In this document: positions 1 to 64,000 of the stretch, in pieces
How positions within the stretch are numbered: the first letter of the stretch is position 1
Layout of the letters: each line of letters begins with the position of its first letter
DNA from: Alitta virens
Lineage: Eukaryota; Annelida; Polychaeta; Phyllodocida; Nereididae
Direction: 5' to 3'
Assembly (NCBI GenBank): GCA_932294295.1
Contig: OW028573.1
Coordinates: 15,954,155 to 16,018,154, forward strand
Length of the DNA stretch: 64,000 nt
Translations under genes and position numbers: made by a program
The notes under the pieces: generated by a model
The model's database searches: none
Told to the model about the DNA's origin: nothing
What the model saw: the letters and a program-made list of their open reading frames with translations, nothing else

Positions 1-61
1 TTATGAATAAATCCCCATTATTGCGAATACAGCAGCATCTTTTTCTATGTTTTCTTTTCAG

Positions 62-2224
62 ACCTGCCAGCTGGGTGGATATTTTCAAAAGTATTCCTAC
101 GATAGTATTCTGTTTTGAGGTCAGTAAATTCTCATTTCTGAGCTTCTTGTTAATCACCTTTTATTGTAAACCTTATAAGTAACTTTATTTTATTATTTAC
201 TTTCAGGCACACATAGAAGGAGTACCATTATATGCATCTTTGAAGAAAAGAAACTTGAAAAACTTATCTAAGACAATTATAAGTTCAACAATAATTTGTG
301 TTATAGTTTATAACTTCGTAGGGATTTTTGGCTACCTGACCTTTGGCCAGTATGTGAAAAGTGACATTTTAGCCAACTACTATCCGATTGATATTCCTGT
401 GATAATTGGCATGGCCATGGTGGCCCTCAAGTGTGTGATGACCTACCCTCCTGTCTTCTTCTGTGCCAGGTTGGTAAAATTATATTGAGGTCAAGGGATT
501 GCCTTTTGTTAGGGACTCTTCGGATAAGTCATTTGCTGTATTTGCAGTTTTGCTTTATTTGCCACAAAAATCAACCAAATTTGGCAGCAAGAACTCTAGC
601 ACAAGTCTGTCAACTATGTTATGACTTGAAGAACATCACTTCTGCAATTAAATAGGTGTTGAAATGGACTTTGAATGTATTGGCCTTGATCTATTTATTG
701 ATGGTTCACCCCAGTTATAGCTTCTTCAGGTAACTAGGTTGTACTTTCGAACATCATAAAATCGGTCTCAATAATCACACCACTGCTCAGTCACACCAGT
801 TTTCCTCCGGGTTTGATATGTAAGGTCGCCATGGCAGTAAGATTAATTTGACCCAGAACCAATATAACATTTGCCGTGTTTACTACCTGGTCAAAGCGAG
901 TTAGATGCTTAGATCTAATTAGGGAAGGAGACCTGAGGGGATTAATAACATTGAAGTTTGATTTCAACACACACGTTCAAAGTCATTGTCGTATTGATAT
1001 TGTTGTATCTCAGTAGTTTGCAGTGAACCCAAATATGATAAGACTTAAGTCCAAACCAGTGACCTTATCAGTTTACAATGCATGTAGTGCATGATAAAGT
1101 GATGTGAATATGGACCAGACAATTGAGGCAAATTATTGTTCCATCTTATCTGACAAATGACAATGGAACCTCATGATCAGGACCAAGTTTAAAGAATAAC
1201 TCGTAATTTCTTAATATTGAGATTGTTTCAATTCTGGAACTCTTTTGCATACCCAGTTTTTGGACCCATCTTATTAGTCGGGTGTTCTTAATATTATACA
1301 GCGAAACTCATAGACTAGGAAACTGAGCTTCAGAGGACTTCATCTGAATCTAGAAGTCCCACTGGCTAATTAATAAAGCACTGATTAAGGCAGTCCCTCG
1401 GCCTATGGGAGTCCTTGATTCTCTCACAAAATATGAATAATTTAATTTTGAACTTGTGAAATGTTTTATTTCAGGATGGTCATGATAAATGTGTTTGGTT
1501 CAATGTGCCATCGCCGATATGGCTGGTCAGAACGTCGTCAGAGAGTGGTGGTCACTGTGTTCATGTTTGCATTTAGCGTGGCCATGGCCCTGACTATTCC
1601 TTCTATAGGCAGCATCATCGCCCTGCTGGGAGGATCTGCTGCTCTCTTCATCTTTATCTTCCCAGGTAATGCAATTGATTAATCAATCAATTAATGAATG
1701 ATAGTTGAAGATAACCCAGATATTTACGTTCTCTCTGACGTTTTTATCAATCAATCAATCAATCGATCAATCAATCAATATATAAATCTATCAACCAACC
1801 AATCTACCAACCTACCCACTTGCCCACCCCTACCTACCTATCTATCTATGTATCTATCTATCTATCTATGCATCTACAAATAATAAATTAATTTAGATGC
1901 TGACAAATTAATGTTTGCCAATTATCGTAAAAATGCATTTAACATGTAGAGTCTTTTACCTCATTATTTAAGCATGCTAAATTCAAACGCATATATTCAC
2001 TATATATCATTGTCACATTTACCTTTGTAATTTCTCCATCTATTACAGGTCTGTGTCTCTTCTGTGCATATTTGTATGCACAAACATTCCAGGAAAAAAT
2101 GCTGAGAACGGCTGGTATTGTATTTGCCACGATTGGTGCATTTTTAATAGGGACAGTAACATCTCAAAGTATAATTAGATACACGAGTGGTGAATTCGAT
2201 TTAACAGAAGTAGAGTGTATATAA
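62..2224 (+). CDS. SLC38-type sodium-coupled amino-acid transporter, C-terminal part (gene continues upstream)
   Basis: Exons 62..119, 207..469, 1475..1665 and 2049..2224 (stop TAA 2222-2224). Phases fit throughout (1, 0, 2, 1). The joined peptide begins PASWVDIFKSIPTIVFCFE and continues with SNAT-family signatures: GIFGYLTFG in a transmembrane segment, then FCAR, MALTIPSIGSIIALLGG and FIFIFPG. It ends with two more hydrophobic segments and a short acidic tail. The family (amino acid/auxin permease superfamily, SLC38A8/A11-like) moves neutral amino acids across the plasma or lysosomal membrane; the substrate cannot be read from this part. The N-terminal helices lie before base 1. The donor at 470 is GTTGGT; a stronger-looking GTAAAA four bases downstream would break the frame. 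Possible poly(A) signals are at 2675-2680 and 3032-3037. SLC36 is a less likely alternative. Confidence 0.88.
1745..1870 (+). repeat. TCAA/TCTA microsatellite in the last intron of the transporter gene
   Basis: Runs of (TCAA)n pass into (CCAA), (ACCT) and (TCTA)n with scattered substitutions. It lies inside intron 1666-2048, between a coding exon and the last exon. The 61-residue open frame across it is low-complexity and not a gene. Confidence 0.85.
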
Positions 2225-3831
2225 TAGGTAGATAAATCAATTTAAAATTTTAAGTCAATACAGTATTATTTTTGTTATTTTTAAATGTCTCGTGTTTACA
2301 GGTTGAAGTATAAAACGTTTTAGTTTGATACATCAATTTATAAGGTTTAAATTAAGCTACATGTACGAGGTATCCGCATTACCATGTTTGGTAATTGTTC
2401 TATTCTTGTAATAACCTAAATTGAATCATCTATATAAATAGATATTTTGCATTTTATTAATTACAATATTTACCACACACTTTGTTCAAGATAAATCATG
2501 CTATAAGATGAGTGGATTATGTTTCATTTAAATCGAAAATATATCAGTGCTGAAGTGCGCATTAATGTTATTAATTTTCATATTTTATTTACTAAGTTTG
2601 CAATATGTAAGATATTTTTTCATAAAAACCTTAACCAGATTCGTTGTTGTCTTGCACGATGTGATGCAATCCTGATTAAAGTTGCATATTGAGGTTTGGC
2701 TTTTTCTTTTGTTTTCTGTTTGATTCTTGTTGCCATGGTGTCAAACAAGGTCCTACAATCTGAGCATGCAAGCATCTTTGTGTAAGTTATGTTAAGTAGT
2801 GCTCGCCGTCCCTCGTCTTAATATTGCAGGTCCCGAGACACCTACCCCAATATATAGACTGGAACTGGTTAGGCCCTCCTCTCCATCAGGACTGAACTGG
2901 CTAATTCGTTAGCTAAGTAAAATGGCCTTGTGTTGCTCGTTAATATCATTTATCTGTTTTAGTGCCTCTGCCAAACTTACGTATTGTGGTGAGAGGTGCT
3001 TGCTATTCAGTAGTTATTGCTGGATTACCTAAATAAAATTGTAAAAGAAAGTTATTTTTACATTATCTCAGCACAAATATTTCACCTCATTACTGCCTCT
3101 CTCTGATGAGCACCTCATCATTAAATTGGTGAATATTTAGTTCGATCTGTCCACTGAGTTTCTTTCTAATAAGACCACCTCACTATTAAAACCAGTAAAC
3201 GTGCCCCCAAAAATGGACATATTGGGAAGTTTTCACTTTATCTTTTTCTACTGTAAAATAGTCGGTTCTCTTTAACAGTTACTCTTAAGTCTTAATGAGA
3301 AATATCCTGGCACTTCCAACATCCACTGTAAAGACAGTCTGTGTTCTCTTTAACAGTTACTCTTTCTTAAAAAGATCCTGGCTCTTCAAACAGTTACTCT
3401 TTCTTAAAAAGATCCTGGCACTTCCAAAACCTTCCTAAGTTGGTAGTTAATCAATCTCAGGGTCTTCGCAGAACAAATAATCTTGTTTGGCACGAGTCTC
3501 AATAGGTTTTCTAAAGCTTTTTGTTGTATCACGTCAGACTCTCCATGCTGACATGCCAGAGCTGATGTATAGAAATTTTTTCCAATTAGTTTGTTATCTA
3601 TGTTTTTCTATGTTACACTGCTCTGCCTCTGAAGCACAGGGGTAAAGCAAGGAGATGTGAATTGGATATGAATAATATATAACACCTGTGTCTTCTTTGT
3701 TATGGAGTACTTGATTGCCTGACTTGGAACGTTTGGGTCATCTTGTTATTGTCCAAGTGCAGGGCGATCGACATCTAAGAGCCATTACACCTAATTACAA
3801 GCAACAAATTGGTGATCCAACAGTTGATAGG
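2225..3831. other. Intergenic: transporter 3' region and a short tandem duplication
   Basis: No gene is seen. The first part is probably 3' UTR of the transporter. Three imperfect copies of a unit of about 40 bp (sense AACAGTTACTCTT...ATCCTGGC) lie at about 3272-3319, 3350-3388 and 3389-3429. The last two are nearly identical and adjacent. Confidence 0.6.
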
Positions 3832-4181
3832 TACAGTGGCTGGGAGGGGACATGGATTTTTTTTAATATCTCGTTCGAACGAGATAACATCCTGTCCCAA
3901 TGAACAACTATCTTGTCCCAACGAAAAACTATCTTGTCCAAACGAGATAATATCTCGTTCAAACGAGATAATACACTCAGTTAAGCAGTATTCTGCTTCC
4001 CGAGCTACAACGTCCAGAAGAATGATAATAGGCCTATAGGCTATTTTCTCGTTAGAATGAAATGTTATCTTGTTATAACAAGATACTATCTCGTTAGAAG
4101 GAGATGTTATCTCATTGGAACGAGATGTTATCTCGTTAGAACGAGATATAAAAATGCCCATGTTCCCTCCCAGCCACCGTA
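3832..4181. mobile_element. Non-autonomous terminal-inverted-repeat element filled with palindromic TCTCGTT units
   Basis: The ends are inverted copies: TACAGTGGCTGGGAGGG on the left, and on the right a sequence whose reverse complement is TACGGTGGCTGGGAGGG. The repeat GATAGG flanks both ends directly (3826-3831 and 4182-4187), as expected for a target-site duplication. The inside is mostly a degenerate palindrome, TATCTCGTT-NN-AACGAGATA, repeated many times. Small open frames on both strands are translations of this repeat. No transposase is present. The superfamily is uncertain; with slightly different ends an 8-bp duplication with one mismatch can be drawn. Confidence 0.75.
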
Positions 4182-4187
4182 GATAGG

Positions 4188-4950
4188 AGATACTGACCTA
4201 GCATTTATTAAAAAAAATAAAACTAATTTTATATTTATTTAAACCTGCTAAACAATAGACATAATAGACCTATCTGAATTTTGAAATTTCTTTTATGCCA
4301 CTGAATTGCAGATAACGTATATTTGAAGATACTGTGTGCAATTTTTTTGTTTTTTACTGCAAATCAGTTTATTCGTTTTGCAGGCAAATTAAAGAAACTC
4401 AATAATTTTAAACCACAATTGTAAATGTGAAAGAAAACTAGTTCACCGAGGTAATTATGCACCAACTCAGTACTTAGCTTTTGTCACAAACTAGCTTATC
4501 TAGAATTGTTAATTTATATTTCTTTACATCAGCAGTTAATTTCCTTAATTGGAAATTTAATGATTAAAACTAATTCGAACAAGTAACATGTCAGTTTATA
4601 TGACGCACGATCAGAATTGATTAATTGATGTATTTAAAGTTAACGAGTCGGTAACAGGTGCTTGACTAATTAATGACAGGAACAGCAGTGAGCGCTGCTT
4701 CTGATGGAGATTGCTAGGCGCCTAGGGAAATGATTTTGGCTGGCATAATTCCCAGGTGATATTCGTCAGAATATTTATGAAAATTTCTAACGAACACCCC
4801 TCCCCCCCCCCCCAGCCATGCATACGTGTCCTTACAAGGATCAGACAAACATGGCTGCCATAGAAATACACACCTTTTCAGGAAATGTGGATATGAAGCT
4901 TCAGGAATTATAGTATATTCAAGCGGACGACTTGATTTATTATATGCAAA
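4188..4950. other. Intergenic, putative promoter side of the TSP1/SRCR gene
   Basis: AT-rich sequence with a C-run near 4799-4813. The first coding exon of the TSP1/SRCR gene starts at 4951. I see no gene and no convincing core-promoter motif. Confidence 0.4.
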
Positions 4951-7900
4951 ATGGAGATCTTTCTAAAAGTTGTAATTTTATTCATTTTTAACTTTCTTAC
5001 CCTTTTTGTATCACCCGCGCAAATTCACCAATGGCCATCACCACTAGTGGATTCAATTCAATATGGCAAAGGATTTACTTCCACGGAAAATCATTTTACT
5101 ACAATAAAACCAGTATATCTTTTGTCTCAGTGTGAGAAACAATGCTTGAGTTCGTCAAAATGTGTTTATCTCACTTTCGACTCTAAAAATGAAACTTGCA
5201 AACTTTTTTCGGATTCCCCATCAAAGACTTCCATCAAGGAGGGATCCAACTCAACTGCTTTGCTGCTGAGGTCAGAGATTAGCCAACCAAAGGTAGGCTT
5301 ATATACCTGTTGATTTGATGACCCAAGAGTTAAAAGAATGGTAAAAAACGTTGTAGGGTTGTATACCTAAATAAATTAAATGAATATTCTTAAAACCCTT
5401 TTTTAATATTCATAAATTAAGTTTCGATAAAGGTTGATAATAGCTAGTTCATTAATAACCTTGTACACAAAAAGAGACATAAAACTTGGTTAGGGGTTAA
5501 AAAATGACAAAGGTTTATACTTACAGTGATAAACCTTCTTCACTCTATTTTTAAATTTGCCAAAAACGAAGTAATTACCCTATATAATATTTCCATGTTA
5601 TTTTGTCTTCATAAAGAAGTTATTCCCTGTACACAGTTTGTTGGTTTAGGCAATTTTGTATAAAGTATTACATTTCTGAGAGCAATTATGCAGACTCTGA
5701 AGCCCGAAAAGAACACGACCTACAGCAGTTATGTAGCAAGACTCCTAACTAAACCTTTTGTGCCTTGTTGAATTAACTTGTCTGAATTCTGTTTCTTGGG
5801 TTTTGCTGACATCTCTGTGTAATAACACTTTTTTTTCTTTTCTTTTTCAGGACTTCATCTTTGTCTGCAGCAGTTCCCCGTGTAAGAATGGTGGACGTTG
5901 CTTGGAAGGAGATGGGGTAAATGGAACGTTTTTCCAATGCGTTTGCCCAGCAGAGTGGTCAGGCTCCACTTGTGAGGTTAAAGGTAAATGTAAAAATGGC
6001 AAAGCTTCTTACTTCCGGATGATTTAATATCAAAAGTGGAAGTATTAAATCAGGCTGATCAGAGATAAGGTTTTCCATTGCGTTGTTTTTATGGGCTTTG
6101 AGTTTTTGCGCCTAATAATTGATAATAGACCAAAAAGATGTTCGTATAATTGCACTCGTTATGATAATTGTACTTTAATCGGAACAGATGTATTCATAGG
6201 CGTAGGAGGCACCTTTCTTTTGGGGAGGGGGGGGGGGGCAAAGGTCATCTTGCCCGAATTTTAAGGCTTGTATTAGCACCCCTTTATGCCCGAATTTTTC
6301 AACTTTTTGCCCGAATTTTAGGCTTTTCTGGACACTTGGGGGGGGGGCGGCAATTGCCCCCCCCCCCCTGCGTCCCACCTCCTACGCCTATGGATGTATT
6401 TGCATCAAACAACGGTGATCAATGCTGTCTTTACTAAACAAACATTATTGGCGGAATTGAAGATTCGAAAGCTTTTATTTTATTGTAGAGGAAAAGCCCG
6501 TTTGGACAGACTGGGAAGAATGGAGCCCCTGTTCCTCTCAATGTGGATCCGGTTGGAAAAGACGAAAAAGGACCTGCATCCGGCCGGACACCAAAGTAGT
6601 CGTTGGTCAGTGGATGTGTCCAGGCAATGACCAAGAGTTCGCTACCTGTACATCTGGACAGTGTCCAAGTGAGTTTTTATTTGAATGGAGAGATGTAACC
6701 CCCCAAGAATACATAGTCATTTCGGCGTCACTGAATAATCCAAAACGGTAAATGATATTAATTCAGTATACTGAACCTCGCTGTTTTACAGTAGTAGCAA
6801 TACACAGGATGTGAAAGTTGGTTTTCTCAGGTGTGACACTGTGAGGTGGTTTAAGCAAGGTGGTCTTGTAGTGAGACTCCATGAATTGTATTTTCATGAA
6901 GCTAGCAAAGTATTTTGGACTCCATAAACCAGCTTTTGGTCGCATGTTTTTTATTTTTTTTCCAACTTCGAATCTGCCGTTCTATATATGATTGTGTATA
7001 CCATAAAACATGTATGACCACGTGGAACCTGAGTTTTAAGTGGAATTTTGTCTATTCAGAATTGCTGCCCTGGGGAGAATGGTCCTCGTGTAGTTCTGAC
7101 GTCACCTGTGGAGAGGGGGAACAAACCAGAAACAGAAGTTGCGTCAGCACCGGAGGAGGATGGCCATGCATAGGGCCTGGACAGGAAGCTAGGCCTTGCC
7201 AGTCTATCATATGCAATGGTACGCAATCTTATGCAAAACCTAAATTTAATTTTGGCTGCCAAAAAACACGATTTTACATATAGAAATGTTTATATTATTT
7301 TTTTTCTATAACATCTCATATACTGTAGTATTGTAAAAACATTTTAAGCTTTTCTTTCTTGGATAATAAGGATAATTTTACCTGTATCAAATAAATTGAA
7401 TCGAATTAAATTTAATATAAACGCTCGTTTTATGAAAAAGTCACAGGTGTCAATGAACTTTGATTATTGTTTGGGTTTCCTATTGCATCATAATTGACAG
7501 GCGATCAAACTTCGGCGCTAATTGTTTGCCAATAAGTGTTTCATAACTTCCTTGTATGCTGTGCAGACAATTAGACATCTGTTTTTGTTTTGTCTACGCG
7601 TCGAATTACAGACAGTATAATAGACTATTAAGATAGCGCAAATATTCAATTGTAAAGATAAAGCAACTCACGGTTGTCTACAAATTATTTTTCTTAAACG
7701 TTTGAAATATTTGAAGCAAAACGAATTATTGTAAAAATCTAATGATTTTTAGCTCCCGTAAAGTTGTCGGGTGATGGAAATGCTTACGGAAAAGGCCAAG
7801 TTGAAGTCTACGACCATCAGACACGCAAATGGGGTGCTGTGTGTGCCGATAACTGGGACACAAAAAACACTGATGTAATATGCAAGCAATTGGGTCTTGT

Positions 7901-10900
7901 TCCACCAGTGGAAGGTAAAAGTTGCTTTTTATGAATATTGAATGATAATTCGCATGTAGAATGTGTGATGGGAAAAAGAGTGAAAATATATAGTCTATGA
8001 AGAAAGAAATGTTACTTCATTCCAATATCATAAGTGATTTATAATGGTTTTTATTATTTTTTTATTGCTAGACCACATATAATTGCTCATCCAGTAATTT
8101 AATGACAATATAAAACTTTATTTTGCTGCATAGATAAACACACTTTCGAAATATTGGACGGCAAATCGAAAGTCATCCTGCAAGATCTTGCTTGCGATGG
8201 AACAGAGGGCGCCATTGTGGAATGCCAGCACGCCCCCTTGTGGCCGTCTGATGGCTGTGTTAGTGCTGTTGTCATCCAGTGTGAAGGTAATATTTAACTC
8301 ATGTTTAAATCTGTTTATATACAGGGCCGTAGCCAGACTTCAAAAATAGAGGCGAAATCCTACTTTCATGGCCTTCAATTCCACAAGTTCAATAGGCTTA
8401 TAACTTCCAAACTAATTGCAAGCAAGAGATGTACACTCGATAGTTTTCCTTTAGTTTACGTACAAAGGCAAGTCACAGATATTATATTCACAAGAAAGTC
8501 CATCAAACACCAATTTATTGCCAATTTTGCCTAAAAATTGTTAAATTTTTCCAAAATTAGAGGAGGCGACTGCCTCCTCTGCCTCAGCTCATGGTGTTTT
8601 GTCCAACACAACTCTTGTGTCAATGTCTCATATCACTCGCTCTTTGCATGGGTCCAGCTACTTGCCAGGTATGCATGCTGTTGTGTGCAGTGTTGTTACC
8701 TGCCACAATGGAATACTGACACTCCTACAGCTTGCAATATTTATTGCGCTGTTTTTGTGCAAGTCTTAAAGAAAGTTAGGTGTTGTGTAAAAGGGACCTA
8801 CAGCCTGACCCACTTCCAATGTAAAGCCCAAAATTATATTTGTACTTCATGTTATTAAAATTATAGTACATGATACTTTTGAAAATCGTACCCGTATGAC
8901 CATGTATTATTTTTTCAAACTGATAGTCATGTTTCTATACATTTGATAAACGTTTTTGAAATTTTTCTGTTTATATTTTAAATTTGCGCAATTTAACTAT
9001 GCAGTGAATGGAGGGTGGGGCACATGGTCCAGGTGGGGCCGCTGCTCTGCCTCTTGTGACAATGGAACAAAAACCAGAACAAGGGAATGTGACTTCCCCA
9101 AACCAACACAAGGCGGCGCTGATTGCACTGGTCCCAACCAGCAGGTGGAGGCTTGTTTCGTCGACTGTTCTGGTAAGTCCATGGACTTAATAATAATTAA
9201 TACAGTCTCCTGAGAGTTGCCTAAAAATGTATAATTGTTGATCAGTAGTTTAGCACATGGCAATTGGAAACAGCATAAGAGAGCTATGATTTTGTGGTTT
9301 GGCCAACTCAATGCAACTAGTCTAACTCCTTAAGCTTATGTTTGCATTTAGTTTATTTTCAATACAATATCGAAATCAGAACCTTTAAGAAAGAAAACGT
9401 ATTTAGAAATAACTTAAAGTTAGAACCTTCTGGTGTATGCAGTGCTTACCTGTTTTTATGTATTTCGTATTGTCATTGTCAAGGAAAACACTTTCCACTG
9501 CTATATATTAGTTACACAAAAAAAAAAAAAAAGAAACAATGCATTAGTTACAAAAATGATACGATTTCATGTTGTCACAACTGGTACGGTATGAATTTCA
9601 AGCAAGGTTATCAAGTGCTTATATTTGGAATATAATTATATTTGCCTCTAAGTAGTTTAAGTATGGTAGTAATATTACCCTTCTCTATAATTTCATATTT
9701 CTAGGAAACGGTCAATGGGGAGACTGGTCTTCATGGGGTGATTGTTCCAACAAGTGCGGCGAAGGGATCAAAACTAGAAGCCGCCTGTGTGACAACCCGC
9801 CTCCCGCAGTGGGTGGGGTAGACTGCACTGGGCCAGACACTGACGAAAAGACGTGTACCGAAAAATCGCGATGTAGCGGTAAATTTAAATTTGGGTGTTG
9901 TCTGTCATTAAAGAAAATAAAAGTTCACCGATATTTTCACAAAATTAGTCTGTTATTACTTATCACAAAGCACAGGGACTTATTCTTCTTTGTTTATGTT
10001 ATGCATTATTGACATTTAACTTTCATTCAATAAACTTAGGAAGTAGATGTAAAAATATATAGTTATTATGAATTCACCAACGAAAACATACAATGAATTC
10101 ACCGTTAGATGTTAGTCATTTTTCATTAAATGAAGTTTTTTTATCCTTGCATGCTCATATACGGAATAGAATAGTTTCGCACGGCTTAACATAACAATAC
10201 AACCTGAATCCTATGGGCGGCTAAATCTAATGCGATTTACTTTTATTTGCTCATTGAAAACTACGAAATTGAAAAAGTGTGTGTTTCTGTGTGTCTCGCT
10301 GTTACATGTTGATCTTTGAACTATTTGCCTAATTTTTAATAGTTCAAGGGGTTTACCATCTGCCTATTTTACAATGAAAACCCATAGCTGGCCAATTGTG
10401 AGTCTTTCTCAACTGTTACGGGGTATTCTTGACGTCTTGATATGGGGATTATGAACTGATTGTCTATCGCCAGATATAATACTTATAACAGGAAAACTGT
10501 ACTACCGAGCAACAGTATTGAATATAATTTTTGAATTTAGAGTTATAAACGCATGCTGAGGCTACTAGAGATCAGTGTGCCGACATAAACATTCTGAGAA
10601 ACCACTACACCACACGGATCATTCTTTATCTCTAGATAGATATCAATTATTTCAAACTTTGAAACATTATGATCAAAATGACACCTTAAGGAAGATATTC
10701 TGTTGGTAAATTTCTAAAGAACTGACGTCCTTAGCAACGGCTTGTTAATAATTCACAACAGACGTCACGGTTTTACTAATCAACTCGAGTGTGCACACGG
10801 ATGTTGGAATGAGATGAGCTGGCTTCTGAATTGACTTCAACCTTCACTGATTAATTTTCTTTCACCTGTTGCTTCTCTCAAGGTTCGTGACGGACTGAGA

Positions 10901-13900
10901 TTCAAATTTTTCACCCCAATGAAAATTGTATGATGTGTTGGATTAGATTAAATTCATTGGTCCCAGTAGCCAGGCATCAAGACAACACTAACAATGACCA
11001 TAAATACGGGTTTATGTGTTCCGTTGATTTTGCCACCATTACAGCTAATGTTTGGTTTGATTATGCTACCTGCCACCTTTACAGCTGTCATGTCATCATT
11101 ATGTCTGCCTCCTGCAGCTGGTCATATAAGCAACATCGCTTAAGTTAAAGAAACCTGCCTAACATGAAATCCATAGTGACGGAAGGACATAAATTGATGG
11201 AATTTGAATTTTCTTTATTGAATAATCAATAAATAAATAGGTACTCTGTTAAAACGATTTGTTTGCACACTGTCCAGGGGCAGAATTTGAACAAAAAAAA
11301 GAATTCCAATATAAAAAGGACAATTGTCTTGACAATGTTTGTTCTTTGTTGAAGCATTTTAGCGGGAAAATCATAATTTAAACGTGATTTCATATATTAG
11401 ACATAGCAATCATAAAAACCCATCACATAACAACTGGTATTTAGGCATTTTATTTTTTCAACAAATAGTTGACATTTCCGTGGATTTCATGCTAAGAAGT
11501 TAATCAAAATGTCTAAAACGATGGCTGATTTCACAACATTCTTCTAAAAAGGGCATTTTTATCGGTACAGATAAACATTTGTGGACTATTCAAATAAAAA
11601 AATGTATGTTAAGAGGATATTTTTGTAGCATAAATTGACATTTTAGAAATAAAAATTTAGTTTTTCACGATGTCAACAAGCAAGTTGAATTAGAACAGTT
11701 CGTGACGACAGCCTTTCATCATGCTTAGACCCTCAGGAAGGATAGAAGTTTCTACAGCAACGCTGTGTTTGAATCCAAGATGAGCTTCAGCCTTTAATTA
11801 GATCGTGGGTCAATACAACAGGGTTGGATTTGGCAAAATGAAGTGCCATGAATAATACACAAGAGGCCAAGAAGTTTCACAAGCCTGCTTTTTGGACAAC
11901 ATTCCATCTTCTGTTGCTAGATTCTCCACCTTACTGAAGAGACTGGAAATAGTGATGTAGTCAACGCAAGGGAATTTTTGTTTTGAAGTAGAAGGAACAG
12001 ACGTTTTCACCAAGGAAGACTTCATTCTGCTTGGTGGGTTCTTTCCATATAGATCTATGGACGAGGAAGATTATTAACAGCTTTTTTTTAGGATCATATT
12101 GTTTTGTTGTTTTAGTGTCCATGTGTGTTTTTGTTTATGAAAATCTTTCCTGTTGACGGGCTAAAATGAATTCTCATAAATTTTGGTCATATAATGCAAC
12201 TGAAAGGAAAAGCAAACCTATTTTGGTCAGACTTTTATAAAACAGCATTGAAGCTGAAAATATGCAGCTGACAAACAGGAAAGGACAATTTTGTATCCTC
12301 GCATATCATATGAAACTGTTTAGCAATTGTTTTGTTGTTATAATGGTACTATTTCTTTCAGGAAGGCGATCATTTAGTGAAATTCTGAATTGCATTTAAG
12401 CAGAGTTGTTTTATAAACACAAATTTCAGTTGATGGAACCTACGAACCATGGAGTGACTGGGGCGCATGCTCGGTTACCTGTGGCAACGGTACTCAGGAC
12501 AGGTCACGTGAGTGTGTAGGTGTCGCTTTTGGTGGCAATCCCTGCCAAGGTCCAGCTGAGGAGGTCCAAGAGTGCTTCCCAGTCCATTGTCCAGGTATAA
12601 TATCTTTGATACAAAATAATTCATTTACATAGCCTGTATCCTAAGATTTTAATTTGCTCTTTGTGGAAGCCATGAAAGAGATTATTTATAGTGGTTGAAC
12701 AGTAGTTATACTGTATATTTTCGACAATTACATAATCATAAATAGCTAAATAGTTGCACAATCAAACTAGGGCATCTGGACAGTTTTATTGTCACGCCTG
12801 AAATGTGAGATTCACAAGATCGTAATCATCACATGAGAATTCAAATGAAATTTCATTTGCTTCAGTTGATGGCTTCTACGAGGCCTGGCAGGACTGGTCT
12901 GAATGCTCAGTTACTTGTGGCAATGGCACACAGACTAGATCAAGGACCTGCGTGGAGCCCAAGTATGATGGAGCAGCCTGTGTTGGGGAAGCCTCTCAGA
13001 CCCAGGAATGCTTCCCCAGACATTGCCCAGGTAAACTGATTGATACTTTATTGGCATGCAAAAATGGCAACCAAAAGTATGTAAACACTAAGACACTGAA
13101 ATCAAGTTTAAGATAGCTCCCGTGGAAACACTTCTAAAAGTTTATGTGAATAACCTAGGCTTGCAAAACGTGCAATACTTTTCATAAAAGACATATAAAT
13201 CGTTTATTTCGTCTTACAGTTGATGGCAAATACACCAAATGGTCAGACTGGTCCAGCTGCAGCGCTACCTGTGGTCCTGGTGGCAAAGAATTCCGCAACA
13301 GGACTTGCGAAGGAAGAGCTTATGGAGGCAAGGAATGTGATGGGCCAGCTGATGAGGTCAAGGACTGCTTCGTTGTTGTATGCCCTGGTAGGTCACATCT
13401 TGTAGTGCACAAGAAGTGATGACGTCATATCATTGGACTCCCTACCTGCCTCTAGTTTTGCATTTGGGTTGTTCTCTCATATGACGTCATTACGATATTC
13501 CAATCCCGCTGGTCTAAACGTATGTGTCCTTTGATTAAGGTTGAATTCCAGAAAAAAAAATACCTGTGGTCGCCTGTTAGGCAGAGAAACCATGCAATGT
13601 ATATTTCCAGCGTTTGAATGCCTGATTATTATGATGCATGTTTATTTTTCTTGGTAACCTGCATCTTGTGAATCGTGTGAGCATGTGTCTGACTACAGAT
13701 TTGTTTTTTCCTTTAGGATGTTAACCCATTAGAGTCCCTGTGATCTTTGTTTTAGTGATATAGTTGCCATGCATCGTTTTTAAATGTTTTTAAGTCAAAA
13801 TCGTTGCATTTAAGAAACAAAGCTACTTTAAATTCACTTTAAAATTATCTTTTCTTTGAACAGTGGATGGCAAGTGGTCAGACTGGTCAGATTGGTCAGC

Positions 13901-16900
13901 CTGTAGCCATACTTGTGGGGATGGGACCCGAGCCAGGAACAGAACTTGTGAAGGCAGAATAGGGGCAGGCAAGCCTTGTGAAGGAGATGAAATTGAAACA
14001 GAGCCTTGCACCACCTCATGCACCAGTGAGTAGACAATAATGATGAACTTCGTTGAATCAATAACTGATATACTTAATTTCAAATCAGCTTTGGAAGATA
14101 AACATGCTCACAGTATACCACAACAAGCTGAAGTACTTAGATGCATTGGTGGATGTACCAAGTCCAACGGATATTAACAACCTAGCTTTAGCGTTTGCAA
14201 TTGTGAACAGTTTTCGAGTATATAAAGTTGTTCCACTTCATACATAATTTTGCCATACATTTTACAGAGCCTGGCGAATGGATGGCCTGGGGAGAGTGGG
14301 GTCGGTGTTCTGTTACTTGTGGTGGGGGTAAGAGGGAGAGGCAGAGGGAGTGCAATATGACCACATGGGGCGACAAGACAGACCCCTGTGAAGGCCTCTC
14401 AACAGACACAACCACCTGTAACAGCTACTCTTGCACACCGCGTAAGTACATTATATTATTCCATCATTGCTTTATGTCAGATTTCTAAAGTAAATTCAAA
14501 TTCAATTTGAAATCCACTACTAATACCTATACCTTATCCTATATCCATAAAATAGCAGTTTAATTCCATCAAAACGTGAAAGGTTTACTGCCATTTAACT
14601 AACCACATAAAAACAAGTTAATCTTGATTCAGTCTAATTTACTTGATACTTATATTAGTGATATAGTTACACTTGAATAGACGTCTGGTTCCAATTGAAT
14701 GGCCAGCTTAACACGATGAGCATATACCCTGGTACATGCAAATTGACGAGACACATTACATGTACTTGATAGTTTGATGTTTTTTTGTTTTTTATAGTTG
14801 AAACCAACTGCGAATTATGGAAGGAGAGAGGTATGGAAGAGAATGCCTATGCCCAGCTCGATATATATGGCACCGGAAATGTCATCATATGGGTCTTCTG
14901 TAACGTGGAGGGAGAAGGCTACACTGAGATCCGTGAGTAGAAATAATAATGATATACTTTATTTTGCAGTCACAGACTGGATTGTAAAATAAATAAATAA
15001 AATTCCCTAAGACAATATATCGCATACATAGTAAATTTTAAAAATGTTCAAGAAAGAAACGGACATAAATCTGACTAAAATAAAAACAAAAAGCTTTATT
15101 AAAACTTGACTCATAAAAAGTTGAAAAAACAAAAAGGAATAAAACTGTCTTTAAAACGAGAGGGGGTGGGAGTAATGATCTTATCACCCAAACAGAAATT
15201 ATTTCATTCTTAGAAGAGCTTAACCTGAAGGAGCTAATGCCGCCAACTCCAACGCCACCTACCGAGTGATGACGATAACCCGTCTGTTATTAGACAAAAA
15301 GATGAGCTAAAAAAAGAGTTATCACAGGTACATCATTGAATTGTTTCTCTTTTGCAGGCACCAAAGCCACTGGGGAGATCAAGGTGGAGGGTCACGAAGG
15401 CAGAGGAAATTTCGAGAGGTTTATTGAGTATAATGCAACAAGCGATCAACAAAACCTTATTTTGGGATCTGCCCGCTACTGTCGTCAGTACCTGGCTTGG
15501 CGGTGTCGATCGTCCTACATGATTAACCCCAACGCCAAAGGAGGAAACACTGACCCCCTTGCCCGTATGACCTTCTGGGTATCCCGGTGAGAGTTGGTTC
15601 TTGTTTTCCATGATGCAGAAATTTGCCTGATTTGGCAACAGTTCTTGCATTTTCAGTTTCAATTATATTCAAGTTCCTATAGGTGACTGAGATCATTAAC
15701 TGTACTAAAAGAACCAGGTATTAATCAAAGATTTCATTCAAATAATCAGAACATGTAGAACTTTTGACGTTATATAAGACCAAACGGTTTCCATGGTATT
15801 AAGAAGCTTTAAGAGAATTTAATAATAGGCCTAGTCTGTCGTGAAGTTTTAAATTTTCTTTCAACTACGTCATTTGTCAGCTGTTTTCAAAATTTAAAGT
15901 TTTCACAGATAGCTATGTGACCTCTGGCTATTCAAATCAACGTGACTGTTATCGATTAATATGATGATTTGTAACTATATGTGGTGTTACAGCTACTTAA
16001 AATATCAAAATCATCTCAAATTTTATGAGATATATCTCTACTATGTACTTTTATTCCACATATTATCCATGGTTTGCTAACATGTCACTTCCCCCCCCCC
16101 CCCATGGTCGACTTTCTAATAATTATGGCTCATAAGTTGGGAGATGCTAGATATGCATATATATTGCGAGCGCCACGAAACGGTCAGAAACCATTTGATG
16201 GGCAAAAATCTCCAATAACTCTGTTAATATCCATCAATGGGCAATACAATTAGTTATACTCCACTTATACTGTTTTCCAATTGTTCTGAGTGGGCAATAA
16301 CCAACGAAAATCTTAGTTAACTCCCTCCTGAGTGCAAACTGAATTTTTTGTGTGTAATAAAGGCATTAAAAAAAAACCATCAAACCAATTAGTAAATATG
16401 CCTAATGGAGTATAAGTTAGTTATATCCCTTTATATTCGGGAGTTAACAAACATTTTTGTTGGTTATATCCCTCCGCCTTCGGTGTCTGGATATAACCAA
16501 CAGAATTGTTAGTTAACTCCCGACTATGAGGGATATATATTACGTAATCCATTGTTTTTCATCACGCAAAACAAATTTTGTAAAATAGGAAGACTGTAAA
16601 TAGTCTGGCTCCTAATTATAAGTGAACTGCGCGGAGCTTGGGCAAGCCACGGCTTTACTTCGAATGAAAAATATGAAAATTTTATGTGCTAATAATTTTT
16701 GTTTCACTAGAATAACAGAAACTGGTTTTATTTCAGCAAAGGTGATGACATGTCCTACTGGCCAGGTGGAGATCCTACTACCATTGGTTGTGCTTGTTCT
16801 CGTAACAAAAGTTGTGACGGAGGAGCCAAGTGGTGCAATTGTGACGCTGGTGATGACACGTTCCACATAGATGATGGTTATGAGGATGACAGGGAACTTC

Positions 16901-19900
16901 TTCCCATCAAAGCTGTGCGTGCTGGAGACACTGGTAAGTCCTTTTCTAGCTGAGCAGGCCAGTGATGGTGGGCCATAGCAAATGGTGTTGACAAATTTTT
17001 TCTAAAGATTTCGTCAGCAAATTTAATGACTTGTATGACAATGAATACAAGGCTGAATAAATTGTTAGATTCATATGCACAAAATGTAGAATCAGTACAT
17101 ATTTGACGAGTTCAATTTATAGTAATCAATATTACTCCCGGCTTAGATACAAGTCCCCTGTCCACAAGACTGGGTTACAACATCATAAATGAAAAAACTT
17201 TGACTCATATGGGAACTAGCTTTTTAAAAAAAGTTTGCCACACAAAATACACCTGCTCTAGGTTTACACATAGCTGTTTTCTATGGTGTCGAACTCAGAT
17301 ATGGTCAATTTCTTCCAATTTTACTCAATTTCTGTAGCATATTTGAATTCACATTTCGTTGATAATACATGACAGCATGGCCGCCTAGTTCCGCCAAAAC
17401 TCACAAGAGGGCTCCAGCGACGTTTCAACGCCCCTAGTGAATAATAAGATTCATACGGAATAGTGCTGCCAAGTCCTTAGTACCGTCAATTTGACATTTA
17501 CAATACACTAAAATTACATCCACATGATTTCAATTCAATAACAAGCAAATGGAGCAAATTATTCACCGATTTTTAACAAAATCTGAACAGGCACAGTGGC
17601 GCAACCATCATGTGACTGCTGGGGGGCGTTGCAAAGGCAAAAAGCATGAACTAGCAAAAGTAAATTTATGAAAATGCTTCTTAAAACGATGTTTCTAATG
17701 ACTTTTTCATGAATATGTGAGTGCAATGCAATAGTTAACAGAGCAGTCCTTCAGTACATAACGACAAAATAAGGTATGCTAACATGTTTGTTAAAAAACT
17801 ATGTCAAAAATGTCAAATTCCCAGAATTCCTATGCAAGTCGTTCCGACCCTACATCGTATCTAATGCAATGTAGGTCAGTTCTGGCTACTCCGGGCTATG
17901 CCGAGTGCCCAGCTAGGTGGCCTAATGGTTTGGCATCTGCCAATTTCAAATTGGCCAGATCTGCTGAAGGTCCGAGGTTTGATCACCAGCTTGGGTACTC
18001 TGCATTAGCAACATCCCAGCTGGATGTCAATCGCATGAGACATTAAATTTGAGATGCCTTGCACTCTGTGTCTACCATTGAGACATTGACATATATATAC
18101 TATTGACATCACCTCAGCATTACATCTGCCTCTGGCAGCCTCAGATTAAGTAGCATTGAGTCATTTGACATATATAGACAATATAGCCCAGATAACAAGG
18201 TCAAAGGTTGGCAGACAAGGTTGGGCCAATGTCATTTTGCACATTGGTAATGCCAACGTTGGTACCATGCTGTGCCCAATGTTGGTATGTTGGTTTAACA
18301 TGTGTTGGGAACGTAAGGAGAACTAGGCCATTTATCACATTTTAATTTTTGCTGATTCAAGTTATAATGCTAAGTGTGATTTAAAGGATTCTCAACCATT
18401 TCATGTATAACAAGTAAATTATTTTTCAGAAAAAAAGTGGCCCAGTTCTTCCTCCGGTTAAGCCACTGTCACACGGGCCGGTTGTGCCGTAGTGAAGCCG
18501 TAGTATTACGTAATAGTTGCGGAAATCGCTACCCGGCCGCAAGCTGGCGGCCCCAATACGGCCACCCGTGGATACCCGGGGATACCCGGCAAGCACCAGT
18601 GGGACCCTTGGCCCAGCCGCGAAACCCGGCCCCGGTAGCCGGTTGTGCCATGCTTGCATGGCACAACCGTAGAAATCTCACGGGTGAAAAAAAAAAAAAA
18701 AAAACACGTGGAAGCCGACGGGTGACCCGTGGAAGCCGACGGGTGACCCGTGGAAGCCAGCGGGTGGCCCGTAGAACCCGGCGAATTATCCGTCCCTAAT
18801 TTCACCCTGGCGGCTTGTTGAGGGGTTCTACGGGTAACCCGGCGGCTTTCACGGGTAACCCGCCGGCTTTCACGGGAAACCCGCCGACTTTTTGCTACCA
18901 GCGTCAGCGTAGGCAGGGAGGTATATACTTTAAAAGGCTGCTGCTCCTCTAATATTAGTCCGATTTTCCTCAAATAAAGACTGCATGGCAGTATAGCTCA
19001 TACTGATTCCATACGTATTTTCGGATTTAAAAAAACCCGAATATTAAGCGAGATATTTGTCTGAGAAGGCAGTTGTCTTGCGGTGGCTGCTGCTCCATTT
19101 ATATTAATCCGATTTTCGTCAAATCAGGACTGAATTGTAGTATAAATCATACTGATTCCATACGCGTTTTCGGATTGAAAATAGACCAAATATTAAGCGA
19201 GATATTCGTCTGAGAAGGTAGCTGGGTTGGCGGAGGCAAACAGTGGTGCTCTCGCAGACGTCCGCGCCCTGACTATATCAATGCAGGGCTGAGCCCTTCT
19301 TTAAAAGGCTGCTGCTCCCCTAATATTAGTCCGATTTTCGTCAAATTAAAACTGTATTGTAGCATACTTCATACTGATTCCATCATGTTTTAATTTGAAA
19401 ATAGACCAAATATTAAGCGAGATATTCATCTGAGAATGCAGTTCTCTGGCGGCGGCCAGGTGCTCTGTGTATGGTCATGACTTGAATGGTGTGGTCAATA
19501 TTTTTGACCATGATATATATACATTGTTTGGATGAGCTTTATTGCAATTCATTTCTACTCATTCTGCCAACTGCCATGACCGTTATGTCAATTGCTATTA
19601 GCATTTTGAATGATACAAAGAATGGGTGTAGAGAATACAGCAAATGCTCAATGCATGTGTCAATTGCCTAATTGCCTAAATTGGGGTTCTTTGACCTGTC
19701 ATTTCATAGTTTGTTCAAAGATGACACAGTAATATGACATTGTCTTGATTGTCATTCACAATTACAAAAAGATGTAATTGCTTTCATTAATTAAAAACAT
19801 TGTATTCTATTGTAATTACCAGGCAATGATTATATTTGTATATTGGTTTTTTTTTTTATACATGTGAACATTCTTATCTTTTTGTGTTAATTTGAATCTT

Positions 19901-22900
19901 ATTGTGATAATAAATTATTATTTTGATCAGTATTTGTGTATATTTTTGTAAAATTTAAATCTAATATTAATATTGTAATTAGTATTTGTGATTTGATCTG
20001 TGATTTATTTGCTATCTTTTATGTACTTATATGTACCAAATATTAAGCTAGATATTCTATATTATATAATAAGCATATAAATCTATCTGTCTCTCTAAAC
20101 TATCTGTCTATCTACATATCCGATTTTCGTGAAATGAAGACTGAATTATTCAGGGAAATGTGTAGAATATATATAATAGTTAAAGGTGGGGAAAATTAAT
20201 GGAGTATACTAGGCACAAACAAGAATATTCTTGTTAATAAAGTTAGTAATACCTTATAGAGTATAGATATGTAGATAGACAGATAGTTATAAGATCTTAA
20301 CCTAATAATATGTTACTATCAATAATTCATTGATTAGTATTAATAAAAAACGATAATAAAAACAATGTTTGTTTGCTTGTTGCCAATAAAATTCCGACTT
20401 GATAAAGATGTCTATGGAGCTATAACAACTATCTATAGATAGATATACTCTAGTTTAGAGTAATCATTTTAGATATTTATTTCATTTTATATAAATTATC
20501 AATATTTCGTTGTTGTTTCTGAAAATAATCCAACTGGAATTAATATTGATATTGCATGTTCCATCCATGATCAAAACAATCTCCCTCTTTAATATGCATA
20601 ATAAACAGGAATCAGTTGAAATTCAGAATTTCAATTAATGCTTGTGATCAATGATAAAAAAGCATGACTTACCCCATTCTTTGTATTATTCAAAATGCTA
20701 ATAGCAATTGACATATATAGGTTAATTGACTTTACAAAACCAAAGGAAAAGTCCTTCCCATTGGCCAGTTGGCAGAATGAGTAGAAATTAATTGCAATAA
20801 AGCTCATCCAAACAATGTATATATAATGGTAAAAAATACCATACCATTCAAGTCATGTACATACACAGAGCACCATGCTGCCTTCTCAGACGAATATCAC
20901 GCTTAATATTTGGTCTATTTTCAATCCGAAAACACGTATGGAGTCAGTATGAATTATACTACAATCCAGTCTTATTTGACGAAAATCGGACTAATATTAG
21001 GGGAGCAGCAGCATTTTAAAGAAGCGCTCAGCCCTACCTGCATTGATACAGTCAGGGCGCGGACGTCTGCGAGAGCACCACTGTTTGCCTCCGCCAACCT
21101 AGCTACCTTCTCAGACGAATAACTCGCTTAATATTTGGTCTATTTTCGATCCGAAAACAGGTATAGAATCAGTATAAACTATACAACAATTTAGTTCTTA
21201 TTTAACGAAAATCGGATATATTAGGGAAGCAGCAGCCTTTTAAAGTATACTCCTGGAAGCTGCGAGTTACTCCTACTACTCGCCGGCTTACTCCTACAAC
21301 CCGCCGAGTAACCCGTAGAACCCGCCGAGTCACCCGTAGAACCCGCCGAGGCACCCGTGGAAGCCGCCGAGGCACCCGTGGAAGCCGTCGAGGCACCCGT
21401 GGAAGCCGGCGGGTGACCCGGCGGGTAACCCGTTGCGCCCGGCGGGTGCTGCCCCGCCCCTTTTTGCTGCCGCCAAACCGGCGGAAAGAGCTGTTACATA
21501 ACTATTACGTAATACTACGGGTTCACTACGGCACAACCGGCCCGTGTGACAGTGGCTTAAGGAGAACTGGGCCATAGGAGTAGAGGAACTGGCACCTCCT
21601 GTCAGTTTATAACAAACTGAAAATCTGGAACAAATATTTATGTTTACATAAAGAATTATCAACAAAAATGAATGCACTAAAAGAACAGAGCTTTAATGTA
21701 AAAACATGTGCTGATTATAACAATATGTTTATTTCTACTCTGTACTCTGTAATTTTCGTCAATGAACAGTTCTATTCAAATCAAACATTTTACTTACTGA
21801 CACCAAAATCAAAAATTTTACTTTATCAGAAAAAGAAATATAACAAATGGTTTCTTGCTTTCAGACATGCACATGATATCACTTAGGAGTCATGTGACCA
21901 AATTTTAGGGTAATACCCATATTAATTTTAGCTGTAGGGAGGGTGACCCAGTGCTTCTTACATTTCCATATACAACCGTGCTATTGAAGGGCATACCATG
22001 GTACCAACTACAGTACCAAAGTTGGCGTTGGCTGTTCGGCCAACACCTCGCCTATGTGCAAAATGACATTGGCCCAACATTGTCTGGCAGGCTTTGCCCA
22101 ACATTGGCCCAACTTCTGCATGTAATCTGGGAGGTTGTTATACTTCCATAACATAATAAAAGTTGTTATGGGGCAGGATCAGTCAAGACTGTCAAGTGTC
22201 AAATTGTCTAACAAGCAAAGCTCTCATTAAAAAAGAGACCTGTACCAGATTTGTGTGATAGCATATTATAATAGTCAATAAGATTCTGCAGAACTAAGTT
22301 TTGTAGGATAAGGAAAAATTCTACTTTTAAGATTATATAATTTACCTGTCAAAAAAGAAAATATATACATTCCCTAGGTGGGATTCGTATCCTAGTTCCC
22401 CCAGCCCTACAATGAACAGCCCAACATTTCTGGGAAAAATTGCTCTGAGTGTGTGTAGGTCATTTGCTGCATCAACTGGAACAAATGACGGACGAACAGA
22501 CGAACGGATGCATGGATGTCCCCATATACATTATATATAACCATGTTGTTTTTAATTAAAATTCCATAGTTATCAGTTCAATTATGCCTCAAACATTAAT
22601 TTATGCATTTTGAATATGGTAACCAAGGTTTTTTGCCAAAATTAGCTGAAACTATGGCCATACAGCACACTTCCCCAAACAGAGCAAGGATTGCCTGATC
22701 ATGTCATTCCTAATATGAACATGCACAAAAAGTGATGACAAAACTTCACCAGGCATGTCCTCAAAATTTTAATTTGGATTTTAGAAGTACTCTTAAGCAG
22801 TCAGATATATTCTATAGGTTGAGATCTGGTACAAAAAAATTAGTTTCTCTTCTAATGATTACACTCTTCTGTTTTCAGGGGATCCTGGGGAGGTGGGATA

Positions 22901-22991
22901 TCTGACCGTTGGCAATGTGCAATGCAAGGGTGTGGGCACGGATCAGGATTTCATGTACGACGCTTTCCCCAATTATTATTCTTTCGACTAA
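4951..22991 (+). CDS. Secreted mosaic protein: PAN/apple-EGF-TSP1x2-SRCR-TSP1x7-CASPR-like fibrinogen module
   Basis: Seventeen exons: 4951..5292, 5851..5983, 6489..6668, 7060..7218, 7753..7914, 8134..8286, 9005..9172, 9705..9878, 12430..12594, 12866..13030, 13220..13387, 13864..14025, 14268..14441, 14798..14932, 15358..15586, 16737..16933, 22879..22991; 2979 bases, about 992 residues. Exon 1 has a hydrophobic signal peptide and a cysteine-bearing PAN/apple-like stretch. Exon 2 is an EGF domain (CKNGGRC...[12 protein letters not shown]). Nine exons each encode one TSP1 repeat (for example [14 protein letters not shown]). An SRCR domain with six cysteines spans two exons (7753-8286). The last four exons give [14 protein letters not shown] and RAGDTG blocks like the fibrinogen-related segment of CASPR/neurexin IV. 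There is no transmembrane segment or GPI-like tail, so it is probably an extracellular matrix or innate-recognition protein. Nearly all introns are phase 1. A possible poly(A) signal is at 23434-23439. The function is inferred from domains only. Confidence 0.9.
6195..6392. mobile_element. hAT-type MITE in intron 2 of the TSP1/SRCR gene
   Basis: The 198-bp element has perfect 15-bp inverted ends (CATAGGCGTAGGAGG). It is flanked by the 8-bp direct repeat GATGTATT (6187-6194 and 6393-6400). An 8-bp duplication fits hAT transposition. The inside carries long G and C runs and repeated GCCCGAATTTT motifs, with no coding capacity. Confidence 0.88.
9879..12429. other. Long intron of the TSP1/SRCR gene
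   Basis: A 2.55-kb phase-1 intron separating the first four TSP1 exons (and SRCR) from the five later TSP1 exons. It holds a SINE-like fragment near 11030-11150 and AT-rich filler. I see no coding exon in it. Confidence 0.6.
11030..11150 (+). repeat. SINE-like dispersed repeat fragment
   Basis: Contains ATTATGTCTGCCTCCTGCAG followed by GGTCATATAAGC. The same block occurs at 18115-18165 and 31045-31085, and as the reverse complement at 63580-63625 and, more diverged, at 60940-60985. Confidence 0.6.
16290..16540. repeat. Nested inverted repeats in an intron of the TSP1/SRCR gene
   Basis: GTTGGTTATATCC and GGATATAACCAAC (about 16459-16501) form a 13-bp stem around a short CG-containing loop. 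Outside it, GGGAGTTAAC at about 16439 pairs with GTTAACTCCC at about 16514, and a further TTAGTTAACTCCC lies near 16313. It resembles a small foldback or MITE remnant. No target-site duplication was found. Confidence 0.6.
17895..18180 (+). mobile_element. tRNA-derived SINE, best copy of the family in this window
   Basis: The head contains box A-like TGGCCTAATGG (17918-17928) and box B-like GGTTTGATCAC (17976-17986), spaced as in a Pol III tRNA promoter. The body matches the reverse complement of 63540-63720 (for example CTGGATGTC.ATCGCATGAGA and ATCTGCCTCTGGCAG). It ends just before the foldback element at 18187. It does not fold as a full tRNA, so it is not called as a tRNA gene. Confidence 0.7.
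18700..18895 (+). repeat. GC-rich minisatellite of about 21 bp, left arm of the foldback element
   Basis: Tandem units of the type CCCGTGGAAGCCGACGGGTGA with variants, each itself partly palindromic (CCCG...CGGG). The matching array on the other arm is at 21265-21470. Confidence 0.8.
21265..21470 (-). repeat. GC-rich minisatellite of about 21 bp, right arm of the foldback element
   Basis: Tandem units of the type ACCCGTAGAACCCGCCGAGTC and variants. It is the inverted partner of 18700-18895. Confidence 0.8.
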
Positions 22992-23433
22992 ACAAATTTG
23001 ATCATCAAATAATACGAATCACGTACTTGCATGATATTTCAACCTGCAACTCAAGAAAAGTGATACTTCTCTTTCTCAAATCTTCAAATCACTTTAGTTC
23101 ACTAAATTCTCTAAGTTGATTTAACTCTTGAAAGGAAAGAAATGAAAACCCCATGATCTTACTTCATAAAAAGTAATTATTAATAATTTTGACCAGATAT
23201 TACGAACTATTGCTGTTTCTTCCCATCTTTCCAAATTAACTCATTATTTCCTTGATTCAATTATAACTAAAATATTTGTAGCAGGAATAATATTAACTTC
23301 CATTAATTTTGTTCTAGAAACAAAAATGAATCTGATCACAATGTTATATTTCTAGATGTAGACATTCTAATTTTAGTATCAACTAATGTAAGATTCTTTT
23401 CTGACAAGAAATTTCGGCTGCTTGTAGAAAATC

Positions 23434-23481
23434 AATAAATAATTTTGGCAACAATTGGTGTTTTTAACTTTGTTCTTTATT
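23434..23481. promoter_or_regulatory. Convergent poly(A) signals between two tail-to-tail genes
   Basis: AATAAA on the + strand at 23434-23439 follows the TSP1/SRCR stop by about 440 bases. On the - strand AATAAA lies at 23476-23481, with another at 23589-23594, about 290-400 bases after the EF-hand stop. If used, the two 3' UTRs meet or overlap here. Confidence 0.5.
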
Positions 23482-23879
23482 AGTAAAGATACATGAACAG
23501 TTGTACTTCTTTATACAATGATACAGTGTGTACAATGTATATGTAGAAATATTGCAATTGCTGTTACAAGTATTGGGGTAGCGAAATTTTTATTTAAAGT
23601 GAAGAAAAAGAAAAGAAAAAAAGCTTACATACAAAATATCCACCCAAAGATTTATCTAAAATTTAATTAAATTGGATTTATGAGATATATCAGGTGATCT
23701 ACAGTTCCCTTATAGGAATGTTGACCATATTTGAATGTTTTTTAAAATATGTAAATTGCTATAATTTTACCTAAGGCACAACATGATATTTGAGCAAACT
23801 GTAAAAGATGTATAAAAAAGATTAAGTATATAGTATATACAAAACTGATAATTTAGTCACAGATCTAATAGCCGTATGA

Positions 23880-26800
23880 TTATGCCTGGAAGTTGAGGAA
23901 CATTTTGAATTCATCAAAGTCCAAAAAGCCATCTTTGTCTAGGTCATACCCTGCCATCAATGTTCCTATTTCTTCTTCCTTGTATCCCTGACTTGTCAAC
24001 ATCTCCTTGAATTCATCATAACTGATTCGGCCATCTTCGTCACGGTCGTATTTGGTGAACTCGGCCATTAATCTCTGTCGTCTGAAAGAATAGAGTAAGG
24101 TATTAGTGAGTATATTAAAAATTATGTTAACTGTGCATTGGCTTTAATGGTCACGTGATACATAATAAAGTGTAGATTTGTGAAAAATGCCAATCTCGCG
24201 CACGCGCATAGAGGAGCAAGCAATTTTCACGTTTTAGTACGAGATTCTTGTGGTCAACGTCATTTTCAGCGTTGTAAATTCGAATAGTTAATGTTATGGT
24301 TATGTACAACTTGGCTTATCGGCATGGGCCCCGTTTTAGGGGGGGGGGGGGAGGGACAGGGGGACAAGTCCCCCCCCCCCCCCCCCACTTTTTTTGTACC
24401 AACATAACGATTTGACTGTTGGTGTCCAGAATAAAGGTCAATATGTCCCCCCCCCCCCCCACATTTTGAAATGAAACGGGGCCCCTGCTTATCGGCCTTG
24501 TTGTACATTGACATTTTCGGGTGTACATATCTCCATGTCTCACATGTAACCATTGTATAATCATGGAGACAAGAGTATGTCCATGGTATAATGTATCAAG
24601 TGTTTATATAGCTCACTAGATACAACATTTTGAGTTCTAAACTTACTCTTCTTCGACCATTGAATAGAACTTGAGGAATCCTTCATAGTAGAGTTTTCCA
24701 TCATTGCCATCCTGGTGGAAAGTCTCAATAGCCTTGGTACACTTTCCATCAGAGAACCCTAAGCCTTCTTTAAGAATCTTCTCTGCCTCCTCTTCAGATA
24801 CATAACCCTTGCCCTCGGTGTCAAAATGGCGGAATGCAGCTCTGATTTTGTTCTTTCTATTAAGGAAAATAAAAAGAGAAGTCGTTAATATTAGTCGGGT
24901 AAACTTATAATACATTCTGGTATATAAAGCAAAAAGTGTTATTAACTTCCTCGGAAATGTAGCCTACATGTAACGAAGATATTTTGTATACGAGCTACAA
25001 TATATATATAGAACAATAATTGTTATTTTATAACACAAGGAAAAAATGAAATTATTTAAAGATACATTGTAAAGCAATCATCATGAATGGCAAACATTTT
25101 ATTTGAAACAAAATAACGGCGAGCCCTTTTTCTAGAATATACGTGACGCACATTACAGTGTTTTTGGTCAAATTTAACATGCCTTTTATTAACCTTGAAA
25201 AATAAAATAAAAACAGTGGCGTAGCTGGACCTTCTGGCATGGGGGGGGGGGGGGGCGGGGCATTGGGGCCAGGGTCTGAACCAGGGGGCCGACTGAAAAA
25301 TGTTTTCTCAGCATTTAATCGAGCTGTTATCTGACTCGAGGTGATTCTGCGATGAACCTTATGAAAAATATTTGATAACTTACATATATACATATGTACC
25401 AGAACAGTGCATGGCAGGACTTAAATTTTAGTGTCAAAGCAATGGTCATTGCTGTGCTGCTACAATTCAACATGGCAAAAGGATGCTAGCCAATAAATGA
25501 ATGTCAGTATAGTTAACTGTAAATCTAAGGTTCGTATATATGCAGGTTTCTCCCTGATTAACATGTTTCACATTTGAAAAAATAATAAGTATTGTTAAAA
25601 ATTATGTGCAGCCTAGTGGTGCCAATTGGATCACAAAAAGACACTATATTATTTCAAATTATTATTAATCTCGAATGGGGGGGGGGGGGGGCAGGAGATA
25701 ACTGTTTAAAGGAATGTTGGGTCTGTTGTCAAGACAGTAACACACCAGGTGCATAAAAATTCATAATTCTCAAAATATAAGTATGCCATACAAAAATCCA
25801 AATTATGAACGTGATCGCTGGTTCCTAGAAATATGCATCTTACTTTTATCATTTGATATAATCTGATAAAGTTTGCATTAATTTTCGCCAAGTAAACACG
25901 AACAATAGAGAAAGTAAAATTGTCACAAAGTGCAGAATGCTTCCTTGTTTAGTTATTCCATCACTTCTGTTACCAAAATGAAGAAAAAGTAAATACAGGA
26001 AAACGCAAGGGAAATTAGGTTTACCGCGAGGAGGGCCAATTATATCAACCCATGGGCTAAGCCTCTAGGTTACAGATCAATGTTATCAAAACTAAATGTT
26101 TTAATACCTCTCTTCCACAGCAATGTAAAATTCAGCAAACTCCATATAGGATACGAGGCCATCCTTATTGCGGTCATATCGGGCCACCATTGCCCTTGAC
26201 CTTTCTGCAGTGAACCCTAACTCCTCCTGCAGGACCTCATGGGCCTCTTCTGAGCTGATCATGCCATCTTGATCTTGGTCATACCTTCCGAACTTCTCAT
26301 AGATCTCCAGTTTTCTAATAAATACATTGAAAAAAAAAAAATAGATAAATTTGAATGGTAATATTGAAATGACTTGGATTAGTTGTACGAAATCGTCACA
26401 AAGAACCAGCTGGACGACTTGTTTTGTTATATAAGAAATACTAAACAGAAGTTCAGCAGAAAATGTAATATTTGGTAACTTAAAAACTCGCACACTGGGA
26501 TTTTGGCAAACTCCTACATTGATTATTTACGAATAACCTCACTAATAAAAACGGTGCTTTTTAAGGAACTTTGTAAAACACCTTGCTTTCTTATTCAAGT
26601 CATAATCATTTAAAGACCAAAGTGGCTACTTTTATCTTTGGTCAGAAAGCGTAACAAATGTTAACAAATATTTTGCATTATAGACTGATTAAACTATAAA
26701 AAGGTTGACTGTGTGATAACATATTTAAATATTATTTTTGAATAATTTTATAGGACTCCAGGTTGTTTCTCTACCCAATATTTCCACTTCAATTTCAGTT

Positions 26801-29800
26801 AACCCACCCAAAGCACAGTGCATTATTAACTATTATTAACTATAGCTATTGAGATCTTTGACATGAGAAATTATGGTCTTACACCGACACTTACTTGGCC
26901 TGCACCTGTTGGTAGAACTCAACAAACTGCTCATAATTGAGTTTGACAAACTGGTTGAGGAGTCTCAGGGCTGTGGTTGGTGAGATCTTGAGTTCGACTT
27001 GGAGAGCCCACTGAGCCTCTTGCAGGGAAATCTGCCCTTTGCTATCATGGTCGTACCTCTGGAATTTCTCTCGGAGATCTGCCATTCTGCAAGTGAACAT
27101 GAGAAATTATGGTCTTACATAAATATGATACTAATCATTGTTGACATCAATGTCAAAAGCAATGCAGCTGGTTTAAAATTAACGTGTTTGGGTTTTGCAC
27201 TACGATATCTCATTAAGCATTTCAATAGGGGCCACCTCTTAAGACCTAAAATATTTATGAAATTTTCCACCGAATGCACATAAATAACAAAGTCATCTCA
27301 TACTTCAAGCCCCTATAACCAAAATTTACAGGTGCATATTTATGAAAAAGTCGAAATTTTCCAAATGCCCTGCTGTTTAAGTTTTGAATTTAAAGTATAA
27401 TTTTAAAGAAACTATGATTGTTATTTTGTCATTGACATCTTTTCTATTACATCATAAAATAGCAGTTCCAGGTCTACAATTTAGTATTTACTTACTTGTG
27501 GTCACTGTCAGTGATATGTGTCTCATTTCGAGGAACGAGGTCGAGAAATTGTTCAAATTTGATTTTTGATTCTGGCTGAAGAGTGTGACTGGTTAATATT
27601 TCCTGAAACACAAGAGACAATGAGTTAGATTTACCTGTGGTCCTGCTGCTGGCAACAAGCATCCCCTGTCTAGCACAACAACTGAATTGTCAAGTGACAA
27701 AAATTGGCATCACGTTGGGCAACATGTTCATTCAAACACCCTCAGGCGAATATACCTGGTGCTAGTCTACTAGATATTGTATAAATTTGTATTATTATCT
27801 TCTTTTTTTCTCCAGTTTTTAAAAGTATATCTTGTTATATTATATCCAAAATTACCATCAGTATACTGCAGATCCTGTATCTATATTGTCGCAGCTGCCA
27901 GCTACAGACTATATTTCTGATTGGTTTCTTGGATTCCAGGAATTTCTAGGAATTCGTGCTTCTTGGAGCTTGCAAGAAGGCAGAACTCAAGAGGCTTGTG
28001 TCAAGTTGGAACTCTCAATTACTAACACAGTCAACTCCCATTAAAGCTCATTGAAGTCAGGAGATGCCAAACCAACCTGTTTATCTTCTTTCTGAATAAC
28101 ATCATTAATAGGGCTATCTCACTATCACTACCACAGGGTCTACAATTCAGGATGGCCAGTATTGACTGCATGTTGACTGTGTTTGTTGTAGCTGCTCATG
28201 AGCATAATCGCAACTTTATTCCATAAGTTTATCTCAGCTGAGACTCTCACCTCAACTTGATCATCTGAAAGTCTGTAGCCAATTTTTTTGACGATCGCTT
28301 GTAAGTCTCCAGCAGCAACCATGCCTTCTTTGTTGTAATCATAGCTGTTGAAGGCTCTTCTGTACTTCATGACATCGGACTGAGCGAAAGATGCGTTTCG
28401 TTTGACCTTCGCTGACCTTCGAGGTCGGACGTCTGGTTCGTCCTCCATCTGAAACAGGAAATGTATTTTTGATACATTAAAACGACATATATATCATTCA
28501 ATTTTGACAAATAAAAGTAGGCGCCCTATAGAATAGTTCTCCTTTTAAGAAAAGAATAAAACATATAGCAGATGCTCAAAGAGGCCAGATGACAAACAGC
28601 TAAGCGGAATTGTATATTCTTTACAATGTAACATTATAATAGTTAGTATAGCAGTATAGAATGTGGTTAAAAAAACGCACACAGATAATTACACAAGAGC
28701 AAAATAAAATGTGTCAAATACAAACAGCCACAACCAATTCCAAAGTTTGACAGCCTTGTGAATGACCAGAGAGTTGTATCTTAAGGTTATTTGTTTCTTA
28801 GACATAGCATTTCAGTAGTATCCTTGAGGTATAATAAGTTTCTATGAACACCTGCGTAGAGAAATGTCTTTTTAATGTCGTTACGTTTTTACAATTCATT
28901 TTTAGTAAAATGACGTATGATACATATTTCCCAAGAATAAACCTGTCACAGGCAAATGCCGGATATACATAACATATGTACTATTCTTGATCTTACTGGT
29001 TATGTACTATTTATGTACTGCCACATTGCATGAATGTCATTGTCATTGTCAATGATTTATTCAGGATACTACGCGCAGATAGTGGAATTCCATGTACTGA
29101 GCTAGTAGTTGCATTCTTTTGAAAGACAAACATAGATGTATCTATCCATTAAGGAAATTGCATTTCTTACATATTATGAGTGACATATAATTTCCTTGCA
29201 TCCTTGAGTAGACATCACCTCACAAGCCCTTCTATCGAAATTGGAAAACCTTGATGTTCAAGTAAATTTAAATTGAGCCACTGAAACCAAAATCCATTTC
29301 ATAAGCATTTCGTATCCTTCAAGCTCAGGGTTTCTATGCATGTGACAACTGTAGACTTTTTACAAAGTAGTTCATGTCGTAAAAAACGCTTAAATTCACT
29401 TTTTAAATACCTTTTTTTACCGTATAATGTATGAGAATAATAACACTGTGCAAAAAAACACCTACCAGGCTTTTGTGGTGTGAATTTTCACCTTTGATGT
29501 GACACGGTCACCATGAGAACACAACCAAGGTCAGGGTGGATACCACAGACAACAGTTACTGTAAATTGTGAGTTATTTCCTACCCTGGCAGCTTGCAGAT
29601 CAGTGCAGTGACGTAAGTGAGCATAATAGAGGGCTAACCTTACATTTTCGCAACTGGGTGTACTCAGAGACTCAGCATGAAGAGGCTTTAAAAATGGCTA
29701 AAAAATAGAGGCTCAACTGCTAAGGGTTGTAAATTTTGTAAACAGCATCAGAAAATATGGACAATTTAAATGTATATGGATGTTAACAGTATGGGGTACT

Positions 29801-31315
29801 GATGTTATAGAATTGAAAGATGGACGTAGTATTGTAATAACTAACATTTTATTAATAGTGAATATGAATTCATAGATGACATTTTCGATCCTCTGAGTAG
29901 TTATCATAATTGGTAAAGTTTACAATTACAATTAAGGGGGTTACACAACATGTATATATGGAAGCAATGTAACTTTGAAAGCTGTGGTTGTCACATTTTT
30001 ACATAAGTACTCCGCTAGAGCAAGGTCATATTCATGTACATCAAAATTATACCATTTGTATACTCAAACAAATTTATTTCCTCAATGTAATAATCCTGTA
30101 AAATAGTACATGTATATGATACAATCAAATAAACCAATAAACTGAAAATATGCAGCCGGATAACCAGATGTTGTTTCACATGGATAGGAATTATAAGTAC
30201 ATTTATTGATATGATGATAAAAATAGAATACATTTTTTTTTATTGCAATCAAGATTTGTTGAGATATATTAGTCAAATACATATATGTGCTCAGACTGTG
30301 CTCTCACTGAAATAATACATGTACAGTTAGTTTCATTAAAAACGGCTCGTCAAATTGAACCTAGACAAAGCTAGACAACTTCTGTTATACGATGCTACCT
30401 GGCACTAAGCGGAATTGTCTGACTATAGCTGGCTACTCAAAGTCAGATCTAAATGTAGATATTTATTATATATTATATAAATTCTTACATTTACCAAGGT
30501 TTATTTTTTCAGTGGTGATTTGTGTAAACCGAATGTTAGCTAGAAGTAGACAGAAGCAGCTGGCTTTAGTTAATTATAGCTACGGCCAGGAATAGGTTGC
30601 TACAGCTGTCTAGAGTCGACCATATTTTATGAAACTAACTGCATCACAAACACCTAGCTCCCAGGAAAAATAATAGCTCCAGCATTATACGTTTTGTTTT
30701 TAACTTTATGGATTCATCGCCAGTATAAACATGTATATATATATATATACCAGAGCTTATTTGCCACCAGATCTCGTTATGGCAGTGATGAGATTCATAT
30801 TGAATTTAAAGAAAGATAAATCAGGTTATATTCTATAATTAATGAGCCAGTTTGGTAACAAGTAATCATGTAATGTACCCACATTGAGGTGGGCATGAAC
30901 GTACTGATCAATATACCAAATGAGATGCAAAACACATGTACACTAACGCATATCAAGTTTGAAAATAAGTGGGCCAAGTCATGAATGGTTCGCCCATGGT
31001 GTACTAGGTAAATGTGTGGACTCTTAAGTTTTCATTTCACCATTATGTCTGCCTCTGTCAGTCATGTAAGCCAAGCTCAGAGCAGTATTATTATTATAGA
31101 CAATACAGTACAAAAAGCATTACCTCCACAATGTATGGTGGGTCACTGGCTGTTGAACTGAAGCTGTTTTCTCTTGCAAAACCCTGTGCCCCCAGGTCAT
31201 CCTGCCCTCCATAATCACCTCCGAGAATTTCATTGAGATTCAGAGGGTCCTGGGGGTTAACATTAGAGGTCATCCCTGGAGGCACTAAAGTGTTGGGCCC
31301 TGGAAAGACGGACAT
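23880..31315 (-). CDS. Eight-EF-hand calcium-binding protein (four EF-hand pairs), about 435 residues
   Basis: Exons, 5' to 3' on the minus strand: 31315..31124, 28448..28251, 27602..27496, 27086..26895, 26314..26108, 24856..24647, 24081..23880 (1308 bases). The first 64 residues are Pro/Gly/Asn/Ser-rich with no known domain, followed by a basic linker. Then come four EF-hand pairs. Good 12-residue loops are at about residues 178-189 (DHDSKGQISLQE), 242-253 (DQDQDGMISSEE), 277-288 (DRNKDGLVSYME), 311-322 (DTEGKGYVSEEE), 381-392 (DRDEDGRISYDE) and 415-426 (DLDKDGFLDFDE). The remaining hands are degenerate. Pairs mostly sit one per exon, as in a tandemly duplicated calmodulin-like unit. There is no signal peptide or membrane segment, so it is probably a cytosolic calcium sensor or buffer. 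I do not recognise a named orthologue. The start ATG at 31315 is the first in the exon; non-coding upstream exons are possible. Confidence 0.85.
24323..24487. mobile_element. hAT-type MITE in the last intron of the EF-hand gene
   Basis: The 165-bp element has ends CATGGGCCCCGTTT and AAACGGGGCCCCTG, inverted with one mismatch. The direct 8-bp repeat CTTATCGG lies on both sides (24315-24322 and 24488-24495). The inside holds three long G or C runs. Same type as the element at 6195-6392, though not closely similar inside. Confidence 0.87.
30347..30640 (+). repeat. Dispersed repeat, copy 1 (shared with 51721-52355)
   Basis: The block AACCTAGACAAAGCTAGACA followed by CTTCTGTTATACGATGCTACCTG is about 90% identical over some 95 bases to 51733-51818. 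A second block, ATTCTTACATTTACCAAGG, and the terminal TATTTTATG.AACTAACT also match there. It lies in the first intron of the EF-hand gene. Confidence 0.75.
30968..31090 (+). repeat. SINE-like dispersed repeat fragment with a tRNA-like head
   Basis: Begins with a tRNA-like stretch (GGTTCGCCCATGGTGTACTAGG) and continues with ATTATGTCTGCCTCTGTCAG, the block shared with the copies at 11030, 17895, 60905 and 63540. It ends close to the donor of the first coding exon of the EF-hand gene. Confidence 0.55.
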
Positions 31316-34300
31316 CTTGGTATCCACTTGAGCAGTCAATATTGCAATAAAGCCTCAAGGTGTAACCATCAAGCAGTGTACTAGATTCACCTGGGTGTCA
31401 GTCTGGTTATGATGTATTATATATCCCTGTAACGTTTAATATGTGTGGGGTTTACTCTGTATATCCAATATAATGAAATCCTGTAATCCAGCAGGGTACA
31501 TACACACTACCAACTAGGTGACTGTATATTAATCACTCAAAACTTTGTCTTTATACTGTAGCACCTTCTGGAAGATGCCCATCACATGTACTGGATCTTT
31601 CTGGGGTTGGTAGCAATTTTGCTGCAGTCTGCAGAAGAGGGGGTAGACTGGCTAGCTGCAGCAGCTGCATACCTGCCAAAAATAGATGCTATGACGAGGT
31701 GGGATGCTGCTGATCACCTCTGAGCTGCAGCAACACCTGGCTGGCCTACAGGAAAACCCCACCAGTCTGGGTCAGGGTGAACAGAGTCTTATCTGACGTA
31801 TCAAGTGCAGTTTTGAAACTTATGGTAGAATGATTTCAGAGTGAACTGGAACACTGGGGGAACAGATCAGATATGCAGGAATTTCATTGAATCAGATATA
31901 AAGAACTTGAGACGGGGATAGAGGGTCTATTCAGACATTGCTATTGGACGTTCTATAGTATACAGTTGCTCGAAGTTAAACAAACATTATATGACGTCTT
32001 GCATATAAACTACTTCCAAACAGTTTGTCAACACAGTTTTCAGTAGCTGGCCAAACACTTGAGAGCATATCAGTTCTCTTTGATGACACACTATAATATT
32101 CTGTTATTGGGAAACTCAAGCTTTTAATCTCACTGTCCATTTAATGACAGATAAAAAAAACTAAAATACCTGTAAGACTTATGCCATAATGCTATCAACA
32201 TAGTTTTGTATGCAGAACAAAGAAAATTCTAGTACTACCGGGTCACCCACAGGTGGTCCTGAGGTGGAATGGGGATGACTCATTATTCACAGTTGGGGTA
32301 TGTTTTTCATCCTACGCACCAAGATATAATTCACCAACGTTAACATGCATGCAGCACCTTTAAAAGGATTTGAAGAACAATCACAATGGGAAATATTTGT
32401 TAACAAGAGCTATGACATATGTCTGAAATTGTTGAAAAATACACGCTCAAGAAAAAACACATGTAATGTCAGGCAATTTCAGAATGATACATGTCTAAAT
32501 TGTAAATCATGTAGCTGCATTACATGCAATGCCTCCCTAAATACCATAATCTACAGTCATTAACGAAATGTTATGTTCTAAAAAAAATGGCCAAAAGCAT
32601 GATTAATTTCCACTACAGAAGTGATTATCTGTTTTTTTTTTTTATCGAGAATGAAATTGTTCTACATTACAGTGACAAACATAACTTAACAAATACATTA
32701 GTTATTTTCGAACATATCATACTTTCAAAATAAATTATGTACATGAACCTCGAAAATTTACAAAAACAAATTGTTTTGGTGTAGGAAAACACCTTCCGAG
32801 AAACCTTTACTTGTTTGTCATGCTTCTTTGATTTTATTGTTATTTAAGGTGTTTGTTATTCCTATAGTTCTCCTAAGTCAGGGCACTCCCAACTAGGTGC
32901 ATATTATCACAATAGTCTGGTAGGTCATGGCTGGCAGCATGAGGGTCAGGTCATGGAAGGTCACACTTCACACAGTGCAGTCATACAGTCCTGCCTCATG
33001 ATGGCATGTGTGATGTCAGTATATGTGCCCTGCTAGGATAGCACCATGTAGGGCCCAGACCTACATTCTTTGAGCTGTAATATCCCATAATCTGGCCCAT
33101 AATACAGTTGACAACAGAGCTGTGTTTTACATGTCAAAAACACCACGAGTTACTCTAATATTCTGGGAATATCCTGTAGGTTTTATATTCTGTATATTTG
33201 CAGTTGTGTAAGTCCAAATGACTCACATAATTTTGAAAAAAAAAAAAAAAAAAAGTCAAAATTACAGGTGGGTATATCCTGTCATTGAAAAGAATAATGA
33301 TGCAGCATGAGCTTACTATATAATGGATTAATTTAAGAGATTTATTGCCAATTACATTCTATAACCAAGAACACAGGTTAACCTTCACATTATATGATCA
33401 TAACGTACTAAGAAACCATTCACCCATGTTATGCAGCATGAAATGAGTAGAATATACCATTTAACTCTCTATATGGGTCGATTTACATGCGCAGCTGTAT
33501 ATATTATGACATATTTATAAATCATTATGACCGTGTACATGCTACAACTGTCAAATGAACAAGTATTGAAGTTGACAAACTGATGGGCTATTTTGTGTCA
33601 CTGTCACTAAGTTAGACATATTCACATTATGCCTCTGAGCAGCCTCTCATATTTAAAGTGTGAATTAACAATACAATAGTCAACTTTAACTACCCAGTAC
33701 TCAATGCTTACCTTTTGGGTGTCTGTTGACATCTGTGAGGTGTCCACTTGTAAATATGGTATTCCCCTGAGAGTGACAACTTCTGGGCACGAAGCTTGGG
33801 TCTGTTATGGTTGAATCACTTGAATGACAAAAGAGTAGTGCACTGGTATTTGCTGAGGCCAGGGTGATGATGCGTGTGTGCTGTCCTCAATGTGACGTCT
33901 AACTAGGCCCACATGCATATTCTAACTAGAGTGCTGATAAACAAAGCCTGGTGTACACACTGTTATGTAATGTTTAATATAGTAGTGTAAGAGATGATCA
34001 GCCAGTGGTGTCTTTTTTTATGTTTACAGAAAATACATTACATTAAGCTTCAAGTTAATACTTTTTGCAAGGACATCTATTCAGAATTTATTTCAAGCCC
34101 ATTTTACATTTGAATACCTTGAAACAGAATTGGTATTCATTCAGATTCATGATATATACTGCGGGCTTTTAGCTCAGTACAGACGTCTCATTCATGAAAT
34201 GTGTATTCAAAGATTTTTCAGGTTTAACCTGACAATGAATCGGTTGCAGACTTTCAAAGCACAGTATTGCAAAAAAAAAAAGAAGAAAAAAAAAAGAAGT

Positions 34301-34841
34301 TTACAGAGCATGACAACCACATGGTATGACTCTGTAAAAAAATAAATAAGGATGACCCTTTGCAAACTTCAATTTTAAGATGTTTAACTACAGGATACCT
34401 ACAGGAATATTTACACATTACACACCAATGAGTAGATATTTATATTTTCGCCTATAAAGGTAGGAAACTTTTTTGAGGTGAATAATGCCAAATCACTGTG
34501 CTTTTGACATTTTAAATACAAACTGGCAGTGTTCTTGATAGTTCCAAACAGATATATTTATATAAACTTTATGGCCTGCGGGCACTGTTAAAAAAACCTG
34601 TTAAGAATACATTTTATCTTACATGGAAATCTTTGTTATAATTAGCATTAATACAGTTGAAAATGTAAATAAATAAATGGATGATGTTGTGTTAACAGTT
34701 TCCACACATTCTTTTCCAAATATTTCATGCAATTCTCAAAAGCACAATACATTTTCTTTTATTGTGCTTACGTGTGCTTTGGTTCTTCTGTGGATAGGAA
34801 TTTTAAAAAAGAGCACATAGGCAGCGTAATCGAACTCATAG
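31316..34841. other. Intergenic between EF-hand gene and PGRP gene
   Basis: No protein gene is seen. A GTAAGC donor on the minus strand (complement of 33706-33711) could end a non-coding first exon of the EF-hand gene, but I found no strong acceptor just before its ATG. A-runs occur near 33237-33254 and 34271-34296. Confidence 0.4.
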
Positions 34842-34847
34842 TTTATT
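34842..34847 (-). promoter_or_regulatory. Poly(A) signal of the PGRP gene
   Basis: AATAAA on the minus strand, 52 bases beyond the PGRP stop codon at 34900-34902. Spacing fits a short 3' UTR. Confidence 0.6.
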
Positions 34848-34899
34848 AATCACGCATCTTATTTTTAACAATATAACATGAAGTACAAATTTTGACAAA

Positions 34900-36899
34900 T
34901 TAGCAGTACTTTGGAATGTCATCATTACTGAATTTTGGCCAGTTTTGGATTTCTCTGTAGAGGGCATCACCTGGGCAAGCAGTGCATCCTCCATCACGAT
35001 GGCCGAACATTCTGTAGCTTGAAGTCAGGACTCCCTGGTTAAGGAAAAAACAAAAGGTAGATTCAATCATTGACAATTCACTTGACCAACTGGATAAAAA
35101 AGAAAGCATGATTTACACTGGCTTAAATACTCAATAAAAACATTAACAGTATGTTAAAATAATAAGCTGAACATACAGTAACAATTTGGTTGGAATTATT
35201 TTCTTTTCATCAAATTTAATGTGAACGTTATGATGTAATTAGTCCAATAAACGAACTCAACAACAGTTACAAGTTCCCTTGCTACCAAACAAACGGACTA
35301 GCTCACCAAGATATGGAAAACATCCTACCCACCAAGATATGGAAAACATCCTCCCTGGGTACAATTAATCAAACAAACTAGCTCACCAAGATATGGAAAA
35401 CACCCTACCCACCAAGATATGGAAAACATCCTACCTAGGTACAATTAATCAAACAAACAAACTAGCTTACCAAGATATGGAAAACATCCTACCTGTGTCT
35501 CGGCACAATTAATCATATTCCGAGTGGCAGTCAGCATGGCAGCACTTGGGACACTGTTGGAGAAGTCACCCATCAAGGAGATGGCAACAGCAACAGAATT
35601 GTAGCCATAAGTATGGGCTCCAACTTTGCCCCAGCCTCTTCCTTCATATACAGCTCCATCTCCTCCGACCAAGTAGTTGTAGCCAATATCAGCCCAGCCT
35701 GAAAATACAAGAACCTGGTTGACAGTGGTTGCTGTGCTTTCGGGTCACAAAAATTGATGTTCCATGACTAAATTCTGTTCCTACTGAGGTAAGTTTTAGA
35801 TTTAGACCAATACTAGGTTGCTGTCACTAATTACCATTGGAGTCCATATGGTAAGCCTGAATACTTCTCATCTGGGCACTGCATGAGTCTCTGGTGCTGC
35901 ACTGGGCTCCAGCTGTGTGGTGGATGAACAGGTACCTGACAAAAATAGTCATGATATTTTGATATCAAATAAGATTGTAATGGATATGACAGGTCACCCA
36001 CTCATATTGAAAAGACATGTACTGTAACAATGTATAATAATAGTTATTATGTATCTCTTAACTACAGAACTCACGCAACAGGCAGAGCCATGTTAGTGGT
36101 TTGGGTGTTTCTTGATCCCCATTCTGCCCTGGTGACGATAGGGACATCACTACATGCTGTAATGTATTTAAGAAACCTGATTACATTTGATTAATTTGTC
36201 TGGCATATTTACAATGGCATTAAGTCGTTTTTGTTTGTGAGGAGCAATAGAAATATTGATCTTACCTCTGATGTCAAAAGCAAAGCTGGTGGAGACTGGA
36301 ATTAATCAAAGTATCAGTGAGAGTGTCAACATATTGAGCGAATCAAATCCAATGAAAGTTAATGGTAAGTGGTAATGCTGAATCACATTACCACTGAGCC
36401 AACATCAGACCGATGATGCTGATACTGACATCTATCCAAAAGTGATCATGGTTCTATAGTTTTCTATGGCTAATTGGCTGTCCGTCTTCTATATGTCTGT
36501 ATAGCTTTCTATGGCTTTCTCTAGCTTTCTATAGTTTTCTTTTGCTGTTCGACTTCAGAATCTGTCTTTCCATATATATCGTTCTCCCAGGTAGCATTCC
36601 AAATCGGCCCAGCATCGTTTCCATGTAGGCCACTGTCGTTACAACATCGTATTAACATTGACGACATCACTCCGATGTTGAAACGATTTGGAATGCTATC
36701 TGGGCTATAGCTTTCTATAAGTGTCTATAGCTTTCTATAGCTTTCTATAGCTGTGCAACTTCTGCTTTTCTCTGGCTGCATAACAGAATAAGCTTTAGTT
36801 CTATCAATACAGGCCTGTGTATGTTATACAATTATATATGAAAGTTCACTGAGCTGTAAGACTATACCTACCCAAAGCTGCAAGAACAAGAATCCACAT
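34900..36899 (-). CDS. Secreted short peptidoglycan recognition protein with amidase residues (PGRP-S)
   Basis: Exons, 5' to 3' on the minus strand: 36899..36872, 36295..36266, 36156..36075, 35935..35835, 35698..35493, 35034..34900 (582 bases, 193 residues). It starts with a hydrophobic signal peptide (MWILVLAALVSTSFAF). The single PGRP/amidase_2 domain shows VTRAEWGSR, then FIHHTAG, DIGYNYLVGGDG, YEGRGWGKVGAHT and FGHRDG...TACPG. The zinc ligands His52, His161 and Cys169 and the catalytic-type Tyr87 are all present. It should therefore be an N-acetylmuramoyl-L-alanine amidase that cleaves peptidoglycan stem peptides, not just a receptor. Cys59 and Cys65 match the conserved PGRP disulfide. 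Length is typical of secreted short PGRPs. A poly(A) signal follows the stop closely. It probably acts in extracellular antibacterial defence or symbiont control (known for the family, not shown here). Confidence 0.95.
35280..35492 (-). repeat. Intronic minisatellite derived from the PGRP exon-5 splice donor
   Basis: On the plus strand CACCAAGATATGGAAAACAT recurs about five times, separated by CCTACC or CCTCCC and by ACAATTAATCAAACAAACTAGCT blocks. On the gene strand each unit reads ATTAATTGT..., then GTAGGATGTTTTCC, which is the true exon end and donor at 35492-35505. The array therefore duplicates the exon/intron junction itself. Confidence 0.8.
36450..36750. repeat. AGCTTTCTAT minisatellite in PGRP intron 1, interrupted by a MITE
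   Basis: Imperfect tandem units of the form TATAGCTTTC lie at about 36450-36540 and resume at 36706-36750. The element at 36586-36705 sits between them. Confidence 0.75.
36586..36705. mobile_element. Small MITE with CCCAG termini in PGRP intron 1
   Basis: The 120-bp element has inverted ends CCCAGGTAGCATTCCAAATC and the reverse complement of its right end, CCCAGATAGCATTCCAAATC. The dinucleotide CT flanks both sides. The inside is partly self-complementary. The outermost bases resemble those of the giant foldback element (CCCAGATAACA), which also has a 2-bp direct repeat at its ends. No coding capacity. Confidence 0.8.
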
Positions 36900-37635
36900 G
36901 TTTGACACTGTCAGGATTTCAGAAGACCTGCCAGCTTTGAGGAAGTAATTCTTTATATATTGTCTTAAATATTGATAACACCGCAGTACCACATGAAATC
37001 AACACGTGTTTCATGACAAATGGCAAAAATCCCATAAATTAGGTTTCATACGAAACTATAAACACCTAAAACGAATCAGAATAGGATGTTATTTCATTTC
37101 ATGTCAAAATTACGCAGTATACAAGTATATATTTAATCAAACATCCGATAAGTTAATTGCAAATAATGTTTGGGATGAGGTTTTTGCTTATTATAGTTCC
37201 TTTGATTTTTGCCAGGCAAGTGTGACAATCTTAAAAGAAAACAGTTGGCAATTTATTAGAGTAAAAAAGCTTCGGATGCCTTGGTCAGTTTGAGATCAGC
37301 TGACAGAGGTACTTGTTTTGGTAAGAAGTTCAGGCTTAATTGTTTTTAGAAGCCACAGCAGACTAAAGGTTTGCTAAGTGCATAAAGTATAACTTCAAAT
37401 GACAAAAAACATTTGCAAATAGAAGTCAGTGTGACCTTTATATCGTGTTATAGTATGTGAACTATGAACCATTTTCTTAATCAATTCAGCTAAAAAAACA
37501 AAGAAAAAAAAACCTGCATCACTACTGTATGTTTTTTAAAATGACACATTTTTTGTCTAGGTATCATAGGTGTTAAAAGATTGTCAAATTGCACGGAGTT
37601 GCACTACCTAGCCTGGATTTGTCCAAAAAGAATGG
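36900..37635. other. Region upstream of PGRP, no gene seen
   Basis: Probable PGRP promoter and 5' UTR near 36900-37000, then AT-rich sequence. An open frame on the + strand at 37006-37293 has no recognisable domain and I do not call it. Confidence 0.4.
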
Positions 37636-39365
37636 ATGTCTATAAAAAGATTTAAAAAAAAAAAGAAAAAAAGAAAGAAACGATTTTGCCAGGAATCACT
37701 TCATAGCAGAATACAGGCAATTGCACCTGCAAGCCTTGACAAGTATTACATCTATAAAAATGGTAGTGCACCAGAGAGGGAACTCCATGACACATTAACA
37801 TCACAACAACAAAACCTACTGGAGGACAAGGTCAATGCAGTCATCGTAAAAAGAACTCCGATTAAGAACAATATATCTCGATCGGCAGGTCCTCACATCA
37901 TCATTAACGAAGAAGAGAGGAAAGGGAAAAAGAATAACAAAACTCAACTACAAGCATCTTGTGGATGGCGTCCACTCAGACAATTTCCTGAAAGATAAGT
38001 GGCACAGGAGGACCTGTAGAAGCATCAAACTAAAGGTGGATCCAGGATACCAACAAAGACCAGAAGACTCCTCTTCAACTGTGCCTACAGATACTGAGAC
38101 CTGGAATTTTAAAAGACGAAAGACCTCAGCCTAGAAAATGGAAACATCAAATTGAAGTATATGTGTTGTTATCTGTAGATCTTGAGGATAGAGACAGATT
38201 ACTTATCTTACAAAAATCCTAATTCCACTAAATACAATACTTGTGAACTCAATAAGCTGATGGACCTGATAAATCTGTTACCTTATTCCCACAAGCTGAT
38301 CATCTGAGATTTCCAATCCATAAACTGGTATGCACTGACAGCGAGAGACCAACCAGCACAATCCTTCCTAGACCAAGTCACGAGCATGTAGAAGCAACAA
38401 CCAGGGCCCATCAGTATTGGACCTCATTTTTTTAAATGAAGAGGCAATGGTAGAAAGTGTAATTCAAGAGAGCCCCCTAGCAAAGAGTGACCACTGCATA
38501 TTACAGTTTCAATTCATCTGTCACAGCAAACATCTGATATCTACCTACAAGAAGTATCTTCCAGACAAAGGTGACTACAAAATCAGAATCAGAATCAGAA
38601 TTTCTTTTATTTTCCATACATACACTTACTGTTGCTGCTGCTATATTATATCATTAATGAAATGGATGATAAAGTATGAAGTATGGAGGGAGACCCCCAC
38701 AAGGCAATTTGCCGCTTCTTGGAGGCCACCCATGATATAGGTCAGGGAGCATCAGCCATACACCAGGAACACTGGTACGTCATGTTTGACCACATGAAAC
38801 TATTGAATCGTCAATAGATATATTTCTTATTTTGTCAAAGAGGTGCAAAAGAAAAGAATAGTATGCAATCAAATGATATTTATGACAGATTTTCACAAGT
38901 GATCTGAAATCAGCTGGAAATGGTGTAATGATAAGGAGAAGTAGAATCCCGAAGGAACCAACAGATGAACAAAATGGTGGGTATTTGAACAAGGCAGGCC
39001 AAGTTGAAGGATAGAACTACTAAAAGTGCAAAATTTAAGAAAAGATGTTAGATCACATGTCACAAGTAAGTAGATGTGTATGCCTCAGTATGGCAGTAAG
39101 TTTAGCCATACATGTATTTGACAAGTAGCAATGACTCCATCAGGCATCCAAGCTCCATGAATATCAGAAGGACTGCATAAATTTCCTACAGTTTCTTTAT
39201 CTGGACACAAATAACTGTCGACATGAAAAACAATTAGGATCATTGCAGTCAGTAATGTATTGATTAATTATCGATTTCTTGACATACAGTTTGAAACCAT
39301 GCATGCTATGAGAGTGTATTTTACTTTTAAATTAATTTGTCATTTCATTTAAAAACTTTGATAAC

Positions 39366-39635
39366 TTATATCTGGGACTGTTCTTTGCTAACTCTTGGAA
39401 GTGCTAAGTTATCCAATCCTCTGGTAATATAAGAATGGACGCTTGAATGCCTGACAAATACATTACCACAAGTAAAATAAGCAGGCAATAGCTTATTTTC
39501 CAGTTTATAGCAAAATTTAAAGCACTGCAGCACACATATGTCAGTACACCTTAACATTCCCAAACTTTTAAACAAAATTCCTGTATGAGCGTTATACTTG
39601 GCATTACAAATTGCTCTTATGGCTTTCTTCTGCAA
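39366..39635 (-). pseudogene. Antisense LINE C-terminal fragment
   Basis: The minus-strand frame reads QKKAIRAICNAKYNAHTGIL, then FKSLGMLRCTDICVLQCFKF and CYKLENKLLPAYF. This is the recurrent tail of jockey/CR1-superfamily ORF2 proteins, downstream of the reverse transcriptase. No RT motifs are attached. Its orientation is opposite to the surrounding element, so it is a separate insertion. Confidence 0.75.
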
Positions 39636-39751
39636 AGGAATGAATAAGGAGCTGAGTCAGGACTGGGATGTTATCTTTCAAGAATGTCAGGGAGATGTGG
39701 AAAAGATATGAAGAATATTCAAGGTCAAATACAAGTCAGCACAAGATAAAC

Positions 39752-39960
39752 ACATTCAGAGATAGCATCATGGAACAAATGACATCAACCAATCTGTTCC
39801 CCAGAAGCCAATATGGATTCATGCTCAAAAGGTCTACCATCTTACAACTATTGAGAACTCTACACATCTGAAAACCTTTGATTCAGTGCAAGCAGCTTCT
39901 ATACAAATTAGGCTACTATGGGATCGGACTAACTCAGAATTGGATAATGGATTTTCTAAA
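39752..39960 (+). repeat. Internal duplication of LINE segment 40434-40640
   Basis: From GATAGCATCATGGAACAAAT on, the sequence matches 40440-40638 with only about two substitutions (AAACCTT for AAGCCTT and GCAGCTT for GCGGCTT). This copy lies upstream of the proper RT N-terminal region, so it is out of order and looks recent. Confidence 0.85.
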
Positions 39961-41275
39961 GTGATATCAACAGAGAGGAAGAGATGGCAGAAAACCAAGA
40001 TAAAGTCATTTATACTAGAACTGATCACAACAGATGGACCAGCCTGCAATGAAAAGGCAGAAGCCCTCAACAACTTCTTTGGAACAGTATTTATAAATGA
40101 ACCAACAGACCCTTGGGGCAACCGATAACTGAAAACAGCACCAATACCATCCAATTCACCGATGACATAATGTGAAAGAAGCTCCAACAACTAAAGATAG
40201 ACCAGTCTCCGGGACCAAACAATATTCATCTGAGGATATTGAGAGAAACATCCGAAACTCTAGCTACGCCCATCAGAATCATATTCCAAACATCACTAGA
40301 GAAAGGTATACTCCCCATCGAATTGAAGAATGCATATGTAACAGCCATTTACAAGAAAGGGCCAAGGCATCAATGTACAAATTACCACCCAGTAAGCCTA
40401 ACAAGTGTCATCTGTAAGATAATGGAAAATATCATCAGAGATAGCATCATGGAACAAATGACATCAACCAATCTGTTCCCCAGAAGCCAATATGGATTCA
40501 TGCTCAAAAGGTCTACCATCTTACAACTATTGAGAACTCTACACATCTGAAAGCCTTTGATTCAGTGCAAGCGGCTTCTATACAAATTAGGCTACTATGG
40601 GATCGGACTAACTCAGAATTGGATAATGGATTTTCTATATGGGTGAACTTAGAATCAACAGAGAAATGTCATCACAGTTAGCAGTAAAAAGAGGCATTCC
40701 CCAGGGCTCTGTCTTGGGACCCGTAGTATTAGTATTGTATATCAATGACATGCCTAAATGTGTATAATCCTACATAATGTTATTTGCTGACGACACCGAA
40801 ATACTGTACACCCAGATCACCACAGTTGAGGAAGAGAAAGATCTTGGATTAACATAAGAACCATTGTGAAAAAAGCAAACAAGGTTATGAGAATTATAAG
40901 AAGATCTACCCCAAAATCTAGACAAAGTTACTTTTGTCCCCCCTGGTGCGCTCGACCCCCCAACCGCTGGAGCCGATACACTAAAAAAGACATCAGAAGA
41001 CTTGAAAAAGTTCAGAGATCGGCAACCAAGCAAGTAAATGGATCGAAGAACCTCTCCTACAAAGAAAGACTCCAACATCCGCGACTACCAAGCATAAGAT
41101 ACCGAAGAACTCGAGGAGACATCATCGAAACCTTCAAGTTGCTTTATGGGTTGTATGGCGACGATGTGAGATTGATTCTACCAAGGGCAATAAGAATATC
41201 AAGAGGGAATGAATTTAAACTATATAAAGAACAAACCAACAGTCTGGAACTTCGCAAAAACTTCTTCACAACCTA

Positions 41276-44227
41276 ACTACAATGATCTGAACTAAGAGGG
41301 TTTTAACCTGTGTTCAGCAGACTACATTACATTGAATAGAAGGCCAATTTTGCAATCAACTGAGCTATCCAGTACTAGGCTCAATTATTGCTCTCTGATA
41401 TTAGCCATTATGACAAAAATAATATAATGTACTGGAACCCCTTAGATATCACTGGCATGTCTGTATGTATTTTTACATGAAACCATTATAAAACAACATA
41501 CTTGCACTTTCTTATACATGGCACTTACTTACCTTACCTTAATATTTTGCTTAAATTCTCCAAAAGGGGTACAGCTATAATGCTTGTTCAAATGCAGTGG
41601 TTTTAAATGTTATAGAAAAGACAGAACCAGAAACATAAATTCAGGTGGAATGATGGTTTTCATCAAGAGAAAATATACCTCGTACTAGAATGGTTTAGAG
41701 TGAAATTAATATGATGATTCGTGTCACATGGATGGATAGATAGTTTATTTGAGTATACATATTATATAACATAAGTAAATGGGGTTTTATTTTTAAAAGG
41801 TGTACATGTATGGCATAGAAAATATGATATTCCTATTTAGCCTTTGCTGGAGTGAAAAAACCCAAATGTTCCCAATAAGTTTGTACCTCTTCTCTGTAAA
41901 TACCAGACCACCATTCTACTAATAGCGAAGAAATGGTTATTATTGGTGATTTCAATATTGATATGATGCATGATCCATCATGAGTTTGGGCTTGTGATGC
42001 TGCTGTTGTTACCATTGTAGCAGCCTGATTGGCCAGTGAGTGACACACCCACACTCAAAAGTTCTGGGAAATGAAAACTGTCAAACTGGCCACACACACT
42101 CACTGCTCTCACTTGAGAAAGAGTAAGAGCAACACTCAGTGCAGTCATTTGTATGGCGGTCGTGGAACCTGATGAGGTATTTATACGATTTCCTAAAAAA
42201 AAAAAGGCATGCACATGCGCACATGCCAGTGAATATTGCACATGCTATGGTATTTGCATGTGCATCTACTATTGGCACTTGCAATTATATGCACCTCGAG
42301 ACCTGCACGTGCACTAATGCCTGGAATGTCAGCTAAATTTGCCTGAAGCATCTCCAATTGTTCATCGAAATGTGCTCAAGAATGTGCACGGGAATTTCAG
42401 GAATGTGTAAGTGTGCACCGTGTGGCGCTGCGATCACACAGATATCCACCAGGGGGCCGATGAAGTGATAACATTTCCATGTTAATTCTAACTGAATACA
42501 GCACTTGGACAAGTTATTATGATTTAATAGAAAAGTTTCTCTAGTCTTGCGATTGTTTGTAATATTTAGTTTTTAGCATCACGTATGTACACTGTACAGC
42601 AGTTTTCGAGGGGTCATTGCTGACTGGACCATCAGAAAGCCATTTGGAGATAGTTAAAAAGTTAAATTAGAAGAGGGTGAAACCAACAGTCCCACAAATG
42701 TGATGTCATTAAACGACATTTAGGGTGGTCATCTGGTCTAGGACACTATGATAATAGATTAGACATTTGGGGTTGTGGGATAAACATGTGCCAAATGGGG
42801 TAAAACCTTCATCTGACATTATTTACAAAATAATTACATAATATATGCACTCTTAAGATTTGTGTTTCATATCTTTCAAAGAGATTGATCAAGTTTTTTT
42901 TAATTTTCAGCAAGCAAACTGTTATTACATTTATGTACGTCACAGATCCCAATCTCCTATTAGTCATTGACGTAATTTTTGTCACAGAACTGAGAATCTG
43001 TTCGTTATATATATCTGGCATTGTTCAAGTCTATGCCATGTTTGGCAACTGCATGACCGTTAGCCCTCAACAGAGGCTCAACCGACCTTACAATTACATC
43101 ATTGGCAGGTCAATCATAAGTCTTTCTCAACTCCCTGGGGAGTATTCAGCCTTGAACACGTGGTTAACCGCAGAGGCTTCACAATGTTTGTGGAAAAATA
43201 CCAAAGCTTTTTCAGTGAAACATTTTACTGGACAGACCATTAGCCATCGAGGTTAGTGTATGTACTTTTATGACCCACCAGTTTTGGACTTCATGAAAGA
43301 AAATGTTACATGATGCCTTGTGAAAGTGGTTATCCCTCCAACTTGATTTAGATAATTCACATGATATCCTTCATATTAGAACTATTGTTGATTGGAAATT
43401 TAGCACAGAATTGTTTTCACAAGGGCACAACAGAGTCACACTCCAGTGAGATAAACAAATTGGCATAAATAACATATTTTAGACTATGGTGCGGAGTTTT
43501 ATCACTACCTCTCACCTTTTCCATATGTGGTGATACTTTCTTGGATAAATATTTAGTGATGGGAAGTATATGATCTTTATTGCATAACTTTTTTTTTGTC
43601 TATTGGAACAGCTCTGTATGCAGATGAAGCTATAGCTGCAACGTCAATTTGTGCTTCAAGCAATAGGTAACTTTTTTTCAAAACTCCTGTTATTTCAAGT
43701 TGGATTCGTGGCAGTACAACTGTATGACAAGATCCAACATACCCCAGAGATAATGCGTTATACATTATTGTACAATGTACATATATAGAGCTGAGTCCAA
43801 TGAACAAGGCCAACTCTAGATTTGGGCAATTCAATGTAAGTGAGATGAGATTGAGGGCATGTTAACCACCAAGGGTCATTTATGGCATTCACTAACCACG
43901 TACACAGAGGTTAATTTCATTTCTGTCTAATTGACTTGGCACGACATGTTATAGATACTGAAGCTCTTACATAACTGGATGTGGTTATAATGGACTAGAT
44001 GTCTGGTTCCACTTCAGTGGGCTGCTTAAAGTTTGATCAGCCTATCAAATATGTCAATGCACATTATGTTAATTCCTACCTTGGTACCTGACGTACCCTA
44101 GCTAATAAACTGAATACGAGTAAAGTCAGTGTTTTTGTATGAATGTGTATGTATGTATGTGATTAAATAATAATTGTACCTTTGCTCTCTCTACGAAGAA
44201 TTTAATTTTTGCTCAAAATTACAATAA
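41276..44227. other. Intergenic, no gene recognised
   Basis: The 123-residue open frame at 42885-43256 has no recognisable domain. Part of it (GTCAATCATAAGTCTTTCTC) resembles intronic sequence near 10390-10420, so it may be repeat-derived. CATG/TGCA-rich sequence lies at 42205-42320. Confidence 0.4.
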
Positions 44228-44280
44228 AGATCTTATCTTATCTTATCTTATCTTATCTTATCTTATCTTACCTATCTTAT
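44228..44280 (+). repeat. (TTATC)n microsatellite
   Basis: About nine tandem TTATC units, the last one or two interrupted by CC. Confidence 0.9.
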
Positions 44281-45731
44281 GACATTTAAAGCAAGGAAAT
44301 TTTGAATATTGGGCCATTTTACATCTTCGCTTGTTATGATTGACATCCATGAAGTTCAATTCAGATTCTGATTCAGAAATCATTTACTCAGCTTCAAATA
44401 CAAATAAACAAATAAAAATAATTCACAATTAACAAAAAACTGTTTAGAGCTAGGCAACCCTTCTAAGGTCATAATATCACTGCTACTGAAGAGCTGCCCA
44501 ACAACAAATATTTAATAAAATTATATTAAATTCTATGGGCACCTTGCCTTTCATCGAAGTTCACACACATGGGGATAATTAAAGACATTAGGTTGAAATC
44601 ATTTTAGTACTATCCAAAATTATATATGTAACAATATATTTAAAAACTAGGATGAAATAAAATGGGTCTATAAGATGAAACTCACATGCCATATATATAG
44701 CATTTTCTGTCACCCAAAAGGTGAATGTCCTAAACCACCCAGGCATTGTACACTAAAACATATATATTTTGAGATTACAAACTTTATTTCTTTAGAGTGA
44801 ATTACACTCAATGATCTTCATCTGTTAGTGGTGTTAGTAATTCACATCAAAATCCCATGTACAAATGTACATAACCATACAATTCCATGTACCATGATAT
44901 GACATTTGAGTAAACCCATATAAACACAAACAGACAAAAAGCTTGAAGCTTAGAAGCTTCGACTGTTCTCAATTAGTAAAGTCGGCATGAACAGGAAATA
45001 TAGAAGGCAGGACAAAGAAGAGTTATAGTAGGGGTAAATATAATTATTATGACAAATAATAACTCAAGCTGAACCTGGCAATCCCAGTTTTTACATATTG
45101 TGAGTTTAGAAGTTACATTTTCTTGAGATGCATAGTAATGCTATCATTTAACTATGACATCGATATCACGTTACTTACATAGCAATTTGGAACACTACAT
45201 TGAGATGAATAACCATCTATAAATTTTGTTTTCATATAGGTTTTAAATGCATGAAGTGAATGAGTATAATTGATATCACTAAACATATGATTAAAGCTGA
45301 ATGAAAATCTATATATTGCTGAAACTATATTTTCATGATAAAGGAATGAAATTAGGAGCATGTAGGTGAAGCATTAAATTCTGTAATCTACATAAGGAAT
45401 GAAACTCATTTCCTGCAAAGCATTATGCCTACCCCTGCTTAGCTACTGGTAAACTTGGACAATTTCTCAAGTCTGTTTCTTCTGTGGCAAGTTAAAGTAT
45501 ATGATAAACATCAATATGTGATTTCACAAGTTCGTAATCTTTAAATACCACCAGATGAAACTATGAAATCCTCCAATATCTCAATTTGTTTATTTTGTAC
45601 AGGTCTTTAAATAGGCCAATTAAGTTAAAACTGCACAATTCTTATAAGATCGGGAGCTATTCCCTCGAGAAAAATGCGTTCCCTCATAATCTTCATATTC
45701 ACTGGTGAAATTATCTCGAGGTAATGCATAG
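44281..45731. other. Intergenic, no gene recognised
   Basis: AT-rich sequence without open frames of recognisable content. It flanks the 3' side of the Harbinger pseudogene. Confidence 0.4.
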
Positions 45732-46955
45732 TTAACATGAGGAAATGTGAAAAGGGAATATAATCATTGCAATTAAGGGGGCACATTTTTTTTGTGAGGG
45801 AACATCTACTCTCGATGGTAATGCATTCTTTCCAATGGAACATGTTGTTTTCGCCCCAGGATTGACCTCATGGGTGACTGGATCTTCCTGGTCAAGCTTG
45901 TTCTGAGTTGTCGGATATCTGATTCTTATGAGGTTGTGGAAGCAGCATGCAAGGACTAAAAATTCCACCGTCTTGGTTTTCTGGGTCATAGTGGTTAGCA
46001 GACACCTAAACCTTGATGCCAGGATACTAAAGGCATTCTCCACAATTCTTCTGGCTCTGGAGAGTCTGCAATTGTGAATCCTCTGCTGTTTGATCATGTT
46101 GCGCAGAGGCAGTGGTTTCATCAGCCAGGTTCTCAAAGGGAAGGCATCATCCCCAACGATGAAGTATGGTAGAGGTCTGTCACCACCAGCAAAAGGTTCA
46201 GGTGGAGGTAATCCAATGTTCCCATCCTCCAGAGCTTCCCTCAGGACTGCAGCAGCAAAAACTCCTCCATCAGATCAAAAACCATTTGCTCCACAATCCA
46301 CATACTGCACATAGATGAACCTGTAGTCTGCATCCACAAGAGCCATGAGTACAATGGAATGGAAGCCATTGTAGTTATAGTAGAGTGAACCTGCTTTAGG
46401 AGGACACCTGATGGCCACAATGTCATGCTTCCCATCTATGGCACCAATACAATGGGAAAGTTCCATCTTGCCTCAGCTGTGCAACTTCTCTCCACTCTTC
46501 TGTTGTTTGTGGACAGTAGATGACATCTTCTGCATACTCGGCTATGATGGCTTCACACACTTCAGGAATGATGTTGCTGATGGTGTTGTGGGCCACTCTG
46601 AAACCATACGTCAATGACTTGTAGCTGTTGTCAATTGCCAAATACCGCAGGGTAATGGCAATCCTGAGTCCTGGCTCCAAAGCTTTCCTCCAGAAGGCGT
46701 CTTGCTTGGTAATTCTATGCCCAACTTTGGCAAGCAGCTCTTGGAACATGGCTGGCTGCATTCTCACAAAGTTCTTGTAGTGGGTTGCATCCTCCATCAA
46801 TAATTCATTCATCAAGCGTTCATATTGGCCCATCTGAGGTCTTCACAATAGCCATGGCCTCACCCAAAATCTCTTCCTTCTCCTTCTGTTAATGACTGCT
46901 TGTCCTTTTTCTGTAGCTCTTCTGGACTGTTCTTCATTGTGTCCAAGCTGGCCTA
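45732..46955 (-). pseudogene. Harbinger (HARBI1/PIF-type) transposase pseudogene
   Basis: On the minus strand an Arg-rich lead (RRRRKRFWVRPWLL, about 46890-46840) is followed by an in-frame TGA. Then come MGQYERLMNELLMEDATHY and the helical N-terminal region (46833-46480). A frameshift precedes [11 protein letters not shown] (first catalytic Asp). [12 protein letters not shown] and DCGANGF follow, then a second frameshift/stop near 46275. The remainder has GDDAFPL (second Asp region) and RRIVENAFSILASRFRCL with the catalytic Glu, ending at 45732. DDE motifs are intact but the frame is broken at least three times, so it cannot make a full transposase. I did not find the terminal repeats or the partner Myb-like gene. 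Confidence 0.9.
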
Positions 46956-47940
46956 TGCCAATTTTACAATGGCTGTTGGTTGGTCTACTGCATATGCCAT
47001 GGTCCTTTCTCTGTGGTAACAAGGAGCAGAATGAAGGCTACAGACAAACAGCCACTTATATATTCACATCTGCCCCCCCACCATGACAGCCGGCATTCAA
47101 ACTTAGTACAGGTAGTTAACTCGCCGGGTCGTTTCTTGTAACCCTCACAGTCGTGATTGACATGTGCTTGATACGCCCCTCACATGTACAAGCCTGCGAT
47201 TGTATGTAGATGCCGTGAAGTCTCCCGTCATAAACGTGATTTACCCGTGGCTCACCCGGCATCAGACCGGGCATCATCCGTTGGGTTTGGTAAGTTTCCT
47301 AGGTGTGATCTGCCGGGTGACCGTGATTCACACCTCGCTGCTGCCAACTCACCCGCATCGCATGAGCAGGTATGGAAAATCATTTGCGTGTATTTGGACA
47401 GTCAACTAAATTTTGCTCTGGCTGAAAAAATGCATTCCTGGCTGTATGGAGCATGTGAAACCTTTCCAAGAGGACAATCAATGGTGGCACCAGGTGTGGG
47501 TTCATGCAGGGAGACCTCAAGCTGGAATAATTTACGACTTGTATGCTGTTCGTTATGTGAAAAGAAACTAATCAATCACATCATACAATTTCAGGGACTT
47601 ATTCACTGAGGTCAAAAAGGTTAATGGCCATACAGCTGCTACAGACATTGCCAATTGCTCTGCAGAAAAATTATTGTATCAGCAACATATACATATTACT
47701 TGAAAGGTGATAATCTCTCCGGACTTTTCAAAGCTTTATTGGTACATGGACACCAGTTGAAGTGTCTGTTGTTAGGAACAATATCTTCTTTACCAAAGGA
47801 TTTTGTATGGTGATTTATGTTCAGAGGGTTATTGCTCTTGGAAAAGTCCTGGATTATATAATTTTGCAGCAGCAAAACACTAGTTCTTAAGGAAGTTTTC
47901 ACAGGAGTTTGCATATAAGCCAAGCAGTGGAACTACCATG
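46956..47940. other. Intergenic between transposon remnants
   Basis: GC-richer than its surroundings at 47080-47370 (CCGGGTGACC-type words like those in the foldback minisatellite). The 141-residue open frame at 47184-47609 has no recognisable domain. Confidence 0.4.
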
Positions 47941-48360
47941 TGATTGCTCTTAATCAAGGAGATTGTACGATACTCTATGCAGTGTGGTTCCAATGTAGAC
48001 TGTTGCTCTTTAGACATGAGTAAAGCATTTGATCTTGTGAAACATGACTGTCTGATCAGACTGTTGATCAATGCGGAGAGGCATACCAGCTATGGATTTA
48101 AAGTGCTAATGGACTCTTTGGACAATATGGAGCGGCTGCTACTCACAGACTTTCACAATGGAAAATCACACGTTTCCATGAAAAGGAGAGACTTGTTTGG
48201 TAGAGTCAATGCTGCTCTTACACCATTACCAAAAGCACCCAAAGAAAATATTTTAAGTTGTGTTTTCAATTCAAAATGCTGTCATTTGTATGGCTTACAA
48301 GCGTGGCGTCTTACAGACAAGCATGTTGAACAGTTTTTCAAAGCATAGATGAGAATCGAG
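47941..48360 (+). pseudogene. Non-LTR reverse-transcriptase fragment with internal deletion
   Basis: The frame 47944-48348 starts in RT domain A (VDCCSLDMSKAFDLVKHDCL). It jumps directly to a LINE C-terminal-like stretch (FNSKCCHLYGLQAWRLTDKH, then VEQFFKA). The RT palm between them is missing, so this is a deleted relic. Confidence 0.75.
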
Positions 48361-49465
48361 CAACACATAGTGCATATGTACTACCATTTCTAGTAGGATG
48401 GAATGCAAGGACGCGTGTGATTAAAGGGTGCACAGAATTAGTGAAAAAAGGGAAAAAGTGCAGTATAGCGGACCCAGATTTATGAAATATTTAACAAGCT
48501 TCATTGCCAGACCTATGACGTAAAAATGCTTGAAATCTATGTATGACGTCACAAACTAATGTAGTTATGATGGCGGTTGCATCTTCACGGTAAAGACAGC
48601 GTTTATTTTTGCGTTTTCTTGTGGGCTCCTGCACCCAAACCCCCGCTCATCTACACCAAATGTTATTTTTATTGTGCTGGAACTTCAAACTTGCATAATA
48701 TATAATAATTGAATTTTTAATTGGCGCCAAATATGGGCATTAATTTGGTTCCGCTATATATACTGCACTAAACCCGAGCTGCGAATTGTGGAGCTGCGAA
48801 GGTCGAATGTACTTATCTTTCGTGGTCAAAGTTTAACATTAGGAGTGAGGTTTCGAGGTAGAAACTCGAGTTTTTCGTGGTCGAAACCTCGAGTTTCATG
48901 GTGAAGGTTCGAATTTTCGCGGCCGAAGGCGAAGGTCGAATGTCAGTTATGCGCTTTGGTAGTCATGAGACCCTCAAAAGTATGTGCCCCCCCCCCCCCC
49001 CCAAATATTTACTTGGCTATTGGCAAATCTGGCCAGGCGCTGCATAGCTAATTTTGCAATAATTGATGCCGAGCTGAGGGTTGTCGTATGGCGATCTATA
49101 TTCTTTGTGTAATTTTTCGAGAGATGGCGCAACAATCGCCTTGCAGAGGGCGTCATCTTCCGGATAGCAACCGGACAGGATGAATTACGATTATCTCATT
49201 GAGAGAGAAAATGCCATTAAATTGCTTGTTTTTGCATAATTAGGACGACAACAGGTAAGGATTCCATTTACTAAGTGCCTGTGCAACACTTGATGTTGTC
49301 CTTTTGTGGCAATTGGGTGTGGGAGCAGATTTTCTACTATATTATTGTCTTTATCATTCATGATCATGTTTTGCACAAATTTGCATTGGCAGAGACGAAC
49401 CCATTCTCAGAAGATCGTAGATGTTCAGCAGTGCGACGCATTATAAACACATCGTTTCAGCAGCA
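48361..49465. other. Upstream region of FBXO28 with a TCGA-rich repeat cluster
   Basis: 48780-48945 holds degenerate copies of GCGAAGGTCGAATGT and short palindromes such as AAACTCGAGTTT. A C-run is at 48987-49002. The FBXO28 5' UTR probably starts after about 49150. Confidence 0.5.
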
Positions 49466-51231
49466 ATGGCGTCAGAAGATGAGGCTATAGTAATTCCTGC
49501 TGTAGGTACAGCGATGCATATGCTGCAGAATTACTCGGATGAGATTGCAGGGCCCTCTGATGCCGATACATTGTCATTGCATTTTGACCCACAGTTGCAA
49601 CACCGCACATTGAATTTATTACAATTACCCCAAGAAGTCCTGCAGAATATTCTCCGCTATTTGCCATATGCTGAACTTTCAAGGATAAGGACTGTAAGTA
49701 ATTAACTCTTGACATGTAGTACGTACTCTGCACTCCACGGTATCATATGATTATTATATTTCGATCTGTTATAAATAGAAATTAAGGTTGCGGTAGCTAG
49801 CTATATTGCAGTGTATGCCATAATAAACATGATAAATATTGATAGTTAATTTCCTGATGATCAATAAACTGACATTTTGCTCGTTAGATTAGCATTAGTC
49901 GTAATGTTACAGTTAATAAACACTGATTAAACAGGTCTGTATTGTGGATGATTCTATGAGATGTATAACAGCTATCATAAATGCCATGAAGAACTTAATT
50001 TGCTCCACTTCAGACTTGCCATGGGTTGAAACAAGCGTGTGGATGTGTGCTGAATCAAGGATTTCAGAAGATCCAATCACGGATTCAGAGACGTTTCCAG
50101 CACATCAAATCACAAATGCCCAGGCGCGAGTCTGCCAGGCGCAAGCATCCTTTGGCTCGAGAGTGTGACATCATGGAAACACTTCATATGAGAATGGCCC
50201 TCCTTCACATGACGTTTGGCAGGCGAATTGAGCGTGGTCATTGTTGCTTCTTTGCTGGAGAGGTAATTGGTTTTTCTGAGCGACCTTATCTTGAGACTTC
50301 AGCACTCATAAGTGTAGTTGTTGCTGTTAGTATTTTAACGTTGAAAATTTACAAATATGTTTTCTTCACAGGTGCTGGATGAAGTCCTTAGAATTCTTGA
50401 ATATGTGACAAACACCACCAACATTGGACGTGCTTATAAAGTCACTGATGAGCTGTTTGACTTGTCAACAATGGCTATGGAATACTTCAAAGAAAAAATT
50501 GAGCCAACATTTCCAGAAATAAATACTCTGTCCCCTGATTACATCCCTATCTTCTCAAGTAAGTGAATTTTCTCAGGGTTTATGCTATTTCACTGAAATG
50601 TGACTATATAAATGGTATATATGGTTTCTGTCTCCTTGCAGCACCTAAAGGAAGACCATTTTTGGAAGCGCTCAAGCCAGGTAAGGAGTCAGATACTTCT
50701 AACGCGGCTACTGGACCTTCAACGTCATCACCAGTCTTAACACCGCCAGCAGCTGCTGTGTCAAACCGGAAGATTAAGATTCTGAACAATGATATGCGTA
50801 AACTCAGGGGAACTGTGAGTGTATGCGTGCGAAAAATGAGTGCTCAGAGAAGCCAGCTTCGGGATGCAACCTCAAAACTGGAACAACAGGACCGTAAGAT
50901 TGAAGAACAAAACCGCAGAATTGAAGCTTTGATAACGGAGCTTCATCAGTGTCAGAGTGACATACGGCAACTACAAACTCCTTGTAAGGATCCATCAACT
51001 TTGTCGTCCCCTTGCGTAGCATTGCCAGGTCCATCTGTGTCTATTAAAGATAAAGACTTGGCTTTGTCACCATCTGTGTCACCTGCCAATGCAAGTGCTG
51101 CTCGCAAACATGAGGGCATGAGTGACAGCTCTCCTCAGAAGAGACCTTTATCACCTTCAGTAGAAGAAACTGACTCCACATTAAATATCAAGAAAAGAAA
51201 GATGTCTTCACTCGCTACTGCAACTAACTGA
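49466..51231 (+). CDS. FBXO28: F-box only protein 28 orthologue
   Basis: Exons 49466..49693, 50014..50262, 50372..50558 and 50642..51231 (1254 bases, 417 residues). An F-box lies at about residues 50-95 (LLQLPQEVLQNILRYLPYAE). The diagnostic FBXO28 middle follows: LNQGFQ, QMPRRESARRKHPLAR, LLHMTFGRRIE and the AMEYFKEKIEP block. A coiled coil (about 264-330) and a Lys/Arg-rich tail (KKRKM) complete the family layout. FBXO28 is the substrate receptor of an SCF ubiquitin ligase; vertebrate work links it to MYC regulation and mitosis. ATG 49466 was chosen over in-frame 49421 for its better Kozak context (G at -3 and +4). The protein is longer than the human one (368), mainly in the Ser/Pro-rich tail. 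Confidence 0.95.
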
Positions 51232-53979
51232 TGCTTAGCTAAGATCTGATACCTGTGAGGTCTTTGATGAATAATCAATGTTGTTATATATATTAAAATG
51301 TTCCCATGAGAATGGCTGTTATAGAATGAGTAAAATATAACTTATTTAATCCAATTTGAACTGATCGAACGCTGTTTATAACAGTATGTCCCTGAACAAG
51401 TCAAAAAAAGATTTCATGCGACTGTTGAAAGATGTACTGCTGGCTGTTATTTCTACAAAACATTGTATTGACAGATTACAATAATTATTTCATATTTAAT
51501 CTGGCACTATGCACGGCATGGGCAGATTCATGTAATGCTCCCAACTTTAACTTAACCATTACAAATGTAATGTGATTTTTTGGAAACAAATATATCTGAC
51601 ACACTGACACCAATTTCGGCTGCAAGGAACAAAAAACATATTTTTAATTTATTGCCTTTTCAAGGTCGTACGTATATAGTATCAAAATATATATTGTTTT
51701 AACAGCCAGTTAGTTCCAAGTCTGTCAAACTTAACCTAGACAAAGCTAGACAACTTCTGCTATACGATGCTACCTGCCACTGAACGGAACTGTCTGGCTA
51801 TAGCTGGCTACTCGTGCAGCATCATCTGGTGTCATCAGTGCATAATATATATTTATGCATATTTGTCATTTTATTGAAAAGATGCATGTCTATGGCACAT
51901 ACCTTTTTATCTGTCTCTGCTCAGAAACTCGGGTGACCTACACTACGGTATCGCTACGCATATGCAACGTATTTCTGACCAACAAATTAGTTCAACATCC
52001 CTAGATTCCTTTGCTTAGAGCGTATATCCTAATTTCGGCGGTTTTGTATTCTTTGAATTATAGTGAACAAAATTGAATCGAAGACCGTAGGTCAAAAGTG
52101 GCTGGGTTAGTTGTGCAAGACATTTGGTGAGTTGCTCTAAATGATAATCTGTAGATCCTGCTCGCCCACTAATTTAAGTCAATATAGATGGCGAGGACAG
52201 TCAACTTCTTGACAGCATATGTATGATATATTTATTAGGAAAATTTCTTACATTTACCAAGGGTTTCATTTTTAAAATTTGTCTATGGATAACAAATAAG
52301 CATTCTGAAGTAAAATGGCTGTCTAGAGGCAACAATATTTTATGGAACTAACTACACGTGTTGGAGGGCCTCCAGGGGGACTGATTCAGTTGTTTGCCAG
52401 GATCACTTTCACAAAATTTTTGTCTATCAATCCACTGTACGCCAATGTTGTGCATCACCTGCGTTGCGCCAGATGCACATTCCATGTGCCATTCTAGTTC
52501 ATTAATGCGGCACTGCATTGCATTAATTGCGTAAACCTGCTGTTGTGGAGTGTTGTATTTGGTCATTTAATCATGATACAAAAGTTGTTTGTTGTCTGCA
52601 ATTGTACAGGAGCAAATTTTCCATGTACTGTTTGGGAACTTTAAATTTTCTTCCTGTACTAGTTCTGATTGATGCGAGGTGTTTGTAGATCAAAAACATA
52701 CATAAAATTCTGTTTGTTCGTTAGTTCTAAGTGCATATTATGGCATTCAAGCATTTTAGTGTATTCTGTAAATGAGTTAATAACATTACTCTGTAATATT
52801 TTATTAGTTTCCTCAATTCTAACCATACAAAGAGTCATGTTTAAGGGATTACCTTGTTACTGCTGGGTCTTTTTCATTACATTAATGTTATCATGACATT
52901 ATCTTCTCATACCACAATGATGCATTTTAATGATCAGTGAATTGTGAATTCAACATTTTATGATTGTGATTATTATCCTACCAATACCTTTTCAATTAAG
53001 ACTGTTGGTTATTTATTAGTGTATATTGGTTAGATCTGAGCAACAATATTAATATTTAATTTACCTTGATGTTTTTTCATGAAGTTAATGCCAGAATGTG
53101 GTCATATATCACATCATATATGATTTTCATGTTGTGGTAATTGGTCCATTATGGTTTTATACCCTTTTAATAAAATTTTCAAAGTAAAAACTCATTTTTA
53201 GATTACTCCATGATATGTACAACAGAGCAAAAAGTGATTGATTGAATTGTGTATTTTTAATACACTAGACCAGGTAAACACAGTTTGATATGAAAAGTTT
53301 CATCATGGAAGTTTCACTTCACATTAAGAAAATGTCAGGATTTCATACTTGAAGGCCATTTTCAAATTTGAATAATTTTAACAAGCTTAAATGGTTTTAT
53401 TTCAAAGTTTATAGAAAATTTTGATTGTCTTTTTTTTTATAATGAAAAATATAATTGCCTGATGGGTAACATTCAGACGCGGCACCTGACAAGCAAGGCC
53501 TTGTACAAACTTATGAAATTACAGAACTTGTTAATTTCTGCAATGTAACTTCCAGACTTACTACCACAACATATTTCAGGAATACCACAGCCAAAACAAA
53601 TGACAGCATTCTAATAATTCAATTTACTCCCACTCTTCTGACATCAATGTATGTACGAAGTCCTCAATATACAGCATACACAATATTTACATTATGTACA
53701 AGACAATTTAACAAATACTACCTCAAATCTAGCGATATCCGACAGCACTGATAACGACGAGACAAAAAAAAAGAACCATTTAAATGTTGCAATTCCAAGA
53801 CCACTCAAACTGACATGGTATAGTTATGTTGAGACATATACCACATGCTAGGATGAGATTAATTATTTACATAGTAAATAACAGGCAAAATGAGTCATGA
53901 ATTCGAAATCATATCAAATGTCAACACTGAAGACGCACATCAATTCCTAGCACGATGTAATCACTAAATTTGATTAGTC
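51232..53979. other. Intergenic between FBXO28 and GABPB, convergent 3' ends
   Basis: Contains the second copy of a dispersed repeat (51721-52355), then AT-rich sequence. No gene is seen. Confidence 0.45.
51721..52355 (+). repeat. Dispersed repeat, copy 2 (shared with 30347-30640)
   Basis: The first block (51733-51818) and last blocks (52245-52355) match 30358-30445 and 30480-30640 in the same order and orientation. The interval between blocks is about 400 bases here but short in copy 1, so one copy carries an insertion or the other a deletion. No coding capacity seen. Confidence 0.7.
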
Positions 53980-56560
53980 CTATGATTTAACTGGTGTCAT
54001 TTTGTTTAACTTTTTCTTGTATTCTTCAGCTTCCAATTCCTTTTGTTTTAATTGTTGTTTATATGCTGCTGCCTCCTTTTGTGCCTGTTGAAGTTGTTTC
54101 CGCAAGTTTTCTTGATCCTCCTCGGAAATTGCGACTTCTTGGCCGTCTTCGCTTACTGCTGTAATAATGATTGCATCATCTTCCGTCTTTAGACGTTTAA
54201 ACGGTGGCCCTTCACTTATGTCCTCTTCTTCTACAACTGCAATTTAAGTCCTAACAATCAGTGACATTTAACAGGACATATATTGCGAATGACAAACATT
54301 TTGTGAAGTGACTACTTGGAAATTTCTATTTGTCGTAGCATCATGTGTCGCTAATAATTATATTATTGGATATGTAAGGTTTAATAGTGCCCCCAACATG
54401 GTTCCTGTGTGCGCATTGTTTCTTATCACAAGCAATCAATTAACATTAGTTAGTATTAATTATATTTTCCCTATGTGGACCGCGAAATAGTTAAATACAA
54501 TTCACAGCCAAGATAAATTTTTTTTCCCACACAGTATATACGCTTCAAAAAGTCTGATACATACCTTCAGTTATCTGGCCTCCATCCTCAACCATCATGA
54601 CTGCACCGTCTGTGTCATTGCCTTCAGATACAATAGTAATAACTTTCTGCAAAACAATATCATCAGTCATTAACTCAGGCTTTTACACTTAAAAATGCCT
54701 TCCCAGGTAACTAAATTTAGTCATGTTATGAATAGCAATTGCTGTTTACCTGAGTTTCATCCTCCTCTGGAATTTCATGCAATTCACCGTCGATGATTGT
54801 TTCCGTGATGGCCTCCTCCTCTATGACTTCTCCCTCCTCATCGCCTTCTGTCTTCACGGAGTTTAATGCCAGTTTACCCGCTTCTGTCACAACATATATT
54901 ACATTACACTTTATTCAAATAGTTCTCTACTTGCATGTATTGAACATCATTGCATTTTTATGTAACTCAAACCTCACATTGTTAACCTTTTAATTTTATA
55001 CTTATATCCATTGTGAGGAGCTTTGATCAGTCAGTCTTACCTGTCAATGTTAATATGTGACCAGTTTCAAGAGCAGATGATACAATGGCTGGTGAATCCC
55101 CAGTTGAGATCATTGTTATTCCATGCGTTTCAAGCCAGTTCAGTGCTTCAGCAGCAGTTGTGTCTGCAAAAGATAAGATTTTTTCACATTAAACCCATTT
55201 TAAATGTTGAATAGTGACTATTCCATAAATTTGTATAATAAGTTAACGGGCACTCACAGACTTGCTTACTTCCAGAACTATTGGAAGGGAACGGAGCCGT
55301 AGCTTCCGCCAAAGCGGCTAACGTGGCTAACACAGACGTGGAACTTTGATCTGAGCCATCTCCACCTATCATGATTGTTGCTGTTCCATTTTCATCTGAA
55401 ATGATAATTAATTGCAATTGATGACTGTAAACCACGGTTGACATATTGTTCCACAGGTATCAGCTGGTGAATTTAATCATTGAAATATGCAGTATACTAA
55501 TGAGAAAGTTGTGCACTCCACCAAAACTAGGGAACACTCGTGCATTACCTTCTTAATATTGATATTGTATGCTACGTATTTCAATGATTGGATAGTGATC
55601 ATACCTGTCATGGCATCAGAGTTAACAATGCTAGTTGTCACTTCTTCTATGCTTTCTTCCACCGTTGTTGGTTCAAGATTTGAATCCTCCGCATCTTCTA
55701 CAGCTTTTGCAGACTGCAATAATGACACAAAAACTTCACATTAAGAATTTTTCAGAACAGAAACCGTGATCACTATATTAGTGCATTTTGAATTGACAGA
55801 AAAAGTACCTCTGCTGACTGGAGTAACTGTACAATATCTGGTCTACCCCTGGAATAAGCAATGTCTATTGGAGTCTTGTCAAACTGAAAGAAAGTGTGCA
55901 ATTATAGTGATTATTGACAGCTAACATGTGAACAAGAATATATCATTGAAATGGCATGTAACTAGTTGCAATACCTTATTAGAACAGCTGACATTTGCTC
56001 CTCTCTTTAATAAAGAACCGATAACTTCTAAGTGCCCATTTTCCACCGACCAGTGCAAAGGAGTCATCTTCAGCTGTGGGAAAACAAGATACCAGTGAGA
56101 TAATGGCTTTAAGCAGTAACAAAATATTTAAGGAAAGACAGTAAATTTTAGATTATTGGACTCCTACCATGTCTTTTGCTTCAATATCTGCTGAGTGGTT
56201 AAGGAGAAGATCCACAATTTCTGAATACCCTTCTTGACACGCTACATGCAATGGTGTCCTATCTACCTTTGTTCTGGCATCTCTACTTATTCCTGCACGT
56301 AGCAAAACTTCTGCTGTGGATATGTGGCCGTACTGTGCAGCAAAGTGCAAAGGGGATGTCCCCAACTGAAATGAAAGTCAAGAATCATTTGAAAAATTAA
56401 GGTTGTGGTTGATTTCAGGAAATTATTCTGGCATAATTTGTGTAGTAATTACCCAGTCTGTTGTGAAAGGGGCTCCATTTGACATCAGTGCTCTGACTTC
56501 ATCCGTATCTCCTCTTTTAGCAGCATCTAAGAGTCGTTTGCCCAGGTCAACCAGAGACAT
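53980..56560 (-). CDS. GABPB: GA-binding protein beta subunit (ankyrin-repeat ETS partner)
   Basis: Exons, 5' to 3' on the minus strand: 56560..56453, 56365..56168, 56073..55975, 55883..55809, 55713..55605, 55395..55258, 55163..55041, 54883..54750, 54646..54565, 54236..53980 (1323 bases, 440 residues). It starts [20 protein letters not shown] as in vertebrate GABPB. Four to five ankyrin repeats follow (about 1-160). The [19 protein letters not shown] activation segment is at about 214-232. An acidic/hydrophobic stretch and a C-terminal leucine-zipper coiled coil (about 375-435) end the protein. GABPB binds the ETS-domain GABP alpha through the ankyrin repeats and forms an alpha2-beta2 nuclear factor on GGAA promoters of mitochondrial and ribosomal genes. 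Exon 55395-55258 has a second in-phase donor 12 bases earlier (exon end 55270), giving a four-residue shorter form. Confidence 0.96.
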
Positions 56561-58578
56561 CCTGGGGGTTCACTGTAACCAAAGTAAAAATTGAAATTAA
56601 TGCCCAGAATAATTTTAGCGTGGAACTCACCAAATTTATTTACAAGAAAAACTGTACAGGGTCACTACTGAGCTCTGTTTAATCAAGTTTCATAATTAAC
56701 ATTACAGTTGGTTCTTATAATTTCAATATTAAAATTATAACCGTGACTCAATGAGTCATGAGTTAACATTTGTAGGAATACAGAGTGACTTGTATAACTA
56801 AACATGATATTATTTTGCAGTGCAAATATGCATTTTTGTCGGCATCTTTATGGGCAGAGTTACATGCCGATAACAGTGATACATACTACTGACAGGTAAA
56901 CGTTGCAATTACTTGAGTCTACACCATATTTTCTAGATTACAAGCTGGGTCCTAAACAGAAGTTAGTTTAGAAGAGGTCGAGTCTAAGTTGGATGGCTGT
57001 TTCATCCTTCATTTCATTGCCACGGTGCCTGCCTGTCCTAATAAGCCAGTCAGGTGCAAGACGTAACTTAGCCCTAATGCCTTAATCATTGGGCCACCCA
57101 GCTGTGTACATGATATATTTTTAGCAAAGCAATTTCCACCCGGGACTAGAACCCGGGACATAGTGGTTGGAGCCCAAGTGCACTACTACTTAGCTAGGCC
57201 CCCCACCCTTTAATTCTTTCAGCGCACCCAGGTTTTGGAGTGCACTTAAACACAGATAACCCAAAAAAAATATGGATGCCACAGCTTGTTTTCAAGAAAG
57301 TAGGTGTCCACGTTTCAATTTAGTAGTTTTTTAATTTGGTCCATTTTGGACCTTTTCACAAGTGGAAAGTTCGACCAGCTGCTAGTAATATACACGTTTG
57401 GGCATGATCGTTTGTCAGTTGTCACGTCCAAGTGAATAGCATTATGACAGTCACGTCGATGATGTCTTAACTTGGGTATTTTATCCATTTGTCCATCTAT
57501 AGCCTGAGTATAGCCTATGGGTGTCATTTCACGTCATTTGGCAATGACTTGCGTCCTGAAAATAGAGCAGTTTGCAGCGTCACTGACATATTGGTCTGAC
57601 AGCCGCGTACTGATGACATTCAGTGCCATAACTTCAGTCGTATCAAACTGCTAGTACTCGAATTAGTAGAACTGTGGTGCAACATTTCATTTAATGAAAC
57701 TGAAAGCGACCAATGATCCATAGGAACAGGAAATATCAATGTTTTTGTTCGCGGCCATAACTTTCAGAAACGGAAGTTGCATGTGCGTTGTAGAAAATCC
57801 TTCATTGTGGAACAAAATGCGATTAAATCGTTCTTAATTCAAGGCATCCATCTAGCCTGAACTGCAAAGCAACAAAATGACATATGATGAAACAAATACC
57901 TGCACAATTACTCTCCAAATTACCGTTTTCTTCTAGGTGGACGCATCAGGCCAAACCGGAAGTTGGAATGTTATTCCGGAAGCATGTGGTTACTGCGCAC
58001 GAATATTTAATTTGAAAAAGCAGTAAATCATGATGTCGTCTTATCTTAGAATGAAAGTCTGCTGTGATGCATCATAAAATTAATATATACTTTGCTTTTT
58101 CATGTATTTTGCTGTCAGTTTGCTAAATAATCTTGTAATTTTTCAGAAACCCAGGAACTTTATCATGCCGGCGTAATAATACACGAATTCGCCATTTTAC
58201 ACTGAACTAAAAAACGTGAGAGGGCGCTTTGGGGCAAGCTGCTCTGGCGTCTTTTGTCAGAACTACAAAAGTGACCACACCTCACTGGAGAATTTGTTGC
58301 ATTTCTCTGAAACTGAGAAGCCAAAAACGACGTGTCAGTTACAGACGCATTTGCCAGATGCTCTAAAAATGTGTGCACTGTTGTACCAAAGTCGTCAGTC
58401 CTTTGGAAATATGCAATCATTATGGAATAGTGGAAGGCATTCACACTGGTGATGACATGTTTGTGCTGTCTGCTAGCAGACGGCCCTCGTCATGAAAAAA
58501 AGTTTGAATGAGCAGCTGCCTTGAAGTGACATGTGATGGATTTACCATGTAGCGACTGAGCAGACTCACCTTGATGTT
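56561..58578. promoter_or_regulatory. Shared upstream region of divergent GABPB and TLNRD1
   Basis: The two coding starts are head to head, 2.0 kb apart. GGAA sites occur at about 57770-57777 (ACGGAAGT), 57955-57963 (ACCGGAAGT) and 57976-57983 (CCGGAAGC). The last two are both in + orientation and about two helix turns apart. GCGGCCATAA at about 57751 resembles a YY1 site. A minus-strand tRNA-like SINE fragment occupies about 57000-57205, with box B complement GGACTAGAACCC at 57143-57154. Non-coding first exons are likely but not resolved. Confidence 0.6.
57000..57205 (-). repeat. tRNA-like SINE fragment
   Basis: The minus strand reads a box B-like GGGTTCTAGTCC (57143-57154) and an upstream AGCTAAGTAGTAGTGCACTT segment. 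Downstream sequence is not shared with the main SINE family, so this may be a different SINE. Confidence 0.5.
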
Positions 58579-59688
58579 ATGGTGTGTAATTCGAGACTTG
58601 ATCATCCTGTTATGTCCACGAGACATAATCGACAGGTGATTGCAGTCTGCAAAAGGAGCCAGATACGAATGCAAGCTGTGGCAGAGTTACTGCTGCTGTC
58701 CTCAGATCTGATGCCTGTCACCACAGAACGCCTGGCTGTCTTTGGTGGATGCTTAGCAAAATGCCAGGATTCAATTCTCACCAGAACAAAAGGTTTAATG
58801 GTGTTTGCAAACAAAGTCAAAGAGGAGTTATTCTCTAAGCTTCCAGACTGGAATTCTATATCTCATTTCATTATGGAGATCTGTGAACTGGTGATAGGGC
58901 TCATCGAATGTAGCACTCATGCAGCTTATTTAATGGTGATGACCAAGCCCCAGTGTGTTCCAGCAATTCCTGGTGCTGTTGATCGGTACAGGGTTTGCAG
59001 GGCGACAGTGGAAATCGAGATATGTTGCAAAGAACTACAGACAACACCTTTGGAAGACATGATCCCACAATTTTTAGTCAGAGTTTGCAATGATATGAAC
59101 AGATATCTGACTGCTTTTACAGACAGTTGCAAAGCAGCTGCTGACCAGACTGAAAATGAAAATGACAGAGACCAGTTTAAGCTTTGCATTAAAAGCTTTA
59201 CTTCTTCGGCGAGTTGCTTGATGGCGGCTGTCAAGTCGTTTAATGCCAAACCATCTGAAACGCATCATCAACGTTGCATCAATTTCTGCGAACCAGTTGT
59301 TTCATCCACAAGGAGTGCGGCTAAATTTGCAACAGAACCACAATTTATTGGGAGAGGTGCTCGTTTAACGTCGGAAGGGAAAGAACTGAAGAAGTCTCTT
59401 TTAGGTTAGTTATATACATGCAACTTTAAATTTGTCAAGTAAATTACTATGTGGTCTAAGACTGAATATCAATATTATTGATATTTATCACTTATATTTA
59501 TGAATACATTCTTTTCTGTTTCAGGGTCCTGTCAGGGTATATCGTCTGCCTGTGTGCAACTCTGCAAAAGTGTCTGGGAGCTTGCATACGACTCCAGGAA
59601 TCAATTTCACTTACACCGAGTGCAGCTTTGCATGGAAGCCATCACGAGGTCCTCTAGTCAACTCAGCGAAGCCATGTTGCCATCCTAG
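58579..59688 (+). CDS. TLNRD1: Talin rod domain-containing protein 1 (MESDC1) orthologue
   Basis: Exons 58579..59404 and 59525..59688 (990 bases, 329 residues). It aligns along its length with vertebrate TLNRD1: MQAVAELLLLSSD, ARTKGL or its variant TRTKGL, IECSTHAAYL, VDRYRVCRATVE, QFKLCIKSFTSSASCL, FATEPQFIGRGA and SEGKELKKSLLG, followed by a last pair of helices ending in LSEAMLPS. The family is a helical-bundle protein resembling talin R7-R8; it homodimerises and bundles actin, and the vertebrate protein promotes filopodia and takes part in vascular integrity. The vertebrate coding region is (from memory) uninterrupted, whereas here a phase-1 intron (59405-59524) follows SLL. Start is uncertain: in-frame ATGs are at 58579 and 58612, and upstream sequence stays open for a while. 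Confidence 0.93.
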
Positions 59689-60904
59689 TATTTACCAAAC
59701 AAGAACTCAAGTATTCTTAAAAAGTGCAAAGGACTGTTTATTGGGACCTCTACATAAACTTCAAAACTGTTCTCATTAACTTTTTGACTTGCTGTCCAAT
59801 TTTTGCAGACTCAAGTCTTGCAGACTCAAAGTTGCTTGAATCCAAGGTAATCTTTTTACTCAAACGTTTGTAATCAGGTAATAGTTTTGTATATTTCAAT
59901 GAAATTATAATTTATGAAAATATATCTAAGAAGTCTGGTTGCAGTTGTTTTTTTCTATTCTGTTTCGTAGCCTCTAGGCTCTTTGCAGATGTATAATCTT
60001 CTAAACTGGATAATTGCATGCGGTCTGTATTTTTTATCAGACATCATTGTCATTAACATCATCAGACAGCTGGGTATTATGTATGCACATGATGTTATTA
60101 ATTTTTTTGCTGCTTGCGTGCTGCTGTTACAACACTTTTGGCGGGTCCATTGCAATTAAGATAAAAGAGAACATTAGAGGAGGCCATTAATCTCGTCTGA
60201 TGTCTGTCACAGTACATTACAAAGGTCTCCAAATGAATGTATCATGTACTGAGAAGGTTAAAGATATCAGTTTTAACCTTTGGGTCGTTGCTAGACAAAT
60301 ATTGAGATTGTGGGTGGGGCTAAATTTTCTGTTTGCTTGAACTCATCAGGCTTACGTTACATTCGTGTGATCCATGCTATGTCATGGCGAAGATGACACA
60401 GATCTTATGAACAAATAGGTAAATGGCTGGTCCATATACTCTGCTCGTTTGCTTATTTGCTCAATTATCCTCATATGTTTGGACAAGAACATGAACAAAT
60501 AATGTATAGTGGGATCATTAGGGATGATATCATAAGATTGCTATTAACATGTACTTAACATGGGCTTAATTGCAATGGGGTTAGGACTGTGTCCTACACA
60601 TTAACAAAAACAGACATTCTATTCCAGGAAAAGTCCTACACGATCTTCATAATAGATAAGGTCGTTAGACATAAAATAGTTCTTGCAATTATGATTATGA
60701 GGAAAAACTAAATAAATATTTATTCCTGTAGTTTGTCTGCCATTGAATGAGACTGTTATATATACACTCCCCTCCAAAAGTGCCTCTTTGACCACTGTGT
60801 ACATGCTCAAGTGCCATCTCTTCATGGTGTATAATTCCCCACCAAAGGAACAATCCGGGTCCCAAGCCAGTTAACAAAAGATCTATAATAGGCTATGCCT
60901 TCAG

Positions 60905-61150
60905 ACCTCCTTATGTCTCAATGCTACTGGGTCTGAAGCTTAGTCGGCTTAGACCAGCGGCCAGAGGCTGACCTAATGATGAGATGATAAAGCTTGGAGT
61001 CCACGCCATGTTGTAAACACATTTTAAGTGACATTTACTCCATTAGTGGGATCTTTCACTTGCCTCAGCATAGGGATTGAGTACAATTTAAGCATCTTCA
61101 ATCTCCAGTTCATCGAAGCTTCAATGTAACGTCTCATCCGATCGACATTC
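60905..61150 (-). repeat. SINE family copy
   Basis: TATGTCTCAATGCTACTGGG, then TCTGAAGCTTAGTCGGCTTA matches 63550-63590 closely. Later blocks (CTAATGATGAGATGATAA, and ATCTTCAATCTCC with CGATCGACATTCAG) also line up. Confidence 0.75.
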
Positions 61151-63539
61151 AGTTGGGATGTACAATAATTTAGCTCATGAATAATAATAACAAACTATTT
61201 TAAAGATAGGCAAAGAAACCTTTCCTGCACAATGGCCTCGTCATACTCAGGCTTTCGTTATAAACTAGCTAGTTATAAAGGATCGAGTCCCACTGCGCTG
61301 CACATGATTGTTATTTTTTAATACCTTGTTTGTGTTACTTGTGAATTTGGCTGGTTGTAAAAATGCCCTACAATAAGCTGCCAAGAAGGTGTGTCTCTGG
61401 ACCTTTGACCCTTCACACCTGAGGCAAGGTCTCAGAGTACTTTAGAAGACAATACATTAGCGGATGCCACTTGTTATGCTATGTGCAGTGATTTATAGTT
61501 CCTTGTTTTTCTTTGTCTCTAAAAATAAAATTTGTCAAAACATGGGTTAAATTATAGCCCCCTGTGTGGTCAGGTAATGTGAATTTCTAGGCTGCTGGCA
61601 TAATTGTACAAAGTGTTTGTTGAGTAGGGCCATTTGACAGTGTATCTATCGGCCTTCGGCCACTCTAGAACCACTGGCCCTATAGCCCTATTGCCGTTCT
61701 TACTGTCGGGACAGTTTGGTCAGCTTCATCCAAAACTTGGTTTCTTTTAATGTCATGACTTTGAAATTAGTCTGACTGAATAATAATCGAAGAAGTGCTA
61801 CAGGATACCGAAAAGTTTTCTAATAAGAACTAAATCAATTTTACTTTTTTCCCTATGGCCTTACTTGACCTTGGGTTTATAATGTGAGACGAACGACCTT
61901 TTTTTTTCATACACCAAGACAGGGTGTGAGTATTTGGAACGAGCGTGCAAAGACACAGACATTTATGTTTGCATTCCAACTCCCACTATTTCTTGACTAC
62001 ACCTGCAGTGTATTGTCTTTATGGACAACCAGAGATCTAGCTGCATGAGGGTGCATTAAATTTGTTAAAAAATGATAAATTTATAATATTTGAATGGGAA
62101 GAGAAGACGTAACATTCCAAGTGAGAGCTAGTGAGCTACGAACTACTACGAAAAGGTAGCAGGCTTGCCGATTTCAGTGATTGCAGGGGCTGATGGGTGT
62201 GAGCTCTTAAGCCTGTGTTCAGCAAGGACCAGTGGTCCAGTGCATGAGTTGAAGAACTGATAAATGTACATTTTGTACATTTACCAAATTTTTGCCTCAA
62301 ATGTCTTTGTTGATATCCAGACATTTAAACGATCGAGTTATGGATATCATTGTTTATTATTTAGAATAACTAGCTCAGATAATTGCAAAATAATTTGCCC
62401 ACCATTATATACAGTGAAGGGGTTTTATAGGTGTGCCACTGTGCCTGGGAATTTGGCTCCATTCTAGGTTTACTAAGTCCTGGTGGGTCATTACGTATAG
62501 CACTGTATAGGTGGAGTCCTTTTCTGCCATACAGATCATGCATCTCACTTTCTTGCTATAAGTGAGAAGAAAAATCTGCAAAAAAATAAAGCAATACAGG
62601 GAAGTGAAACCACTGTAAATAGGGTGTAATTCGTACGTGCATTAATTTCATCATTATTCTTGGTGGCTGAATCAAAGAGTAAACTAGCTATTGAGACACT
62701 GTCAACATTAAACCATTTCGATTTAATATCACTTTACTGGATCCCAAGACTGCTATTACAATTGTTAGCAAAATGGACAAATATATCTAACTTTATAATC
62801 CATAATGATATCCCTGTTAGCTAGATGAGGGAAAATTGAAATTTAGTTGATTGAAGCTCTATATAAAAAGAAGGTAAAAAGTCAAGCTGTACACTATTTC
62901 GTATAATTAATAATATTATCATGGCGACTATGATGGTGGCATTTTTTTTTATAAATGCAAATTCTTGGATAGATAAATCTTTACTCTAAGATACGACGCT
63001 AGTTACAATAAATTTTGCATAAAAAGTTAAATTATCATCTCATGGTTGTGCTTCTGAATTAGTATGCAGCATATAGAGCGAGGTAGGGCGTTGTTTCTAT
63101 CAACAAAATAGTATACGAAACTTTTATGAGTGCGTACGCCAACTGATTTAATACAGGCCTATATTGTGGTGCACAAATAAACAGTAGCTTTGAATGTGTG
63201 TGATATATATATACCAGGGCTTGGCCTTTTGAATGGTGTCAATTACAATACACTTTGAGTGGATGCAAAGTAGTTCCTGCATGGGTGACATTGTGTGATC
63301 CAATGTGCATTGTGTGCAAAACTTTCTCCACCCAAAAGCACCCTGGCATGAAACATGTGTTGTATTAATTATCAGCAAAGTCATGTATGAAATGCTGGAA
63401 AAACAGACTATATAGTGTGTACTACATATTTTGTTTGATGTTTACGAATTGCACCCATTTTAGGGGTGCATATTTTTTTTAGCCAAGTTATGCAATGTCA
63501 CTGCCCCCTGTGCATGTGTAACAGTAAATTGTCTATCTC

Positions 63540-63725
63540 TAAAACTATGTCTATGTCTCAATGCTACTGGGTCTGCAGCTTAGTCAGCTTATATGATCAG
63601 CTGGCAGAGGCAGACGTAATGATGGGATGATAAGGCTGATTCCACACCATGTTACACATTTATCCCAAGGGTGGGGACTTCTCAGCATCTCCAATTCTCA
63701 TGCGATCGACATCCAGTATATACCA
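63540..63725 (-). repeat. SINE family copy
   Basis: Matches 60905-61150 in the same orientation and the reverse complement of 17995-18170 (for example CTCATGCGATCGACATCCAG). Confidence 0.75.
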
Positions 63726-64000
63726 TGAATTTATTTTTATGTTAAGTGGTCTTACTAATTATTTATGTGGTCTTAATTGCTTGGCAAATATGAGGAGTGT
63801 TTCTAATAAGTTCTCTTCTTAAAACTTCATCAATGATAAGACCACTTCAAAATTAGCGTATGATTTAAAACTCTGTGTTTTGGAACCCACATGTATACCT
63901 GCTACAGTGAAGTTTACTTCATCATTGAGAGTACCTGAAGTAATTACTTTTACGACCATTAAATGTTGGACCAAAGATGATCTCGATTAAGCTCTATAGT

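Follow-up and report, generated by a model that had tools for sequence, protein, structure and literature searches.

The window analysed here, a stretch of 64,000 nucleotides from the king ragworm Alitta virens, contains a mirrored stretch at 18187-22131 that lies in the last intron of a TSP1-containing gene. In the sequence-inferred gene model, this intron occupies 16934-22878 on the plus strand (5,945 bp) between the coding exons 16737-16933 and 22879-22991, and the location in the last coding intron, as originally predicted, appears sound given a GTAAGT donor at 16934, a CAG acceptor ending at 22878 and a frame that stays open across the splice join. The TSP1 content of the host gene is borne out by PF00090, whose cut-off is passed by all four ORFs picked as TSP1-like, and for the claimed SRCR content one ORF resembles half an SRCR domain below the cut-off (E 0.001). 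Searched against PDB sequences (E up to 0.1), the host C-terminus had no match.

The inverted repeat in the window is far above chance, its best inverted self-match scoring 572 bits compared with a maximum of 33.7 among 20 shuffles in 3-base blocks, and matched inverted segments do follow one another in mirror order about a centre at ~20150-20165, as the original prediction described. Its further claim that nearly the whole 3.9 kb is inverted, with 2-kb arms, does not hold: left and right pair in segments of 49, 81, 250 (75%), 489 (86%) and 43 bp, together ~912 bp out of ~1,970 bp on the left; a further 23-bp match lies near the centre, and 19627-20672 is mostly loop. The sequence parts attributed to the arms are all present, namely the CCCAGAT ends, the TTGGGCCAATGTCATTTTGC part, the 21-bp GC repeats and the modules with CCGATTTTCGTCAAAT and ACCAAATATTAAGCGAGATA; they were taken for parts of a single composite element, but three repeat families abut here, each with its own copies elsewhere.

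By sequence comparison, the mirrored stretch is a nest of three repeats and not one 3.9-kb element, and its segments lie in mirror order because repeats with inverted ends inserted one within another. The outermost short repeat is represented by a left fragment with the CCCAGAT end (18187-18306) and a right fragment with the ATCTGGG end at 22125-22131 (21968-22131, inner boundary inferred), joined by a 49-bp inverted end match of 88%. Inside it, a diverged middle repeat, delimited by alignment and with listed copies at 71-95%, contributes plus-strand fragments at 18307-18457 and 21558-21967 (end uncertain, 21955-21967) and holds the inner foldback.

The genome search proposed earlier recovered the inner element, the middle repeat and the outermost repeat separately, and the search for empty sites yielded paralogous ones for the inner foldback. 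A separate copy of the outermost repeat without inner layers lies on C5 (locus L033, alignment judged by eye), and the insertion point is crossed unbroken in six of nine fetched middle-repeat copies, with TAA there in five of the six and TCAA in one. The nested order is thus read from separate copies and, for the innermost layer, from empty sites as well. One 3.9-kb composite foldback with CCCAGAT ends and 2-kb arms would likewise place its segments in mirror order across 18187-22131, but the inner 3,097 bp is repeated genome-wide with TSDs of its own and unrelated flanks, and this reading, scarcely credible, was rejected on the separate outer-repeat copy and the empty sites in the middle repeat. 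Three nested mobile repeats, the innermost a nonautonomous PIF/Harbinger foldback, very probably make up the whole explanation. The CCCAGAT-ended repeat came first, a second repeat inserted into it, and the young 3,097-bp foldback into the second, all within one intron. The original idea of a foldback in the last intron therefore stands, but it covers no more than the inner 3,097 bp; the outer arms, with their CCCAGAT ends, are parts of two other repeats. An assembly artefact, named earlier as a possible refutation, is unlikely because the structure is repeated on many contigs and the published Alitta virens assembly is described as built with PacBio data (PMC10352625).

Among the three layers, foldback structure is restricted to the inner element (18461-21557, 3,097 bp), which has the long inverted arms, internal tandem repeats and middle domain of this structural class. 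It is flanked by a TTA TSD on the left (18458-18460, as read from the sequence) and a TAA TSD on the right (21558-21560), which differ in the central base, and is bounded by TIRs of 58 bp at 18461-18518 (+) and 21500-21557 (-) with one mismatch between them. The left side continues with 21-bp GC minisatellite blocks (18707-18891, in the part common to longer coding relatives), three modules of ~145-149 bp each (18936-19451, +) and the inner arm (19451-19626, +), followed by an AT-rich core or loop of ~1 kb and ~25% GC (19627-20672). The right side comprises the inner arm (20673-20882, -), two modules (20872-21250, -) and the 21-bp GC minisatellite (21267-21408). Many other copies align in the right arm as though with one extra module.

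The inner foldback transposon is young. At least 39 other places match it at 96-98% over ~240-250 bp (best 40 of 2,884 candidates scored), and at least 29 other places are 91-98% identical to it from its start as far as query base 2519-2563 (best 39 of 4,762 candidates scored). Exact TWA+TIR ends occur 1,225 times genome-wide and the backwards-read pattern used as a control 0 times, a count that comprises both foldbacks and coding members, as the transposase word lies inside 7 of 42 listed pairs.

The hallmarks given for PIF/Harbinger elements (PHIS superfamily) in one account are a TWA TSD, a TIR, a DDE transposase and a Myb/SANT-like second ORF (PMC4482050). The Alitta family resembles them in its TWA TSD, found on both sides in 36 of the 37 copies with both ends read (ATA in one), in an A-initial TIR that at 58 bp, starting AG, fits the usual form (<60 bp, A or G first), and in longer relatives of 4.7-4.9 kb that have the ends of the foldback and code for two proteins, a DDE_Tnp_4 transposase and one that is MADF/Myb-like. 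Three of these, L083, L084 and L086, have TIRs 96-100% identical to the window TIRs and ~430 bp of subterminal sequence in common with the window copy, at 84-86% on one side and 76-81% on the other. Pfam recognises PF13359 in L083 (E 8e-31) and L086 (E 3e-31), and by eye L084 has the same transposase ORF; PF10545 (MADF) is found in L083 (E 3.3e-6), with second ORFs similar by eye in L086 and, split, in L084. A word of 39 bp from the transposase was counted 159 times, against 0 for the control. Since longer relatives with the same ends encode these two proteins, the family is assigned to PIF/Harbinger and the foldback is regarded as its nonautonomous derivative. Unlike typical members, the window copy has a foldback interior without these ORFs, DDE_Tnp_4 lying between the same TIRs in the longer relatives but not here, and the relatives' second ORF matches MADF (PF10545). 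The absence of a transposase noted originally thus describes the window copy but not the family. No matches came from a PDB sequence search with the transposase as query (E up to 0.01), and the foldback TIR is absent from all four other PF13359 loci checked (L079-L082). L079 has the ends AGGGGGTTTCACAC and is TTA-flanked too.

A TTAA-specific superfamily, Kolobok or piggyBac, would accommodate the TTAA that appears on both sides in 6 of the 37 copies, window copy included, when the boundary is shifted by one base, and Kolobok ends, given as 5'-RR/YY-3' (PMC9587614), agree with the AG/CT ends of the foldback. This assignment was rejected as extremely improbable: a 4-bp TTAA TSD fits only those 6 copies, whereas a perfect 3-bp TSD is seen in 27 of 37, and the transposase encoded by the family is DDE_Tnp_4.

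The longer PIF/Harbinger relatives carry the transposase that is likely to move the foldback. In a progenitor, the inverted-module interior, which was not found in the longer coding relatives read, would have taken the place of the relatives' genes, and this progenitor would then have spread. The transposase and MADF/Myb-like protein, acting in trans, most probably bind to the TIR as well as the subterminal repeats, cut the foldback out and reinsert it at C-TWA-G targets; C occupies -4 in 23 of 37 copies and G occupies +4 in 23 of 37.

The 10 copies whose left and right TSDs are not identical differ only at W, and the central base disagrees in 16 of 75 insertions, a pattern not expected from simple filling of a 3-bp gap. 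Because in the 37-copy set the mismatches fall at the centre (10/37) and not at the outer TSD positions (0/74; Fisher p 7e-6), post-insertion mutation was judged an unlikely source; the C1 list was drawn with a pattern demanding TWA, which by design leaves no room for differences at the outer bases. Another source may be gene conversion from copy to copy that extends into the TSD. Tentatively, and with low probability, the donor TWA might travel to the new site in the form of single-strand overhangs, in a piggyBac-like manner, rather than a 3-nt gap being filled; a mispair between donor and target central bases, resolved independently at each end, would then make the two TSDs disagree only at W. 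For rice mPing/Ping (Tourist/PIF), which also has TTA/TAA TSDs, the cut-and-join step has been argued from yeast assays on mPing, with a staggered cut through the TSD leaving 5' overhangs proposed (PMC4561436); mPing differs in being a miniature element, and the Alitta mismatches are natural and frequent. If overhang carry-over were true in a simple form, with resolution at random and equal frequencies of A and T, one third of insertions would be mismatched at steady state. Should the central-base mismatches hold genome-wide, they would constitute a sequence record of PIF/Harbinger transposase cutting and joining.

Foldbacks such as Drosophila FB and sea urchin TU have long modular inverted arms, tandem repeats and a middle domain. 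Tetris and Galileo are described as built alike (PMC4079207), and in the same source most foldbacks seem to be Mutator elements, with exceptions, and no transposase-coding copy of Tetris is recorded as found. Galileo is in the P superfamily. The Alitta foldback shares this architecture but differs from FB, Tetris, Galileo and TU in being PIF/Harbinger, with a coding relative in the same genome. Medicago MtPH-A6-4 is likewise a PIF/Harbinger element with subterminal tandem repeats, sometimes at both ends and oppositely oriented, as described in PMC2213677, but it is a plant element with 60-bp repeats, whereas the annelid element has 21-bp GC repeats, 150-bp modules and inner arms. The kind is ordinary, but it is uncommon for a PIF/Harbinger foldback to be seen in an animal together with its probable coding partner in the same genome; foldbacks are described as mostly assigned to Mutator (PMC4079207). 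Moreover, nested inverted-end repeats can mimic one giant palindrome, which bears on palindrome and dsRNA scans.

Retention of a long intronic dsRNA to serve ADAR editing, processing by Dicer or the control of splicing would suit an intron lying between coding exons, and RNA pairing is predicted to form 573 arm-arm pairs with a longest helix of ~310 bp, with interruptions. However, such a functional hairpin is quite improbable, as arm identity is 86-93% and the two arms of a copy have not been homogenised, so that they give no sign of selection for it. Over a unique inner-arm piece, left arms match their own right arms at 93.3% (14 copies) and the right arms of other copies at 93.7% (224 comparisons, range 89.4-99.1), while left arms match one another between copies at 98.9%; concerted evolution of the arms was thus rejected, and complementarity appears inherited rather than maintained within copies, arm divergence evidently predating the spread of the family. 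In addition, Rfam gave no match over 17000-23000 at the gathering score, and the family is present at hundreds of places, so that the hairpin is not particular to the host gene, in whose intron the foldback most probably sits as a mere passenger.

Comparison of window positions 17800-22600 with themselves gives inverted matches in mirror order, and the top one scores 572 bits against a maximum of 33.7 in 20 shuffles of 3-base blocks; therefore, the inverted repeat in this interval is real. The matched segments are 18199-18247 with 22051-22099, 18438-18518 with 21500-21574, 18823-19072 with 21103-21344 (75%), 19085-19573 with 20766-21237 (86% over 495 columns), and 19584-19626 with 20673-20715. 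The mirror-ordered segments of the original prediction are thus borne out; its extension of the repeat over nearly the whole 3.9 kb is not, as pairing involves roughly 912 of the left side's roughly 1,970 bp, and loop makes up most of 19627-20672.

Ordinary nesting accounts for the mirror structure: three layers lie one within another, and each has inverted ends. The innermost is a 3,097-bp foldback (18461-21557) with terminal inverted repeats (TIRs) of 58 bp that differ at one position. In searches of the genome (671,116,069 bp, with the window at C1:15954155-16018154), the query 18187-18700 found 39 other places at 96-98% (best 40 of 2,884 candidates scored), all of which begin no more than about 12 bases from the left end of this element, while the query 18450-21565 found 29 others, from the query start to base 2519-2563, at 91-98% (best 39 of 4,762 candidates scored). 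Around it lies the middle repeat (18307-18457 and, on the right, from 21558 to about 21960), which is a separate and more diverged family with listed matches at 71-95% and one copy on contig C6 about 1.2 kb long by match coordinates. Six of nine fetched middle-repeat copies are uninterrupted at the point where the inner element sits in the window, and read TAA (five) or TCAA (one) there. The search for other copies and empty sites that had been proposed has therefore yielded both, the latter as paralogous sites. The outermost, CCCAGAT-ended repeat occurs, as read by eye, as a solo copy on contig C5 (locus L033) that has neither of the other layers.

The end pattern of the inner element, TWA (TAA or TTA) plus AGCCMCTGTCACACGGGCC, occurs 618 + 607 times in the genome, and its reversed control 0 times. 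Among the first 100 places listed, all on contig C1, 42 facing pairs span 990-5,446 bp, and 16 ends have no partner. Eight pairs exceed 4 kb, and four of these were fetched (loci L083 to L086). Three of them (L083, L084 and L086; 4.7-4.9 kb) have the same TIRs as the inner element and also resemble it over about 430 bp of subterminal sequence, 21-bp GC repeats included (84-86% at one end, 76-81% at the other). Each has an ORF of 448-449 aa, and a convergent second ORF is uninterrupted in L083 and L086 (528-545 aa) and broken into 311 + 249 aa in L084. A Pfam scan covering both ORFs of L083 and the first of L086 matched DDE_Tnp_4 in L083 (E 8.2e-31) and L086 (E 3.3e-31), and MADF in the second ORF of L083 (E 3.3e-6). 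By its common termini and subterminal sequence, together with these domains, the foldback is the nonautonomous relative in this family, which is PIF/Harbinger by the defining features in the available text of PMC4482050. A 39-bp transposase word occurs 71 + 88 times (control 0) and lies, by coordinates, inside 7 of the 42 C1 pairs; the TIRs were absent at all four other DDE_Tnp_4 loci tested. In the portion of PMC2213677 available, Medicago PIF/Harbinger elements are on record with subterminal tandem repeats in opposite orientation, and the inner element likewise has subterminal tandem repeats. It is unlike most foldbacks, which seem to be Mutator elements, with exceptions, according to the accessible part of the Tetris paper (PMC4079207). 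In a sample of papers retrieved for foldback together with Harbinger, the titles and abstract openings showed no animal PIF/Harbinger foldback family.

Some other arrangements were observed. By eye, the fourth long pair, L085 (1-5271), is a foldback copy that encloses, on its minus strand, an ORF of 603 aa resembling reverse transcriptase; other elements thus insert into foldbacks in turn. At L025, unrelated ORFs (559 aa and shorter; about 1300-5500) follow about 300 bp of a foldback left end, and the right end was not found within the fetched 7 kb. Outside the window, C1:12367033-12376403 holds two tandem 4,681-bp members with one TTA in common, each with the transposase word, and C1:2480670-2487331 a similar pair with one target site duplication (TSD) in common. 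On C5 (16887773-17088258), a 200-kb run of eight DDE_Tnp_4 matches, all equal in score and in 524-aa frames, may be a tandem array.

The TSDs are the part most worth following. Both ends were read in 37 copies, namely the window, 16 of 20 from a first set (L009, L014, L025 and L027 had no right end) and 20 of 20 chosen from the 18450-21565 match list. The left/right TSDs are TAA/TAA in 13, TTA/TTA in 13, ATA/ATA in 1, TTA/TAA in 6 and TAA/TTA in 4; position -4 is C, and position +4 is G, in 23 of 37 copies each. Disagreement thus affects the centre base in 10/37 and the outer two positions in 0/74 (p 7e-6). The window copy is itself mismatched (TTA left, TAA right; paralogous target TAA). Of the 42 pairs listed on C1, found with a pattern that itself required TWA, 8 disagree; the two sets have three insertions in common (window, L012, L018), and their union gives 16 of 75 TWA insertions mismatched, or 14 of 73 once the tandem pair with one common TSD is left out. 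Such mismatches could arise if single-stranded TWA overhangs of the donor were carried into the new site and the central mispair resolved separately at each end, which is expected to leave about one third mismatched. Although 10/36 is compatible with this fraction (p 0.60), and carry-over is favoured by the proposal, in the available text of PMC4561436, that mPing is cut in a stagger across the TSD to leave 5' overhangs, we consider it unlikely, since the proportions fall below one third in 8/42 (p 0.05), 16/75 (p 0.027) and 14/73 (p 0.009), and the same text argues against it for mPing, 45 of 46 yeast insertions from matched TCA donors being in TTA or TAA. Gene conversion between copies is another possible source.

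The arms were compared over a unique inner-arm piece in 17 copies, with alignments shorter than 80 bases dropped and L011 and L028, which have no left piece, falling out. Identity between copies is 98.9% for left against left (91 comparisons) and 97.1% for right against right (136); left against own right gives 93.3% (14), and left against the right of other copies 93.7% (224; range 89.4-99.1). Arm divergence thus predates the spread of the family, and the arms within one copy are not matched to each other. RNAfold predicts 573 arm-arm pairs and a helix of about 310 bp, which makes a long imperfect dsRNA physically plausible.

The predicted location in a last intron stands, as 16934-22878 has GTAAGT...CAG borders and the reading frame is open over the splice join. 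The gene had been described as TSP1/SRCR: ORFs 5' of this intron match PAN, EGF and TSP1 above the Pfam cut-off, while SRCR is represented by half a domain, below the cut-off, in an upstream ORF, and we infer that these ORFs are exons of the same gene. Its last three exons (15358-22991; 178 cysteine-containing aa) gave no match in Pfam at E up to 1 or in PDB at E up to 0.1. Adjoining its 3' end, several minus-strand ORFs with EF-hand-like sequence (23880-28493) are probably exons of one gene; a single one, 26101-26526, is Pfam-confirmed. Elsewhere in the window, at 3864-4147, the 21-bp repeat TAATATCTTGTCCAAACGAGA forms two blocks in opposite orientation, and L009 has similar units at about 3920-4150.
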